Positions 1 through 64,000 of a stretch of DNA of 64,000 nt are shown here, in pieces. The notes under the pieces are model-generated. The model searched no databases. It had not been told where the DNA came from and saw only the letters and a program-made list of their open reading frames with translations. Source of the stretch: Catenulispora sp. MAP5-51 (GTDB lineage: Bacteria; Actinomycetota; Actinomycetes; Streptomycetales; Catenulisporaceae); the NCBI RefSeq assembly GCF_041261205.1, contig NZ_JBGCCH010000006.1:1-64000 (forward strand), written 5' to 3'. How positions within the stretch are numbered: position 1 is the stretch's first letter; each line of letters starts with the position of its first letter. The translations under genes were made by a program, and so were the position numbers.

Positions 1-399
1 TGGGCGGTGTCCAGCCGAACGAAACCGGTGGCCAGCAACAGTGATCCGGCTTGACACCGCCCAGGCCGGGATGGTTCCCTCCGGGCGACGAAGCGGCGGG
101 GAATCCGGGACAGAGGCGACCACAAGCAGCGTCCGCCGGCAGCCAGCGCGGCCCCCACTCCCCGGAGCGAGGCCGCTCGCCGCGCAGGCGCCGCCGGAGG
201 CGCTCTTCAGGCTCTTGACTGTGGCTCTTGCCCTTGACTGTCGCAGTAGAGCCGACCACCTGCCCACACCACCGCCGCCCCGCGAAACCAGCGCCACCCC
301 CAACCCGCGCCACCAACGGATCCCGCAAACCCCGCGCGAAGCCGTCAAGAAACGCCTGTGCCTGTCAGCCCACGAACAATCCGCGCACCCTCTTAAGCG
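1..399. other. Left edge, no gene recognised
   Basis: About 400 bases downstream of the minus-strand DUF4097 gene. The open frames here are low-complexity Arg/Pro/Ala shadows of GC-rich DNA, with no recognisable domain or ribosome binding site. I see nothing I can name in it. Confidence 0.5.
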
Positions 400-1152
400 C
401 TACTTGACGGTGATGGGCGCGTTGCTGGTCTGCGCGTCGATCTCGTTGTCCGAGCGGCGGTCCTGGTTCGAGTTGTCAGGGTGGGGGTCGGCGTTCGAGG
501 TCTGGAGCTTGTCGTAGTACGTCGTGCGGCCGTCGGTGGTGATGGAGATCGGCGCATTGCTCGTGTGCGCGAAGATGTTCTTCGGCCCGCCGGCGAACGT
601 GGCGCTGATCGGGGCGTTGGAGGTCTCCATCCACGCGTCCCCGGCGCCGAGCTGCTTCGCCGTGATGGAGGCGTTCGCGTCGTGCAGTTCCACACCGCCG
701 GAGACGTTGCTGACGGAGACGCCGGCGTTGCTCGTGGTCACCAGGACAGACACGGTCGGCGGCACCTGGATGTCGATGTCCGCGTGGCAGTCGGTGCCAG
801 CGCAGTCCTTGGTCAGCGTCAGCACGCCGTCCGCGTACTGTTGGACGACCTTGGCGTTGGTGGTGCTGCTGCCGAAGGCGTGCCAGCTCAGGGTGGCGTG
901 GCCGGTCACGCCGAACAGCGCCGCGTTGCCGGTGATCCGGACGGAGCTGTCCTGGTCGACGATCACGACCCTGGTGACCCGGTCGGCCTGGCTGAGATCC
1001 TGCTGCTTCTGCTGGCTGTCGAGGCTGCCGGACAGGACGACCGAGGCGGCCGCGGCGGGCACCGCGACGGCGGCGACCACGCCGATCAGCGCGACCGTGC
1101 TGACTCGCAGGGCCGCGATCGGGCGGCGGGACGGAGTGGGTTCAGAGCTCAT
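400..1152 (-). CDS. DUF4097-type secreted/membrane beta-repeat protein
   Basis: A 250-residue protein with an N-terminal hydrophobic segment (about residues 17-41, following an Arg-rich stretch) and an extracytoplasmic remainder. From about residue 130 the chain carries repeated short beta-strand units with Thr-Ser-Asn-Ala cores (TSNAGV, TSNAPI three times, TSNADP), the pattern of the DUF4097/putative adhesin beta-solenoid family. A single Cys pair (DCAGTDC) may form a disulfide. It lies 16 bases downstream of a paralogue in the same orientation, so the two probably form an operon. Function is unknown; family members are usually called putative adhesins, often without experimental support. 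The ATG at 1152 lacks a clear Shine-Dalgarno, which fits translation following the upstream gene. Confidence 0.75.
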   Translation of the reverse strand: MSSEPTPSRRPIAALRVSTVALIGVVAAVAVPAAAASVVLSGSLDSQQKQQDLSQADRVTRVVIVDQDSSVRITGNAALFGVTGHATLSWHAFGSSTTNAKVVQQYADGVLTLTKDCAGTDCHADIDIQVPPTVSVLVTTSNAGVSVSNVSGGVELHDANASITAKQLGAGDAWMETSNAPISATFAGGPKNIFAHTSNAPISITTDGRTTYYDKLQTSNADPHPDNSNQDRRSDNEIDAQTSNAPITVK

Positions 1153-1168
1153 GTCGGGGCCTCTGCAT

Positions 1169-1915
1169 CTAACTGACGGTCACGTCGCCGTTGGTGGTGG
1201 TCACGTCGATCTCGCCGGCTGCGTCACGGTCCTGCACGTTCGTCAGGTACCGGTTGCCGTTGGTGGTTCGCACTGAGTCGTAGTACTTGGTCCGGCCGTC
1301 GGTGGCGACCGTCACGGCGGCGTTGCTGGTGACCGCGGTGATCCGGGCCGGCGCGCCGGTGAAGGAGGCGTCGATGCCGCCGTCCGAGGTGTGGAAGGAG
1401 GCGTCGCCGGATCCCAGGCCGACGGCGTCGATGCCGCCGTTGGACGTCCTCAGGTCCACCGCGCCGGTGACGCCGGAGACGCTGATCCCGCCGTCGGAGG
1501 TGGCGGCCTGGACGGCGATGTCCCGCGGCACTGAAAGCGTGATGTCGACCGGCCCGCATCCGCCGCCGGAGCAGTCCTTGGCCAGGGTCAGGACCCCGTC
1601 CGCGACGCTCTGCCGCAGCTCGGCCCGCTTGCCGTTCTTGCCCTTCCACTGCACCACGGCCTGCCCGCTCACCCCGCCGGCCGTGTCGGTCGCGGAGATG
1701 TGCACGTCGCTCTCCGAATCGGCGATCACGACCCGGGTGATCGGGCCCGCCGCGCTGATCCCGACCAGCTGCTGCTGGTCGATCACCTGCGAGGACATCG
1801 CGAACGCCGCGGTGGCGGCCGGAACGCCCACCGCCACGATCACGCCGGCCATGGCGATGGTGCTGATCCGCAGGGCGCCGATCGGGGCGCGGGGCGGGGT
1901 GGCGTCGAAGGTCAT
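1169..1915 (-). CDS. DUF4097-type secreted/membrane beta-repeat protein (paralogue)
   Basis: Paralogue of the adjacent downstream gene with the same layout: an N-terminal (T/S)PxRxPIxALRxSTxAxxG segment leading into one hydrophobic anchor or signal, a Cys-containing DCSGGGC motif, and C-terminal repeated TSDGGI/TSNGGI/TTNGDV units of a beta-solenoid. I chose the ATG at 1915 over an upstream start at 1966 because homology with the paralogue begins there and the upstream 17 residues are low complexity. The two copies have diverged mainly in the repeat core (NAP in one, DGG/NGG in the other). Probably exported and cell-surface associated; substrate or partner unknown. Confidence 0.75.
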   Translation of the reverse strand: MTFDATPPRAPIGALRISTIAMAGVIVAVGVPAATAAFAMSSQVIDQQQLVGISAAGPITRVVIADSESDVHISATDTAGGVSGQAVVQWKGKNGKRAELRQSVADGVLTLAKDCSGGGCGPVDITLSVPRDIAVQAATSDGGISVSGVTGAVDLRTSNGGIDAVGLGSGDASFHTSDGGIDASFTGAPARITAVTSNAAVTVATDGRTKYYDSVRTTNGNRYLTNVQDRDAAGEIDVTTTNGDVTVS

Positions 1916-1979
1916 GAGTAGATGGTGGCTCGGCGACGGGGGTCGGGACGATGGGGGTAGCCCCACTCTTGCCCGGACC

Positions 1980-2861
1980 TCACCCTACCCGTGGGGATCT
2001 TGCTATGTGGTGGAGCAGCCGCTCACGGTGGAAGGAAGGGCTTCCCCAGGCGGAGTGGAGTGCCCTGATCTTCTTGAAGAAGACGGACAGGTCGTACTCG
2101 TCGGTGTAGCCGATGGCGCCGTGGAGCTGGAGCGCGGCACGGGCCGCGCGGTAGGCGGCGTCGCTCGCGGCGGCCTTCGCCGCGGAGATGTCGCCCGAGT
2201 CGGAGCTCAGGGCGGCGGCGAAGACGAGGGGACGCGCGAACTCCAGGCCGGTGTGCGCGTCGGCGAGGCGGTGCTTGACCGCCTGGTATTCGCCGATGAC
2301 GCGGCCGTACTGCACACGCTGTTTGGCGTAGGCGACGGTCATGTCGAGCGCGGCCTGGCCGAGGCCGAGCAGCTGCGCGGCCGTGAGCAGCGCGGCGGTG
2401 TCGAGCAGGAGCTCGTTCGGCGACGCGCCCTCGACGGCGAACAGCGACCGGGTCGGATCCAGCGAGGCGGCCGGCCCGGCGACCGTCACCGACAGGCAAA
2501 GACTCGCGACGTCGGCGTTCGGCGCCCAGGGCGCGACCGGCGGCATGGCGGCGGTGGCGATCGCGCCGGCGGCGATGCGCTCGCGCCAGTCGGGCCGTAC
2601 CGTCGCCACCGCCAGGGATTCCGGATACGGCCCGGGCGCCGCGTGGTAGCCGACCCGTTCCATCGCCGCGCACAGCTCCACCGGGTACTCGCCCGCCAGC
2701 GAGTGCATCCCGATCCCGGCCAGGCCGCGCCAGATCTCCAGTCCCGGCTTGGTGTCGCCGGCGGCCCAGGCGCGGGCCGCGGCGATGCCGTCCGCGTCGC
2801 GCAACAAAGAGTCGACAGCATCGCGGAAGTCGCGCTGCTCCCCGGTCAGAGCGAATCTCAC
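1980..2861 (-). CDS. Acyl-CoA dehydrogenase, short subunit (FadE32/FadE33-like)
   Basis: A 293-residue acyl-CoA dehydrogenase, shorter than the usual 370-390 and close to the ~320 residues of mycobacterial FadE32/FadE33. Visible family features are the C-terminal VAYAKQRVQYGRVIGEYQAVKHRLAD helix region and LQLHGAIGYTDEYDL near the end. In actinobacterial steroid catabolism such short subunits pair with a full-length FadE as alpha2beta2 enzymes. The GTG start at 2861 overlaps the stop of the preceding fadE by four bases (GTGA), arguing for translational coupling and a heteromeric complex. Expected role: a dehydrogenation in side-chain/ring degradation late in the HIP pathway. Which of FadE32 or FadE33 it matches cannot be decided by eye. 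Confidence 0.8.
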   Translation of the reverse strand: MRFALTGEQRDFRDAVDSLLRDADGIAAARAWAAGDTKPGLEIWRGLAGIGMHSLAGEYPVELCAAMERVGYHAAPGPYPESLAVATVRPDWRERIAAGAIATAAMPPVAPWAPNADVASLCLSVTVAGPAASLDPTRSLFAVEGASPNELLLDTAALLTAAQLLGLGQAALDMTVAYAKQRVQYGRVIGEYQAVKHRLADAHTGLEFARPLVFAAALSSDSGDISAAKAAASDAAYRAARAALQLHGAIGYTDEYDLSVFFKKIRALHSAWGSPSFHRERLLHHIARSPRVG

Positions 2862-4000
2862 CGCGCCCCCCTCGGCAGGCCGAGCACCCGCTCGGCGACC
2901 ACATTGCGCTGCACTTCGTTGGTTCCCGCGTAGATCGGCCCGGCGAGGGCGAACAGGTAGCCGTCCATCCAGGCCGAGTCCAGGCGCTCGGCGTGCGGGC
3001 CGAGCAGGTCCAGCGCCGTCTCGTGCATCGCCAGGTCGAGCTCCGACCAGAACAGCTTGTTCACGCTCGTCTCCGCGCCGAGCGTTCCGCCGTCCGCGAT
3101 CCGCGCAGCGGTCTCGAACGTCGCCAGCCGGTACGCTTGCGCCCCGATCCAGGCCTCGGCGACCCGGTCCCGGAACTCGGCCGGTCTGCCGGCCTGCTTC
3201 CACAACGCGATCAGCCGTTCGGCCGTGGCCAGGTACCGTCCCGGCGAGCGCAGGTACAGGCCGCGCTCCTTGCCGGCCGTGGCCATCGTGACCTTCCAGC
3301 CGTCGCCGGCCGCGCCGAGCACGTCTGTGTCCGGGACGTACACGTCGTCGAAGAAGAGCTCTGCGAAGCCGGGTTCGCCGTCGAACTGCGGGATCGGGCG
3401 CACCGTGATCCCCGGCGCGGTCAAGGGGAACAGGAAGTACGTCAGCCCCCGATGACGCTCGGCGGCCGGGTCGCTGCGGAACAGGCCGAAGCCCCAGTCC
3501 GCGAACGTCGCCCGGGAGGACCACGTCTTCTGCCCCGACAGCAGCCACCCGTCGTCCGACGGCGCCCGCACCGCTGTCGAGCGCAGCGCCGCGAGGTCCG
3601 ATCCGGCCTCCGGCTCGGACCACACCTGCGCCCAGATCTGCTCGCCGGAGGCCATCGCGGGCAGGAACCGCTCTTTCTGCGCCTCGGTCCCGTGGTCCAG
3701 CAACGAGGGCGCCAGCAGGTTGATGCCGTTCTGCGCCACCCGGCCCGGGCTGCCCGCGGCCCAGTACTCCTCTTCGAAGATCAGCCACTCGGTGATCGAG
3801 GCGCCGCGGCCGCCGTACTCGGTCGGCCACGACACCACCGAATACCGCTCCTGGAACAGGTCCAGCTCCCAGCGGCGATGCGCCTCGAAGCCCTCGGCGG
3901 TGTCCATCGACGGCAGCGGCTCGGGCGGCACATGGGCGGCCAGCCAGGAGCGCACCTCCGCCCGGAACGCGTCCTCGGCCGCGCTGAAGCTCAGGTCCAC
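2858..4000 (-). CDS. fadE31: Acyl-CoA dehydrogenase (FadE31-like)
   Basis: A full-length 380-residue acyl-CoA dehydrogenase (mycobacterial FadE31 is 377). Features: N-terminal helical domain, WPTEYGGRGAS, the FAD-domain stretch WSEPEAGSDLAALRSTA, GQKTWSS, and a C-terminal YAGTNEVQRNVVAERVLGLP. The GTG at 4000 is the first sensible start and lies only 13 bases from the edge of the palindrome at 4014, so the mRNA is short-leadered or leaderless. It is divergent from fadE30 and coupled by a four-base overlap to the short FadE downstream. Inferred role: electron-transfer-flavoprotein-linked dehydrogenation of CoA thioesters arising from steroid rings C/D, repressed by KstR2. Confidence 0.82.
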   Translation of the reverse strand: MDLSFSAAEDAFRAEVRSWLAAHVPPEPLPSMDTAEGFEAHRRWELDLFQERYSVVSWPTEYGGRGASITEWLIFEEEYWAAGSPGRVAQNGINLLAPSLLDHGTEAQKERFLPAMASGEQIWAQVWSEPEAGSDLAALRSTAVRAPSDDGWLLSGQKTWSSRATFADWGFGLFRSDPAAERHRGLTYFLFPLTAPGITVRPIPQFDGEPGFAELFFDDVYVPDTDVLGAAGDGWKVTMATAGKERGLYLRSPGRYLATAERLIALWKQAGRPAEFRDRVAEAWIGAQAYRLATFETAARIADGGTLGAETSVNKLFWSELDLAMHETALDLLGPHAERLDSAWMDGYLFALAGPIYAGTNEVQRNVVAERVLGLPRGAR

Positions 4001-4013
4001 GCGGCCTACCGTA

Positions 4014-4029
4014 CCAAGCAAACGATTGG
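4014..4029. promoter_or_regulatory. Probable KstR2 operator A
   Basis: CCAAGCAAACGATTGG, an imperfect palindrome; read on the other strand its right arm is TTGCTTGG, identical to the right arms of the sites at 15712 and 22701. The outer bases extend the symmetry (TACCAA...TTGGTA). It sits between the divergent fadE31-like and fadE30 genes, 13 bases from each start codon, where a bound TetR-type repressor would block both promoters. Confidence 0.72.
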
Positions 4030-4042
4030 TAGGGTAGAGTCC

Positions 4043-5275
4043 GTGGAGCTCACCGACACCGCCGAGGACGAGGCGTTCCGTGCGGAGATTTTCCGGACCG
4101 AGCTCCGGGCCTGGCTCCACGAGCACCTCGCCGGCGAGTTCGCCGCGGCCCGAGGTCTTGGCGGCCCGGGACGCGAGCACGAGGCCTTCGACGTCCGCCT
4201 CGCCTGGGACCGCCATCTCGCCGCGCACGGCTGGACCTGCCTGGACTGGCCGAAGGAGTACGGCGGCCGGGAGATCGGCGTCGCGCAGCAGGTCATCTTC
4301 CACGAGGAGTACGCGCGCGCCGACGCGCCGATCCGCGTCAGCCACATCGGCGAACAGCTGCTGGGACCCACGCTCATCGCCTTCGGCACCGAAGAGCAGA
4401 AGCAGCGCTTCCTGCCGGGCATCCGCGACGTGACAGAGCTCTGGTGCCAGGGGTACTCCGAACCCGATGCCGGCTCGGACCTCGCCAACGTCAAGACCAC
4501 CGCCGTGCTCTCGGAGGACGGCAGCGAGTGGATCCTCAACGGCCAGAAGGTTTGGACCTCGCTGGCGCACCTGGCCGACTGGTGCTTCGTCGTGGCGCGC
4601 ACCGACGCCGCCGCGGCCAAACATCGAGGCCTGTCATACCTGCTGGTGCCGATGCGGCAGCCCGGCGTCGAGGTCCGCCCGATCCTGCAGCTCACCAGGA
4701 CCTCGGAGTTCAACGAGGTCTACTTCACCGACGCGCGCACCCCGGCGGGCAATGTCGTGGGCGCGGTGAACGACGGTTGGCGGGTCGCGATGGCCACCCT
4801 CGGTTTCGAGCGCGGCGTCTCCACGCTCGGTCAGCAGATCGGCTTCCGACGCGAGCTCGACGGCGTCATCGCGCTCGCCAAGCGGACCGGGGCGGCCCAG
4901 GACCCGCTGATCCAGGACCGGCTCGTCCGCGCCGCGATCGGTCTGGACGTGCTGCGGCTCAATGCCCTGCGATCGATGACCGGCCTGACCGGCCCGACCG
5001 CCCCGACCGACAACGCCGGGGCCCGGGGCACACCCGGGCCCGAGGCCTCGATCGCCAAGCTGGCCTGGGCCCGCTGGCACCGCGACCTCGGCGAGCTGGC
5101 GATGGACGTGCTCGGCCCGGCCGGCACCGTCACCGGGCCGGACTACGACCTCGACGAGTGGCAGCGGCTGTGGCTGTTCAGCCGTGCCGACACCATCTAC
5201 GGCGGATCCGACGAGATCCAGCGGAACGTCATCGCCGAGCGCGTCCTCGGCCTGCCGAAGGAGCCGCGAGCATGA
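4043..5275 (+). CDS. fadE30: Acyl-CoA dehydrogenase FadE30
   Basis: A 410-residue acyl-CoA dehydrogenase closely resembling mycobacterial FadE30: the blocks LAGEFAA, GLGGPGREHEAF, ELLGPTLIAFGTEEQ, RDVTELWCQGYSEPDAGSDLA, NGQKVWTSLAHLADWCFV, FERGVSTLGQQI and DEWQRLWLFSRADTIYGGSDEIQRN are all present. FadE30 introduces the first double bond into the CoA thioester of HIP, the propanoate-bearing hexahydroindanedione left from rings C and D. It is somewhat longer than the 385-residue Mycobacterium protein because of an insert around residues 315-335 (TGPTAPTDNAGARGTPGPE). The GTG at 4043 is taken because it follows the operator directly and no better start exists. It overlaps ipdF by ATGA. Confidence 0.88.
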   Translation: MELTDTAEDEAFRAEIFRTELRAWLHEHLAGEFAAARGLGGPGREHEAFDVRLAWDRHLAAHGWTCLDWPKEYGGREIGVAQQVIFHEEYARADAPIRVSHIGEQLLGPTLIAFGTEEQKQRFLPGIRDVTELWCQGYSEPDAGSDLANVKTTAVLSEDGSEWILNGQKVWTSLAHLADWCFVVARTDAAAAKHRGLSYLLVPMRQPGVEVRPILQLTRTSEFNEVYFTDARTPAGNVVGAVNDGWRVAMATLGFERGVSTLGQQIGFRRELDGVIALAKRTGAAQDPLIQDRLVRAAIGLDVLRLNALRSMTGLTGPTAPTDNAGARGTPGPEASIAKLAWARWHRDLGELAMDVLGPAGTVTGPDYDLDEWQRLWLFSRADTIYGGSDEIQRNVIAERVLGLPKEPRA

Positions 5276-6090
5276 GTGTGCCGACCGGGCCCGCTGGGTC
5301 TTTCGCGCCGACCGTGCCGTCATACGTTCCCGGCCACAATCTGCTCGCCGGCAAGAACGTCGCGATCACCGCCGCCGCCGGGACCGGCATCGGCGCCGCC
5401 GCCGCGCGCCGCTGCCTGGAGGAGGGTGCCCGCGTCGTGGTCAGCGACCACCACGAGCGCCGGCTGGAGGAGACCCGGGCCGTGCTCGCCAAGGACTTCG
5501 GCGCCGACAGCGTCCACGCGCTCGTCTGCGACGTCACCCGCGAGGAGCATGTCCAAGCCCTGATGGACGGCACCGCCGAGCGGTTCGGCAGCCTCGACGT
5601 CCTCATCAACAACGCCGGCCTCGGGGGCACCGCGTCCGTGCTGGAGATGACCGACGAGCAGTGGCTGCGCGTCCTGGACGTCACCCTGAACGGCACCTTC
5701 CGCTGCACCCGCGCGGCCCTGCGGCGCATGCGCGACCAGGGGACGGGAGGCGCCGTGGTGAACAACGCCTCGGTCATCGGCTGGCGGGCCCAGGAGGGCC
5801 AGGCGCACTACGCCGCCGCGAAAGCCGGGGTGATGGCGCTGACCCGGTGCTCGGCCCTGGACGCCGCCGTTTACGGTGTCCGGGTGAACGCCGTCGCGCC
5901 CTCGCTGGCCATGCACCCGTTCCTCGCCAAGGTCACGACCGACGAACTGCTCGCCGAGCTGACCGCCCGCGAGGCGTTCGGGCGCGCCGCCGAGCCCTGG
6001 GAGGTCGCGAATGTCATGGTGTTCCTGGCAAGCGACTATGCCTCCTACCTGACCGGTGAAGTCCTCTCCGTTTCGAGCCAACATGCCTAA
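5272..6090 (+). CDS. ipdF: Short-chain dehydrogenase IpdF-like
   Basis: A 272-residue short-chain dehydrogenase/reductase. The nucleotide-binding motif is TAAAGTGIG (after NLLAGKNVAI), followed by NNAG, and the active site is Ser (NNASVIG) with YAAAK. By position between fadE30 and kstR2 and by its length it matches IpdF (Rv3559c), which oxidises the 5-hydroxy group of 5-OH-HIC-CoA. The ATG overlaps the fadE30 stop by four bases and its own stop overlaps the kstR2 start by eight bases, so the genes are translationally coupled. The specific IpdF assignment leans on context, since SDR sequences alone do not fix the substrate. Confidence 0.82.
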   Translation: MSVPTGPAGSFAPTVPSYVPGHNLLAGKNVAITAAAGTGIGAAAARRCLEEGARVVVSDHHERRLEETRAVLAKDFGADSVHALVCDVTREEHVQALMDGTAERFGSLDVLINNAGLGGTASVLEMTDEQWLRVLDVTLNGTFRCTRAALRRMRDQGTGGAVVNNASVIGWRAQEGQAHYAAAKAGVMALTRCSALDAAVYGVRVNAVAPSLAMHPFLAKVTTDELLAELTAREAFGRAAEPWEVANVMVFLASDYASYLTGEVLSVSSQHA

Positions 6091-6691
6091 GACACCGCCT
6101 GCACTCCCCCCTCATCGGGACCGCCGCACCGAGCTGCTGACCCTGGCCGCCGGCCTGTTCGCCGAGCGCGGCTACAAGAACACGACGGTGCGCGACATCG
6201 CCGACGCCGCGGGGATCCTGTCCGGGAGCCTGTACCACCACTTCGACTCGAAAGAGACGATGGCGGACGAGATCCTGCGGACGTTCCTGGACGAGCTGTT
6301 CCGCGACTACCGCGCGATCGTCGAGCGCGAGAGCGATCCGCGCCGCGCCTTCGAGCAACTCGTCGACGCCTCGTTCCAGGCCATCGACCGCAGCCACGCG
6401 GCGATCGCGCTGTACCAGAACGAGGCCAAGCAACTGCGCCAGTCGCCGCGCTTCGCCTACCTGGACGACACCGACCGCGAGTTCCGCGAGATCTGGCTGG
6501 GCACGCTGGAGAAGGGCATCGCCTCGGGGGCGTTCCGCGCCGATCTGGACGCCACGATGGCCTACCGCTTCGTGCGCGACACGGTGTGGGTCGCGGTGCG
6601 GTGGTACGTGCCCGGCGGCAAGCTCACGGCCGAGGCCGTCTCGGCCCAGTACCTCTCCATGATCCTCGAAGGATTCCAGAGCCGGGACTAG
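6083..6691 (+). CDS. kstR2: TetR-family repressor KstR2
   Basis: A 202-residue TetR regulator with an N-terminal helix-turn-helix (AAGLFAERGYKNTTVRDIADAAGILSGSLYHHF) that is nearly identical in its recognition part to mycobacterial KstR2, and a ligand domain with YQNEAKQLRQSPRF and FVRDTVWVAVRWYVPGG, also KstR2 hallmarks. KstR2 represses the HIP regulon and is released by HIP-CoA. The gene is inside the operon it should control (fadE30-ipdF-kstR2-fadA6), giving autoregulation through the site at 4014. I chose the ATG at 6083, which overlaps the ipdF stop, rather than an earlier in-frame ATG at 6056. Confidence 0.88.
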   Translation: MPKTPPALPPHRDRRTELLTLAAGLFAERGYKNTTVRDIADAAGILSGSLYHHFDSKETMADEILRTFLDELFRDYRAIVERESDPRRAFEQLVDASFQAIDRSHAAIALYQNEAKQLRQSPRFAYLDDTDREFREIWLGTLEKGIASGAFRADLDATMAYRFVRDTVWVAVRWYVPGGKLTAEAVSAQYLSMILEGFQSRD

Positions 6692-6708
6692 CAGGGAGTG
6701 ATGCTCCG

Positions 6709-7860
<1,152 letters not shown>

Positions 7861-7990
7861 TCTGCGGCTATTCGCGACGGTGGGCGGGCGCCCGCCCGGA
7901 GGCGGGGATTGTTCGCCGAAACGTGTGCGATCTGTGATGCTAATCAGTTCCTGAAGCCCGTGACCGCGCTGATCCTCGGCAGTACTCTGA

Positions 7991-8461
7991 ATGACGATGA
8001 GCACGAATACGAAAGCCGGTGCCGCCGTCGCCGCCGTGGTGCTGCTGCTGTTCCTCATCGTGCGGCCGACCAGCTCGGGGCATCACTTCAAGGTGACCGC
8101 CACCGAGTACGACTGCAACGTCAAAATCGCCGACGACCCCAGGCCCCTGAACAAGGAGATCCTGTCGACGGTCGCCATCAAGTGCGCCACCCCGCCGAAG
8201 CAGACCTCGCTGGTCCTGCAGCTGCAGTACCACGCCAGCGGCTCCAGCGTGTGGACGAACAGCGGCGACGCCCGCGCCTTCAACGGCGTCCCCGGGCCGG
8301 ACTACACGGACATCAACATCACGCTGCCGTGCAAGGCCGGAAGCTGGCGGATCGAGTACCAGCTGCAAGGGGTCGCCGCGGCGCTGGGGACGAACTTCCA
8401 GGCGACGCCGCAGTACGGGAGCAGCAAGGACATCAGCCAGTCGCAGTGCGACAACTCCTGA
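7991..8461 (+). CDS. Small secreted or membrane-anchored protein, unknown
   Basis: A 156-residue protein with one hydrophobic segment (about residues 10-25, AAVAAVVLLLFLIV) followed by a soluble, Ser/Thr/Gln-rich extracytoplasmic part with four cysteines (YDCNV, IKCAT, LPCKAG, SQCDN) that could form two disulfides. No family recognised. A second ATG two codons in is an alternative start. It stands alone between the fadA6 operon and a tiny secreted protein gene, with different character from the catabolic genes. Confidence 0.6.
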   Translation: MTMSTNTKAGAAVAAVVLLLFLIVRPTSSGHHFKVTATEYDCNVKIADDPRPLNKEILSTVAIKCATPPKQTSLVLQLQYHASGSSVWTNSGDARAFNGVPGPDYTDINITLPCKAGSWRIEYQLQGVAAALGTNFQATPQYGSSKDISQSQCDNS

Positions 8462-8604
8462 GCTGACTCGCCCGCTCCGACCAGGTCTTCCGCCGCGAAG
8501 ATCACCCGAGCGGGGGCATCGGGGCGCCCTCGCCGCCGATGATCATGTGAGGCTTCCAGTGAGGGCACGCTTAGTCGCCCTCGAACCCCGTAAGGAGCCC
8601 TCTC

Positions 8605-8835
8605 ATGAGGAAGCTTGCCATGCTCGCCGTCGGTGCCACTCTCGCGGCCGGCGTCGTACTGGTCCCGGCTGCCGGGTCTGCCACCGCGGCCACTTCCAGC
8701 TCTCCGGTCACTCAGGTTCAGCCGCAGGTCTCCCTATACGACTGCATATCTTCAGGCGGTCAGGTTCGTGTGATCGAGCCCGGCTACGGCATCTGCGTCG
8801 GTGGCGCCCTCGATGGTCAGCCCGTCTGGTGGTAG
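8605..8835 (+). CDS. 76-residue secreted peptide
   Basis: A very small exported protein: MRKLA, a hydrophobic core and an Ala-x-Ala cleavage site near residue 29 make a classic signal peptide, leaving a mature chain of about 47 residues with two cysteines (DCISSGG...GICVGG) and a C-terminal Trp-Trp. AAGGAG lies eight bases before the ATG, a strong ribosome site. Such small Cys-pair secreted peptides are common orphans in filamentous actinomycetes; function unknown. A hairpin at 8887 ends the transcript. Confidence 0.7.
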   Translation: MRKLAMLAVGATLAAGVVLVPAAGSATAATSSSPVTQVQPQVSLYDCISSGGQVRVIEPGYGICVGGALDGQPVWW

Positions 8836-8881
8836 CGCCGGCGCCTCGACCGGTATCACAGGCCTGACATTGTCACAGCGC

Positions 8882-9151
8882 TCAGCGGCCCCCGCGTCCT
8901 CCGGGCGCGGGGGCCTTCGTCTGTGCGGCGCGCGCCTCCTGGCGGTTCTTCTCCAGCGGATCGCCGTGCCACAGCATCGACAGGCCGATGAACAGGCTCA
9001 GGAAGACTCCCACGATCGCGTAGTTCCAGCCGCCGAGGGCGTGTTGTCCGGGGAGCGGGGAGAGGGTGTATGTCAGGATCCATACGGTGGCCACCGCGAG
9101 GCAGCCGAGGATCACTCCTCCGAACCACGGGGGCGACGGCTTGTCATTCAT
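8882..9151 (-). CDS. CrgA-like small membrane protein
   Basis: An 89-residue protein with two membrane segments (about 11-30 and 42-60). The stretch LGGWNYAIVGVFLSLFIGLSMLWHG matches the second half of CrgA (mycobacterial CrgA has [24 protein letters not shown]), and the first segment has the CrgA-like tryptophan spacing. CrgA is a small divisome/septation protein of actinobacteria. The canonical basic N-terminal stretch is mostly missing and the tail is instead charged and Gly/Arg-rich, so this is a divergent paralogue, away from the usual chromosomal crgA context. AGGAG precedes the ATG. Its 3' end contains the hairpin that terminates the convergent secreted-peptide gene. Confidence 0.65.
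   Translation of the reverse strand: MNDKPSPPWFGGVILGCLAVATVWILTYTLSPLPGQHALGGWNYAIVGVFLSLFIGLSMLWHGDPLEKNRQEARAAQTKAPAPGGRGGR
8887..8915 (+). terminator. Hairpin after the secreted-peptide gene
   Basis: A ten-base-pair G/C stem (GGCCCCCGCG with CGCGGGGGCC) and a nine-base loop, 52 bases after the stop at 8835, followed by only two T residues. It lies inside the 3' coding end of the convergent CrgA-like gene. Confidence 0.6.
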
Positions 9152-9267
9152 GGCTCTCCTGTCAACTTGAACCCTTGCTCTGCAGTGTGATGCGTGCCAC
9201 TCTCATTGTGCAAGGGGTCCAATAAGGGATTCCCCCGAAAGCGTGCGCACCAGCGGGAGGCTGTGAC

Positions 9268-10458
9268 ATGTCGGCGTCGACCCTCAGCTCCACCGGCCTG
9301 CGACCGGAGGCGCGGACCTGGCAGGACGGCAAACGGTACCTGTGGCCGCTGGCCCTGGTCGTGCCGGTCCTGCCCTACGTCGGCTTCGGCCTGTGGCACC
9401 GCTTCGACAACGCGCTGGCGTGGTACCTGACCCCGTTCCTGGTGTACGTGATCGTGCCGGTCGGGGACTGGCTGATCGGGGAGGACGCCGGCAATCCGCC
9501 GGCGGAGCGCGAGGCACAGTTGCAGTCGGCCTGGTACTACCGCGTGCTCACCTTCCTGTACCTGCCGCTGCAATTCGGCTCGCTGGTGCTGGGGGCGTGG
9601 TGCTGGAGCCGGCCGCACGTGAACCTGGCGTCCAGGGTCGGCATGGTGGTCACGATCGGCATCGTCACCGGCATCGCCATCAACACCGCGCACGAACTCG
9701 GGCACAAGCGCGAGGACGTGGAGCGCTGGCTGTCGAAGATCGCGCTCGCGCCGTCCGGGTACGGGCACTTCTACGTCGAGCACAACCGGGGGCACCACGT
9801 GCGGGTGGCGACGCCCGAGGACCCGGCGTCGTCGCGGCTGGGGGAGTCGTTCTACCGCTTCTGGCCGCGGACGGTGTGGGGCTCGCTGAAGTCGGCGTGG
9901 GCGCTGGAGACGAAGAAGCACCGGCTGCGGAACCGCTCGCCCTGGACGGTCCGCAACGACCTGCTGAACGCGTGGCTGATGACCGTCGTCGTGTTCGCGG
10001 GTCTGACGGCTTGGCTCGGGGTCGGTGTCCTGCCGTTCCTGTTGCTGCAGATGGTCTTCGGGTTCTCGCTGCTGGAGATCGTGAACTACCTGGAGCACTA
10101 CGGCCTGCTGCGCCAGCGGACCGAGAGCGGCCGCTACGAGAAGGTCGAGCCGGTCCACAGCTGGAACAGCGACCGGCTGTCGACGAACGTCTTCCTCTAC
10201 CAACTCCAGCGGCACAGCGACCACCACGCCTACCCGAACCGCCGCTACCAGGTGCTGCGCTCCTTCGACGAGGCGCCGCAGCTGCCCGGCGGCTACGCCA
10301 CGATGATCGTGGTCGCGTTGTTCCCGCCGGTGTGGCGCAGGGTGATGGACCAGCGGGTGCTCGACCACTACGACGGCGACCCGCTGCTGGCCAACCTGAC
10401 GCCGAAGCTGCGGGCGAAGTACGAGGCGCAGGCCGCGGCCGGGGCGTCGGGCAGCTGA
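9268..10458 (+). CDS. alkB: AlkB-type alkane 1-monooxygenase
   Basis: A 396-residue integral membrane fatty-acid-desaturase-like di-iron hydroxylase. The histidine boxes are in order: HELGHK (142-147), EHNRGHH (171-177), NYLEHYG (273-279) and HSDHH (316-320), the arrangement of AlkB. It should oxidise medium-chain n-alkanes or related terminal methyl groups to alcohols. GGGAGG precedes the ATG at a good distance. It is transcribed alone: no rubredoxin, rubredoxin reductase or AlkR-type regulator is adjacent, so electron partners must be encoded elsewhere. The WYL regulator that follows is convergent with it. Confidence 0.88.
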   Translation: MSASTLSSTGLRPEARTWQDGKRYLWPLALVVPVLPYVGFGLWHRFDNALAWYLTPFLVYVIVPVGDWLIGEDAGNPPAEREAQLQSAWYYRVLTFLYLPLQFGSLVLGAWCWSRPHVNLASRVGMVVTIGIVTGIAINTAHELGHKREDVERWLSKIALAPSGYGHFYVEHNRGHHVRVATPEDPASSRLGESFYRFWPRTVWGSLKSAWALETKKHRLRNRSPWTVRNDLLNAWLMTVVVFAGLTAWLGVGVLPFLLLQMVFGFSLLEIVNYLEHYGLLRQRTESGRYEKVEPVHSWNSDRLSTNVFLYQLQRHSDHHAYPNRRYQVLRSFDEAPQLPGGYATMIVVALFPPVWRRVMDQRVLDHYDGDPLLANLTPKLRAKYEAQAAAGASGS

Positions 10459-10598
10459 GGGAGCGCCTGTCCGGCTGTCGGCGGCGGCGGGAACGTCGCG
10501 CGGTGCCGGCTGCCGGCCTGCTCCCTGGTTCTTGATTCCTGTCCGTGTTCCGAGCTGTTCCGAGCCCGGCACCGGTCACCGACCGGTCCCGGGCCGCC

Positions 10599-11591
10599 TC
10601 ATGCGATGCCGCCGTACATCCGGGCCAGCCCCGCGGCCGTCTCGGCGATCCGCTCCCGCAACGCCTCCGGGGCCACCACCTCGACGCCGGCGCCCAACGC
10701 CAGGAACTGGCCGTGCGCATGGGTCAGCGACTCGATCGGCACCGTCGCCTTGACCCAGCCGGCGCGCTCGTGGTCGTCCTCGGCGGTGGCGTTGACCGCG
10801 TTCACCACGTCGGCCGCCATCACCTCCTCCAGCCGCTGCCTCCCGGCCGGCGACAAGCGGATCAGCGCGTCGCCCTGGACCAGGCGCGCCCGGAACTCCG
10901 CGACCTGCTGGGCCCAGTAGGCGTTCAGGTCGAAGTCGGCGGGGCGCTCGAAGCGGGAGTCGTCGTCCTCCAGCGCGGTCAGTTCCAGGATCTGGTTCAC
11001 GCGGAAGGTGTTGATCCGTCCGGCGGATTCGGCGACGGTGTACCACTTGCCGGTCTTCAGGACGATCCCGTACGGCGCCAGCGTGCGCACGACCTCCGGC
11101 GGCTCGGTCCAGCGGCGATACAGGATCCTGATACGCCGCTGGTTCCAGACCGCCTCGGCGACGGCCGGCAGGAACGGGCTGGTGTCGCCGTCGTCGTACC
11201 AGCCGGGCGCGTCGAGCAGGAAGCGCTCCTGGATGCGGCCGCTGCGGTCGGCCAGCTCCGGCGGCAGGGCCGCCTTCACCTTCAGCTGCGCCGCGGCCAT
11301 GACCGAGCCCAGTCCGAGTTCGGCGGCCGGGCCCGGGAGCGCGGCCAGGAACATGGCCTCGGCCTCGTTGGCCGACAGGCCGGTCAGGCGGGTGCGGTAG
11401 CCGGCCAGGAGCTGGTAGCCGCCGGCCGGGCCGGCGTCGCCGTAGAGCGGGATGCCGGCCTCGTGCAGCGACTCGACGTCGCGGTAGATGGTGCGGACCG
11501 AGACCTCCAGTTCGTCGGCGAGCTGTTGGGCCGTCATACGTCCCCGCGTCTGCAGGAGCAGGAGCAGGGATACGAGTCGGCTGGCGCGCAT
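10599..11591 (-). CDS. YafY/PafBC-type WYL-domain transcriptional regulator
   Basis: A 330-residue regulator: an N-terminal DeoR-like winged helix-turn-helix (MTAQQLADELEVSVRTIYRDVESL, residues about 19-42), a GPAGGYQLLAGY wing, then a WYL domain (about 150-225, with RIRILYRR and WYTVAESAGRINTFRVNQI) and a C-terminal WCX-like extension. WYL domains bind nucleic-acid or nucleotide ligands and often control DNA-damage, phage-defence or metabolic genes. The gene stands alone and its target is not evident; the neighbours are alkB (convergent) and a GNAT gene (same strand, upstream). Confidence 0.82.
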   Translation of the reverse strand: MRASRLVSLLLLLQTRGRMTAQQLADELEVSVRTIYRDVESLHEAGIPLYGDAGPAGGYQLLAGYRTRLTGLSANEAEAMFLAALPGPAAELGLGSVMAAAQLKVKAALPPELADRSGRIQERFLLDAPGWYDDGDTSPFLPAVAEAVWNQRRIRILYRRWTEPPEVVRTLAPYGIVLKTGKWYTVAESAGRINTFRVNQILELTALEDDDSRFERPADFDLNAYWAQQVAEFRARLVQGDALIRLSPAGRQRLEEVMAADVVNAVNATAEDDHERAGWVKATVPIESLTHAHGQFLALGAGVEVVAPEALRERIAETAAGLARMYGGIA

Positions 11592-11637
11592 GGCTGGATT
11601 ATCCGTCTCGGCGCCGACAGATTTGCTTCGCCTCGCC

Positions 11638-12228
11638 TCAGGCGGTGAAGCCGGTGCGGACCTTGGTGCCGGCGGCGGACGCGCGTTCGGCGTCGAAGTC
11701 GGCCCGGAGGGTGGCGAAGACGACCAGGTCGCGGTACTCCCCGGCCCGGAAGTGGCAGCCGCGGCAGACGCCCTCGCGGACCAGGCCGGCCTTCTCCAGC
11801 GAGCGCTGCTCGGCGAAGTTCTCCACGTCCGTCGAGGCCTCGACGCGGTTCACCGTGGTGTTGGCGAACAGGTAGGCGATGAGCTGGCGCTGCGCCTCGG
11901 TGCCGTAGCCCTTGCCGCGTGCGGCGGGGATCAGCTGGATGCCGAAGTTGATCGCCGGCGCCGGGATCGGGCCGTAGTGCTCCGGGTGCCAGCTGACGGT
12001 GCCGATGAACTCGCCCTCGGCCTCGATCGCGAGCCGGCCGTTCAGGTCGCCCCACTTCTGGAACACCTCGCCCGACTCCACGCTCTTGCGCATGCGGGCC
12101 GGGTCGTTGAAGCCGTAGAAGCTATACGGATCGGTCTCCGGGGTCGCCAGGTTGGCCTCTTCGATGGCGCAGTCCTCGAGCGTGATCGTACGAAGGCGCA
12201 CCGTGCTCGCGGGGGTGTCGTAAGTCAT
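11638..12228 (-). CDS. GNAT acetyltransferase, RimJ/RimL-like
   Basis: A 196-residue N-acetyltransferase. The acetyl-CoA loop is seen as IQLIPAARGKGYGTEAQRQLIAYLF (Q/RxxGxG/A type), preceded by FIGTVSWH and followed by EASTDVENFAEQRSLEKAGLVREGV, typical of the RimJ/RimL branch. The ATG at 12228 is preferred to an in-frame TTG nine bases earlier. Substrate unknown; family members modify ribosomal proteins, antibiotics or small amines. It lies just upstream of the WYL gene on the same strand and ten bases past the ipdC stop. Confidence 0.78.
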   Translation of the reverse strand: MTYDTPASTVRLRTITLEDCAIEEANLATPETDPYSFYGFNDPARMRKSVESGEVFQKWGDLNGRLAIEAEGEFIGTVSWHPEHYGPIPAPAINFGIQLIPAARGKGYGTEAQRQLIAYLFANTTVNRVEASTDVENFAEQRSLEKAGLVREGVCRGCHFRAGEYRDLVVFATLRADFDAERASAAGTKVRTGFTA

Positions 12229-12238
12229 ATCCGCCAAG

Positions 12239-13309
12239 TTAGCCCACTACAGTCGCGGACGTCCTCGCCGTTGCCGCCACCGCCTCGGCGATGATCCGGT
12301 CGATGAGGTCCTCGCAGCTCGGCAGGTCCTCGATGAGGCCGACCACCTGGCCCGCCGACAGCACCCCGGCGGCCGGATCGCCGCGCACCAGCCCGGCTTT
12401 CAGCAGCATCGGGGTGTTCGCGGCCATCACGACCTGTCCCAGGCGCAGGCCGTGGTGCCTGCGCATGGCCAGGCCGTCCTTGGCCATCGCGCGCAGCGAC
12501 ATGCCGGTCATCTTCTTGAAGGCCAGGCCGTTGCGCGCCGAGCGCAGCAGCGAGCTCACCGTGCCCGAGCGCTCGATCTGCTCCACGAGCCCGGTGCGCA
12601 GCACGCGGTGCGGGACGCCGTCGATCTTCGGGGTCGCGACGGTCCCGTTGACGTCGGCCGCCAGATAGAGCGCCTTCACGGCGTCCGGGACGCGGGAGTC
12701 GGAGGTCAGCAGGAAACGCGTGCCCATCGCGATGCCCTCGGCACCGTAGGCCAGGGCCGCGGCCAGGCCCCGGCCGTCGAAGAACCCGCCGGCGGCCAGG
12801 ACCGGGATGTCCACGGCCGCGGTGATCTGCGGCAGCAGCAGGCTGGTGGCCACGCCGCCGGTGTGTCCGCCGCCTTCGCCGCCCTGGACGACGACCGCGT
12901 CCACGCCCCAGGCCGCGACCTTCTCGGCGTGCCGTTTGGCGCCGATGGAGGGGACCACGACGGTTCCGGCGTCCTTCAGCTTCGCGATCAGCTCCTGTTT
13001 CGGGGCCAGGGCGAAGGACGCGACCCGCACGCCCTCCTTGATGAGCAGGTCCACCCGCTCGGCGGCGTCGGCCGCGTCAGCCCGCAGATTCACCCCGAAG
13101 GGAGCATCAGTGCGCTCCTTCACTTCGCGGATCGCCGTGGCCAGTTCGTCGTAGGACATGGTCGCCGACGCCAGGATCCCCAGCGCCCCGGCCTTCGCCG
13201 TCGCGGTCACCAGATGCGGACCGGCGACCCAGCCCATGCCGGTCTGCACGATCGGGTGCCGGACGCCCACGAGCTCCGTCCACCGGGTGCGGATCCGCTG
13301 TTCCGGCAT
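12239..13309 (-). CDS. ipdC: FMN-dependent dehydrogenase IpdC (nitronate monooxygenase fold)
   Basis: A 356-residue 2-nitropropane-dioxygenase-like TIM barrel: GVRHPIVQTGMGWVAG near the N-terminus, VVQGGEGGGHTGG (about 137-149) and LAAGGFFDGRGLAAALAYGAEGIAMGTRFL (FMN phosphate site). In the HIP pathway IpdC (Rv3553) is the flavoenzyme that dehydrogenates HIC-CoA to HIEC-CoA before hydrolytic ring opening. It starts six bases after the ipdB stop and is the last gene of the echA20-ipdA-ipdB-ipdC operon, the same order as in Mycobacterium tuberculosis Rv3550-Rv3553. Confidence 0.88.
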   Translation of the reverse strand: MPEQRIRTRWTELVGVRHPIVQTGMGWVAGPHLVTATAKAGALGILASATMSYDELATAIREVKERTDAPFGVNLRADAADAAERVDLLIKEGVRVASFALAPKQELIAKLKDAGTVVVPSIGAKRHAEKVAAWGVDAVVVQGGEGGGHTGGVATSLLLPQITAAVDIPVLAAGGFFDGRGLAAALAYGAEGIAMGTRFLLTSDSRVPDAVKALYLAADVNGTVATPKIDGVPHRVLRTGLVEQIERSGTVSSLLRSARNGLAFKKMTGMSLRAMAKDGLAMRRHHGLRLGQVVMAANTPMLLKAGLVRGDPAAGVLSAGQVVGLIEDLPSCEDLIDRIIAEAVAATARTSATVVG

Positions 13310-13315
13310 GCGCGC

Positions 13316-14098
13316 TCATCGCCTTCCGGCGGACGGGACCTCGCGTTCGCGGGTGTTCCGCGGGTCCAGGACCTCGCGGATCAGCCGCAGCGCTTCGGCG
13401 TCCGGCTCGGGGGTGGTCCGGATCGTCCCCCGGTCCGTGCCGATCAGGACGAAGCCCGTCGCGTCGACCACCTCGTCGATCGTGACTCCGGGATGGACCG
13501 ACCGGACGCGCATCCGGTGGTCCTTGGTCTGGAAGTCGAAGACCGCCAGGTTCGTCACCACGCGGCGCAGTTCGTGGAAGCGCGCCGCGTGCCCGGTGCC
13601 GCGGGCCCGGTCGTATCCGAGCCCTGAGACCACGTCGACCTTCTCCACGAACACCTTGGGGGAGTGGTTGGCGATCCAGTAGCTGGTCGGGTGGTTGATG
13701 GTGTTCCCGGGCGCGCCGCGGACGCCGATCAGCTGCGCCTTCGGCCGCGCGTGATCGGTGCCGATGGCGGAGATGTTCTGGTTGCCGAACCTGTCGAGCT
13801 GGCTGGCGCCCATCATCACGTGGCGCGAGCCGTGCCAGACGAAGTCGAACAGCTGGCGGTAGGGGATGTGCGCCTCGACGTGGGAATCGGCGCCGGTGGG
13901 GTCCGTCAGGTAGTTCGCGTCCCCGTCGGAGAGCATCAGGCCCGGGGCGAAGGTCAGCTTGGCCAGCCGGGCGCCGAGCGCCGGGATCAGACCCATCGGC
14001 GAGGCGATGACCTCGCCGTCGCCGCGCCAGGCCTCGGCGCACGCGGCCACACAGATTTCGGAGCGAGTACAGGTTTCGGAGCGGGTCACGTCGCTCAT
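13316..14098 (-). CDS. ipdB: COCHEA-CoA hydrolase beta subunit IpdB
   Basis: A 260-residue class I CoA-transferase-like subunit. IpdAB is a cog-wheel family member that, unlike true CoA transferases, hydrolyses the last carbon ring of steroids (COCHEA-CoA to MOODA-CoA). Recognisable blocks: ASPMGLIPALGARLAKLTFAP, the SDGDANYL run, RHVMMGASQLDRFGNQNISAIG, NHPTSYWIANHS and RVRSVHPGVTIDEV. The ATG at 14098 overlaps the ipdA stop by ATGA, as expected for subunits made in equal amounts. Confidence 0.9.
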   Translation of the reverse strand: MSDVTRSETCTRSEICVAACAEAWRGDGEVIASPMGLIPALGARLAKLTFAPGLMLSDGDANYLTDPTGADSHVEAHIPYRQLFDFVWHGSRHVMMGASQLDRFGNQNISAIGTDHARPKAQLIGVRGAPGNTINHPTSYWIANHSPKVFVEKVDVVSGLGYDRARGTGHAARFHELRRVVTNLAVFDFQTKDHRMRVRSVHPGVTIDEVVDATGFVLIGTDRGTIRTTPEPDAEALRLIREVLDPRNTREREVPSAGRR

Positions 14099-14889
14099 TC
14101 GCCGTGCTCCTTGTCCCCGGCGAACAGCTCGCCGGCCGCGTATGCCTTCTGCGCCGCCTCGTCGCGGCCGTAGTCCGGGACGCAGCTGGTGAAGCCGGCG
14201 CCGCCGGGGGCCTCGACGACGCCGTCGACCATCATCCGGTTGATCTTCAGGGACTGCGGCGGGCCGCCGGCCAGCAGGTCGGCGGTCTCCACGATCCGCT
14301 CGCAGGAGACGTAGCGCCTTTCGGCCGCCAGGCAGTAGAGGTCGTCGAAGTAGATGTCAGGGCCCAGATACTGGGTGTTGCCGAACATGTCGGCGCGGTT
14401 CATGTGGACCAGCGCGGCGTCCAGGTGGATCGCGGGCATCGCCAGGAGTTTCTCGCCGTCGTCGTAGGGCGAGTCGACGGTCCGCAGGTCCGGGTTGGTG
14501 CGCATGACGTCGGTGCCCAGGCCCGCGCGGGTCGGCAGGAACGGCAGGCGCAGCGCGGCGGCGTACAGGCCCCACTGCAAGGCGCCTTCATCGAACTCTG
14601 ACACCTCGATCTCGCCTTCCTGGCGGGCCTTGCGGAAGTACGGGTCCAGGGGGATCGAGTCCAGGGACACGAAGCCGTAGACCGCTTTGCGCACCTTGCC
14701 GGTCGCGCACAGCATGCCGACGTCCGGTCCGCCGTAGGACACCACGGTCAGGTCCTTCAGGCTGGACTTGGCGATCGCGGTCACCAGCGCCATCGGCTTG
14801 CGCCGCGATCCCCAGCCGCCGATGCCGACGGTCATGCCGTCGCGCAGTTCGGCGACCACGTCCTCGGCGCTCATCCGCTTGTCGCGCAT
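14095..14889 (-). CDS. ipdA: COCHEA-CoA hydrolase alpha subunit IpdA
   Basis: A 264-residue CoA-transferase-fold subunit beginning MRDKRMSAEDVVAELRDGMTVGIGGWGSRRKPMAL, the characteristic IpdA start with the GGWGSRRKPM loop. Further blocks: DLTVVSYGGPDVGML, SEFDEGALQWGL, LPTRAGLGTDV and ALVHMNRADMFGNTQYLGPD. With IpdB it opens the remaining carbon ring. The ATG at 14889 lies two bases after the echA20 stop, and the stop overlaps ipdB. The whole operon is controlled from the operator at 15712. Confidence 0.9.
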   Translation of the reverse strand: MRDKRMSAEDVVAELRDGMTVGIGGWGSRRKPMALVTAIAKSSLKDLTVVSYGGPDVGMLCATGKVRKAVYGFVSLDSIPLDPYFRKARQEGEIEVSEFDEGALQWGLYAAALRLPFLPTRAGLGTDVMRTNPDLRTVDSPYDDGEKLLAMPAIHLDAALVHMNRADMFGNTQYLGPDIYFDDLYCLAAERRYVSCERIVETADLLAGGPPQSLKINRMMVDGVVEAPGGAGFTSCVPDYGRDEAAQKAYAAGELFAGDKEHGE

Positions 14890-14891
14890 GC

Positions 14892-15674
14892 TCAGGCCCC
14901 GCCTTCCTTGTCCGCCGCGAGCTTGTCCGCCACGAACTTGTCCCGTTCCTCGTCGGCGACCCCGGCCAGGTTGATCTCGAAGGTGAAGCCCTGCTCGTAC
15001 CGGTAGGAGCGCTTGACGTCGACCGGGTCGATGCCGTTCAGCGCGGCCTTGGCGGCCCGGATCACCGCCGGGTGCTTGGCGGCGATCTCGGCGGCCAGCT
15101 CCAGGGCGCGCTCGTGCAGCTTCTCGCGGGGCACGACGTCCCAGACCGAGCCGAACTCCAGGAGCCGCTGCGCCGACACGGTGCGCGCCGTGTAGTACAT
15201 GGTCCGCAGGTAGTGCTGCGGGACCAGCCGCCCCAGATGCGTGGCCGCGCCGAGCGCACCCCGGTCCACCTCCGGCAGCCCGAAGTAGGCGTCGTCGCTG
15301 GCGATGATGCTGTCCGCGTTGCCCACCAGGCCGATCCCGCCCCCGACGCAGAACCCCGCGACCTCGGCGATGACCGGGACCGGGCAGTCGTAGACCGCGG
15401 CGAAGGCGGCGGCGCACCCGGCGTTGGCCCCGAGCAGGGCGTCGAAGCCGGGGGTGTTCTGCATCTCCTTGATGTCCACGCCGGCATTGAATCCGCGGCC
15501 CTCGGCGCGCAGGATGACTACCCGGGTATCAGGGTCGTGACCCGCGGCCCGCAGCGCGTCGGCGAGGGCGAACCAGCCCGCCACCGGCAGCGCGTTCACC
15601 GGGGGCTGGTCGACGCTGACCGTGACGACGCCGCGATGCGCCGCCCCCGGCTCGCTGGTGCTGGTGACGGCCAA
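14892..15674 (-). CDS. echA20: Steroid ring-opening crotonase EchA20
   Basis: A 260-residue enoyl-CoA hydratase/isomerase superfamily protein. EchA20 hydrolyses HIEC-CoA to open one of the last two steroid rings. Matching blocks are VSVDQPPVNALP, RVVILRAEGRGFNAGVDIKEMQ, GFCVGGGIGLVGNADSIIASDDAYFGLPEVDRGALGAATHL and YRYEQGFTFEINLAGVADE. I chose a TTG start at 15674: GAGGAGG lies five bases ahead, and the resulting N-terminus (xAVTSTSEPG) aligns with the start of the mycobacterial protein. The ATG at 15719 lies inside the operator palindrome and would add residues with no counterpart. Confidence 0.88.
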   Translation of the reverse strand: MAVTSTSEPGAAHRGVVTVSVDQPPVNALPVAGWFALADALRAAGHDPDTRVVILRAEGRGFNAGVDIKEMQNTPGFDALLGANAGCAAAFAAVYDCPVPVIAEVAGFCVGGGIGLVGNADSIIASDDAYFGLPEVDRGALGAATHLGRLVPQHYLRTMYYTARTVSAQRLLEFGSVWDVVPREKLHERALELAAEIAAKHPAVIRAAKAALNGIDPVDVKRSYRYEQGFTFEINLAGVADEERDKFVADKLAADKEGGA

Positions 15675-15711
15675 GGCGGCCTCCTCGGGTCCACGGTGCG
15701 CTGCTGGGCAA

Positions 15712-15727
15712 CCTAGCATTTGCTTGG
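15712..15727. promoter_or_regulatory. Probable KstR2 operator B
   Basis: CCTAGCATTTGCTTGG, with the same right arm (TTGCTTGG) as the sites at 4014 and 22701. It lies 37 bases upstream of the echA20 start and about 105 bases upstream of the divergent membrane-protein gene at 15833. Confidence 0.7.
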
Positions 15728-15832
15728 GAGATCCTAGCGGTCGCTCGGAGGGGTGACCAGAGCGGCGGGAAACGCGAAAGTGACGGACAGTGGTCTGCAG
15801 GGAACAAGATTGCGACCGATCGGAGCGCGCAG

Positions 15833-17107
15833 ATGTCCCAGGACGACCAGCGCAACCAGCCGAACGAGGAGCCCGAGCAGACCGCGCGGCGGGCGGAGGC
15901 GGACGCCGCCGGGGACGCTGGTGCGGAGCGGGAGCGGGAGCCGGGTTCGTCGCCGGTGTCGGGGCCGGGCCCGGCAGCCGGTGGCACGGAGCCGACTGTG
16001 GTCGGTACTCCGGAGCCGACTGTCGTCGGCGCGCCGATCCCCGCGAGTGAGGTCGGTCCCGCCACGACCGGGACCGGGGCCGCGGCCGAACCCCCGACCG
16101 GAGCTACGACCGATCCCTCGACCGGAGCTACAACCGGAGCTACAACCGAGACCGGCTCGCCAGCCGCAGCCCCAGCCGCAGCTACAACCGGAGCTACAAC
16201 CGGAGCTACAACCGAGACCGGCTCGCCAGCCGCAACCGCAGCCGGCGGCGCGACCGCCGCCGCCGGCGCGCCGGCCGCGAGCCCCGCCGCCAAGCCCCGC
16301 CGCGTGTTCCAGGAAGCCGGCGAGGGTGCGGCCCGCTACGCCGAGGTCCCCGAGGAGGTGCCGCGCAGCGGCTCGGAGCAGTCGTGGAGCGCGCAGCCGC
16401 ACCCCGGCTACCAGCCCGATCCGGCGCGCCACGTCACCACCCGGCGCCTCATGGCCAGCTCCCTGGTCGGCCTGGTGGTGCTGGGCGCCGGCGCCTTCTT
16501 CGGCTTCAACCTCCTCACCCTCAAGTCCAGCAACGGAAACGGCCCGGCGGTGTGGACCGGCGCGGTGACGCAGCAGGGCGCGGTCATAGGCGGCATCAAC
16601 GCCCAGAACAACGACTCCGCCGCGCCGGTCTCCCTGCCCGTGGGCGCCACCTTCGGCAACAGCGGGACCGCCGAGGGCGCGGCGGTCAATCAGGCCATCA
16701 CCGCCTGCCAGAAGGCGTCGACCACCTCGGTCCCGGTGACCGCGGCCACCGGCACGCCCGCCGAGATCAGCGCCTGGGGGAACAAGGCCACGCCGACCGT
16801 GGACGATCTGCACTCCGGCGCGGCCTCGTTGCAGCGCACCCTGAACGGCACTGACGCCGTCACGGTGGCGAACGCGGCCTACAGCCTGTGCCTGGGCTAC
16901 CCGGCGGTCTCCACGGTGCCCCCGATGCCCGACGCCGCCGGTTCGCAGGCCTGGTCGGCCGCGGTCAGGGCCTACGCCCAGGCCGCGAGCCAGGCGTTGC
17001 AGGGCATCAGCGGGAAGCCGGCCCAGCTGACCGCCGCGAACGCCAGCATCAACACCGGCAACGCCGAGGTCGCCAAGCTGTCGGCGCTGGTCAACAACAC
17101 TCTCTGA
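15833..17107 (+). CDS. Low-complexity bitopic membrane protein, unknown
   Basis: A 424-residue protein in three parts. Residues 1-155 are disordered and rich in Ala, Thr, Gly, Pro and Glu, with near-identical (TGAT)n-ETGSPAA blocks; a single membrane helix follows at about 207-225 (LMASSLVGLVVLGAGAFFGFNLL); the extracytoplasmic C-terminal ~200 residues contain two cysteines and Ala/Thr/Asn-rich helices (NQAITACQKA, NAAYSLCLGYP). No catalytic motif seen. The layout (long disordered cytoplasmic tail, one helix, small outer domain) resembles many actinobacterial envelope proteins of unknown role. It is divergent from the echA20 operon; whether the operator at 15712 affects it is unknown. Confidence 0.65.
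   Translation: MSQDDQRNQPNEEPEQTARRAEADAAGDAGAEREREPGSSPVSGPGPAAGGTEPTVVGTPEPTVVGAPIPASEVGPATTGTGAAAEPPTGATTDPSTGATTGATTETGSPAAAPAAATTGATTGATTETGSPAATAAGGATAAAGAPAASPAAKPRRVFQEAGEGAARYAEVPEEVPRSGSEQSWSAQPHPGYQPDPARHVTTRRLMASSLVGLVVLGAGAFFGFNLLTLKSSNGNGPAVWTGAVTQQGAVIGGINAQNNDSAAPVSLPVGATFGNSGTAEGAAVNQAITACQKASTTSVPVTAATGTPAEISAWGNKATPTVDDLHSGAASLQRTLNGTDAVTVANAAYSLCLGYPAVSTVPPMPDAAGSQAWSAAVRAYAQAASQALQGISGKPAQLTAANASINTGNAEVAKLSALVNNTL
16121..16233 (+). repeat. Internal coding repeat (TGATT/ETGSPAA blocks)
   Basis: Two near-perfect copies of a block made of CCGGAGCTACAA units followed by CCGAGACCGGCTCGCCAGCC, inside the disordered tail of the membrane protein. The second copy has one extra GGAGCTACAACC unit, which points to slippage or unequal exchange. 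Confidence 0.75.
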
Positions 17108-17147
17108 CGACTCCTGCGCCCTGCCGACCTGCCCCCGAGCGCTCCTC

Positions 17148-17182
17148 GACAGCCGCTGGCCGCCCCCCCGTCAGCGGCTGTC
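17148..17182 (+). terminator. Hairpin after the membrane-protein gene
   Basis: A perfect 11-base-pair stem (GACAGCCGCTG with CAGCGGCTGTC) and a 13-base C-rich loop, 40 bases after the stop at 17107. There is no T run, as is common for actinomycete terminators. Confidence 0.5.
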
Positions 17183-17291
17183 AGCCTCTGTCAGGCTCTG
17201 TCAGCGCCGTGTGCGCGGCCTATCAGCGGCACCCTCGATGCTCGTACTCGTAACCACACGACGAGTGCAGACGACAGAGGGGACCAGGTCG

Positions 17292-18296
17292 ATGACCTCC
17301 TATGCGATCGAGGCCGAGGGCCTGCAGAAGTCCTTCGGCCAGACCAAGGCGCTCAAGGGTGTCGACCTGTACGCCAAGCCGGGAACCGTGCACGCGGTGC
17401 TGGGCCCGAACGGCGCCGGCAAGACCACCAGCGTCCGGATCCTGGCCACGCTGATCAAGGCCGACGCCGGCCGGGCCCGCATCGGCGGCTACGACGTGGC
17501 CAAGCAGGCCGAGAAGGTCCGGGCCACGATCGGCCTGACCGGCCAGTACGCCTCGGTCGACGAGGACCTGACCGGCCTGGAGAACATGGAGCTGATCGGC
17601 CGGCTGCTGGACCTGTCCAAGCGTGACGCCAGGGCCCGCGCCGCCGAGCTGCTGGAGTGGTTCGACCTGACCGAGGCCGCAAAGCGTCCGGCGAAGACCT
17701 ACTCCGGCGGGATGCGCCGGCGCCTGGACCTGGCCGCCTCGCTGGTCGGCCGGCCCTCGGTGATCTTCCTGGACGAGCCCACCACCGGCCTGGACCCGGC
17801 CAAGCGCGAGGACATGTGGGGCGTGGTGCGCCGGCTGGTCGGCGAGGGCTCGACGGTCATGCTCACCACGCAGTACCTGGAGGAGGCCGACGCGCTGGCC
17901 GACGAGGTGACGGTGATCGACCGCGGCCAGGTGATCGCGCACGACACCCCGCTGGGCCTCAAGCGCGTCGTCGGCGGACAGAGGCTGACCGTGCAGCCGC
18001 TGGACCCGGCCCGGCTGGCCGAGACCGCCGCGCTGCTCCAGCAGGTGGCCGGGGCCAAGGCCGAGTCGCCGCGCACCGGCGTGGTGTCGGCGCCGGTTAA
18101 GGACGACTCGGCGCTGACCGAGGTCGTGGCCCGGCTGTCGGCGGCCGGGATCGGCGTGAGCGAGCTCTCGCTGCACCTGCCGAGCCTGGACGAGGTGTTC
18201 TTCTCGCTGGTCGGCCGCCGGGCCGGGGACGACCGCGCGGTGCCCGCAGCCCGCGAGGAGAACGCGGCCGAGCCGTCCACCCCGGTCGCGGTCTGA
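17292..18296 (+). CDS. DrrA-type ABC exporter ATP-binding protein
   Basis: A 334-residue ABC ATPase with Walker A GPNGAGKTT, signature YSGGMRRRLDLAASL, Walker B VIFLDEPTTGLDP and switch region LTTQYLEEAD, plus the ~90-residue C-terminal extension of the daunorubicin-resistance (DrrA) family. GAGGGG precedes the ATG at 17292. It forms a two-gene operon with the permease that starts 47 bases downstream. DrrAB pairs usually export hydrophobic compounds, often antibiotics or lipids; the substrate here is unknown. The AfsR-type regulator gene converges on this operon and may be functionally linked, but that is only proximity. Confidence 0.85.
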   Translation: MTSYAIEAEGLQKSFGQTKALKGVDLYAKPGTVHAVLGPNGAGKTTSVRILATLIKADAGRARIGGYDVAKQAEKVRATIGLTGQYASVDEDLTGLENMELIGRLLDLSKRDARARAAELLEWFDLTEAAKRPAKTYSGGMRRRLDLAASLVGRPSVIFLDEPTTGLDPAKREDMWGVVRRLVGEGSTVMLTTQYLEEADALADEVTVIDRGQVIAHDTPLGLKRVVGGQRLTVQPLDPARLAETAALLQQVAGAKAESPRTGVVSAPVKDDSALTEVVARLSAAGIGVSELSLHLPSLDEVFFSLVGRRAGDDRAVPAAREENAAEPSTPVAV

Positions 18297-18343
18297 CCCC
18301 GCCGCATCAGAACCCATACATACTTCGCAGAGGGGAACCCGCC

Positions 18344-19150
18344 ATGACCACCGCCACCATGCCCGTCGCCGCAGCGACCACCAGCTCCAAGCCGTTCAAG
18401 ACCATCCGCCACAGCGCCGCGCTGGCCAAGCGCAGCCTGATCAAGACCATGCGCACCCCGGAGGCGCTGCTGGACGTGACGCTCCAGCCGGTGATCTTCC
18501 TGCTGCTGTTCACCTACGTCTTCGGCGGCGCGATCGCCGGATCGCAGAGCGTGTATCTGCAGTACCTGCTGCCCGGCATCCTCGCGCAGACCATCGCGAT
18601 GAGCGCCACGGCGATCGGCGTGAACATGAACACCGACATCTCCAAGGGGGTGTTCGACCGCTTCCGATCACTGCCGATCGCCAGGTCCGCACCACTGGTC
18701 GGCGCGGTGCTCGCGGACTTCGTCCGGTACGCGCTGGTCGCCGTCATCACCCTGACCGTCGGGTACGCCATGGGCTTCCGCATCCACACCAACCCGCTGG
18801 AGGCCGGCGCGGCGCTGCTCGTGGCCGTGGCCTTCGCGCTGGCGATGAGCTGGGTCTCGGTGTTCCTGGGCATGGTGGCCCGGACCCCGGGCGCGGTGCA
18901 GGGCATGATGATCCTGCTGGTGCTGCCGCTGAGCTTCGGCAGCAACACCTTCGTGCAGACCAAGACGCTGCCGGGCTGGATGCAGGGCTTCGTCAACGTC
19001 AACCCGATCACGCACTTGGCCGGCGTCTCCCGCAGTCTGTTCCTCGGCGGGCCGGTCGCCAACCACATGCTGTGGACGTTCGGCTGGATCGTCGGGCTGA
19101 CCGCGGTCTTCATGCCGCTGGCGCTGCGGGCCTACGGCCGCAAGGTGTGA
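18344..19150 (+). CDS. DrrB-type ABC exporter permease
   Basis: A 268-residue ABC-2 type permease with six predicted membrane helices, including VIFLLLFTYVFGGAIAG, YALVAVITLTVGYAMGF and WTFGWIVGLTAVFMPLALRAY, and the family hallmark YLLPGILAQTIAMSATAIGVNMNTDISKGVFDRFRSLPIAR. It partners the DrrA-type ATPase upstream. Its last 19 bases overlap the tail of the convergent AfsR-type gene. Confidence 0.85.
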   Translation: MTTATMPVAAATTSSKPFKTIRHSAALAKRSLIKTMRTPEALLDVTLQPVIFLLLFTYVFGGAIAGSQSVYLQYLLPGILAQTIAMSATAIGVNMNTDISKGVFDRFRSLPIARSAPLVGAVLADFVRYALVAVITLTVGYAMGFRIHTNPLEAGAALLVAVAFALAMSWVSVFLGMVARTPGAVQGMMILLVLPLSFGSNTFVQTKTLPGWMQGFVNVNPITHLAGVSRSLFLGGPVANHMLWTFGWIVGLTAVFMPLALRAYGRKV

Positions 19151-22100
19151 AGCCCGGCCTTGGGGTCGGACAGGACGTCCTCCGACAGGCCCAGCGTACG
19201 CGCGACGAGAACCTGGTTCTCGTCGCGCGTCGCGCTTTTCCCGACCGCGTAGCAGGACGCGTAGTCGGGTCGTTCCACGAGCTTCTTCACCAGCGCCGCG
19301 CGCTCGTCGTCGCTGCGGTCCGCCGCGCCGAGCATGTTCTCGGACGCGCCGAGCAGCCGCATCGCCAGCTCGCTGTCGCCGACGGTCTCGGCGTAGCGCG
19401 CGGTGCCGACCGCCATGCGGGCCTGGATCGGCATGTCGCGGGCGATCAGGGCGAAGCGGAAGGCCTGTCCCAGCGCTTCGCGGGCCGGCTCGGCCTCGCC
19501 GGCGTCCAGGTGCAGCATCGCGGCGATCGACTCGCGGAAGGCCAGCAGCTGCGGCGGCCCGTTCCAGTTGTCGATGAACTCCGCGGTGGCCATCCGCAGG
19601 AAGTGCCACGCGCTGTCGGGCTCGCCGGCGGCCCGGTGGTGCTCGGTCAGACCGATCAAGGCCACGAAGCAGCTCATCTGCGACCCGGAGCGCTGCGCGG
19701 ACTCCAGGACCTCCAGCAGCAGCCGCCGCGCCTCGTCGGTCTGGCCGAGCCGGGTGAGCAGCTGGGCCCGGTTGATCTGGATCTGCGCGGCGTTGGTGAA
19801 GGCGTTGATCTCGCGGATCAGCTCCAGCGCCTCGTTCTGGAGCCGCAGGGCCGTGGTGTCGTCGCCCTCGGTGACGGACAGCGAGGCCAGGCCGTTGAGG
19901 GCGGCCGACAGCCCCCAGCGGTCGCCGAGCTCTTCGAAGGCCTCGCGGGCCCGCTCCAGGTCCGCACGGACCGGGGCGCGGACCCCGGCGTTCTCCGCGG
20001 ACATCCCGCGCAGCAGGTACAGCATGGCGCCGACCCACGGGTCCGGATGGCCGGCGTACTTCTCGACCGCGGCCTCCAACTGCTCCCGGTCGTCGCTGAG
20101 CATCGGCGCCACCACCGCGCCGAGCGCCAGCAGCGGATGGTCGCAGCTGCCGGTCGCGGCGACCGTCTCGGCGATCTCCTCGGTCAGCCGCGGGATCTCC
20201 TCCCACAGGTAGTCCTCGAACACCGACGTGATGCGCTCCATCACGTACACGATCGCGTGGGCCTCCCTCGGCGAGGGACCCGGCACCGACAACGCCAGCC
20301 GGGTCCACGCGCGGCCCTCGTGGTTCTGGTCGCCGAGCGTCCAGTACCAGGTCATCGCGGCGCAGATGCGCACGGCGGTGTCGGCGTCCTCGTCGGCTGC
20401 CGCGAACCGCAGCGCGGCCAGGATGTTGTCCCGCTCGGCGTTCAGGCGCTTGAGCCACACCATCTGCGCGGCCCGCCGCAACTGCGGCTCGGCGGTCTCG
20501 GCCAGCGCCAGGAAGAAGGCGGCGTGGGCACGCCGGGTCTCGGCGAGCCGGTCGGCCTCGCCCAGCCGGTCGGCGCCGTACTCCCGCAGCGTCTCCAGCA
20601 TGCGGAACCGCGGATCCTGCCCGGCCTCGGTCGGCACCGCCTGCACCAGCGACTTGTCGACGAGCGCGGAGAGCAGATCGAAGGCGGAATCCGGGTCCAG
20701 CCCCGGCGTCACCGCCGCCGCGGCCTCGGCGGTGACCCCGCCGGGGAAGACCGCCAAGCGCTCGGCGAGATCCCGCTCGTCGTCGGAGAGCAGCTCCCAG
20801 CTCCAGGCCACGACGGCGCGCAGCGTCTGATGCCGCGGCATCGCGGTCCGGCTCCCGCCGGTGAGCAGCCGGAAACGGTCGCCGAGCCGGCCGGCGATCT
20901 GGTGCAGCGGCAGCGTCCGAAGCCGCGCGGCGGCCAGCTCGATCGCCAGCGGCAGACCGTCCAGGCTGCGGCAGATGCGGATCACGTCGGGCAGCGTGTC
21001 GGCGTCGACCGCGAAGTCCGGCACGACGGCGGCGGCCCGGTCGGCGAACAGCCGGACGGCGGGGTAGGCCAGGACCGTGTCGGCGACGGTGAGGGCGGGC
21101 TCGGGGCCGGCGTCGGGGAGGCTGCCGGGGAGGCTGGTGTTCGGTCCCGAGGCGGATCCGGAGGTACGACCGGAGCCGGGACCGGTGTTCGCTTCGGAAC
21201 CAAGACCAGAGCCACCACCGGAGGTCGACACAGCCTCGGATTCCGTTGCGGCGCCTCGGAACTCATCGAGTCCGTCGCCCTCCGGCAGTGCCAGCGGCGG
21301 CACCGGGAACAGGCTCTCGCCGTCGATGGTCAGCGGCTCCCGGCTGGTGGCCAGGACGCGCAGGCCCGGCGCGTGCCCCAGCAGCGTCTCGGCGAGGTCC
21401 GCGGCCGCGCCGACCAGGTGCTCGCAGTTGTCGAGGATGAGCAGGATCCGCTTCTCGGCCAGCGTCTCGATCAGGTGGCCCTGCGCGCTGCGCAGCATCG
21501 CGGCGGTGGCGGCGGGGTTCGCGTTGCCGGCCATCATGCGGCTCTCGCGCGGGCCCAGGGCCGACAGCACCGCCTGCGGCACCTCGCCGGGATCGGTGAC
21601 CGGGGCGAGCTCGGCGAGCCAGGCGCCGTCCGGGAACCGCTCCAGGACCCGCTGCGCGGCCTCGCCGGCCAGCCGGGTCTTGCCCGCGCCGCCCGGGCCG
21701 ACGAGCGTCACCAGGCGGGAGGCGTCCAGCATCCTGCCGATCCGCGCCACTTCCTCGTCGCGGCCGACGAAGCTGGTCAGCCGGGTCTTCAGGTTCGTGC
21801 GCGGGGCCTGCTCCAGGGCGGCCGGGGCCAGGGCGGGGTCGCTTCGCAGCACCGCGAGATGGACCTCGGCCAGCTCCTTGGACGGGTCGATGCCGAGCTG
21901 GTCGGCCAGCGCGCGCCGCACCTGTTCGTAGACGGCCAGCGCGTCGGCCTGCCGCCCCACCGCGTACAGGGCCCTGACATGCAGCGCGGCGACGTTCTCG
22001 CGCAGCGGGTGCTCGGCACTGAGCGCCTCGAGTTCGGCCAGTGCCTCGGCGGCCTGCCCCAGCCGCAGCTCGGCGTCGAGCCGGTCGGTCAGCGCGGCCA

Positions 22101-22572
22101 GCCGCAACTCGTCCAGCCGGGCGGCCGGCGCCACCGCAAACGCCGCGTCGGCGACGTCCGCCAGTGCCGGACCCCGCCACAGGGCCAGTGCCTCGCGCAG
22201 GGTGGCGCGCGCCGCGGAGGGGTCGTCGGCGCGCAACGCTTCGCGCCCCGACCGGGACAGCGATTCGAACCGCACCGCGTCCACCGACTCCGGCGCGATC
22301 GCCAGCCGGTAGCCGCCCGGCGCGGCGGCGAGCAGCGCGGGATCCCCGAGGACCTTGCGGACGCGGGAGATCAGGGACTGCAACGCGTTCGCGGCGCCCT
22401 CGGGCGGCTCGTCCGCCCAGAGCGCGTCCACGAGCGCCCCGATGGTGACCGCGCGCCCCGGGTCCAAGGCGAGCCGGGACATCAGGGTGCGCAGACGTGC
22501 GCCGCCGAGCGCCACCGGCGCGCCGTCGACGCGGATCTCGAGCGGGCCCAGGATCGATACGGTCAGCGGCAC
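19132..22572 (-). CDS. SARP/AfsR-type transcriptional regulator with NB-ARC and TPR domains
   Basis: A 1146-residue regulator. N-terminal OmpR-like winged helix (1-90, SILGPLEIRVDGAPVALGGARLRTLM and NALQSLISRVRKVLG), bacterial transcriptional activator domain (about 95-240, ending YEQVRRALADQLGIDPSKEL), P-loop LVGPGGAGKT (about 287), Walker B ILLILDNCEHLV, the LVTSRE-like box VLATSREPL, then a long TPR-like helical C-terminus. A Ser/Gly/Thr-rich insert of about 45 residues interrupts the ATPase region near residue 440-485. Such proteins activate secondary-metabolite or differentiation genes after ATP-dependent signal sensing. The GTG start sits just upstream of the SDR gene at 22729 in divergent orientation. 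The extreme C-terminus is encoded across a near-perfect palindrome and overlaps the ABC permease gene. Confidence 0.85.
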   Translation of the reverse strand: MPLTVSILGPLEIRVDGAPVALGGARLRTLMSRLALDPGRAVTIGALVDALWADEPPEGAANALQSLISRVRKVLGDPALLAAAPGGYRLAIAPESVDAVRFESLSRSGREALRADDPSAARATLREALALWRGPALADVADAAFAVAPAARLDELRLAALTDRLDAELRLGQAAEALAELEALSAEHPLRENVAALHVRALYAVGRQADALAVYEQVRRALADQLGIDPSKELAEVHLAVLRSDPALAPAALEQAPRTNLKTRLTSFVGRDEEVARIGRMLDASRLVTLVGPGGAGKTRLAGEAAQRVLERFPDGAWLAELAPVTDPGEVPQAVLSALGPRESRMMAGNANPAATAAMLRSAQGHLIETLAEKRILLILDNCEHLVGAAADLAETLLGHAPGLRVLATSREPLTIDGESLFPVPPLALPEGDGLDEFRGAATESEAVSTSGGGSGLGSEANTGPGSGRTSGSASGPNTSLPGSLPDAGPEPALTVADTVLAYPAVRLFADRAAAVVPDFAVDADTLPDVIRICRSLDGLPLAIELAAARLRTLPLHQIAGRLGDRFRLLTGGSRTAMPRHQTLRAVVAWSWELLSDDERDLAERLAVFPGGVTAEAAAAVTPGLDPDSAFDLLSALVDKSLVQAVPTEAGQDPRFRMLETLREYGADRLGEADRLAETRRAHAAFFLALAETAEPQLRRAAQMVWLKRLNAERDNILAALRFAAADEDADTAVRICAAMTWYWTLGDQNHEGRAWTRLALSVPGPSPREAHAIVYVMERITSVFEDYLWEEIPRLTEEIAETVAATGSCDHPLLALGAVVAPMLSDDREQLEAAVEKYAGHPDPWVGAMLYLLRGMSAENAGVRAPVRADLERAREAFEELGDRWGLSAALNGLASLSVTEGDDTTALRLQNEALELIREINAFTNAAQIQINRAQLLTRLGQTDEARRLLLEVLESAQRSGSQMSCFVALIGLTEHHRAAGEPDSAWHFLRMATAEFIDNWNGPPQLLAFRESIAAMLHLDAGEAEPAREALGQAFRFALIARDMPIQARMAVGTARYAETVGDSELAMRLLGASENMLGAADRSDDERAALVKKLVERPDYASCYAVGKSATRDENQVLVARTLGLSEDVLSDPKAGLHTLRP
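19198..19230. terminator. 33-base near-perfect palindrome, probable bidirectional terminator
   Basis: Arms of 16 bases (from ACGCGCGACGAGAACC) pair perfectly around a single central T, 48 bases downstream of the permease stop and inside the last codons of the convergent AfsR-type gene. On the plus strand CGCGCTTTTC follows, giving a short T run suited to termination of the ABC operon. Confidence 0.6.
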
Positions 22573-22700
22573 CGTCCCAGTCTGGCACGCGGGCCGCCGC
22601 TGGGTCGGCGAGCAGCCGGTGGGCGGTCGCCGGGCATCCGATGGACATCCGGTGGGCAGCCCGCGGTCATCCGGCTCCCCGGCGTTCGACGGCTTCCCAA

Positions 22701-22716
22701 CCTAACACTTGCTTGG
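22701..22716. promoter_or_regulatory. Probable KstR2 operator C
   Basis: CCTAACACTTGCTTGG, sharing TTGCTTGG and the left-arm CCTA with the site at 15712. It ends 12 bases before the GTG of the first SDR gene, overlapping where the promoter or leader must be. The AfsR-type gene diverges from the same interval. Confidence 0.7.
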
Positions 22717-22728
22717 TAGCCTGCGGAG

Positions 22729-23499
22729 GTGCCCCTCACCCTCGACCTGACCGGCCGCGTCGCCCTGGTCACCGGCGGCGGCCGGGGCGTGGGCCGCGGC
22801 GTCACCCGCCGGCTGCTGGCGGCCGGGGCGACGGTCGTCAGCTGCGGCCGCGGCGAGCCCGACGCGCCGCTGCCGGCCGGCGCGGAACACCGCACGGCCG
22901 ACGTCCGCGACGCCGAGCAGGTGCGCGCTCTGGTCGAGGGCATCGCCGCCGGCCACGGCCGCCTGGACCTGGTCGTCAACAACGCCGGCGGCGCCCCCTA
23001 CGCGCTGGCCGCCGAGGCCAGCCCGCGGTTCGCCGCCGCGATCGTCGGCCTGAACCTGCTGGCCCCGCTGACCGTGGCGCAGGAGGCGAACCGCGTCATG
23101 CGGCGGCAGGACGACGGCGGGCACATCATCAACATCTCCAGCGAGAGCGCGCGCCGGGCCAGCCCCGGCACGGCGGCATACGGCGCGGCCAAGGCCGGGC
23201 TGGAGAACCTGACGCGCACGCTGGCGGTCGAGTGGGCGCCGCTAGTGCGGGTGAACGCGATTACCGTCGGACCGGTGCGCACCGAGCAGGCGTATCTGCA
23301 CTACGGCGACGAGGCCGGCGTCGCCGCGGTCGCGAAGACCATCGCCTTGGGCCGATTGGCCGAGCCGGATGACGTCGGGGACATGTGCGTCCTGTTGGCC
23401 TCGCCGCTGGCGTCGTACGTCAACGGCACCGCGATACTGCTGGACGGCGGCGGCACGCGTCCGGCGTTCCTCGACGCCGCCAACGCCGACCATCCGTGA
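22729..23499 (+). CDS. Short-chain dehydrogenase (Rv3549c-like, KstR2 regulon)
   Basis: A 256-residue SDR with TGGGRGVGRG (cofactor loop), NNAGGAPYALAAE, active-site Ser (NISSES) and YGAAK. The GTG start at 22729 is preceded by GCGGAG and by the palindrome at 22701. In Mycobacterium tuberculosis the KstR2 regulon contains two SDR genes, Rv3549c (about 259 residues) and Rv3548c (about 304); this gene and the next have matching lengths and order, so I infer a hydroxyacyl-CoA dehydrogenase or related step in HIP breakdown. The exact substrate is not established from sequence. Confidence 0.75.
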   Translation: MPLTLDLTGRVALVTGGGRGVGRGVTRRLLAAGATVVSCGRGEPDAPLPAGAEHRTADVRDAEQVRALVEGIAAGHGRLDLVVNNAGGAPYALAAEASPRFAAAIVGLNLLAPLTVAQEANRVMRRQDDGGHIINISSESARRASPGTAAYGAAKAGLENLTRTLAVEWAPLVRVNAITVGPVRTEQAYLHYGDEAGVAAVAKTIALGRLAEPDDVGDMCVLLASPLASYVNGTAILLDGGGTRPAFLDAANADHP

Positions 23500-23555
23500 G
23501 CACCACCTAGAACGATCTAGAACCACCTCAGAACCACCCGAAGGAGCAGCCGTCC

Positions 23556-24461
23556 ATGGCAGGGATCTGCGAAGGCCGCGTCGCCGTCGTCACCGGGGCC
23601 GGCCGCGGCCTGGGCCGCGCGCACGCCCTGGAGTTCGCCCGGCAGGGCGCCAAGGTCGTGGTCAACGACCTCGGCGTGGGGCCCGACGGCCGGGACGGCA
23701 GCGACGCCCCGGCGCAGGAGGTCGTCGCCGAGATCGTGAAGGCCGGCGGCCAGGCCGTCGCCGACCACCACGACATCGCCACCTGGGACGGCGCCGCGGC
23801 GCTGGTGCGGACCGCGGTGGACGCCTTCGGCAAGCTCGACGTCCTGGTCAACAACGCCGGCTTCCTGCGCGACCGGATGCTGGTGAACCTCTCCGAGCAG
23901 GACTGGGACGACGTGGTCCGGGTCCACCTCAAGGGCCATTTCCTCACCCTGCGCCACGCCGGCGCGCACTGGCGCGACCAGTACAAGTTCGGCAACCTCA
24001 ACGACGCCCGCGTCATCAACACCAGCTCCGGCGCCGGCCTGCTCGGCTCGGTCGGCCAGGGCAACTACGCCGCGGCCAAGGCCGGCATCGCCGCCCTGAC
24101 CATCCAGGCCGCCGCCGAGCTCGGCCGCTACGGCGTCACCGTCAACGCCATCGCCCCGGCCGCCCGCACCCGCATGACCGAGGGCCCCTTCAGCTCGATG
24201 ATGGCCCCGCCGGACACCGGCTTCGACGCGATGGCCCCGGAGAACGTCTCCCCACTGGTGGTCTGGCTCGGCTCGGACCGCTCGCGGGCGGTCAGCGGCC
24301 GCGTCTTCGAGGTCGAGGGCGGCCGCATCGGTGTCGCGGACGGCTGGCAGCACGGGCCGACCGCCGACAAGGGCGCGCGCTGGGATCCCGCGGAGCTGGA
24401 CGCGGTGGTCGCGGGACTGATCGAGCAGGCGCCGGCGCCGGGTCCGGTCTACGGGGCGTAG
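23556..24461 (+). CDS. Short-chain dehydrogenase (Rv3548c-like, KstR2 regulon)
   Basis: A 301-residue SDR of the multifunctional-enzyme-type-2-like subgroup: TGAGRGLGRAHALEFARQGAKVVVNDLG, NNAGFLRDRMLVNLSEQDWDDVVRVHLKGHF, NTSSGAGLLGSVGQGNYAAAKAGI and an extended C-terminus (APAARTRMTEG). AAGGAG lies before the ATG. It follows the first SDR by 56 bases and probably shares its transcript from the operator at 22701. Expected role: 3-hydroxyacyl-CoA oxidation of a steroid-derived CoA ester. Confidence 0.78.
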   Translation: MAGICEGRVAVVTGAGRGLGRAHALEFARQGAKVVVNDLGVGPDGRDGSDAPAQEVVAEIVKAGGQAVADHHDIATWDGAAALVRTAVDAFGKLDVLVNNAGFLRDRMLVNLSEQDWDDVVRVHLKGHFLTLRHAGAHWRDQYKFGNLNDARVINTSSGAGLLGSVGQGNYAAAKAGIAALTIQAAAELGRYGVTVNAIAPAARTRMTEGPFSSMMAPPDTGFDAMAPENVSPLVVWLGSDRSRAVSGRVFEVEGGRIGVADGWQHGPTADKGARWDPAELDAVVAGLIEQAPAPGPVYGA

Positions 24462-24526
24462 CCGTCCACATGGGATAGCCTCGCCTGTCGGGCCATCGAA
24501 AACGGATCTGGACAGGAGCGGCGAGC

Positions 24527-25231
24527 ATGCGGGTGACACTGCGGCACGGTCGATGGGCGGTGCTGGCGGCGGTCGGCGCCCTGGCGCTGGCGGGCTGCAG
24601 CTCGTCCGGGAGCTCGAAGGCGTCCGGCAGCACCGGCGGGGCTGGCTCGTCTCAGACCTCCGCGGCCTCCGGGTCGTCGGGCAAGAGCTGGCCCAAGGAG
24701 CCGGCGATGACCATCGACCCGAGCAAGAAGTACACGATGGTGCTGCACACCTCCCAGGGCGACATCACCATCGCGATGGACGCGGCCAAGGCGCCGCACA
24801 CCGTGAACTCCTTCAACTTCCTGGCCGCCCAGCACTTCTTCGACGGCAGCTACTGCCACCGGCTGTCCACCTCGCCCGGCCTGCAGATGCTGCAGTGCGG
24901 CGACCCGACGGCCGGCGCCACGCCGAAGGACACCGACGGCTCCAACGGCCCCGGCTACCAGTTCCAGGACGAGAACCTGGCCGGCGCCACCTACCCAGCC
25001 GGCACCGTGGCCATGGCCAACGCCGGCCCGAACACCAACGGCTCGCAGTTCTTCCTGGTCTTCGGCGACAGCCAGCTGCCCCCGTCCTACACGCCGTTCG
25101 GCACCATCACCGACGGCATGGGCACCCTGGTCCACGTCCAGTCCGGCGGCATCTCCAACCCCGGCCAGGACGGCACCGGCCGTCCGACGATCCCGGTCGA
25201 GCTGAAGTCGGTCACGGTCTCCGCCGGCTGA
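24527..25231 (+). CDS. Lipoprotein peptidyl-prolyl isomerase (cyclophilin)
   Basis: A 234-residue exported cyclophilin. The N-terminus is a lipoprotein signal ending in the lipobox LALAGC (Cys24), then a Ser/Gly linker of about 35 residues and a cyclophilin domain with HTVNSFNFLAAQHFFDGSYCHRL, YQFQDENL, AMANAGPNTNGSQFFLVFG and TPFGTITDG. The catalytic Arg of the HRL/HRx motif and the FFL region are present. It should fold secreted proteins outside the membrane. GACAGGAG before the ATG is a good ribosome site. No functional link to the neighbours is apparent. Confidence 0.87.
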   Translation: MRVTLRHGRWAVLAAVGALALAGCSSSGSSKASGSTGGAGSSQTSAASGSSGKSWPKEPAMTIDPSKKYTMVLHTSQGDITIAMDAAKAPHTVNSFNFLAAQHFFDGSYCHRLSTSPGLQMLQCGDPTAGATPKDTDGSNGPGYQFQDENLAGATYPAGTVAMANAGPNTNGSQFFLVFGDSQLPPSYTPFGTITDGMGTLVHVQSGGISNPGQDGTGRPTIPVELKSVTVSAG

Positions 25232-25331
25232 TCCGGCGCGAGCCGGGTAAGCCGTGCAAGCCGTGTAACCCGTCCGCCCGTCGGCCGGTGTGTCCAGAGG
25301 TGTACTGGCCACCGACCGACGAGGGGCGGGC

Positions 25332-25892
25332 ATGGAAGGGACGATCGCCGAACGGCGATTGCGGGCACAAGGCGGGGGATCGGCGGTGGACGCCGCGCGG
25401 GAGGACTCGTTCCGGGAGTTCGTCGAGGGCTCCTGGAGCCGTCTGCTCCGCACCGCGTACCTGCTCACCGGCGACCACGGAGCCGCCGAGGACCTGGTCC
25501 AGATCGCGCTGATGCGCACCTACCGGCACTGGGCCCGCATCGAGGCCTACGAAGCGCCCGAGGCCTACGTCCGCCGGGCGATGGTCAACGCCAACATCTC
25601 GGCCTGGCGGCGCCGCAAGCCGGTGGTCCACGTGATGGCCGAGCCGCCCGAGCCGCGGGCCGGGACGCAGGACCATCAGGACGCGTACGCGCTGCGCGAC
25701 GAGCTGTGGCGCGTGGTCTGCGCGATGTCGCCGCGCATGCGCACGGCCTTCGTCCTGCGCTACTTCGAGGACCTGACCGAGGCCGAGGTGGCCGCGGTGA
25801 TGGGCTGCGCGGTCGGCACGGTCAAGAGCCAGATCGCCCGCGGACTGGCGAAGCTGCGCACCGAGCTGCAAGCCGAGGGGAGTGCCCGATGA
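25332..25892 (+). CDS. ECF sigma factor (SigE family)
   Basis: A 186-residue sigma factor with region 2 (FREFVEGSWSRLLRTAYLLTGDHGAAEDLVQIALMRTYRHWARI) and region 4 (MRTAFVLRYFEDLTEAEVAAVMGCAVGTVKSQIARGLAKL), the pattern of the actinobacterial SigE-like ECF branch. I chose the ATG at 25332, preceded by GAGGGGCGGG, over an in-frame start at 25290. Its stop overlaps the start of the next gene by ATGA, so the sigma factor and its membrane partner are made together, the normal arrangement for sigma/anti-sigma pairs. Confidence 0.88.
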   Translation: MEGTIAERRLRAQGGGSAVDAAREDSFREFVEGSWSRLLRTAYLLTGDHGAAEDLVQIALMRTYRHWARIEAYEAPEAYVRRAMVNANISAWRRRKPVVHVMAEPPEPRAGTQDHQDAYALRDELWRVVCAMSPRMRTAFVLRYFEDLTEAEVAAVMGCAVGTVKSQIARGLAKLRTELQAEGSAR

Positions 25893-27262
25893 GCGCCGAC
25901 AAGCGGGCCGCCGCGCAGCGGGATGACGCCGCCGGACGCGAGGCTTTGGAGAACCAGTTCCGCACGATGTTCGCCGAACGCTCGGAGACGGTGCGGGTGA
26001 CGACGGCGCCGTACGCGAACCTCCGGCGGCGCATCGTCACGGCCCGCCGCCGGCGCCGGATGCGGATCGGCAGTGCCGGCGTCGCGTTCGCGGTGGCGGT
26101 CGTCGGGGTCGGCGTGTGGGCGACGGTGCCGGGCGGGCATCACGCGGCCGTCGCCCCGACCACGCCCGGCGTGGTGACCGGCGTCCCGGCGAAGGTCGTC
26201 TACGCCGACGGCCACACCGAGGTCTCCAACACCCTCGTGCGTGACGCCGCGCTGGACTGGCTGCGCACGAACTACACCGGGGATCTGAGCGGCACCACCG
26301 TGGTGACGACGTTCGACCAGCAAGCCCAGGGGGCGGCGGACGCCGTGCCGGACAGCAGCGCCGTCATCGTCGACGCGGACGACGGTGCCGTTCTGGCCCT
26401 CGGCGACGGCTGGAACCGGCCGCTGCCGATCGCCGACCTGATGAAGCCGATCCTGCTGGCGGCGGCGTTCCAGACCGGGAAGTACGGACCGGACTCGATG
26501 GTGCCGCTCGACACCGCGAAGCATCCGCTGTACTGGCCGCCGGGGGCACACCAGCCGATGACCTACCAGTCGGGGGACCACTCGGCCGACTGGCCGCCGG
26601 AATCACCCAACACGAGCATCGTCGACTATGCCGTCTCGCTCCGTTCGGCCGCCCAACTCGGTGCCAACGGTCCGTTCGCCCAAGTGGAACTGGGTTCGGG
26701 CATGTCACCGTCGGTGTTGCGCGACATGGGCGTCAGTCTCGGCCTGCCGAGCGCCACCGAGAACCTGGTGCCCGTGCCGAGCCTGGTGCTGGGGCCGGTG
26801 AAGGCGACTCCGCTGACGATGGCGACCGTCAACGCGACCTTCGCCGACGGTGGCGTCTGGCGGGAATCCCGGATGGTCGGCAAGCTGCTCGGCAAGAACG
26901 GCCGGGTCCTCTGGACTCCGCAGGACAAAGCCTCCCGAGTCCTGTCGCAGGCCGCCGCGGCACAGGTCACCGATGTGCTGCACTCGGCGCTGGCCGACGG
27001 CACCACCGGAGGCGGCCTCGACTACAGGACGATCGCCGGTGCCCGGACCTGGGCCATGGCCGCGGCCTCCAGCTCGCAGAACGCGGCCTGGACGGTCGGT
27101 GCCGACTCGCGTTATGTGATCTCGGTGGGGATGTCCAGGGAGGACGAGAACGGGAACCTTCTCCCGCTCGCCCAAGACAACCGCTACGGTCCCGGGATCG
27201 GCAGCCAGTTCGTGGGCAAGACGTGGGCGGGCCTGGTGCAGGCCGTGAGGAAGCTCGGCTGA
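25889..27262 (+). CDS. Membrane anti-sigma-like protein with inactive transpeptidase (PBP) domain
   Basis: A 457-residue single-pass protein: 60 cytoplasmic residues ending in an Arg-rich stretch, one helix (about 61-80) and a large outer domain. That domain follows the penicillin-binding transpeptidase order closely: TTVVTTFDQQAQGAAD, AVIVDADDGAVLAL, then IADLMKPILLAAAF where active enzymes have PGSTFKP, VPSLVLGPVKATPLTMATVNATFADGGV, DGRVLW-like NGRVLW, and AGARTW...AAWTVGADSRYVISVGM where active enzymes have AGKTGT...DAWFVGY. Ser of SxxK is Asp183, SxN reads SLR and KTG reads ART, so it cannot acylate. Inferred role: membrane partner of the ECF factor, possibly sensing cell-wall precursors or beta-lactams without catalysis. 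Confidence 0.75.
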   Translation: MSADKRAAAQRDDAAGREALENQFRTMFAERSETVRVTTAPYANLRRRIVTARRRRRMRIGSAGVAFAVAVVGVGVWATVPGGHHAAVAPTTPGVVTGVPAKVVYADGHTEVSNTLVRDAALDWLRTNYTGDLSGTTVVTTFDQQAQGAADAVPDSSAVIVDADDGAVLALGDGWNRPLPIADLMKPILLAAAFQTGKYGPDSMVPLDTAKHPLYWPPGAHQPMTYQSGDHSADWPPESPNTSIVDYAVSLRSAAQLGANGPFAQVELGSGMSPSVLRDMGVSLGLPSATENLVPVPSLVLGPVKATPLTMATVNATFADGGVWRESRMVGKLLGKNGRVLWTPQDKASRVLSQAAAAQVTDVLHSALADGTTGGGLDYRTIAGARTWAMAAASSSQNAAWTVGADSRYVISVGMSREDENGNLLPLAQDNRYGPGIGSQFVGKTWAGLVQAVRKLG

Positions 27263-27279
27263 TCGCGCGCCGCGGATGA

Positions 27280-27319
27280 CGGATCCGCCGGGCGGCCTGA
27301 GCGCCGCCCGGCGGATCCG
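27280..27319. terminator. Shared bidirectional terminator
   Basis: A perfect 17-base-pair stem (from CGGATCCGCCGGGCGGC) with a six-base loop CTGAGC, placed in the 67-base gap between the convergent sigma/anti-sigma operon and the DUF885 gene. Confidence 0.75.
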
Positions 27320-27329
27320 GGTCTTCGGC

Positions 27330-29015
27330 TCAGCGCAGCGCCACCCGCCGCGCCAGCCCCAGCGGCAACCCGCCAGACCCGGCGATCGTGTCGTGGAACT
27401 GCTTCAGCGTTCCCTTGCCCTGCTCCAAATACTGCGCCCGGATCGCCTCGATCTCCAGGCATCCGGTCAGATACGAAGGCGCCTGCGTCGGCCACGCGCA
27501 GTACCGGTTCACCTCGCCCTTGGCGGTCTCCGGCGTCAGCGAGGCCTTCGAGGCCATGAACGCCTCGGCCTCCTCCACGCTCATCTCCCCGGTGTGCAGC
27601 GCGGTGTCCACCACGATCCGCGCCGCCCGGAAGATGCGCGCGTCCAGGTGCCCGAGCTCGTGCCGGGGGTCGGCGAAGTAGCCCTGCTCGCGCATCGCGG
27701 TCTCGATGTACAGCGCCCAGCCCTCGGTGAAGTACGGGGTGGTGAACGCGCTGCGCACCGGCCGGCCCTGCTCGGCCACCCACGACAGGTGCCAGTGGTG
27801 CCCGGGGTAGGCCTCGTGCACGGCGATCGTCGGCATCGAGACCCGCGCGTTGGTCTTCAGCCGGCCGAGCACCGCCTCCGGCGAGGAGCCGGTCGGCGTG
27901 AACGGGACGTTGAACACGCCGGTCCGCGACGGGGTCAGCGCCGGCGGCCGGTTGTAGGAAGCCACCGACAGCACCGCGCGCAGGAACTCCGGGCCCGGCT
28001 GCACCAGGCACTCCTCGCCCGGCGCGAAGGACACCAGGCCGTGCTCCCTCGTGAACCGCCGGGCCCGCTCGGTCTCGGCGGTGTACTCCGCGAGCATCGC
28101 CTCCTCGGTCGGCGGGAAGTCCTCGCAGAGCATCTCCATCGTCGCGCGCCAGTCGCGGGACCCGCCGGGGATCCGCGCCGCCAGCTCCCGCATCTCGCCG
28201 TCGAGCCGGTCGTACGCGGCCTCGCCGCGCCGGTGCAGCTCCGCCGTGTCGTAGCCGAGCATCTCGACGTCCTGGAGCAGCCGCGAGTAGGTCTGCTCGC
28301 CGAGCCGCCAGTCGCCTTCGCAGCGCTCTGCGAAGTCCGTCAGGAACGCCGCCAGCTCGTCGAACGCCTCCGCGGCCGGCTCGGCGGCCTCGGCCACCCG
28401 GGCCCGCAGGGTCTCGTCCTGGAACATCGCCGGCAGCGACCCGGTCAGGAACGACCGCCCGGTGCGCGCCTGCCCCAGGGACCGGTTCACCAACAGCTTC
28501 GGGGCCAGGCCCGGGTCGAGGTTGCGGCGGCAGGCCGCCAGTACCTCAGGGACCTGCTTCAGCTTCTCCAGCGACTCCTCGGCCAGACGCTCCTCCGGCC
28601 GGGTCCGCTGCTGGAGCGGGATGTAGAGGCCGTACAGCGCGACGCTCACGTAGTCGGCGGGGTCGCGGAGCCACACCTGCCGTCCGGACATGATGGCGTG
28701 CTTGCGCAGCTGGGCCCGGATCAGGTCGCGGTCGACCCCGTCCTCGAAGGCTCCGTCCCCGGCGTCGTCTCCGGCATCGTTCCCGGCGTCGTCCCCGCCC
28801 CCGGCCCCGGCCAGCGCGTCCAGCTTCGCCAGGTGGGCCGCCGCCTCGCGGGCCCGGCGCTCGTAGCCCTCGGCCGAGAGATCGCCGAGGGTCCTCGTGC
28901 GCTCCGGATCGTCGGAGCCCATGATCGTGGCCGAGACCGGATTCGAGTCCAGGTGCCAGCCGACCGCCGCGGCGACCGCCGACGCCACCGGGCTCTGGGA
29001 GTCTTCAGTGGTCAT
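27330..29015 (-). CDS. DUF885 family putative metallopeptidase
   Basis: A 561-residue DUF885 protein. The family's HExxH-like zinc signature appears as VHEAYPGHHWHLS, with a distal Glu helix (TEGWALYIETAMREQGYF, followed by ELGHLDARIFRAARIVVDTALHTG). These proteins are M32/thimet-oligopeptidase-like metallohydrolases, mostly uncharacterised. No signal peptide is evident, so it is probably cytoplasmic. The ATG at 29015 begins MTTEDSQSP; an earlier in-frame start at 29045 is less likely. An Asp/Gly-rich loop (GAGGGDDAGNDAGDDAGDGA) near residue 85 is an expanded low-complexity stretch. Confidence 0.85.
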   Translation of the reverse strand: MTTEDSQSPVASAVAAAVGWHLDSNPVSATIMGSDDPERTRTLGDLSAEGYERRAREAAAHLAKLDALAGAGGGDDAGNDAGDDAGDGAFEDGVDRDLIRAQLRKHAIMSGRQVWLRDPADYVSVALYGLYIPLQQRTRPEERLAEESLEKLKQVPEVLAACRRNLDPGLAPKLLVNRSLGQARTGRSFLTGSLPAMFQDETLRARVAEAAEPAAEAFDELAAFLTDFAERCEGDWRLGEQTYSRLLQDVEMLGYDTAELHRRGEAAYDRLDGEMRELAARIPGGSRDWRATMEMLCEDFPPTEEAMLAEYTAETERARRFTREHGLVSFAPGEECLVQPGPEFLRAVLSVASYNRPPALTPSRTGVFNVPFTPTGSSPEAVLGRLKTNARVSMPTIAVHEAYPGHHWHLSWVAEQGRPVRSAFTTPYFTEGWALYIETAMREQGYFADPRHELGHLDARIFRAARIVVDTALHTGEMSVEEAEAFMASKASLTPETAKGEVNRYCAWPTQAPSYLTGCLEIEAIRAQYLEQGKGTLKQFHDTIAGSGGLPLGLARRVALR

Positions 29016-29151
29016 GGGCCGACCGTAGCGCTCCAAGAGCATCAACGGCGATGAAGATCCCCCCTTGACCGACCCTCGTCGCCGGTCTGGACCAGTGCCG
29101 ACGGTGCGGCACCGGCCCAGGCCGGCATGCTCGGAACCTCGCGCACCGGGC

Positions 29152-29955
29152 TCAGAACGAGGCGTTCCTCACCCAGTGGTCCAACAGGGTGTGGTCGCCC
29201 AGGGCCTCGATCTCCTTGGCCCCCGGCGCGCGCCGTCCCCAGACGAACAGGTACAGCTCGCCGACCGGTCCGCGGACGGCCGCGGCGCCCTTGGCGTGCG
29301 CCCGGCGCCAGCGGAAGCCGTGCGGCTCCAGGGTGATCAGCCACTCCGCGCGCTCCTCGCCGACCGCCGCGGGGTCGCCGTCGGTGGCGTGCAGGTGCAG
29401 GGTCTCGCCGTCGCCGGTCAGGGCTCTGATCTTCGGGGCGAACGCGGCCGCGGCGGGCAGCACGGTCAGGAACTCGTCGATGCCGTCGGCCGCCACCGCC
29501 GGGTCGAACTGCGGCGTCTGGCCGAGGGCCAGGAGCATGTCGCCGCGGTGCATGGCGGTCTCGTGCAGCATCCGCCGCGCCCAGAACCGGGCGTGCTGGT
29601 CCGGCCCCCAGGACCACACCGGCTTGTCCGGGCCGGCCTCGCGGACGGCGTACGCCAGCTCCGCCGCGCCCGCGCGGACCCAGTCGCCGTAGCCCGCGTA
29701 GGACTCCGGGAAGCCCAGGTCCAGGCTGCGCGGGTTCACGGCTTCCTGGCCCGGCGAGCGCACGATGGCCGCGGCCCAGCGGTGCGCCGTGCCGATGTGC
29801 CGCGCGACCTTGCGCACGTTCCAGCCCGGGCAGGAGGGGGCCGGACGGCCCCAGTCGTCGGTGCCGAGGGACTCGAGCAGCGTCGCCACGCGCTCGGCCT
29901 CAGCAGTGAATCGTTCCGTGTGGACGAGGTGCGGGTTGGCCGTCTCGCTCATCAT
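29152..29955 (-). CDS. Mycothiol-dependent maleylpyruvate isomerase-family protein
   Basis: A 267-residue DinB/MDMPI-fold protein. The N-terminal domain has the metal ligand pattern APSCPGWNVRKVARHIGTAHRWAA and the later HETAMHRGDMLLALG, whose histidines bind the divalent metal; the C-terminal domain carries LHLHATDGDP and VRGPVGELYLFVWGR, typical of the MDMPI C-terminal (SCP2-like) domain. Mycothiol is assumed as thiol cofactor. Substrate unknown. GAAGG is seven bases ahead of the ATG at 29955; an ATG at 29970 is the longer alternative. Confidence 0.82.
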   Translation of the reverse strand: MMSETANPHLVHTERFTAEAERVATLLESLGTDDWGRPAPSCPGWNVRKVARHIGTAHRWAAAIVRSPGQEAVNPRSLDLGFPESYAGYGDWVRAGAAELAYAVREAGPDKPVWSWGPDQHARFWARRMLHETAMHRGDMLLALGQTPQFDPAVAADGIDEFLTVLPAAAAFAPKIRALTGDGETLHLHATDGDPAAVGEERAEWLITLEPHGFRWRRAHAKGAAAVRGPVGELYLFVWGRRAPGAKEIEALGDHTLLDHWVRNASF

Positions 29956-29970
29956 CGGCTTGCCTTCCAT

Positions 29971-30337
29971 CGGTGGTCTCGGGCGCCGCCGGGCCTTGCG
30001 GACGAGGGTGCGCGCGGCGGGACGACGGCGTGAGGGGACGAGTCATCGGTGGTGAACGGTTATGGAATTTGTTGTGGACGACGGTGCGTCCAGGAGGAAC
30101 ATTGGACCACCGCGCGGCGGCCCGCCACCCCCAGACGTGTGATCATCGTCTCTTGCGTCCGCGTGGTTCCCGACCACCTTCCCCGGCGGGTCGGTTTTCA
30201 TACCTGAGCCGCAGGTCGAAGCTGACGGAAGGGCGCGGTTTCCGCCAGGTCGCGCCGGTGCGTAACAATCGGGCAAAGGACCCGGGGCTCACCGAGCACG
30301 AGCACGGTGGCGGACGGGACGATCGGGAGGCAGGCGC
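29971..30337. other. Intergenic region, no gene recognised
   Basis: The divergent interval between the MDMPI-like gene and the transporter. It contains a somewhat less GC-rich patch (30060-30090) and the start of a 26-codon ATG frame at 30062 that I do not regard as a gene. Promoters for both flanking genes must lie here, but I cannot assign -10/-35 boxes with confidence. Confidence 0.4.
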
Positions 30338-31213
30338 GTGGGACTGGCATGGGGCTTGGTGGCGGCCGTCGTCTGCGCGCTGGCCTACGGGTCGGCGACG
30401 GTGTTCCAGGCGATCGGCGCCGGGCGCACCGAGGACACCGCCGGCGCCGGGGTGGACCCGCGGGTGCTGATCAGGGCCCTGTCCCAGCTGCCGTTCCTGG
30501 CCGGCATGGCCCTGGACACCGTGGGACTGGTGGCGGACCTGGTGGCGCTGGAGAAGCTGCCGCTGTTCGCGGTGCAGGCCATCATGAACTGCTCGCTGGC
30601 GGTCACCGCGCTGCTGTCGGTGCCGCTGCTGAAGGCCAGGCTGAGCCGCAACGACTGGATCGCCGTCGGCGCGGTGGTGCTGGGCCTGATCCTGGTCGGC
30701 ATCTCGGCCGGCGCCGAGTCGCCGGTGCACGTGGGCCGCGCTTTCCACTGGGGCATGCTGGTCGCGGTCGTGGTGCTGATCGCCGGGTCGTCGCTGGCGA
30801 TCTGGAAACTCGGCGGCAACTCGGTGGTGCTCGCGGCGTTCGCCGGATCACTGTTCGGCGCGTTCGCGATCTGTGTGCGGATCCTGCCGGATCTCCATCT
30901 CACGGCGCTGTTGACCGACCCGGCGACCTACGCGGGGGTGATCGCCTCGATCACCGGGTTCCTGTTCCTCACCACGGCCCTGCAGCGCGGTTCGGCGACG
31001 ATCGCCACGGCGACGCTGGTGGTGGGGGAGACCGGACTGCCGGCGCTGCTGGGGTTCACGCTGTTCCACGACCACACGCGGCACGGGTTCGTGCCGGTGG
31101 CCGTGGTCGGCTTCCTGTGCGCGGTCGGCGGTGCGGTCTCGCTGTCGCGCTTCGGGGAGGCCGGCGATCAGGGCGCGGGCGCGGCCTCGGGGGAGTCGTC
31201 GGCGGCCGGCTGA
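30338..31213 (+). CDS. EamA-like drug/metabolite transporter-type membrane protein
   Basis: A 291-residue membrane protein with about nine hydrophobic helices (for example GLVAAVVCALAYGSATVFQAI, DWIAVGAVVLGLILVGIS, WGMLVAVVVLIAGSSLAIW and FVPVAVVGFLCAVGGAVSLSRF), in the two-fold pattern of the DMT superfamily. The GTG at 30338 has GGGAGG seven bases ahead. The last 46 bases overlap the convergent DedA-family gene. Substrate unknown. Confidence 0.75.
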   Translation: MGLAWGLVAAVVCALAYGSATVFQAIGAGRTEDTAGAGVDPRVLIRALSQLPFLAGMALDTVGLVADLVALEKLPLFAVQAIMNCSLAVTALLSVPLLKARLSRNDWIAVGAVVLGLILVGISAGAESPVHVGRAFHWGMLVAVVVLIAGSSLAIWKLGGNSVVLAAFAGSLFGAFAICVRILPDLHLTALLTDPATYAGVIASITGFLFLTTALQRGSATIATATLVVGETGLPALLGFTLFHDHTRHGFVPVAVVGFLCAVGGAVSLSRFGEAGDQGAGAASGESSAAG

Positions 31214-31998
31214 CGGCCGCCGACCCGCTCCACCCCGTGGTCGAAGGCGTCCTCGAAGGCGTCCTCGACGGCGGCGATGGCGTGCTTCACGTCGTCGACG
31301 AGGTCGTCTCCTCGGTCTTCCCGGTCTGCTCGGTCTGCTCGGCCTGCTCGGCCTGCTCGGCCTTCTCCTTTGGCCGGCTCAGCCGCTCCTTTGCGCCGCT
31401 TCACCACGAACAGCGCCGCGGCGCCGACCACGACCAGGCCCAGCAGCACCCAGCTGACCACCGAGGCGTAGTGCTCGACCTTGTGCCAGGCGTTGCCGGC
31501 CGCGTAGCCCAGAAGGGTGAACCCGGTGGCCCAGACGATGCCGCCGAGCGCGTTCCAGAACAGGAATTTCCGGTATGGGATGCGCGAGACGCCGCACAGC
31601 CCGGGCACCAGCGCCCGCAGCGCGGCCGCGAAGCGCCCGGTGAACACCGCCTTGCCGCCGAGCCGGTTGATCAGCTGCTTGCCCTGCTCGATGTGCTCAG
31701 GCTTGACGAACCGGGCCGGAAGCCTGGTGAGCAGGCTGTCGCCCCACTTCTTGCCGACCTCGTAGCCCACGCTGTCGCCGATGATCGCGCCGAGGATCGC
31801 CGCGGCCAGCGCCACCCCGAGGTTGACCTTCCCGCTGAAGGCCAGGAACCCGCCGATCACCACGGCGATCTCGCCGGGGATCAGGAAGCCCAGGAAGACC
31901 GAGGCCTCCAGCGCCGGGAGCAGGAACACCAGGGCCAGCGCCGCCGGGCCGGGCAGTTTCTGCAGCGTGTCCGCGATCCAGGTCAGTAGGGCTCCCAT
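31168..31998 (-). CDS. DedA-family membrane protein (VTT domain)
   Basis: A 276-residue DedA/VTT protein: ALEASVFLGFLIPGEIAVVIGGFLA, GAIIGDSVGYEVGKKWGD, and the family hallmark FTGRFAAALRALVPGLCGVSRIPYRKFLFWNALGGIVWATGFTLLGY, then a last helix SVVSWVLLGLVVVGAAALFVV. DedA proteins act as phospholipid scramblases/undecaprenyl-phosphate or lipid carriers. Beyond residue ~205 a 70-residue charged tail begins with a degenerate GRA/DRA repeat (encoded by a CTCGGCCTG-type repeat at 31323-31362) and runs across the 3' end of the convergent transporter gene. The ATG at 31998 is preferred to a TTG nine bases upstream. Confidence 0.85.
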   Translation of the reverse strand: MGALLTWIADTLQKLPGPAALALVFLLPALEASVFLGFLIPGEIAVVIGGFLAFSGKVNLGVALAAAILGAIIGDSVGYEVGKKWGDSLLTRLPARFVKPEHIEQGKQLINRLGGKAVFTGRFAAALRALVPGLCGVSRIPYRKFLFWNALGGIVWATGFTLLGYAAGNAWHKVEHYASVVSWVLLGLVVVGAAALFVVKRRKGAAEPAKGEGRAGRAGRADRADREDRGDDLVDDVKHAIAAVEDAFEDAFDHGVERVGGRQPAADDSPEAAPAP

Positions 31999-32078
31999 GG
32001 CGGTCAAGCTTAGGCGGTCCGCATTTTCCGCGGGACGTGCGAAGGTCGCCGATCGGCGTCATACCTTCGGATGACCTC

Positions 32079-32492
32079 TCACGCGTGCGACGGCACCCGG
32101 GTCCACGCGCGGACTATGTCGCGCACCGAGATCATCCCGACCACCTCGTCCCCGTCCACCACGATCAGGTGCCGGAACCCGCCCCGGGTCATGGCCTCGG
32201 CGGCCTGCTCCAATGTCCAGCGCGGGGTGGCGAAGACGACGTCCGAGGTCAGGTGCCCCTCCACGCACTCGGTGTCGGCGTCCCGGCCGCCGCCGAGGGC
32301 GTGCAGGATGTCCCGCTCGGTGATGATGCCGATGCCGGAGGTCTCGGGGTTGTGCACCACGGCGCTGCCGACCCCGCGCTGGGTCATCCGCTGCGCCGCC
32401 TGGCGCAGTGTGTGGCGGGGGCCGATCATGAGTATCTCGGTGGACATGGCGTCGACGACGTGGGCGGCGTGGCGTGTGCTGGGGATGGACAT
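32079..32492 (-). CDS. CBS-domain pair protein
   Basis: A 137-residue protein made of two CBS motifs: MSTEILMIGPRHTLRQAAQRMTQRGVGSAVVHNPETSGIGIITERDILHAL and VEGHLTSDVVFATPRWTLEQAAEAMTRGGFRHLIVVDGDEVVGMISVRDIVR. Stand-alone CBS pairs bind adenine nucleotides or regulate partner proteins. No partner domain is attached, and the neighbours (DedA downstream, hisN upstream, all minus strand) do not identify one. Confidence 0.87.
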   Translation of the reverse strand: MSIPSTRHAAHVVDAMSTEILMIGPRHTLRQAAQRMTQRGVGSAVVHNPETSGIGIITERDILHALGGGRDADTECVEGHLTSDVVFATPRWTLEQAAEAMTRGGFRHLIVVDGDEVVGMISVRDIVRAWTRVPSHA

Positions 32493-32624
32493 GCTCGCTC
32501 CCTGATGATTCGCCTGGGGGTGGGGGCCGTGCCCGGGGGTGGCACGGTGGCCGACGGGCTCCTCTTCACAAATTCACATGCGAGGAAGACGTTGGCAAGG
32601 CGAAAGGCGGGAGATCTTTTTTGT

Positions 32625-33428
32625 TCACCCCTCCAGCTGCTGGCCGCCCACGTAATAAAGCAATTCCTCGTGCAGTAGGCCGTTGGAGACCGCCGCGGAG
32701 CCGCCGAGCACCCCGGGCACGCCGTCCACCGAGGTGAACATGCCGCCGGCCTCGGTGACGATCACCGCCAGCGCCGCCATGTCCCACAGCGACAGCTCCG
32801 GCTCGGCCGCGATGTCGCAGGCGCCCTCGGCGACCAGCATGTGCGACCAGAAGTCGCCGTAGGCGCGGGTCCGCCAGCAGGCGCGGGACAGGTCCAGGAA
32901 GGCCTCCAGCTTCCCGTACTCCTCCCAGGACGTCACAGAGCTGTACGCCAGCGAGGCGTCGGCTATGGCCGTCACCTTGGAGACGTGGCAGCGCTGCGCC
33001 GAGGACAGCGAGCGGCCGGTGAACGCCCCGCCCCCCTTGGCCGCCCACCAGCGCCGGCCCAGAGCCGGGGCCGAAACCACGCCGGCCACCACCTCCTCGC
33101 CCTCCATCAGGCCGATGAGCGTGGCCCAGACCGGGACCCCGCGCACGTAGTTCTTGGTGCCGTCGATCGGGTCGATGATCCATTTGCGGCCGGTCGCGCC
33201 GGCCGCGGTCTCGCCGAACTCCTCGCCGAGCATCGCGTCGCGCGGACGCGCGCGGGACAGCGCGGAGCGGATCGCCTCCTCGGCCGCCTTGTCGGCATCG
33301 GAGACCGGGGTCATGTCGGGCTTGGCCTCCACCACCAGATCCCGGGCCTTGTAGCGGCCCATGGAGATGGCGTCGGCGGAGTCAGCGAGGACGTGGGCCA
33401 GCCGAAGGTCGTCGTCGAAGGCGGTCAT
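32625..33428 (-). CDS. hisN: Histidinol-phosphatase, inositol monophosphatase family
   Basis: A 267-residue inositol-monophosphatase-fold enzyme with metal-site motifs GEEFGE (residue ~69), WIIDPIDGTKNYVRG (~84-98) and WDMAALAVIVTEAGG (~217-231). The sequence resembles actinobacterial HisN, which dephosphorylates histidinol phosphate in histidine synthesis; GEEFG and the GTKNYVRGVPVWATLI stretch favour HisN over SuhB-type enzymes. It is unlinked to other his genes here. The ATG at 33428 diverges from the gene at 33750. Confidence 0.82.
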   Translation of the reverse strand: MTAFDDDLRLAHVLADSADAISMGRYKARDLVVEAKPDMTPVSDADKAAEEAIRSALSRARPRDAMLGEEFGETAAGATGRKWIIDPIDGTKNYVRGVPVWATLIGLMEGEEVVAGVVSAPALGRRWWAAKGGGAFTGRSLSSAQRCHVSKVTAIADASLAYSSVTSWEEYGKLEAFLDLSRACWRTRAYGDFWSHMLVAEGACDIAAEPELSLWDMAALAVIVTEAGGMFTSVDGVPGVLGGSAAVSNGLLHEELLYYVGGQQLEG

Positions 33429-33749
33429 GGGTCACACGATAGGGCGAATCCGCGACCCGCCGCGCCTGTCCTCCCAGGATGTGACCCCCGTCCTCACTAG
33501 GCTGGCCGTATCTTCCGACGAACATCGCCCCCAGGCCTGACGCCGCCGCGACGGACACCGATCCCCTCGCCGCGGCGGCTGAGGTCGTGGCTGGGTTTCG
33601 GGGAGGAGTCGCCGGCGGAGTCGCCGGCGCCTGCGCCGCGCCCGAAACCGCTGCCGACACTGCCGTCGCTGCCGTCGCTGCCATCACTGCCACCCGAGCC
33701 GGCTCGGGCGCCGGCGCCGTCCTCCACCGCCCGGCGGACCAGGGAGCGC

Positions 33750-34079
33750 GTGGACCGGCTACCGGCCGACCTGCTCGAGCCGGTCGTCGAGCCCCGGTGC
33801 GGCATCGACGGCTGGACCTATCAGGGCACCACGCTCGAGGAGTGCTTCCCGCCGCACGTCGAGGCCGAGCTGGCGCAGACCGTCCACATGATCTGCGCCC
33901 GGCTGGCCACCGCGTGGAACTACCGGCGCGCGGCGCAGCTGCTGGAAGGTCAGCGTGCTTACTCGCAGGCCTACGCCGTTCTGGAGATCTGGTCCGCCGA
34001 GGGGCCCGACCCGGATCCCACGCTGCCGAAATGGCGGGCCCGCCTGGCCCGCGCGGTGCTGTCGAACTCCGGGGCGTGA
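33750..34079 (+). CDS. Small conserved protein, unknown
   Basis: A 109-residue acidic/aromatic protein from a GTG at 33750. It contains GIDGWTYQGTTLEECFP and VHMICARLATAWNYRRAAQLLEGQRAYSQAYAVLEIW, probably helical. I do not recognise a family. The frame is open upstream without a stop back to 33501 and reads a proline-rich, GC3-rich, linker-like sequence (PTLPSLPSLPSLPPEPARAP), but no ATG, GTG or TTG is present there, so the true 5' end is uncertain. Confidence 0.5.
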   Translation: MDRLPADLLEPVVEPRCGIDGWTYQGTTLEECFPPHVEAELAQTVHMICARLATAWNYRRAAQLLEGQRAYSQAYAVLEIWSAEGPDPDPTLPKWRARLARAVLSNSGA

Positions 34080-34087
34080 AACCGGAC

Positions 34088-34116
34088 GCTTGACAGCAGT
34101 CGCCGCCATGTCAAGC
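34088..34116. promoter_or_regulatory. Inverted repeat upstream of the TetR gene, probable autoregulatory operator
   Basis: GCTTGACA and TGTCAAGC form perfect eight-base arms around a 13-base spacer, ending seven bases before the ATG at 34124. The left arm contains a consensus -35 hexamer (TTGACA), so repressor binding would cover the promoter. The short distance to the ATG suggests a leaderless transcript. Confidence 0.6.
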
Positions 34117-34123
34117 TAGCTTC

Positions 34124-34705
34124 ATGGGTTCCGCTCGCGAAGCACTCCTCGACGCCGCCTACGAGACCATCGTCGCCGGTGACTGGTCCACCGCCCGCAT
34201 GGCCGACCTCGCGGCGCGCGCCGGCGTCTCGCGCCAGACCCTGTACAACGAGTTCGGCAACCGCGACCAGCTCGCCGCCGCCCTGGCCCTGCGCGAGGCC
34301 GAGCGCTTCCGCGAGCTGACCGGCCACGCCGCCCGCACCGCGCCCGGCGACGTGGGCGCGGCCACCGCGGCCTCGGTGACCGCCGCGCTCACCGCGGCCC
34401 GGGACAACCCGCTGATCAAGGCCACCCTCACCGACGACACCTCCGGCCTGCTCCCGTACCTGACCACCCGCTCCGAGGCGATCATGGACGTCTTCCGCGA
34501 GGACTCCATCGCCATCTTCACCGAGCGCTGGCCGGAACTGGCGCACCGCCCCGAGGCCCTGGCCGAGGTGGGCTGGATCAGCGAGACCGCGTTCCGCCTG
34601 GTGATCAGCCATCTGATCATCGCCACCGAGCCCGTGCAGACCACCAGCGCGCACATCGCCGAGGTGGTCCGGCGCCTGATGAGGGACCTCACGACGAACC
34701 ATTGA
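34124..34705 (+). CDS. TetR-family transcriptional regulator
   Basis: A 193-residue TetR protein: helix-turn-helix SARALLDAAYETIV-like start with WSTARMADLAARAGVSRQTLYNEFGNRDQLAAAL, then an all-helical ligand domain. It lies 40 bases upstream of a ferritin-like di-iron protein gene in the same direction, and the inverted repeat at 34088 is well placed for autoregulation of the pair. Ligand unknown. Confidence 0.85.
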   Translation: MGSAREALLDAAYETIVAGDWSTARMADLAARAGVSRQTLYNEFGNRDQLAAALALREAERFRELTGHAARTAPGDVGAATAASVTAALTAARDNPLIKATLTDDTSGLLPYLTTRSEAIMDVFREDSIAIFTERWPELAHRPEALAEVGWISETAFRLVISHLIIATEPVQTTSAHIAEVVRRLMRDLTTNH

Positions 34706-34745
34706 CGCCAACCAGCGACGGAACCATCGACGGCAGGAGTCCGCA

Positions 34746-35855
34746 GTGTCCACACACGACCTCTACACCCTCCCGGCCGACCACGAGACCTGGGACGTCG
34801 CGAACACCGGCTACTCCCGCTTCACCTGGGAGTACGACAACGGCCGCGACCGCCTGCTGCGCCTGTACCAGAAGGGCAAGGACAAGCAGTGGGACCAGGT
34901 CACCCGCATCGACTGGGACATCGAGGTGGACCCGGACGACATCCTGGGCTTCCCGCACGAGACCTCGCCCCTGTTCGGCTCGGAGATCTGGGACAAGATG
35001 ACCCCCGAGCAGCACAACGAACTGGGGCGTCACCAAGTCGCCTGGCAGTTCTCGAACTTCCTGCACGGCGAACAGGGCGCCATGATCTGCTCGGCCCGCA
35101 TCGTGGAGTCGGTCCCGAACCTGGACGCCAAGTTCTACGCGGCCACCCAGACCATGGACGAGGCCCGCCACGCCGAGATCTACAGCCGCTTCCTCAAGGA
35201 GAAGGTCGGCCTCTTCTACCCGATCAACGACCAGCTCAAGGCCCTCCTGGACGACACCCTGTCAGACTCCCGCTGGGACATGCCCTACCTGGGCATGCAG
35301 GTCCTCATCGAAGGCCTGGCCCTGGCCGCCTTCGGCGTCATGCGCGACCTGACCGACATGCCCCTGCCCAAGCAGATCCTGGCCTACGTGATGCAGGACG
35401 AAGCCCGCCACGTCGCCTTCGGCCGCCTCGCCCTCCGCGACTACTACAAGGAACTCACCCAAGCAGAACGCGACGAACGCGAAGAGTTCGTCGTCGAGGG
35501 CTGCTACCTGATGCGCGACCGCATCAACGGCCGCGACGTCTACGAGCACCTGGGCCTGCCGGTCGAGCGCTGCCTGGAACTCAACGAGCACTCCGAGTAC
35601 TACACGGCCTTCCGCAACCTGCTCTTCACCCGCATCGTCCCGACGGTGAAGGACATCGGCCTGTGGGGCCCGCGCGTCCAGAAGGCATACGAGGACATGG
35701 GAGTCCTGAACTACGCCGCCTCGAACGTCGAGGACCTGATGAAGGCCGACGAGGACCTCGCCGAGCGCCTCGACCGCGAAAAGCGTTTCGCAGCCGAGGA
35801 GGCAGCGCGCGCCGCGGACGTGGACGCGACCATCGCGGCGGGGGAGCAGGGGTAG
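34746..35855 (+). CDS. Ferritin-like di-iron protein
   Basis: A 369-residue helical protein with two E-x-x-H type ligand pairs: NFLHGEQGAMICSARIVESVPNLDAKFYAATQTMDEARHAEIY and AYVMQDEARHVAFGRLALRDYY, the pattern of ribonucleotide-reductase-like/AurF-like di-iron carboxylate proteins. Possible roles are oxygenase, oxidase or N-oxygenase chemistry; I cannot choose. GGCAGGAG stands before the GTG at 34746. The operon with a TetR gene suggests induction by a small molecule, as seen for hydrocarbon- or aromatic-oxidising di-iron enzymes. Confidence 0.75.
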   Translation: MSTHDLYTLPADHETWDVANTGYSRFTWEYDNGRDRLLRLYQKGKDKQWDQVTRIDWDIEVDPDDILGFPHETSPLFGSEIWDKMTPEQHNELGRHQVAWQFSNFLHGEQGAMICSARIVESVPNLDAKFYAATQTMDEARHAEIYSRFLKEKVGLFYPINDQLKALLDDTLSDSRWDMPYLGMQVLIEGLALAAFGVMRDLTDMPLPKQILAYVMQDEARHVAFGRLALRDYYKELTQAERDEREEFVVEGCYLMRDRINGRDVYEHLGLPVERCLELNEHSEYYTAFRNLLFTRIVPTVKDIGLWGPRVQKAYEDMGVLNYAASNVEDLMKADEDLAERLDREKRFAAEEAARAADVDATIAAGEQG

Positions 35856-35921
35856 CGCTTCGCTCAATCCTTTGAGCATCCGCCTGCGTAGCGCATGTGC
35901 ATCCGCCTGCCTACAACGAGG

Positions 35922-36377
35922 CTATTTGTACCCCGACCAAGTGGCCCGCGCCCCGGCATCCCCGACCCGCACCGTCTGCACCACCGCCGCGGCCGCGACG
36001 ACGATCGCGACTATCGCGAACACGGTCGTCAGCGGCGGCCGCTCGTACTTCTCGGCCAGCACCAGCAGGATGGCGGCGACCAGCAGGCCGACGACGTACC
36101 AGATCAGCGTCATGCCGAGGTTCTTGTGGTCCACGATCTGCTTCAGCGTCTTGAAGCCAGGGTTGTGGTTGAAGAACTGCTCGCCGCTGATCCGCGCTAT
36201 GTAGGTCCCGACGACCGCCAGCGCGTCGACCACGACGATCGCCAGCCCGACCCTCCCTGAGCGCCACTGGGGCCGCACGCCCATGGCGATCGTGGCCAGC
36301 GCGGCCACCGGGATGCCCACGACCACGAGATGGATCACGAGGATGTGGGTGGGCAGGTCGAAGATCTTGTAGGTCAC
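35922..36377 (-). CDS. DUF2231-like four-helix membrane protein
   Basis: A 151-residue membrane protein starting MTYKIFDLPTHILVIHLVVVGIPVAALATIAM, the DUF2231 hallmark (LPxHxLxVHxxVVLxP), with helices at about 10-32, 44-62, 85-107 and 117-135. Family members sometimes bind haem or sit beside cytochrome genes; the His residues in the first helix would be the ligands. Single gene here, convergent with the ferritin-like gene. Confidence 0.75.
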   Translation of the reverse strand: MTYKIFDLPTHILVIHLVVVGIPVAALATIAMGVRPQWRSGRVGLAIVVVDALAVVGTYIARISGEQFFNHNPGFKTLKQIVDHKNLGMTLIWYVVGLLVAAILLVLAEKYERPPLTTVFAIVAIVVAAAAVVQTVRVGDAGARATWSGYK

Positions 36378-36467
36378 CGATGCCTCCGTGTGATGGCTGT
36401 GCTGGAGCTAACGTACGGCACCTGTCTATGGGTTCAATGCGCGGATCAGGGCGCCTTTGAGCCCGCC

Positions 36468-37847
36468 CTACCGCCCCATCCGCCGCGCCCAGAACTCCGC
36501 CTGCGCGTCCGCGGTGTCGTTGAAGAACTCCAGGATCCCCTGTGAGGAGAACGCCTCGATCCCCGCCACGTCGTGGACCTCCAGCTGTGCGATACCGGGG
36601 ACCTGCCGTGCGCTCTCCATAGCGCTTCCGACTCCGTCGCCCGACGCGTCCACCTCGACCCCGCGCCCCAGCAACCGCATATCGGCGACCAGACACACCA
36701 CCGACCCCACCGCATCGCGCCCGATCCACACCGGGTACGACCCGTCCCCCTTGCCGCTGGGGAAGGTCAGCAGCTCCGAGTTCCCGTCACCGGGGATCGT
36801 CGCCTCAGCGGCGTCCACATCGTCGGCGTCTTGGTAAGCCGCCAAGGAATTCACAGCGGAGGCGTCCATGAACGCGGCCGTCCCGGAGTCCACCACGAAC
36901 CCGAAGAACTCCGACGCGCCCAGCAACCGCTCGTCCTGCCCCGGCCGCAGCGCCAGCTCCCACGTCGCCACCGGCTCCTCGCTCACCCGCACCCTGGCAG
37001 CCGCGATCACGTCCGTACCGTGCCTCGCAACACGTATCCGCGCGGTGTCCACCGGATACTCGCCCGGAGTGAGCGTCACCGTATAAGGCGCGACTGCCTG
37101 TTCCCCCTGTAGTTCCACCGTTGCCGGATCCGCCGTCACGATCCGCCCGGTGCCCAACCGCAGACGCCCCACCGGCTTCGGCTCCCGCACCTCGAACACG
37201 TCGCCCTGTCCGTTCCGGATCCGTGCCCCGGCGACGAACAACGCCTCCAGTGCCGCCGGCCGCGCTCCCTCCGGCGCGCTCCACGGCGCCCAGAACGGCC
37301 CCTCGGCCTCCTGCTCGGGATCCGGCGCGGTGACGAACTCCAGCGGCTCGAACGCGCCCAGCAGCCACCCGTCCACGGGCCACCGGCCGAACTCCAGCAA
37401 CGGGATCCGGTGCAGCGGCCCCGGAAGCTTCACATGGCTGGTGAACTGGCCGCGCCGGGTGTCGTCCAACGTCGCGCGCACCGGCTCGTCCGGCCAGAAC
37501 CGGAAGGTGATCCGCAGGTCCGCGCCGAACTCCGGCTCGTCGTCTTCCATGTGCCGCCACGCTTTGAGCTCGCGCAGCATCAGATGGTCTCCGAGATCCC
37601 GGTAGGAGAACTTCAGCGAGCGCCGGCCGGCCAGGTCGAAGGCGAACACCCCGACGTACCCGGCGCCGGTGTCCACCTGGACCAGCGCTCGCGGCTCGGT
37701 GTCGATACTGAGTAACGCCGCATAGCGCCGCCCCGCGTTGTGCCGGTCTCGTGCGGTCTGTTCTCTCAGCGGCCGGAACGCCGCGTGGGCCGCCGCATCC
37801 CAGCCCTCGCAGTACGCGACCTCGACGCGCGTCGGGTCCATGGTCAC
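36468..37847 (-). CDS. DUF4241 domain protein
   Basis: A 459-residue protein. The C-terminal half carries the DUF4241 pattern: LGTGRIVTADPATVELQG, PYTVTLTPGEYPVDTARIRV, ARVRVSEEPVATWELALRPGQDE, ASEFFGFVVDSGTAAFMD, then YPVWIGRDAVGSVVCLVADMRLL. The N-terminal 200 residues form a separate beta-rich domain (RALVQVDTGAGYVGVFAFDL...). Function unknown; DUF4241 is found near polymorphic toxin systems in some bacteria. GAAGGAGGG lies before the GTG at 37847, with an ATG two codons later as alternative. It follows the FHA-FtsK-like gene by 74 bases, so they may share a transcript. Confidence 0.7.
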   Translation of the reverse strand: MTMDPTRVEVAYCEGWDAAAHAAFRPLREQTARDRHNAGRRYAALLSIDTEPRALVQVDTGAGYVGVFAFDLAGRRSLKFSYRDLGDHLMLRELKAWRHMEDDEPEFGADLRITFRFWPDEPVRATLDDTRRGQFTSHVKLPGPLHRIPLLEFGRWPVDGWLLGAFEPLEFVTAPDPEQEAEGPFWAPWSAPEGARPAALEALFVAGARIRNGQGDVFEVREPKPVGRLRLGTGRIVTADPATVELQGEQAVAPYTVTLTPGEYPVDTARIRVARHGTDVIAAARVRVSEEPVATWELALRPGQDERLLGASEFFGFVVDSGTAAFMDASAVNSLAAYQDADDVDAAEATIPGDGNSELLTFPSGKGDGSYPVWIGRDAVGSVVCLVADMRLLGRGVEVDASGDGVGSAMESARQVPGIAQLEVHDVAGIEAFSSQGILEFFNDTADAQAEFWARRMGR

Positions 37848-37921
37848 CCGCGCCCTCCTTCGCTCTTGCCCGCTTCGCTTCTGTCCTCGTCGTATCCGCT
37901 CTATTCCGTTTCCCCGGGTCC

Positions 37922-40720
37922 CTACTCCACAGCCTTCTTCAGCACACCGATCAACAACGACAGGTCCGTGGGTCCGCTGTCCGCGTCCCGCCGGGCCCGC
38001 ACGACCCGCACCTGGTCTCCGAGCTCATGCCAGTCCTGGATCCGCACAGTGGGCCGGTTCGACGGCGACGCCGAGGAATGCATCGGCACCCCGATCCCGG
38101 CGGCCTGGAACGGCACCACGGCGCCCGAGGGCAGCTTCGCCTGAGCCCGCCCCGGCAGGTACGGCCCGCCCGGCGCGGCGGTGGCCGCCCCGGCCCCGAG
38201 TACCATCCGCAGCGCCTCGGGGTTCGAGGTCTGCATCGCCACTCGCAGGTCGGCGGCCAGGCACACCGGGGCGCTCAGCGCGGCCAGGAAGGCGCGCTCG
38301 CCAGTGGCGTTGCCCGGAGCGCCGTAGCCGGCGGTCTCGATGACCGACGCGCCGAGCACTATGCGCAGCCCGAACCGGCGCCCGCGCTCGGCCAGCGCGG
38401 CCAGCGTCTCCACGAACGCCGGGTGCTCGGCGGCCAGCGCGGTCAGGTTGTCGACGGCCAGCAGTATCCGCGGCGGCGCCTTGCGCACCGCCGCGCCGCT
38501 GGAAGGGACCAGTGCCCCGGAGTGCCCGCCGCCCGAGGGGGAGGGAGATCCGGACGGCCCGCCGGGGTACCCGGCCGACTCCTCCTCCGGCGGCCACTCC
38601 CGCTGGTCGAGTTCGTACTCCAGCCGCCGCACCAGACGCTCCAGCGCCTCGTCGCCGACCGCGGAGGCGTCGACGTACTCGAAGACGTGCGGCAGGTCCT
38701 CGCAGGGCGCCAGCGGCTTGCCGGGGCCGGCCGAGACCAGCGCGATGTCCAGGGTGTCCGGGTGGTTGGTCGCGGCCTGACCGGCCACCACCGCGCGCAC
38801 CAGCTCCGACACCCCCGAGCGGGAGTCCCCGCCGATCAGCAGGTGCGCGGGCTCGGCGGCCAGCGGTCCGTCGGCCATTCTGCCCAGCGCTATGCGCGGC
38901 GTCGCCGGTTGCGCGCTCCAGCGCGCGGCCAGCTTGGCCGGCGTCAGCAGGTCCAGGCCGAGCAGCTCCAGCAGCCGCACCTGCTCCGGCAGGTGCGAGG
39001 TCGGGGAGACCCGGTCGATACGGGTCTGCTCCTCCGGGGAGGTCGGAGTGTCGGTGCGGTCCCGCAGCGGCGCCAGGGCCCGGGCGAACCGGTCCGCCCA
39101 CGCCACCGACACCATGTCCGCCACCGCGGCCTCGACCGGCGCGGCGTGCGGCGTGTCGACGCGCAGGCGGGAGTTCACCTCGCCACCCAGTGTGACCATC
39201 GCACCGGTCTGCGGCGGCAGGTCGCCGGGCCGGTCGGCCAGGCAGATCGTGAACACCCCGGCCGCCGGCCCCTCGTCCAGCACCTCGTTCAGCTCCGCGG
39301 ACCCGGTCAGCGACCGGATCGGGTCGACGACCACCACGACCGCGCGGCCGGAGTCCGGCGTCGAGGTCACCCCGGGACCCGGGGCGGGCGTGCGGCCGGT
39401 GCGCAGGCGGATCCGCTCGACCAGCTCCCCGAGCCGGGCCCGCGCCTGCTCCGGACCCAGGCCCAGCAGCCGCGCGCAGTCCTGGTCGTCCTCCGGGAGC
39501 AGGTGCGGCAGCCAGCGGGTCCAGCGCCAGTGTTCCTCGCCCGAGCTCGCGGTGTGGTCCCCGGACGGTTCCGGGGCCAGCATCACGATCTCCACGTACT
39601 TCGGGCTGTGCGCGCCGGCGACCTGCGCCAGCGCATAGCGCGCCAGCCGTGCCAGCTCCGGCCGCGGCCCCACCAGGCCCACGACGCCGCACTGCGCCAG
39701 GTCCACGGTCACCGGGACGGTCGGCACCCGCGGCTGCACCGCTTTGCCGCCGACCACGGTCACGTTCGACGGCAGCGCGCCGGTCCCCAGCCGCAGCCGC
39801 AGGAAGTCCGGCTCCCCGGGACGGCGCTCCCACAGGCGCGCGTCGGGCCGCACCGCGGACACCAGGAGGGTCGCAGGGTCCGGGGACGCTTCGCGCCGGA
39901 TCCGGGCCTCGGTGGTGAGCGCGTTGGCGATGCGGCGGTCCGCGTCCGCGCGTTCCCTCTCGTACTGCTCCATAGCGATCCGGCGCTGCGCGGGACGTCC
40001 CTTGTCGGAAGGCCGCGGCGGAAGGTCGATGCGCACCTGCGGCGGATCCACCGGGCCGCGGCCCCAGCCGACCCGGCCGACCGACACGTGACCGTTGCCG
40101 TCCGGGTGCACAGGCAGATCCGGTGTACCGCCCGCCTCTACGGAAAGCGCTATAGAGGATTCCCCCATGCGCAACAGAGAACCCGGGCGCATCTCCACCG
40201 GAGCGCCGCCGACCTGTGCGCCGTCGAGCGTCATGCCGTTGGTGGAGCCGAGGTCGCGCACGTACACGCGCGCGTAATCCTGTTCATGGCGCACCAGTAG
40301 CTCAGCGTGGATGCGGGAGATGTCGGGGTCGTCCACGCGGATGTCCGCATCCGCGCCACGCCCGATGCGGATCGGGAGTTCTCCTCCATATCCATCATCC
40401 TTGGGAGTGAGAAGATGCACGCCTCCGGCATCCGGACCGGACACCACATATAGAGCGAGATTCCCGATCAGCGTCGCGGGTGTGCCCGGCACGTCCAGCC
40501 ACAGGCGCGCGCCGTCCACCAATAAGGGCCTGCCCAGCGGCGCGTCGTCCTCCAGCGGATCCAGCCCGGCGAACAGCCGTCCCGGTGCGCTGACCCCCGC
40601 AGCGGTGCGCAACTGCTGCGCCACGGAAGACAAAGTGGCGCCCGGCTCGGCGGTCACTAGAACGTCTGCGGAACTCTGCCGGGATCCTTGGGTTCGGGTG
40701 ACGGTGAGCCGGATCTGCAT
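37922..40720 (-). CDS. FHA-FtsK/SpoIIIE-like protein with degenerate P-loop
   Basis: A 932-residue cytoplasmic protein without membrane helices. Order: N-terminal ubiquitin-like/beta domain (MQIRLTVTRTQGSRQS...), an FHA domain at about 110-200 (IRIGRGADADIRVDDPDISRIHAELLVR, DLGSTNGMTLDG), a linker helix rich in Arg/Glu, and two FtsK/EssC-like ATPase modules. The module at about residue 640 has IGGDSRSGVSEL where an active P-loop would read GxxGSGKS: the lysine is replaced by Val. FHA domains bind phosphothreonine, and two Ser/Thr kinase genes begin immediately beside it in divergent orientation, so it is a plausible kinase substrate reader. The ATG at 40720 follows GCGAGG by nine bases. Confidence 0.75.
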   Translation of the reverse strand: MQIRLTVTRTQGSRQSSADVLVTAEPGATLSSVAQQLRTAAGVSAPGRLFAGLDPLEDDAPLGRPLLVDGARLWLDVPGTPATLIGNLALYVVSGPDAGGVHLLTPKDDGYGGELPIRIGRGADADIRVDDPDISRIHAELLVRHEQDYARVYVRDLGSTNGMTLDGAQVGGAPVEMRPGSLLRMGESSIALSVEAGGTPDLPVHPDGNGHVSVGRVGWGRGPVDPPQVRIDLPPRPSDKGRPAQRRIAMEQYERERADADRRIANALTTEARIRREASPDPATLLVSAVRPDARLWERRPGEPDFLRLRLGTGALPSNVTVVGGKAVQPRVPTVPVTVDLAQCGVVGLVGPRPELARLARYALAQVAGAHSPKYVEIVMLAPEPSGDHTASSGEEHWRWTRWLPHLLPEDDQDCARLLGLGPEQARARLGELVERIRLRTGRTPAPGPGVTSTPDSGRAVVVVVDPIRSLTGSAELNEVLDEGPAAGVFTICLADRPGDLPPQTGAMVTLGGEVNSRLRVDTPHAAPVEAAVADMVSVAWADRFARALAPLRDRTDTPTSPEEQTRIDRVSPTSHLPEQVRLLELLGLDLLTPAKLAARWSAQPATPRIALGRMADGPLAAEPAHLLIGGDSRSGVSELVRAVVAGQAATNHPDTLDIALVSAGPGKPLAPCEDLPHVFEYVDASAVGDEALERLVRRLEYELDQREWPPEEESAGYPGGPSGSPSPSGGGHSGALVPSSGAAVRKAPPRILLAVDNLTALAAEHPAFVETLAALAERGRRFGLRIVLGASVIETAGYGAPGNATGERAFLAALSAPVCLAADLRVAMQTSNPEALRMVLGAGAATAAPGGPYLPGRAQAKLPSGAVVPFQAAGIGVPMHSSASPSNRPTVRIQDWHELGDQVRVVRARRDADSGPTDLSLLIGVLKKAVE

Positions 40721-40886
40721 GGGGTGCATCCTCGCATGAGGTGACAGCTACGCGACACGGATGGCCTCTCAAGCCCTAGTCTTTGCCCTGGAGGGTTCTT
40801 CTTATGCTGCCTTGGCGCGTCCACAGGGAGGGTTCTTCGGCGCGTAGTGTGCAGTGGGTCCTGGTACTGGGGGGATGAGGAGCAGC

Positions 40887-42809
40887 GTGGGCAGGGCGAT
40901 CGGAAGCAGGTACGAGCTCGACGACGAGATCGGCCGCGGCGCGTTCGGCGCGGTCTGGCGCGGCCGTGTGCGCGCCACCGGCGAGGCCGTCGCCATCAAG
41001 GTGCTCCTCGAGGAGTTCGCCGCCGACGCCGACGTGGTGACGCGCTTCCTGCGCGAGCGCGCGGCCCTGGTCGGGCTGAACCACCGCTCCCTGGTGCGGC
41101 TGCGCGACCTGGTCGTCGAGGGCGACATCCTGGCGCTGGTGATGCAGCTGGTCGAGGGCCCGGACCTGAAGAAGTACCTGGCCGGCCGGGGCCGCCTGGA
41201 GTCGGCCGAGGCCGGGCTGCTGGTCGCCGAGGTCGCCGAGGGCATGGCCGTGGCGCACTCGGCGGGCATCGTGCACCGCGACATCAAGCCCGCCAACGTG
41301 CTGCTGGAGCAGGCCGACGGCGGGCTGCGGCCGCTGCTGACCGACTTCGGCATCGCCCGGATCGCCGACGCGCCCTCGGTCACCCGGACCCACCAGGTCG
41401 TCGGCACCCCGTACTACCTGGCGCCGGAGGTGGTGGCCGGGAAGAAGGCCACGCCGGCCGCCGACGTGTACGCCGCGGGCGTCATGCTCTACGAGCTCAT
41501 CACCGGCCACCCGGTCTTCCGCGGCCCGGACGCTGTGAGCGTCTTCCGCCAGCACATGAACACCGTGCCGGAGCGGCCCGCGGAGATCCCGCAGCGGCTG
41601 TGGCCGGTCATCGCCGCGGCCCTGGTCAAGGAGCCGGAGGCGCGGCCCTCGGCGACCGTGCTGGCCGCCCAGCTGCGCGCCGCCATCGGCCGCACCGTGG
41701 AGGGCGCCGACGGCGAGCCCACGCACCACCTGCCGGTGGAGGAGCAGTACGGGACGCTGCGGCTGCCCCCGATGGCCGGAGTCGCCGGAGCCGCTGCCGC
41801 CGCGGGCGACGCCGCCAAGTCCGGCCCGGCCTCAGCGTCGGCCTCCGCCCCGACGACGGCCATGCCCGCGGTCTCCCCGTCGGCCGCCGCGGCCGCCGCC
41901 AAGGCGGCCTCCGCCGCCGCCTCCTCCATCGAGCCGACCGTCCCGGTGGCCCGCCCCGCGCCGGCCTCCGCGCCGCTCCCGCAGCGCCCGGCCCGGATCG
42001 ACGGCAAGATCGCCGGCTGGGACGCGCCCTCGGAGCCGGACGCCATCGGCGCCGGCGTTTCGCGCCGCCCCGCCGGGCCCGGCAGCGTCCCCGGCTGGGA
42101 CGCCCCGTCGGACCCCGACGCCATCGGCGCCGGCGTCTCCCGCCGCCAGTCCGGCCCGCCGCAGCAGATGCCCCCGCAGATGCAGCGCCAGCTCGAACAG
42201 CTGCACAAGGAGCACCAGGGCGACCCCGCGGCCTCCCAGCAGCAGCGCCTGGCCGCCTACCCGCCGCAGCCGCAGTTCGCCCCGCAGGGCTACCAGCAGC
42301 CCGGTCCCCAGGGCTACCAGCACCCGGCGCCCGGCCAGCCCTACCCGGCGCAGAACCAGGGCTACCAGCCGACCCAGTTCCAGGGCACCATCCCGGCGCC
42401 GCCGCGGCCGGTGGCCCAGGCCCCGAACCAGCCGACGCGCCAGGCGCCGCCGCGCGAACGGGAACGGGAACGCGAACGCGAGCGGGAGCGGGACCGCGAC
42501 CGCGACTACGACCGCGAACCCTCCCGGCCGCCGGTCCAGAAGACGGTCGTCAAGCGCCGCCGGGGCATGCCGATGGGCTGCCTGATCAAGCTCGCGATCC
42601 TCGCGCTGGTCGGGTTCGGCATCTACACCGGCGTGAACTGGGCCATGGCCAAGATCAACGGCATCCACCACGACCTGAACAACTGGGTCTCCAAGGAGTG
42701 GCACCAGATCGCCCAGAAGATCGACCTGGAGAAGAAGAAGGCCGTCCCGAAGATCCCCGGTCCGTCGGACCTCCCGAGCTCGTTCCCGGGATCGGACAAG
42801 ACGCCGTGA
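40887..42809 (+). CDS. Membrane Ser/Thr protein kinase (PknB-like)
   Basis: A 640-residue kinase. Catalytic motifs: GRGAFGAVWRG (P-loop), VAIKVLLEE (Lys), IVHRDIKPANVLL, DFGIAR and GTPYYLAPEV. After residue ~275 comes a long Ala/Pro/Gln-rich region with two copies of GWDAPSxPDAIGAGVSRR, a Gln/Pro/Gly-rich stretch, an alternating Arg-Glu/Arg-Asp run, one membrane helix (MGCLIKLAILALVGFGIYTGV) and a short outer tail of about 50 residues. I chose the GTG at 40887 (GAGGAGC ahead, product MGRAIGSRYELDDEIG) because it parallels the start of the next kinase (MARKIGSRYTI); an ATG at 40875 is possible. Confidence 0.83.
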   Translation: MGRAIGSRYELDDEIGRGAFGAVWRGRVRATGEAVAIKVLLEEFAADADVVTRFLRERAALVGLNHRSLVRLRDLVVEGDILALVMQLVEGPDLKKYLAGRGRLESAEAGLLVAEVAEGMAVAHSAGIVHRDIKPANVLLEQADGGLRPLLTDFGIARIADAPSVTRTHQVVGTPYYLAPEVVAGKKATPAADVYAAGVMLYELITGHPVFRGPDAVSVFRQHMNTVPERPAEIPQRLWPVIAAALVKEPEARPSATVLAAQLRAAIGRTVEGADGEPTHHLPVEEQYGTLRLPPMAGVAGAAAAAGDAAKSGPASASASAPTTAMPAVSPSAAAAAAKAASAAASSIEPTVPVARPAPASAPLPQRPARIDGKIAGWDAPSEPDAIGAGVSRRPAGPGSVPGWDAPSDPDAIGAGVSRRQSGPPQQMPPQMQRQLEQLHKEHQGDPAASQQQRLAAYPPQPQFAPQGYQQPGPQGYQHPAPGQPYPAQNQGYQPTQFQGTIPAPPRPVAQAPNQPTRQAPPRERERERERERERDRDRDYDREPSRPPVQKTVVKRRRGMPMGCLIKLAILALVGFGIYTGVNWAMAKINGIHHDLNNWVSKEWHQIAQKIDLEKKKAVPKIPGPSDLPSSFPGSDKTP

Positions 42810-42937
42810 CCCGCTGAGCTCTCCGCGGCCTCACGGCGAGCCCGCTTGCCCCAAAGGTGTTCGACGCGGGAAAGTTTCGTGTCCCCCGTAATCCCCCCGC
42901 GGGCGGACACAGCAGCGGACAGGAGCGAGAAGACCTC

Positions 42938-45091
42938 GTGGCGCGGAAGATCGGCAGCAGATACACCATCACCACGGTGCTGGGCCGCGGGACCTGCGGC
43001 ACCGTGTGGGAGGGCGAGGGCCCGGAAGGGCCGGTCGCCGTCAAGCTGCTGCGCGAGGACCTGGCCGCCGACCAGACCCTGATCGCGCGCTTCGTGCAGG
43101 AGCGCACCGTCCTGACCTCGCTGCAGCACCCGAACGTGGTCGGGGTGCACGACCTGGTCGTCGACGGCACCGACCTGGCCCTGGTCATGGACCTGATCCG
43201 GGGCTCGGACCTGCGCCACCTGCTGGACGCCGAGCACGCGCTGCGCCCGCAGCTGGCCGTGCTGATCGTGGCCGGCGTCGCCGAGGGCCTGGCCGCCGCG
43301 CACTCGCAGGGCATCATCCACCGCGACGTCAAACCCGAGAACATCCTGCTCGACCACTCCGGCGGCGCCCTGGTCCCGCGGCTGGCCGACTTCGGCATCG
43401 CCCGCCTGGTCGACGGCCCGCGCCGGACCCGTGCCACCCGGATCATCGGAACTCCGGACTATCTGGCCCCCGAGGTCATCGAGGGCCTGCAGCCGGGCCC
43501 GGCGGTCGACATGTACGCCCTGGGCACCGTGCTGTTCGAGCTGCTGGCCGGCTGGACGCCGTTCGGCGGCGGCCACCCCGGCGCGGTGCTGCGCCGCCAC
43601 GTCACCGACAAGGTCCCGCCGCTGCCCGGCGTTCCCGGCCCGCTGGCCGCGCTGGTCGCCTCCTGTCTGGCCAAGGGCCCGGCGGCCCGGCTGACCGCCG
43701 CCGAGTTCGCCGCCCGGCTGCGCGACCTGGCGCCGCTGCTGGAGGACATGGCGCCGCTGAGCATCCCGGACCCGCGCGAGGGCGGCTGGGACGTGCGCTC
43801 CTCGGCCCGGGCCAGCATGCACGGCGGCCGCAACCCCACCGTCGACCCGATCCCGATGCGGCACAGCGGCATCGTCCCGCTGGTGCACAACGCCGAGGTC
43901 AAGGACGAGGACGAGGACACCCACCTCAACCTGATGCGGCCGATCCGCGAGCGGGACCAGGGAGACGTGCGGCGGCGCTCGGGCACCGGCTCGTACGACG
44001 TCTCGGAGCTGCGCGCCGAGCGGACCGGCGCCGCGGCCGCAGCCGGTTCCAAGCGGCCCCGCTGGATCGCCGCGACCGCCGCCGCGCTGCTGGTCGGGGG
44101 AGCGGCCGCGGCGATCGCCGTGGGGATGTCCGGCGGCGACGACTCCGGCAAGGACAACAAGGCGCACTCGCAGGCCCCGGCGGGATCGACGACCTCCACT
44201 GTGTCCTCGCCTCCGGGGACCAGTACGCGGTCCACCGCAGTGGGCTTGAGCTTCCAGCCTGCTCATGAGCTGCCGCCGGTGCCGGTGAGTATCCAGGGCG
44301 CTCCGCGTACAGCGGTCTTCAAGGACGCCTCCGGCACGACGACTCTCTTTGTGTTCGTCACCGGTACTGACGACACCGTGTGGTACCTGCCGGGGGAGAA
44401 CAGTCACTCCTGGCTTCCGCTCCACGGACTGAAGACGGGTACAGAGCCCGCTGTAGTAGCGACGAGTGCGGGACACCTGGAGCTGTTCGCTGTGCGCAGC
44501 GACGGAGTGGTGCACCAGCGCAGCTACGCAGACGGCGGCTGGTCGGCCAAGTGGGTCCCGATCGCCAGCGGGAAGGTGCACGGAGCCCCGGGAGCGTTGG
44601 CCAACGCCGACGGGTCTGTGGTGGTCGCCGCGGTCGGCAGCGGTAAAACGCTGATGACCGCTACCGGGACTCCTAGCGGGGCGTCCGGTGCGTTCTCCTG
44701 GAGCGAATGGCAGGCCGCGTCGTCAGCGGCAGACCTCGGTCCTGGGGTGGCGTTGGCTTCTACTCCGTCGACCTCTGGCTACACCGCCTATGTGCCGCGC
44801 GCTTCGGATGACGGCGTCATGGCGATCGCATATGCGAACAAGCTGTGGGGGACGCCTGTGCAGACCCCACTGTCGGGACTGCCTACAGCGGCGACTTCCG
44901 GGGACGGTACGTCTTATGTGTTCGTGCGTTCCGCGGGCGGTGCCGTCAAGGCCATGAACGGCAACGGCCAGGCCGGTGCCGGTGGACTCCAGTCCGTGCT
45001 CCCGCCCGGGGCGACGGAGACGCCCGACGGCCGGGTCGCTGTGGTGACGGCCGCGTCTTCCACGAAGCTCCGGGTGTCGTACTCCGGATAG
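42938..45091 (+). CDS. Membrane Ser/Thr protein kinase with beta-propeller-like outer domain
   Basis: A 717-residue kinase: GRGTCGTVWEG, VAVKLLRED, IIHRDVKPENILL, DFGIARL, GTPDYLAPEV; a juxtamembrane region with DEDEDTHLNLMRP; one helix (WIAATAAALLVGGAAAAIAVG, about 378-398); and an outer domain of ~300 residues made of repeated units such as DDTVWYLPGENSHSWLPLHG, DGVVHQRSYADGGWSAKWVPI and GAFSWSEWQAA, resembling the PLL/tectonin-type beta-propeller lectin folds. The outer domain probably senses a carbohydrate or cell-wall ligand. It starts 128 bases after the first kinase and is followed ten bases later by prfB. Confidence 0.83.
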   Translation: MARKIGSRYTITTVLGRGTCGTVWEGEGPEGPVAVKLLREDLAADQTLIARFVQERTVLTSLQHPNVVGVHDLVVDGTDLALVMDLIRGSDLRHLLDAEHALRPQLAVLIVAGVAEGLAAAHSQGIIHRDVKPENILLDHSGGALVPRLADFGIARLVDGPRRTRATRIIGTPDYLAPEVIEGLQPGPAVDMYALGTVLFELLAGWTPFGGGHPGAVLRRHVTDKVPPLPGVPGPLAALVASCLAKGPAARLTAAEFAARLRDLAPLLEDMAPLSIPDPREGGWDVRSSARASMHGGRNPTVDPIPMRHSGIVPLVHNAEVKDEDEDTHLNLMRPIRERDQGDVRRRSGTGSYDVSELRAERTGAAAAAGSKRPRWIAATAAALLVGGAAAAIAVGMSGGDDSGKDNKAHSQAPAGSTTSTVSSPPGTSTRSTAVGLSFQPAHELPPVPVSIQGAPRTAVFKDASGTTTLFVFVTGTDDTVWYLPGENSHSWLPLHGLKTGTEPAVVATSAGHLELFAVRSDGVVHQRSYADGGWSAKWVPIASGKVHGAPGALANADGSVVVAAVGSGKTLMTATGTPSGASGAFSWSEWQAASSAADLGPGVALASTPSTSGYTAYVPRASDDGVMAIAYANKLWGTPVQTPLSGLPTAATSGDGTSYVFVRSAGGAVKAMNGNGQAGAGGLQSVLPPGATETPDGRVAVVTAASSTKLRVSYSG

Positions 45092-45100
45092 GCTTGTCAC

Positions 45101-46207
45101 GTGGCTACAGATCCTTCCGAAGAGCTCAAGAACCTCCGCGCGACCATGGCCTCCATCGAGGCGGTGCTCGACCTCGACAAGCTGCGCACGCAGATCGCGG
45201 ATCTGGAGGAGCAGGCCTCGGCCCCGGATTTGTGGAACGACCAGGCCAAGGCGCAGGCCGTGACCTCGAAGCTGTCGGGGCTCCAGGCCGAGCTGAACCG
45301 GTTCTCCACCCTGAACCGGCGGCTGGAGGACGTGGAGGTGCTCTTCGAGCTCGGCCAGGCCGAGAGCGACGCCGACACCCTGGCCGAGGTGCAGGGCGAG
45401 CTCATCGACGTCTCCAAGGCGGTCGGCGAGCTGGAGGTGCGCACGCTGCTGTCCGGCGAGTACGACGCGCGCGAGGCGCTGGTGTCGCTGCGGGCCGAGG
45501 CCGGCGGCGTGGACGCCGCGGACTTCGCCGAGATGCTGCTGCGCATGTACACGCGCTGGGCCGAGCGGCACGGCTATCCGACCGAGGTCTACGACACGTC
45601 GTACGCCGAAGAGGCCGGCATCAAGTCCGCGACCTTCACTGTGAAGGCGCCCTATGCGTACGGCACGCTCTCGGTCGAGCAGGGGACGCACCGCCTGGTG
45701 CGCATCTCGCCGTTCGACAACCAGGGGCGGCGCCAGACCTCGTTCGCCGCGGTCGAGGTGGTCCCGGTGATCGAGCAGACCGACCACGTCGACATCCCCG
45801 AGGACGAGCTGCGGGTCGACGTCTACCGCTCCTCCGGCCCGGGCGGCCAGGGCGTCAACACCACCGACTCCGCGGTGCGCATCACGCACCTGCCGACCGG
45901 GATCGTGGTGTCCTGCCAGAACGAGCGCTCGCAGATCCAGAACCGCGCCTCGGCCATGGCCGTGCTCCAGGCCAAGCTGCTCCAGCGGCGGCGCGAGGAG
46001 GATCAGGCGAGGATGGACGCCCTGAAGGACGACTCCTCGGGGTCCTGGGGCAACCAGATGCGCAGCTACGTCCTGCACCCGTACCAGCTGGTCAAGGACC
46101 TGCGCACGAACTACGAGACCGGCAACACCACCGCGGTGCTCGACGGGGACATCGACGAGTTCATCGAGGCCGGGATCCGCTGGCGCAAGCAGCGCGAGAA
46201 CGCTTAA
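45101..46207 (+). CDS. prfB: Peptide chain release factor 2
   Basis: A 368-residue class I release factor. SPF ([11 protein letters not shown]) is the RF2 stop-codon recognition tripeptide, and [36 protein letters not shown] holds the GGQ catalytic loop. RF2 reads UGA and UAA. The gene is one uninterrupted frame from a GTG at 45101; the programmed +1 frameshift seen in many bacteria is absent. It ends in a strong terminator at 46217 that separates it from ftsE. Confidence 0.95.
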
Positions 46208-46216
46208 AAAGGACAG

Positions 46217-46255
46217 AAGCCGCTATATGGAGCACTAGGCTCTATATAGCGGCTT
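46217..46255. terminator. Strong terminator after prfB
   Basis: A 17-base-pair stem (AAGCCGCTATATGGAGC with GCTCTATATAGCGGCTT, one G-T pair) with a five-base loop ACTAG, ten bases past the prfB stop, followed by TCTTA and preceded by an A run. It can serve both prfB and the convergent small gene at 46293. Confidence 0.85.
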
Positions 46256-46292
46256 TCTTATGTATATGGGCACCACGTATAGCGATGATCCA

Positions 46293-46478
46293 TTAATGGA
46301 TTGTCGTGGTGAGAAAAGCCACAGCGATGAGCAAGGTCAACAGGACAGCGGTCATCGCCGAGGTGGACAGGCCTCCGGTCTGGCGGTGCATCTGGGCCCT
46401 CTGGCCACGGCAGACGCTGCACCTGCCCTCGGATACCGGCCCCGCGCAGTTCGCGCAAACCAGGTGCTCACAGCACAT
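46293..46478 (-). CDS. 61-residue zinc-ribbon membrane protein
   Basis: A tiny protein with an N-terminal four-cysteine ribbon (MCCEHLVCANCAGPVSEGRCSVCRGQR) and one C-terminal membrane helix (AMTAVLLTLLIAVAFL). The pattern LVCANCAxPVxEGRCxVCR followed by a helix recurs in actinomycetes in this part of the chromosome near ftsE, so I regard it as real although small. It probably binds one zinc ion at the cytoplasmic face of the membrane. It is convergent with prfB and divergent from ftsE. Confidence 0.72.
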   Translation of the reverse strand: MCCEHLVCANCAGPVSEGRCSVCRGQRAQMHRQTGGLSTSAMTAVLLTLLIAVAFLTTTIH

Positions 46479-46666
46479 GCCGCCTCACCTCCTGTGTTCC
46501 GTACCCGCCGGCGGCCGGTGCGGATTGTGCTTCCCGGCCGAAGGGGCCATGAACCCCTACTTCCGGCGTGTACTGTCATCTCTACTGTGACACTACGACC
46601 GAGCGTACGCATAAGTGCCCGCCTGGGCTTCCTGAACGCTGCGCTTGTCGCGGAGGCGAACCCGGC

Positions 46667-47356
46667 ATGATCAGATTCGACAGGGTCACCAAGACCTACC
46701 CGAGCCAGACCCGTCCGGCTCTGCAGGACATCTCGCTGGAGATCGAGCGCGGGGAGTTCGTCTTCGTCATCGGTTCCTCCGGGTCCGGCAAGTCGACCTT
46801 CATGCGTCTGATCCTGCGCGAGGAGCGGCCCACCGCGGGCCGGGTCCAGGTCGCGGGCAAGGACCTGGCCAAGCTGTCCAACTGGAAGATCCCGCAGCTG
46901 CGCCGCCAGATCGGCACGGTGTTCCAGGACTTCCGTCTGCTGCCGAACAAGACCGTCGAGCAGAACGTGGCCTTCGCCCTGGAGGTCATCGGCAAGTCCC
47001 GGCCCGTCATCAGCAAGGCGGTCCCCGAGGTGCTGGACCTGGTGGGCCTTGGCGGCAAGGGCGGCCGGTTCCCCAACGAGCTCTCCGGCGGTGAGCAGCA
47101 GCGCGTGGCGATCGCCCGGGCCTTCGTGAACCGCCCGATGGTGCTGATCGCCGACGAGCCCACCGGAAACCTGGACCCGGAGACCTCCGTCGGCATCATG
47201 AAGCTGCTGGACCGGATCAACCGCGCCGGCACCACCGTGGTGATGGTGACCCACGACCAGGCCATCGTGAACCAGATGCGCAAGCGCGTGCTGGAACTCG
47301 ACAGCGGCAGCCTGGTGCGCGACCAGTCGCGCGGTGTGTACGGATACGTCCGCTAG
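46667..47356 (+). CDS. ftsE: Cell division ATP-binding protein FtsE
   Basis: A 229-residue ABC ATPase: Walker [11 protein letters not shown]-loop [13 protein letters not shown], signature [15 protein letters not shown], Walker [15 protein letters not shown] and switch VTHDQ. It pairs with FtsX to drive cell-wall hydrolase activation at the septum. The ATG at 46667 is the conserved start ([12 protein letters not shown]). ftsX follows after 72 bases. Confidence 0.95.
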
Positions 47357-47428
47357 AGCGCCCACGTTTCCTTAGAGCGCCCACGAAGACGCCGCACTTA
47401 AAGCAGAACTCATAGGAGTCCCCCGACT

Positions 47429-48361
47429 ATGCGCGCACAATTCGTCCTGTCCGAGATCTTCATCGGCCTGCGCCGCAACCTGACGATGACCGTCGCGGTC
47501 GTCGTCTCCGCCGCGGTGGCCCTCGGCATGCTCGGTGTGGCGCTGCTGATGCTGTTCCAGACCAGCCACATGAAGGACTTCTGGTACAACAAGGTCGAGG
47601 TCACGGTGTTCATGTGCACCAAGGACGACGCGACCCTGCATCCCAGCACCTGCGCCGGCGGCGCCGCGACGCAGAACCAGATGGACTCCCTGCAGGCCAC
47701 TCTGCAGTCCAACCAGCTGGTCCAGCAGGTCTTCCCCGAGAGCCAGGCCGACGCCTTCGCCCGGTACCAGACGCAGACCAAGGGCAGCGCCAGCGGCTCC
47801 TCGATGGCCCAGTACGTGACCCCGGACCAGATCCCGGCCTCGCTGCGGGTGAAGCTGAAGAACCCCAGCACCGAGAACATCGACGCCATGATCAGCTCCT
47901 ACCAGGGGCAGCAGGGCGTGGAGACGGTGTCGGACCAGCGCACCATCCTGCAGCCGCTGTTCAAGCTGTTCAACGGACTGACAGTCTCGGCGACCACGGT
48001 CGCGATCGTGATGGTCGGCCTGGCGCTGATGCTGATCGTGAACACGGTCCGCCTGTCGGCGTTCAGCAGGCGCCGTGAGACGGGCATCATGAGGCTGGTC
48101 GGAGCCTCGAACTTCTATATCCGCCTACCGTTCCTCATGGAGGGCGCGGTGGCCGGCCTCGGCGGCGTGGCGGTCGCGACCCTGGGCGTGGCCAGCTTCA
48201 AGTTCTTCCTCATCGACCGCGTCCTGGCCCCCAACTTCACCTTCACCAGCTTCATCGGCTGGGACAAGGTGGTGGTCACCGTCCTGATCCTGATCCCGGT
48301 CGGCCTGCTGATGGCGGTCGGCGCCAGCGCCCTGTCCCTGCGGAAATACCTGAAGGTCTAG
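47429..48361 (+). CDS. ftsX: Cell division protein FtsX
   Basis: A 310-residue permease-like protein: one N-terminal helix (LTMTVAVVVSAAVALGMLGVALLML), an outer domain of ~130 residues with two cysteines (FMCTKDD, STCAGG) as in actinobacterial FtsX, then three helices including TVAIVMVGLALMLIVNTVRLSAFSRRRETGIMRLVGA, the MacB/FtsX-type motif. It transmits FtsE ATPase cycles to peptidoglycan hydrolases such as RipC/NlpC-P60 enzymes. Confidence 0.95.
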   Translation: MRAQFVLSEIFIGLRRNLTMTVAVVVSAAVALGMLGVALLMLFQTSHMKDFWYNKVEVTVFMCTKDDATLHPSTCAGGAATQNQMDSLQATLQSNQLVQQVFPESQADAFARYQTQTKGSASGSSMAQYVTPDQIPASLRVKLKNPSTENIDAMISSYQGQQGVETVSDQRTILQPLFKLFNGLTVSATTVAIVMVGLALMLIVNTVRLSAFSRRRETGIMRLVGASNFYIRLPFLMEGAVAGLGGVAVATLGVASFKFFLIDRVLAPNFTFTSFIGWDKVVVTVLILIPVGLLMAVGASALSLRKYLKV

Positions 48362-48379
48362 CGCCGTTCATCGGGGATA

Positions 48380-48874
48380 ATGAACCCCATGCCGAAGGAA
48401 CAAGGCCAGAAGGTCATCGCCCGCAACAAGAAGGCGCGCCACGAGTACGAGATCGAGGCCACCTACGAAGCGGGCATCTCCCTGACCGGCACCGAGGTCA
48501 AGTCCCTCCGGGCCGGCCGAGCCAGCCTGGTCGACGGCTACGCGGTCATCAAGGACGCCGAGGTCTGGCTCCAGGGCGTCCACATCGCGGAGTACGCGGA
48601 GGGCACCTGGACCAACCACGCCCCCCGCCGCAACCGCAAACTCCTGCTCCACCGCTCCGAGATCAACAAGCTCATCGGCAAGACCAAGGAGACAGGCCTG
48701 ACCCTGATCCCCCTGGAGCTGTACTTCAAGGACGGCAAGGTCAAGGTCGAGATCGGCCTGGCCCGCGGCAAGAAGACCTACGACAAGCGCCAGACCCTCA
48801 TGGAGCGCCAGAACAAGCGCGAAGCCGAGCGCGCCATGGCCGCCGCCTTCAAGCGCAACAACAAGCGCCGCTGA
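48380..48874 (+). CDS. smpB: SsrA-binding protein SmpB
   Basis: A 164-residue Smp[50 protein letters not shown] and the basic C-terminal tail KRNNKRR that enters the ribosomal mRNA channel. It delivers tmRNA to stalled ribosomes; the tmRNA gene follows 199 bases downstream. GGGG precedes the ATG at 48380; an ATG three codons later is an alternative. Confidence 0.94.
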
Positions 48875-49073
48875 CCCCCTGACCAGCACCGCACCAAACC
48901 GCGCAGCCCACACCGACGCCCAGTTCGCCCACGGCGAACCCGCTGGAGTCTGCCCGCCCGAACCGCTACTCTTGGATCACGGCCCCGGGAAACCGAAGCC
49001 GAAAGTTTGACAACTGAACAGAGACGACCAAGCGTCAGAAATCCAAACGTTTCCGACCAGAGTCGTCCGACAA

Positions 49074-49455
49074 GGGGCCGAACGGTTTCGACATCGGACG
49101 TTTTGGCAGGGGAAGCGGGCCGAGGAAGCAGCGATGATCTCGTTAACCACACGCTGCACAAAAAATAACTGCCAACAAGACGCAGCTGAAGTCGCAGGCC
49201 GCTTTCGGCCTCGCCGCCTGACACTAATCAGGTAATGACTTCTGTCGACCCGGGAGCGCCTCCGGCCCGGTAAGACATCATTAGGAGGATCCACCGTCGA
49301 GCACGGCCACAGGGCCCGACGGGACACTCATGTGGCTGGGCCTGTCAGCAGCGTGCCTGTGAGACTGCCGGGGCCAAGAAAAGCGAACACAGGCTGCGCC
49401 CGGAGAAGCCTTGTCATGCCGCCGATGGACGCGGGTTCAATTCCCGCCGGCTCCA
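49074..49455 (+). ncRNA. ssrA: tmRNA (transfer-messenger RNA)
   Basis: The 5' GGGGCCG pairs with 3' CGGCTCC (one G-T pair) to form the alanyl acceptor stem, followed at the 5' side by AACGGTTTCGAC and at the 3' side by the T-arm sequence GGGTTCAATTCCCG. The discriminator base is A and the genomic sequence continues CTT, so CCA is added after transcription. Length is about 382 nucleotides, normal for the family. The gene sits directly after smpB and is closed by the terminator at 49466. Confidence 0.92.
49171..49221 (+). CDS. tmRNA proteolysis tag reading frame
   Basis: The resume codon GCC follows AAAAAATAACT, and the tag reads ANKTQLKSQAAFGLAA before TGA. The C-terminal LAA is the ClpXP degron. 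The middle differs from the Streptomyces-type tag I remember (ANTKRDSSQQAFALAA), with only the first residues, a QxAF core and LAA kept. Confidence 0.85.
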   Translation, partial: ANKTQLKSQAAFGLAA

Positions 49456-49465
49456 CTTTTCTACG

Positions 49466-49501
49466 AAATGCGGCGCCATCTTTCGAGATGGCGCCGCATT
49501 T
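49466..49501 (+). terminator. tmRNA terminator
   Basis: A perfect 16-base-pair stem (AAATGCGGCGCCATCT with AGATGGCGCCGCATTT) capped by a TTCG tetraloop, with a short T run, ten bases past the tmRNA 3' end. Confidence 0.9.
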
Positions 49502-50273
49502 TGCTGTTCCCGGGGGATAGCCGGACTTCAAGGCGGGTCGGCATCGTACGTGGCTGCTTCGAACACATCGCTCGCGGCTGTCGGGTGCGTCAGCGGTGGG
49601 CGGTGCGGGTGACGTTGGCTAGCCCAAGGTTGGTCCAGCGATTCCGATCCTCGTCGATAACGAGCTGGTCAGGCGTGTGCAGTCTCGACGAGGGTTGTGG
49701 CGATGCCACCCATCGGGTCGATGATCAAATTGCCGGGCTTGGAATTGGCGCGATGGCGTGCGTGGCGATGGCCGGGGGTAGCGTCGCTGGCGGAAGATCG
49801 ATCGGGTGCTCGATGGTGCTACACGCTACGTTGCCCGCAGATGGGCAGGTGGAGGCCCATGTGTTCGAATGATCCCGTACATGCAGTATGGCTTGCGCGT
49901 CACGGCGCACGCTTATCTCGGCCCTGCGATCCATCACTGCTCCCCCGCCTCCCCGCTCCCCGATCCACGGCGAGATTCGAGTCTACAAAAGCGATCACGG
50001 GCTCGGTAACCTGTGAGTACGAATCGGTCACTGAGTGTCTCTGCTTCGGTTGCCAGCCTCGTGATGCCGCGATCCGAGCTGTCGGGCACCAGTCACGCCG
50101 CAGCCGCGCACTTTGCCGTCGGCGGGATCGCTGACGGCAAACTGCCCGAGGCGTCGTCGTTCCAGACGACTCAGCGGCGGAGACCCCGAGGCCCAAGGCT
50201 TGTGTTGACACGAACGATCGAATATCGCGATCCTGCGGTGGTCATCGGCTGTCAACAAGGGAGATCACCGCCA
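49502..50273. other. Gene-poor spacer after tmRNA
   Basis: About 770 bases of lower, uneven GC with no convincing coding frame in either strand; the open frames lack GC3 bias and known motifs. It may be decayed mobile DNA, since tmRNA 3' ends are common integration sites, but I find no integrase remnant and no repeat of the tmRNA end. A TTGACA at 50205-50210 may be the -35 box for the CWB2 gene at 50274; a matching -10 box is not clear. Confidence 0.45.
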
Positions 50274-53084
50274 GTGCCCAGTTCACGCAGTGTTTTCACG
50301 CGTCGCCGCGTCGCACTCTTCGCGGTCGGTTCGATCGCGGGCGGTATCGCCCCTTTGGCAGCGGCTCCTGCCTTCGCCGATGCTGCGGCGGGGACGGCGG
50401 CGACCGTGTACGTGGGCACGACGAGCGGCGCGACCTGTAGCGATACCGACCCTGCGGCCGGCTCGGCGACGACCCCGTTCTGCACGATTCAGACTGCTGT
50501 GGATTCGCCGCTGACAGGGCCCGGGACCACGGTGCTCGTCGCCAGTGGTACCTATCAGGAGCAGGTGAACGTCACGAAGTCGGGGATGCCGGGCGCCCCG
50601 ATCACCCTTCGTTCCGCATCGCTGCTCCTCGGACAGCGGGCCGAGATCGAGGAATCCACGATGACCGCGACCGGCGCTCTTCCGGGTCTGGTCACCGTGT
50701 CCGGGCAGCACGACGTGGCGATCGACGGGCTCGACATCGCGGCCGGCCCGGTCGCCGGCGTTTCGGTGACCGGGGGGTCCTCGAACGTCGCGATCACCCG
50801 CGACTGGATCGCCTCGAACCCGGTCGGCGTCAGCGTCGAGGGCGCCGGCCCCGGGGTCACGATCGCAGCGTCCTTCATCGGGAAGGGCTCCGGCGTCGGC
50901 ACCGGCGTGCACATCGACGGCACCGCCAACGCGGCGGTCACGGGCAACACCATCGAGAACAACTGTGGCTACGGCATCGAGCTCGGAGCCGGCGCGACGG
51001 CCACGACGGTCGAGAACGACGTCGTGCAGGGCAACAACCAGTCGACGTCGCCGAGATGCCCGGCGGGCGTCCAATCCTCGGGCGTCCAGATCTGGCTCGC
51101 GTCCGCCGGGTCCACGCACTTGGACTACAACATCGTGAATCCGTACCTGCCGACGACAGCCCCCGAGCCGGAGTACGCCGTCGGGGACCAGCTCTACCGG
51201 ACGGCCGCGGACCTGACGGCGAGCACCGGTCTGGGCACGCACGACATCGTGGCTGATGCCCGCCTCACCAACCCCTTCCCGCAGTACACCCCGGCTGAAG
51301 GCTCCCCGGCGATCGACTCCGCGGACGAGAACGCCGTGGGTGAGTATCCGACCGACATCTATGGGAACACCGCCGTCGACGACCCGCTCGCCGCGAACAC
51401 CGGGACCGGCGACGGGATCCGCGACCGCGGCGCCGTCGAACTCACCCGCGCGGCCAGGGACCCACTGAGCATGACCGTCGACAAGACGATCGGCATCACT
51501 CCCACAACGGTGACGGCGACATTGACCTCGCAGCTGTGGACCCCGGTGGCGTCCTATTCCTACGACTTCGGCGACGGAACAGTCGTCTCCTCGACGAAGA
51601 CCCAGATGCAGCACACGTACACGACGCAAGGGTCGCAGGTCGTGTGGGTCACGGCCCTCGACGCGCAGGGCAACACCATCACGCGGGCGGCAAGCCCGTG
51701 GGTCAACATCTGGAACCCGGTGAACCCGGTTCTGTATCTGGATCCTGTCTACGGCAATCCGCCGGCGGTCACCGCGGACGCGGGTCTGACGACCAACGCC
51801 TCCAGCGAATTCATCGACTTCGGCGACGGCAGCGGCTCGCAGCCTCTCGACCCGTCGAACGCCGCTCTGACCCATCAGTACACGAAGCCCGGCCCCTACA
51901 CCGTGACCCTGTCGGCGATCGACAAGGCACGCGACCCGGCGGTCAAGACCAGCCAGAAGTTCACCGCCGTCCTGCCGCCTGCGGGGACCACGCCGCCGTC
52001 CACGCCGCCGCCGGGCGCAGCAGTGCCGATCGTCCACCGCATCGCCGGATCGGACCGCTACGCGACCTCGATCGCCGCGTCGCAGGCCCGCTGGGGCGCC
52101 GCGGCCAACCTCGACGGCGCGCCGGCCGGTGACCAGGCGCAGGCCGTCGTGCTGGCGCGCGGTGACGCGTTCCCCGACGCGCTCGCGGGCGTCCCGCTCG
52201 CCACCTACAAGCACGGCCCCCTCCTGCTCACCGACCCGAATGCGCTCCCTGACGCGACGCTGCAGGAGATCCGCCGCGTCCTTCCCGCCGACGGCAAGCA
52301 CACGATCTACATCCTGGGCGGCCAGTCGGCCGTGTCCCCGACGATCGAGGCGCACCTGAAGGTGCTCGGCTACAACGTTGTCCGCTACGGCGGCACCGAC
52401 CGCGCCGCCACCGCGCTGCAGATCGTCCACCTCGGCCTAGGCGACCCGGCCGACATCATCCTGGCGACCGGCGACGACTTCGCCGACGCGCTCGCCGCCG
52501 GCCCGGTCGCCTCCGACGGCGCCGAGACCGTGAACGGCAAGCCGGCGGCGATCCTGCTGTCGGGCAAGTCAGCCACTGGCGACGCCTTCACCGACCCGGC
52601 CACCGCCGCGTACATCACCGCTCGCGTCAACGCCAACGGCGGGACCTCCGGCTGCGTCAACCCGGGAACGATCATGGCTGCGGGCGGCCCGGCCCTAAAC
52701 GCGTTCGAGGCCTTGCCCGCGGTGCACAACACGACGCACACCAAGTTCGCATGTATCGACGGCATCGTCGGCAAGGACCGCTACGCCACCGCGAGCCAGC
52801 TGGCCGGCCAGTTCGGCCCGGCGGTGAGCCACCCGGGCATCGCCACCGGAACCACCTTCCCCGACGCGCTCAGCGGTGGCGCCTACGAGGCGAGCATCGG
52901 ACAGCCGCTATTGCTCACCGACCCGGCATCCCTGCCGGCGTCAGCGGCAGCTGTCCTCCAGGCGGTCTACAGCAACGCCTACCTTCCTTGGCCGCGTTCC
53001 GTCGCGATCTTCGGGGGGACGTCCGCGGTCAGTGACGCGGTGCGCAACCAGATTGTTGCCACGGTCCACGGACAGTTCCGCTAA
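50274..53084 (+). CDS. Secreted CWB2 protein with beta-helix and PKD domains
   Basis: A 936-residue exported protein. Signal peptide MPSSRSVFTRRRVALFAVGSIAGG... with AFA cleavage at about 36; a right-handed beta-helix region (about 45-330, with repeated xxxITxNxI-like turns such as NAAVTGNTIENNCGYGIELG); two PKD-like domains (YSYDFGDGTVVSS, FIDFGDGSGSQ, HQYTKPGPYTVTLSAID); a Pro/Thr linker; and three C-terminal cell-wall-binding type 2 repeats (RIAGSDRYATSIAAS, VVLARGDAFPDALAGVPLA, YILGGQSAVSP, GKDRYATASQLA, IFGGTSAVSD). CWB2 repeats tether proteins to cell-wall polymers. The GTG at 50274 has AAGGGAG ahead. The ligand of the beta-helix is unknown. Confidence 0.82.
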   Translation: MPSSRSVFTRRRVALFAVGSIAGGIAPLAAAPAFADAAAGTAATVYVGTTSGATCSDTDPAAGSATTPFCTIQTAVDSPLTGPGTTVLVASGTYQEQVNVTKSGMPGAPITLRSASLLLGQRAEIEESTMTATGALPGLVTVSGQHDVAIDGLDIAAGPVAGVSVTGGSSNVAITRDWIASNPVGVSVEGAGPGVTIAASFIGKGSGVGTGVHIDGTANAAVTGNTIENNCGYGIELGAGATATTVENDVVQGNNQSTSPRCPAGVQSSGVQIWLASAGSTHLDYNIVNPYLPTTAPEPEYAVGDQLYRTAADLTASTGLGTHDIVADARLTNPFPQYTPAEGSPAIDSADENAVGEYPTDIYGNTAVDDPLAANTGTGDGIRDRGAVELTRAARDPLSMTVDKTIGITPTTVTATLTSQLWTPVASYSYDFGDGTVVSSTKTQMQHTYTTQGSQVVWVTALDAQGNTITRAASPWVNIWNPVNPVLYLDPVYGNPPAVTADAGLTTNASSEFIDFGDGSGSQPLDPSNAALTHQYTKPGPYTVTLSAIDKARDPAVKTSQKFTAVLPPAGTTPPSTPPPGAAVPIVHRIAGSDRYATSIAASQARWGAAANLDGAPAGDQAQAVVLARGDAFPDALAGVPLATYKHGPLLLTDPNALPDATLQEIRRVLPADGKHTIYILGGQSAVSPTIEAHLKVLGYNVVRYGGTDRAATALQIVHLGLGDPADIILATGDDFADALAAGPVASDGAETVNGKPAAILLSGKSATGDAFTDPATAAYITARVNANGGTSGCVNPGTIMAAGGPALNAFEALPAVHNTTHTKFACIDGIVGKDRYATASQLAGQFGPAVSHPGIATGTTFPDALSGGAYEASIGQPLLLTDPASLPASAAAVLQAVYSNAYLPWPRSVAIFGGTSAVSDAVRNQIVATVHGQFR

Positions 53085-53247
53085 AGGTGGGAATGCGCGG
53101 TGACGGCCGCGTCCTCAGGTCGAGACGCTCGGCGATTTGACGCAGTTCAAATGCGCATTCTGCTGTGCTGGGGAACGTCCTTCGCTCGGCTAGGATCGCG
53201 CCACTGTCTCGCGGTGGGGAGCCGCGTTTCTCGGGAGGGCAAGGCCA

Positions 53248-55680
53248 ATGCGCCGCACCATCACGTCCATCGCTTTATCAACGCTCGCCGTCGGCTCGGG
53301 TTTGGCGGTGGTCCGTCCGGCTGACGCGGCGACCGCTGGCGAGCCGAGCGCGTCGCAGCTTTCGTACCGTGCGGCGCCGGGGAACGGCCTGATCTCGGCC
53401 CAGGCTGGGCTGCTCTCGTCGGTCGAGGTCAGCGGTACTGCTTCCGACCTCCACGTCTACGCCGCAGACGGAACGAACAGCTGGACGGTCAACCTGGGGG
53501 CGGCAACCGGGTCGACACTGACCGCCGGGAGCACATACACGAACGTGGGCCGGTCCCCGAGCGCTTCGTCGGCCTCGCTGGACCTGGCCTTCGACTCCAG
53601 CGAGTGTTCGACGCAGTACGCGGATTTCACCGTGTACCAGATCTCGACCGACGCCAAGGGCAACGTCACCTCGCTGGAGGTCGGCTTCGACCAGAACTGC
53701 TCGACCTCCGCTTCGGCGCCGAGCGTCAATGCCCTGATCCGGTACAACGCGACCGGGCCGCTGCCCGCGGGCGCGCCGACCGGCCTGCCGCCGGCCGCGC
53801 CGCAGGGCACGACCGGCCCGCTCGCGTTCGTGCGCAACGGGCAGATGATCCTGGACACCAACGGGGGGACCGACGGCGCCGACCTGGGTCCGTCGACCGC
53901 GAAGATGACGTTCGGCTACGCGGTCCCGGTTGGTGGGGCCGCGTGGTCCCCGTCAGTCAACCGGATCGTCTACACCCGCGACTCCCGGCTGCACTCCTAC
54001 CTGCCGGACGGCAGCGGCGACATCGCGATCACCGCCGACGGTCCGTACGTCTACAACCCGGACCTGGACCCGGCGGTCGCGCCGGACGGCACCGTCGCCT
54101 TCTCCCGCGGCACCGCGATCATGCTGGCTGCCCTCGACGGCAGCTCCGCGGGCCAGGAGTACACGCTCTACACCGACAACAACGCCTACGCCCGGCACCC
54201 GACGTGGGCCGCCGACGGCTCTTTGCTGTTCGAGCGCACGGCCATGCAGAACCCCGGTAACCCGGGGCCCACACCCCAGCCCGACGTCTACCGCTTCGCA
54301 AACGGCGCTGCCAGGTTGTTCCTGGCGAACGCCGCGCAGCCCACCGTCTCGCCCGACGGGAGCCGAATCGCCTTCCTGCGCACCGACTCCCGTGGCATCA
54401 AGCAGGTCTTCACGGTCGGTGCCGACGGTGTGAGCGGCCTGACCCAGATCACCCACGGCGACACCGACGCGACCGAGCCGTCCTGGTCGCCTGACGGCTC
54501 CATCCTCGCCTACGTGATGCCGACCTGGAACGAGGTCATCGAGGTGCCGGCCGCCGGCGGCGCCCCGGTCGGCAGCATCCCGAACGCCGACGCCCCGGCC
54601 TGGCGGCCGAATCCGCTCCCGTCGCACGTCACCCGGATCGCCGGTACGGACCGGATCCACACCGCCATCGCCGCCTCCCAGCACGACTTCGCCGACCACA
54701 ACAGCGCCGATCGGTCGCGCGACCAGGCCGGCGCCGTCGTCCTGGCCAGGTCCGACACCTACGCCGACGCGCTCGGTGGCTCCTCCCTCGCGGTCCGCAA
54801 GAACGCCCCGCTGCTGATCACCTCACCGACTGCACTGGCCCCGGACGTGACCCGCGAGATGCAGCGCGTGCTGGCCCCCGGCGGAACCGTGTACCTGCTC
54901 GGCGGCACCAGCGCCCTGTCCCCGGCGGTGGCCAGCGCGGTCCAGAAACTGCACTACAACGTGGTGCGGCTGGCCGGCCCCGACCGCTACGCCACGTCGG
55001 TCGCGATCGCCAAGCAGGTCGACCCGAACCCGCGGGTGCTGCTGATCGCCAGCGGCGACAACTTCCCCGACGCCCTCGCCGCCGGCGCCACCGGCCAGCC
55101 CCTGGTCCTCACCGCAGGCTCGACGATGCCCACGGCGACCCTGGCCTACCTCAACACCGTGGACCCGGTCGACCCGGGCTTCGGCGGCGTCACGCAGATC
55201 GTCACCGTCGGCGGCCCCGGCGACAAGGCCGTGATCGACGCCTACATGGCCGGCAAGCTCCACTGGGGCGAGGAGATGAGCCGCATCAAGCTGGTCGGGG
55301 CCACCCGCCAGGACACCGCCCTGCTGGTCGCCCGCTCCTTCTTCGGCGGCGTCTCCGAAGCAGCCTTCGCCACCTCAGCCACCTGGCCCGACGCCCTCTC
55401 CGGCGGCGCGATGATCGGCCACGACGGCGGACCACTGTTGTTGACCGCCCCCAGCGGCCTCTACGGCCCGGACGCCGACTACTTGCACGGCTTGGCCGGC
55501 ACCGGCGGCCTCACGTCCGTGGACGTCCTCGGCGGACCGGCGGCGCTGCCGACGACGATCTCGCAGCAGATCGCAGCGCAGCTCGGGGTGGCCGGCACAG
55601 TCGTGGTCAACCAGGCGCACCGCGACCCGATCCCGCTCGGGACGCGCGCTGCCGCGGGGGCGGTGACGGCCCAGCGGTAA
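53248..55680 (+). CDS. Secreted CWB2 protein with TolB-like beta-propeller
   Basis: An 810-residue exported protein: signal peptide ([27 protein letters not shown]), a beta-rich domain with a possible disulfide (SECSTQ...NCSTS), a six-bladed TolB/WD40-like propeller (about 185-455, with [43 protein letters not shown] and APAWRPNP), and three CWB2 repeats ([56 protein letters not shown] and the final [12 protein letters not shown]...LGGPAALP). The CWB2 parts resemble those of the upstream gene, while the N-terminal modules differ. GGGAGGGC precedes the ATG. Confidence 0.84.
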
Positions 55681-55850
55681 GGATGGCGATGCGTCGGCCC
55701 CGGCAGCAAGTGCCTGATGCTTGTGGGAATGACCGACGTTCGGCGGTGCGGAGCGCCTGGGGGTGCTCCGCATCTGCCGTCTCTATCCGTTGTTCCCCCG
55801 GGGCCACTGGCGTGCGGCGGCGGGGCAGCAGGCTCGGTGACCCCACACTA

Positions 55851-55880
55851 GGCCGGTCGGAGCCGGTCGGAGCCGGTCGG
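55851..55880 (+). repeat. Three-copy 10-base tandem repeat
   Basis: (A/G)GCCGGTCGG repeated three times without interruption, in the non-coding DNA about 170 bases after the second CWB2 gene. The surrounding 55681-56065 interval holds no gene I can support. Confidence 0.8.
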
Positions 55881-56065
55881 CAAATCCGATCTCTGTTACG
55901 GTCCCTCGATCGGACAAGCGCTCTCCGAGCGGATCGGGGTGATGATGATGCCGCAGTTCTCGGGTCGAGAGAAGCCGGTACGGCTTTACAGCGGTGGTGA
56001 GACAAGAGGACGCCGTGCGGGCATCATTACGGGGAAAGAGATACGAATCCTGAGAACCGATACCT

Positions 56066-56221
56066 TCACAACCACAGCAGGGTGAGCATGGTGCCCGCGG
56101 TCAGATAAGGCCCGAGCGGGATCCGGCTCTTCAGCCGACCGCGGAACAACTGCACTACGCCCCAGACGGTGGCGATCCCCCATGCGACCGTGAGCCCCTC
56201 AACCACCGACCCCCAACTCCG
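56066..56221 (-). pseudogene. Prepilin-peptidase-like C-terminal fragment
   Basis: About 50 residues (WGSVVEGLTVAWGIATVWGVVQLF, then GRLKSRIPLGPYLTAGTMLTLLWL and stop) match the last helix pair of A24-type prepilin peptidases, which end in xxxRIPFGPxLxxGxLLxLL. The rest of the enzyme, including the GxGD aspartate motif, is absent upstream, where the frame runs into unrelated sequence. I read it as a truncated remnant; the match is short. Confidence 0.45.
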
Positions 56222-56459
56222 GGCGCTGAGTGGCGATCGTCGACTACTACCGTGCGTACACACAGACGGCGGCGTGGGTGGAGAACGACTCCCCGCTACC
56301 GACCGGCCACACGCCACCGGGTTCTTCGGCATGTTCGGCCCGGCCGTGATGGCGGCGGTCGGACCTGGCATCCGCACCGCCCACGCCCCACTGTTCGCAA
56401 TGGTCTATCTCATGATGCGGCTGTCGCCCTCGCAGGTCTGGGAAGGCCAGACAGCATCC

Positions 56460-56761
56460 GAACGGGCTGGGATTGGGAGCAGTTCGGCCTTTTCCCGGCC
56501 CCGGGGGGCCTTCTCCAATGGGCGACCACAGAGCGAGGCCACGGCTTCTACTGGCTGACCGGCGGCCGAGATCCGAACGGGTGGCCGGTCCTGGGACACA
56601 ACCGCGACGACCTTCGGTGGCACCGGTTCGACGGCTCGGCGGCCGAGTGCGTCTTCAGACTGCTGACCGACCCGGATCTGCGATTCTCCGAAGCTGCCGG
56701 GATCGATCGGCCCTGGTTCGGCAGGACCGCCCCGACGAACCTCTGCGCGGCAGCCTCATAG
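56460..56761 (+). pseudogene. SMI1/KNR4 (SUKH)-like C-terminal fragment
   Basis: The frame reads WDWEQFGLFPAPGGLLQWATTERGHGFYWLTGG, then WPVLGHNRDDLRWHRFDGSAAECVFRLLTD, resembling the C-terminal half of SUKH-superfamily immunity proteins (FPxxGGLLPWGxTxxGDxxYWLTxG...). The sequence before it is not SUKH-like, so the N-terminal half has been lost or replaced. SUKH proteins neutralise polymorphic toxins, in keeping with the nearby toxin-like remnant. Confidence 0.45.
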
Positions 56762-56881
56762 AAGGCCTTCCGGCCACCGTTGCCGTCCGTCGCGATGGTC
56801 GTGGCGTTGCCCTTCTCGGCCCGCAGGCGCTCATCGAGCATTCGCAAACAGGCTCCGCAAGCGCTCGTTTAGGGTTCAGCC

Positions 56882-57979
56882 ATGAGTGCCGAAGAACTCC
56901 CCGACCGTCTGCGCCGCTTCGCCGAGTCCGAGACGGCCTCGTCGCCGCTGTACAGCGAGCTGGCCGGGCGCATCGCAGACGACACGGACCTGCGAGCTGC
57001 GGTCGCGGCACTGGCGGAGGACTTCTCACCGACATTCTTCTTCGCGGCTGTGCACTTCGTACTCACCAGCCACCCCGACGGCGCCCTCGCGGCCTACTAC
57101 CCCTCCCTCGGCGGCGAGCGCGAGCCCGACGCCGAGCTGTCGGCCGCCCTCATGGCATTCCTGTCGGCTCATCGGGACCGTCTGGCCGACGTGCTGGCGA
57201 CCCACGACATCCAGTCGAACGACCCGTTGCGTGCCGCCCAGCTCCTTCCGGCGCTGGGCTGGGCCCAGGCGTGCTTCGGGCGCCCGCTCGGTCTGATCGA
57301 GGTCGGGGCGAGCGCCGGGCTGCTGCTGCACGCCGACCGGTACACCTACCGGTACGACTTCCAAGACGGCTCACGCCTGGAGCACGGCGACCCCTCAGGC
57401 CTGCTGCTGCCCTGCCCGGTCTTCGGCGCCGCGACGCCGAAGTCGCTGGCCCCGTTCGTGAGCAAAGGGCTGCGGGTGAGGTCCCGGGTGGGCCTGGACC
57501 TGAACCCGCTCGACCCGTCCGACCCGCAGGCCCGAGCCTGGCTGCACGCGCTGGTGTGGCCGGAGGACGCCGCGGGGCGCTCCCGGCTCGAGGCGGCCCT
57601 GGAGTCGGCCGCGCAGCGGCCGGTCCGGCTACGCAAGGGTGACGCGCTGCGGATCCTCCCCGACGCGGTCATCGGGGTCCAGGCGCCGGCGGTGCCGTGC
57701 GTGTTCGCGTCGAACTCGCTCTCGCACTTCCCGGCTGACAGCCGGACCGCCTTCGCGAGCCTCGTCCGCCAGCTCGGTGCGAGACATGACCTGGTGCTGG
57801 TATTGAAGGAACCGGCCGCGGCAGGCCTGGGACTGTTCGCCCCTGATACGCCATTCTCACCGGACGAGGAGGAGAACCTCGCCGCGGTCGTGTTCCAGTC
57901 CGGCCGCGAGCGCGTCTTCTCGCTGGGGCGGGCCGGCGCACACGGCGCCTGGCTGGACTGGGACCCTCGGCCGCTGTAG
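56882..57979 (+). CDS. DUF2332 family protein
   Basis: A 365-residue protein with the DUF2332 pattern: an N-terminal helical region (FAESETASSPLYSELAGRIADD, VHFVLTSHPDGALAAYYPSLGG), RPLGLIEVGASAGLLLHADRYTYRYDF (a methyltransferase-like GxSAGL motif), and VGLDLNPLDPSDPQARAWLHALVWPED. The domain looks like a divergent Rossmann methyltransferase but its activity is unknown. It is the only intact, full-length gene between the CWB2 pair and the toxin-like remnant. Confidence 0.8.
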   Translation: MSAEELPDRLRRFAESETASSPLYSELAGRIADDTDLRAAVAALAEDFSPTFFFAAVHFVLTSHPDGALAAYYPSLGGEREPDAELSAALMAFLSAHRDRLADVLATHDIQSNDPLRAAQLLPALGWAQACFGRPLGLIEVGASAGLLLHADRYTYRYDFQDGSRLEHGDPSGLLLPCPVFGAATPKSLAPFVSKGLRVRSRVGLDLNPLDPSDPQARAWLHALVWPEDAAGRSRLEAALESAAQRPVRLRKGDALRILPDAVIGVQAPAVPCVFASNSLSHFPADSRTAFASLVRQLGARHDLVLVLKEPAAAGLGLFAPDTPFSPDEEENLAAVVFQSGRERVFSLGRAGAHGAWLDWDPRPL

Positions 57980-58128
57980 TGCCCTAGAAGGCCGGAACGT
58001 GGAAGCCGAGGTCGGCGTCGTCGATGGCGCGGAGCCGGCCAGGTAGGGCGGTGAGGTCATCTGAATTTCACCAGGTCGACCAAACCCATGTGACCACCAC
58101 AGACCTGGATTTCACGGATCTGAGGTGA

Positions 58129-58533
58129 CGACCCTCGACGGGCCCCCGGACGATCACGTCGACCCAGAACCATCGGTACTACGACGTCGCCCGTGGTGCG
58201 TTTGTCGAGGCGTCCGGCATAGCGCTCGGAGAACGCCTGCAATCAATCACCGGCCTCATGTCCCTGGCCGCCGCGCGGAACTACCAGGGCGCAACGGTTG
58301 CGTACGACCTGGTAGCGGGCAACCACGCGGAGGAGAACATCATCTACAGCCTCGCTCCTGATGAGATCATTGCGTTCGGTGGAACCTCGCTCAGCCCCTG
58401 TGAGGATCTGTGCTATCCGAAAATGATGATCGATGGCATGAAGTTCGGCGGAGGTTTCGGCGGGCGAGCTGATAAGTCACCGTACTCCTACTTCTGGTTG
58501 GAAGACTTCGATGAGGCGGTGTCGAAGCAGTGA
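58129..58533 (+). pseudogene. Start-less deaminase-like toxin C-terminal domain
   Basis: An open frame of about 134 codons with no ATG, GTG or TTG before 58258 and a stop just upstream at 58126. The second half holds GNHAEENIIYSLAPDEIIAFGGTSLSPCEDLCYP: His-Ala-Glu followed 23 residues later by Pro-Cys and a second Cys, the zinc-site layout of the cytidine-deaminase fold. The Cys spacing here is C-x3-C rather than the usual C-x2-C, so the assignment is tentative. It looks like the toxic tip of a polymorphic toxin without its delivery body. Its stop overlaps the next gene start (GTGA). Confidence 0.5.
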
Positions 58534-58985
58534 AGCAGGTTGAAAGTGCGCAGGGGTTTTCCGTTGGTCAGACCTTGCGGATCTGGGCGGAGCCGGAGGA
58601 AGTGCACGTCGTCGGCACCCTGTACGGGGGGCTGCTGGTCGAGTGGCCCTGGCGGCAGCCGGACCCGGAGTCCAGAAACCGTTGGGCGGCGATGGGCTTC
58701 CCGCTGGATCCGGACGACCGACGCTGGAAGAACACCCCTTGGCGCCTGATGCCGGAGCCTGCGGACCTGAAGGTTGGGAGCAACTGCTACGTGGGGATTC
58801 CTTCGACCGTGGTCCGGGTCACCACGATCCTGGACCTCGAGGGCGAGGCGGACTATGGGTGGCTGCCTCGCCCGGAATGGGAGGTCGGGCTGTGTCCGGT
58901 TGAAGACCTCGATGGCGAGGACGCCGGGTACGTGATGTACGTCCAGTCGCATGAGCCAATCGAATTTGAGGTGATCGAGTCGTAG
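58530..58985 (+). CDS. Probable immunity protein for the deaminase-like toxin
   Basis: A 151-residue acidic, Trp-rich soluble protein (WAEPEEVHVVGTLYGGLLVEWPWRQPDP...). I do not recognise its family. The GTG start overlaps the stop of the toxin-like frame by four bases, the usual position of immunity genes in polymorphic toxin cassettes. Size and lack of a signal peptide fit a cytoplasmic antitoxin-like role. This call rests on gene order only. Confidence 0.5.
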   Translation: MKQVESAQGFSVGQTLRIWAEPEEVHVVGTLYGGLLVEWPWRQPDPESRNRWAAMGFPLDPDDRRWKNTPWRLMPEPADLKVGSNCYVGIPSTVVRVTTILDLEGEADYGWLPRPEWEVGLCPVEDLDGEDAGYVMYVQSHEPIEFEVIES

Positions 58986-59108
58986 GCGCCACATTTCGCC
59001 GATTGGCAGCGGAGCCGGAACGGGGACGCCTCTCCTGCCGGCGAAGCTCTGACACCGTGTGTCCGGCGACTCTGATCTTGGACGTCGGGGTTTCGTAGGC
59101 TGAGCAGC

Positions 59109-59543
59109 ATGCCGCACGAATCGAACGACCAGCTGCTCGGGCGGCATGGCGAGATCGAGACCCTGGATCGCCTCCTGCGTGAGGTTCGTGAGGGGCACAG
59201 CCGGGTGCTGACGCTGCGGGGCGAGGCTGGGATCGGCAAGTCCGCCCTGCTCGACCATCTGGCCGTCCGGACGGCGATCGGCATGGAGGCGTTCGCCGAA
59301 CGCGCCCGGCGCGAACTGCTTGCGACCGGCGAGACCGTCGCCAAACGCAGTGGGGGAGCAGTGGTGCTCACCCCGCAGGAGGTGCAGATCGGCCGCCTCG
59401 TGGTGGCCGGGCACTCGAACGCCGAGGTCGGCGGTCAGCTGTTCCTCAGCCCGCGCACGGTCGAGTGGCACCTACGGAAGATCTTCACCAAGCTGGGAAT
59501 CTCCTCGCGCCGCGAACTCGACGGCTCGCTGCTGGTCGGCTGA
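59109..59543 (+). CDS. Miniature LAL/LuxR-type regulator (internally deleted)
   Basis: A 144-residue protein that joins the very N-terminus of a large ATPase regulator (LLGRHGEIETLDRLL, P-loop RGEAGIGKSALL at 38-48) directly to its very C-terminus (EAFAERARRELLATGETVAKR and a LuxR helix-turn-helix, TPQEVQIGRLVVAGHSNAEVGGQLFLSPRTVEWHLRKIFTKLGISSRREL). Normal LAL proteins are around 900 residues; roughly 750 residues are missing at about position 55, yet the frame is kept. The DNA-binding part is intact, the ATPase is not. Confidence 0.7.
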   Translation: MPHESNDQLLGRHGEIETLDRLLREVREGHSRVLTLRGEAGIGKSALLDHLAVRTAIGMEAFAERARRELLATGETVAKRSGGAVVLTPQEVQIGRLVVAGHSNAEVGGQLFLSPRTVEWHLRKIFTKLGISSRRELDGSLLVG

Positions 59544-59591
59544 GCGGGTTATGGGTCCCCCCGGGGTGGTGGGTGGAGACGAGGCGTGTGG

Positions 59592-60949
<1,358 letters not shown>

Positions 60950-60953
<4 letters not shown>

Positions 60954-63900
60954 CGGGATCCGACGTCGAACAACGCGCCGTCGGTGTCACTGGATGGGGA
61001 GTCGCTGTCGCGGGCCCGCTGGGGCGGCAGGTACGGCTCAGCCCGCTGTAGGCGGACGCGATCGCGTCCGTCCCAGCGCCACGGCGTGACCAGGACCGCG
61101 TCCACTCCCTGGCTGCGGGCCAGTTGCGCGATGCCGATGCCGGGCACGGTGGGGTAGCAGGCCCATTCCCGTTCGGAGGTCATGACGACGTCCAAGTCGA
61201 ATTCGGCGACCAGTCCGAGGTATTTGGCCCGGGAGTCGTCATCGACGCCTGCGAAGGCCTCGTCCAGCGCGATCAGGCGTGGGGCGTGCCGGTTCCCGGA
61301 CGAGTAGTGCGAGGAAGCGGCGGCGAACAGGGGGACGGACGCGGCCAGGACCCGCTCGCCGCCCGAGGCGGGGCCCGAGGCCGAGATCCAGGTGCCGTCC
61401 GCGCGGCGTTGGATGCCGAACTCGTGCCAGGCGCGGTAGTCGAAGGCGCGGGTGAGCTGGTCGTGCCAGGTGTCCGCGGGGTTGGCGGCGCGGTCGTCGG
61501 CGATGCGGCGCTGAAGGAAGTCGCCCACGGCGGCGCGGTCGGCGGGGCTCCAGGCGTCGACGGCCTTGCGGAGCAGCCGGGTGCGGACGGCGTCGAGGCC
61601 CTCCGGCGCGTTCTTCGCGGTGCGCCAGATCAGGCGCAGGGCCATACCGGTGGAGGTGGGCCGGGCTTCGAGGTCGTCGTTCATCGCCTTGACGGTGGCC
61701 TCGGCCTCGGTGATCAATTCCTGGAGGGCGCCGGCTACTTCGCCGACGAGGTGGTTCTCCAGCAGTTCGCGCTCCTTCGCCGACAGCAGGCGGGTGCGCT
61801 GGGCGACTTCGGTGTCCAGGGCCGCGGCCAGCGACGGCACGTCCTGGGTGCGGCCGGCGAACTGGACGTCCACGACCATCAGGCCGTCCTGCAGGGTCAT
61901 GCCGACCTGGTGGCCGTGGCGGGCCAGTGCGCCGGACAGCTCCTGCTGCTCGCGCGAGACGCGCTGCTGGACGCGTTCCCACGCGCTGTCGGCGTCGTCG
62001 ACGGCGGTCAGCGCGGCGTCGACGGCGCGGGCCAGGGCGACCGCCGGGGCCGGGACCCAGGCGTCGGCGGGATCGGCGTGTTCGAGGTCTGGCAGCGCGG
62101 CCGCGAGCAGGCCGGTGGCGGTGAAGCGGCGCAGGGCGGCGATGGCCTCGTCGCGGACGGCGGTCGCCTCCCCGATGTCGTCCTGGAGCTGCTGGCGGCG
62201 GCCTTCGGCGCGTTCACGGTCCTTGAGAGCCTGCTCTCGGCGGGCGCCGACGGACTTCACGGCGGCTTCGGCGGCTGTGAACGCCGAGCCGACGGCTTCG
62301 AGGCGGCGGTAGAGCTCTTCCACCGCCGCGCCGGAGGTCGCGACCAGGGTGCGGTGCCGTTCGGCCGCGGCCTCGGCGGCGGATCGGCTGGTGAGTTCGG
62401 CCTCGTCGGCTTCGGCCAGGCGGGCGGTGGCGTCGTGCCGCCGGGCTTCGGCGTCGGCGGCCTCGGCCGCGGACCGGGTGGCCGTGGTCAGCGCCGACCA
62501 CAGCCCGGACAGGATGGTCCGGTATTCGTTGAGCGCTTCGGTCACGGACTCCAGTGCGCCGAGGTCCGCGGGCAGGTGGACGTCCTCGGCGAAGGCGAGC
62601 AGCGCCGCCGCGGCCTCCTGCGCTGCCTCGGCCGCGGGCTCGACGGCTGCGAGCGCCTCCTCGCGCAGGTCGGCGGCGGCCCGAGCCGCTTCGGCATGAG
62701 TCGCGGCGCGGCTGTGGGCGTCGCGCAGCACCGCGTCCGACGGCCGGGTGCCAAGCTCCTCGGCGAGGGCGTCCAAGCGCGCGGCGACGGCGCGCGAGGA
62801 GTCGGCCAGTGCTTCGATCTGTGCGTCCAGGAGCGCGGCCTGGTCGGCGAGGTCGGCCAGGCGCGCGCGGCGCGCGGCTTCCCGTGCTCCGTCGCCGATG
62901 TAGAGGGCTGATTCCTTGCGCCAGCCACCGCGCAGCGCGCCCAGGCGGAAGCGTCCGTCCGGACTGACCCAGGTGTGGTGGCCGTCGCCGTCGCCGCTGG
63001 CCGGGACGCCGCCGATCGCGGCGAGGACAGCCGCGACGGTCGGCTCGGTGAGCGCGGCGGCCTGTGGATCAGCCGTGTCGATCGCGGGGCGCAGGGCTGT
63101 GGCAAGGGTGGTGTCGGGAGCCGGGCCGGTCGGCGAGACGAGCGTGTCGCCGGCAACGTCGATCAGGCGGCCGTCGGGACTGACCCAGGCGTCCAGGAGG
63201 CCGCAGGCCTCCAGAGCGGCCTCCAGGCCCGCACGGTCCGATTCCGTGATGTGGTCGTGGAAGTCCACGACCTTCCACAGGGGCGCGCCCGGCCGGTCGA
63301 GGCGGGTATCCGCCTGGCGCGTGTGCGGGATCGGCGGGGCGCTGTGGTGCCCCTGCTCCAGGCCGGCGATCATTTCGGCGACGATGGACCGGTCCTTCTG
63401 GACACGGGCGCGTCGGGCGTCGATGTCCGCACTGCGGCGGTTCAGCACAGCGGCGTGGGAACGGCCGGTCTCGTCGGCCCGCAGCATCATCGGGTTGGGG
63501 CCGTCGAGCGTGTCGACCCAGAGCCCGAGCTCGGAAAGCGCCTCCTCGCGATCCGGCAGCACGATCTCGGAGCACTCGGCGCTCCAGGTCTGCCATGTGC
63601 CGACAAGGGATGTGCCGCACGCCGCGACGGTATCGGCGGCGGCGGCGGCCTGCTCGGCGGTCGCGGTCGCGGTCGCCGCGGCCCGCTCGGCAGCGGCTCG
63701 CGCCGCGCCGAGTCGCCGTGCGGCCGCGTCGGATGCCGTGTGCAGACCGCGCAAACCGGTGATCGCCTGTTGGCGGTCGCGGATCAGTGCCTCGGCAGAC
63801 GTGCGTGCCGGCAAGGTGTCGAACGCTGCGGCGTCGAGTACTGCGATGGCGCCGCGAACGGCGGCATGATCGATGCCCGCGGTCTCGGCCGCGGTCTCGG

Positions 63901-64000
63901 CATCGCGGTGCTGCGCCTGGACGGTATCCGCGTCGGTGTCGGCGTTGTTTCGCGCCGTCGCGGCGCGAGTCGTCCAGGTTTCGGCGTCCCGCAGGGCGCG
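60950..64000 (-). CDS. jetC: Wadjet JetC-like SMC ATPase (TIGR02680), 5' end outside the window
   Basis: At least 1016 residues of an SMC/MukB-like ATPase; the frame stays open to the window edge (helical coiled-coil sequence such as ETWTTRAATARNNADTDADTVQAQHRDAETAAETAG), so the TTG at 63814 is not the start. Visible: long coiled coils with Ala/Glu/Arg heptads, a middle hinge-like region (about 63000-63300), and a C-terminal head with signature SASGPASGGERVLAASVPLF and Walker B PRLIALDEAFAGVDDDSR. The Walker A half should lie beyond 64000, with jetA and jetB (DUF2397, DUF2398). JetC is the loop-extruding motor that recognises small circular DNA. Confidence 0.85.

Follow-up and report, generated by a model that had tools for sequence, protein, structure and literature searches.

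What does the membrane partner of an ECF sigma factor do with a penicillin-binding protein (PBP) domain whose active site has been lost? The locus raising this question lies on contig C6 of a 10.9-Mb source genome (G000), that of a soil actinobacterium, within the 64,000-nucleotide stretch of DNA that was analysed as a whole and that we call the window. A first-pass annotation of this stretch had placed an ECF sigma factor with an adjoining membrane partner at 25332..27262, and both the coordinates and the arrangement were borne out. The first gene (25332..25892, forward strand) encodes a 186-aa protein with Sigma70_r2 and r4_2 domains that scored 185.4 bits against TIGR02983 (NCBI-curated cut-off, 141.55) and so belongs to the SigE family. 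The second (25889..27262, forward strand) encodes a 457-aa partner whose start codon overlaps the sigma stop codon in the sequence ATGA.

The sigma pairing is also found beyond this genome, as a survey of homologues suggested by the annotation revealed: a sigma orthologue lies directly upstream of the partner gene in 8 of 8 complete loci, with 75–89% identity in the seven other than the source genome's. The neighbours of the gene pair in the window are 24527-25231 (forward strand), presumably encoding a secreted cyclophilin look-alike, and 27330-29045 (reverse strand), whose product we take to be DUF885-like; several related loci are flanked by ORFs of similar size to these two. Elsewhere in the window, a 1146-aa ORF at 19132-22572 (reverse strand) starts, we assume, like an AfsR/BTAD-type regulator.

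Upstream of the sigma gene we identified a conserved promoter-like block, TGTAACCCG ... GGTGTGTC (25264..25294, forward strand), in an alignment of eight loci. All eight contain TGTAACCCG, and the second conserved stretch, ending in GTGTCC, varies in two of them (L017 and L023). The block is similar to ECF promoters that have AAC in their -35 element, and we propose that it may serve as an autoregulated promoter of this kind. Two strict promoter patterns had a single occurrence in the source genome, at the sigma gene's own site, and a looser one gave two other matches; no regulon was found in this genome by means of the block. A common GTAAC box upstream of sigma genes is not claimed, having been present in only 3 of 30 loci scanned, the window included.

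A transpeptidase domain without its catalytic serine

The extracytoplasmic part of the partner (residues 97-457; 26177..27259, forward strand) is a dead class A transpeptidase domain. The partner scored 32.7 bits against PF00905 (cut-off, 22.1), and its predicted structure matched the class A PBP fold over residues 97-457, a match that may have been favoured by the class A PBPs making up 6 of the 35 rows of the structure model's alignment; the Pfam, NCBIfam and phmmer searches of the single sequence are independent of that alignment. The transpeptidase fold and its preserved framework, both proposed by the first-pass annotation, were thus recovered by profile and by structure prediction. The partner is not itself a class A PBP, since GT51 (PF00912) had no match in its 457 aa at E-values up to 1, and no Pfam domain other than PF00905 exceeded its cut-off.

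We aligned the family to 49 reference transpeptidase domains, comprising 10 class A PBPs from the same genus and 39 further domains (one of the 59 loci, L040, was not recovered in this alignment). All 49 references carry S, K, S, N, K, T and G at positions 183, 186, 258, 260, 390, 391 and 392, at which the nine genomic members of the dead-PBP family carry D, K, G/A, N/D, M/A, A/P and G/A. The window partner has D183-L-M-K186 at the SxxK position (26435..26446), G258-A259-N260 at SxN (26660..26668) and M390-A391-A392 at KTG (27056..27064), all on the forward strand, so that none of the three motifs of an active PBP is intact (D-x-x-K, GAN and MAA). Asp183 and Lys186 were found in 35 of the 35 rows with a letter there, from 37 aligned proteins and loci that are not all independent species and in which some protein/locus pairs may represent the same gene; Asn260 was retained in 32 of 35. 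The annotation was right that the nucleophile had been lost through a change of SxxK to DLMK, and the conservation of Asp183, which it had proposed as a check, is not due to chance. Its other two motif assignments, SLR for SxN (S250-L251-R252) and ART for KTG (A385-R386-T387), were displaced by the alignment with intact PBPs and are rejected as motif remnants, both merely adjoining the true positions, and the retained Lys186 and Asn260 had gone unmentioned.

The KTG position varies across the family (M/A/L, A/P and A/G), with Lys and Thr lost and, in some of the rows, Gly as well. The deep members L023, L024 and P0035 have MPGT or MPGN here, and the second Thr of KTGT is retained in L023 and L024; this looks like a partly degraded KTGT and is perhaps an intermediate state of decay. 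In PBPs, KTG helps to hold the carboxylate of the substrate or drug. Because the KTG Lys and Thr (with the Gly in some rows) and the SxN Ser have been lost, a beta-lactam-like ligand is unlikely, and the annotation's suggestion that the domain still binds a stem peptide or beta-lactam was not supported. Judging from these residues, either ligand appears less likely for the ectodomain, and another ligand or a protein partner would be possible.

The alternative that the dead pocket nonetheless binds stem peptide, lipid II or a beta-lactam without acylation, with this binding as the signal, differs only in the nature of the signal from the docking sensor that we favour, and the odds of the two overlap. 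We consider it unlikely. The fold framework is kept, two residues of the former catalytic network (Lys186 and Asn260) are retained and the changes around residue 183 are fixed, all of which would suit such binding, but the nucleophilic Ser, the SxN Ser and the KTG Lys and Thr, which bind the ligand in PBPs, are gone. A Bacillus PBP, PbpP, can be cited on both sides: in the excerpts of the report concerned, it senses beta-lactams for an ECF sigma factor and its S301A form still activates when overproduced, whereas its response to beta-lactams needed Ser301 (PMC8092216).

Constraint, distribution and origin

Mean pairwise identity among 29 family members was 0.83 for residues 18-57, the most conserved part of the partner, 0.77 for the transmembrane helix and 0.57 for residues 151-457. 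The ratio pN/pS, computed from 21 pairs among seven loci, was 0.32 for the sigma factor, a similar 0.35 in the tail core and 0.77 in the ectodomain, from which we conclude that the outside drifts and the inside is held; alternatively, the fast evolution of the ectodomain could reflect weak constraint. Fourteen positions are fixed in the nine genomic members and different from the genus's class A PBP. Residues 171-201 contain nine of these 14 and six of the 38 positions invariant in both groups (Fisher's test, P = 0.0014, which is too favourable as the stretch was picked after viewing the positions). Hypergeometric tests on the same residues involve the same after-the-fact choice and were not relied on. 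This distribution suggests a pocket around residue 183 that was remodelled and then retained.

Two further explanations bear on these rates. A decaying PBP copy that came to lie behind a sigma gene by chance would be expected to have dead motifs and a fast-evolving ectodomain, but the open frame is intact in 8 of 8 complete loci, the Asp and Lys occur in 35 of 35 rows, the tail is constrained and the gene co-occurs with the sigma gene, making this explanation very improbable. Equally remote, in our judgement, is a domain that is still an enzyme, with a new catalytic pair formed by Asp183 and Lys186: both residues are present in all 35 rows, as such a pair would be, yet the KTG position is variable, the ectodomain evolves fast and we know of no precedent.

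Two protein searches scored the 7998 candidates sharing most words; the first revealed 28 close homologues besides the partner itself, and the full-length homologues with a name are from Catenulispora. Three relatives from named records (L001-L003) are 24–27% identical. Among 14 genomes searched from the bacterial family, full-length members were found in 8 of 10 from the same genus. A ninth (G009) has the sigma gene, the partner's first residues and the remainder on two contigs, which fits one split gene. In the tenth (G011, 77% complete) and in four genomes from two sister genera, nothing matched the greater part of the partner, and sigma factors did not exceed 54% identity. Across 296 genomes of the class, only the match from the source genome reached the tail among those listed, with five candidates scored per genome.

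In a tree of 58 transpeptidase domains, the dead-PBP family formed one clade (support 100/100). Its sister group was the class A PBP of the genus itself (96/82), a join that carries a long-branch warning; the PBPs in the tree were gathered with the family's own profile, and closer ones may exist beyond the sample. Two further ideas were considered and dropped. That a class A PBP had lost its GT51 domain by internal deletion was not borne out, as residues 95-125 compared no better with two whole class A PBPs than shuffles did. At the nearest non-orthologous sigma gene (G003, 54% identical), the neighbouring protein resembled the partner in the tail (P = 0.022), but no exchange of ectodomains is claimed because the ectodomain comparison also gave P = 0.027.

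The tail and the partners of other SigE-family sigma factors

The partner begins with an Arg-rich tail (residues 1-57; 25889..26059, forward strand) that ends in a run of Arg right before a single transmembrane helix predicted from hydropathy (residues ~58-80; 26060..26128, forward strand), in agreement with the basic cytoplasmic tail of about 60 residues that had been annotated. The basic residues just before the helix imply an N-in topology, and the identity of the tail, with a motif common to other partners, makes it a candidate module for contacting the sigma factor. No anti-sigma domain was found among the partner's Pfam and NCBIfam matches, and no solved anti-sigma factor in the PDB matched at E-values up to 10, either with this tail or with 22 of 40 tails picked by eye. 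At ~57 residues the tail also falls short of the usual length of class I anti-sigma domains, for which a mean of 101 ± 33 aa is given in the excerpts of a published survey (PMC7406223).

The partner might help the sigma factor as a positive co-factor, or anchor it at the membrane, and not be an anti-sigma factor, a reading in keeping with the lack of a recognisable anti-sigma domain and with the fact that the sign of regulation is invisible in sequence. We think it improbable, given that the overlapping downstream gene, the short N-in tail, the one transmembrane helix and the outside domain resemble membrane anti-sigma factors of the RsiV type.

The arrangement is widespread in the source genome, which contains 48 SigE-family sigma genes over the cut-off (L077, L078, L117-L161 and the one in the window). 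We devised a layout rule requiring a next gene within 60 nt that encodes a basic patch and one transmembrane helix starting from residue 30-75. The window partner has this layout, as do 40 of the 48 loci overall, in which the next gene lies within 60 nt, encodes at least 120 aa and has one predicted helix from residue 35-66 and a basic patch. Among the other eight, four had no called ORF, two had a distant ORF, one had an enzyme-looking next gene and one was otherwise similar with no helix over the threshold. By the same procedure only one of 117 control genes passed (43 of the 117 had the next ORF within 60 nt), and this gene, whose start is doubtful as read, encodes a cyclophilin-like lipoprotein. 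The controls were neither sigma genes nor relatives of the partners, 14 having been excluded, and they supersede an earlier control (0 of 43 window genes) that was weak as its ORF starts were the longest possible. In other genomes of the class, the layout was found at 21 of 26 sigma loci, one taken from each genome and one of them incomplete. As a separate observation, the genome's best-scoring SigE-family sigma gene (L117, G000:C10:147574-148044) is followed by an ORF that is not a membrane partner, and the best ones of G031 and G052 (L167 and L168) likewise have no membrane partner next door; the ORF after all three is, we presume, an AMP-ligase look-alike.

The tails of these 40 partners resemble one another. 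When each was compared with its own shuffles using a leave-one-out profile, 34 of 40 reached P < 0.05, and 31 of 40 did so after removal of the first three residues and of the 12 before the helix, which include the Arg patch. The window tail resembles the others only marginally (P = 0.03-0.04; 0.038 and 0.033 in the two tests). The outside parts are mostly unannotated: at an E-value of 0.01, Pfam revealed six families, each in one member, namely models for transpeptidase (the window partner), thioredoxin, DsbA, DUF4232, Ig-like and Rv2743c, and no transpeptidase model matched any of the other 39. Units of a sigma factor plus partner are thus common in the class, and the one in the window stands out by its dead PBP domain; the 39 other partners of the same layout had escaped the first-pass annotation. 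One of them (L120:2734-3546, reverse strand), probably the thioredoxin/DsbA-like member, carries a CPPC motif on the outside and is conceivably a redox sensor for its own sigma factor. That every outside domain might be a dead enzyme was not upheld, as this probable DsbA-like partner retains its CPPC.

A proposed sensor and its relation to known systems

From the features obtained by calculation (the pairing, fold, dead motifs, conservation, nearest relative and common tail motif), we favour, at a probability of about 0.6, a two-gene signalling unit in which the tail of a single-pass partner controls the sigma factor and the dead PBP domain acts outside as a docking sensor. The steps that we infer extend from tail–sigma contact and its negative sign, through the ligand and the release step, to autoregulation. 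The sigma factor would be made together with its own membrane partner, whose short basic tail would hold or otherwise control it, most likely as an anti-sigma factor. The outside domain, a class A PBP transpeptidase domain with its nucleophile position fixed as Asp and with the genus's class A PBP as its sister, would be a docking module that cannot be acylated and would report the state of the envelope. Gain or loss of contact with a protein or polymer of the cell wall would be a more likely signal than beta-lactam binding, and would free the tail from the sigma factor by proteolysis or a change of shape, after which the freed sigma factor would also raise its own operon. The sigma pairing and co-absence, the constraint on the tail, the common tail motif, the same layout elsewhere, D183/K186 and the PBP sister group all favour this unit, and against it stand the lack of an anti-sigma match, the short tail, the fast ectodomain, the KTG remnants, the marginal P value of the tail and the lack of a regulon.

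Several known systems share parts of this design. BlaR1 and MecR1 are membrane proteins with a PBP- or beta-lactamase-like outside sensor domain that are acylated on Ser, have a cytoplasmic metalloprotease domain and act on a repressor; the partner differs from them in having Asp in place of the Ser and no protease domain detected by Pfam. It shares the transpeptidase fold with class A PBPs (PBP1a/PBP1b), its domain being sister to that of the genus, but has no detected GT51, has all three catalytic motifs changed and has a tail like those of sigma partners. With actinobacterial partners of SigE-family sigma factors it shares the tail, the basic patch, the one transmembrane helix and the gene overlap or close spacing. 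In the excerpts of the PbpP report (PMC8092216), PbpP of Bacillus thuringiensis is a penicillin-labelled PBP encoded with the ECF sigma factor sigma-P as its outside sensor and separate from the anti-sigma factor RsiP, whereas here the PBP domain is built into the sigma factor's own membrane partner and lacks the Ser. RsiV, the partner of sigma-V in Bacillus subtilis, is likewise a one-helix protein (residues 37-59) of which little lies in the cytoplasm, and the part outside is itself the receptor for a cell-wall enzyme, lysozyme; unlike the domain described here, that part consists of DUF4163 and DUF3298 and is not PBP-derived, according to the excerpts of the source (PMC4183432).

No sigma partner with a PBP domain appeared in the literature searched (titles, starts of abstracts and best-ranked papers), in which the PbpP papers came nearest. 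The words 'penicillin' and 'transpeptidase' are absent from the main texts of PMC7406223 and PMC8103513, and 'penicillin' from that of PMC8999054. The two main papers on the classification of ECF sigma factors (Casas-Pastor 2021; Huang 2015) may describe the partner layout, and we claim no novelty for it.

The partner would combine the idea of PbpP, a PBP as sensor, with that of RsiV, an anti-sigma factor as receptor, in one protein and without acylation. Dead enzymes that serve as sensors are known in other folds. More tentatively, and with the odds against it, the sensor could be a copied domain of the type found in the bacterium's own class A PBP, locked by Asp in a non-acylable and perhaps permanently 'occupied-like' state. 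It would read the peptidoglycan machinery through competition with the active PBP or by docking at the same place, and would be one of about forty parallel units with differing outside domains and similar sigma-facing tails. The one-helix partners behind most of the SigE-family sigma genes examined represent a large, unassigned set of possible envelope sensors, among which the window partner is unusual in that the origin of its outside domain can be recognised. Its disabled active site suggests that it senses the state of the cell wall by some means other than the acylation that penicillin targets undergo and that it, if the proposal is true, would link the peptidoglycan machinery to transcription without acylation by a beta-lactam.
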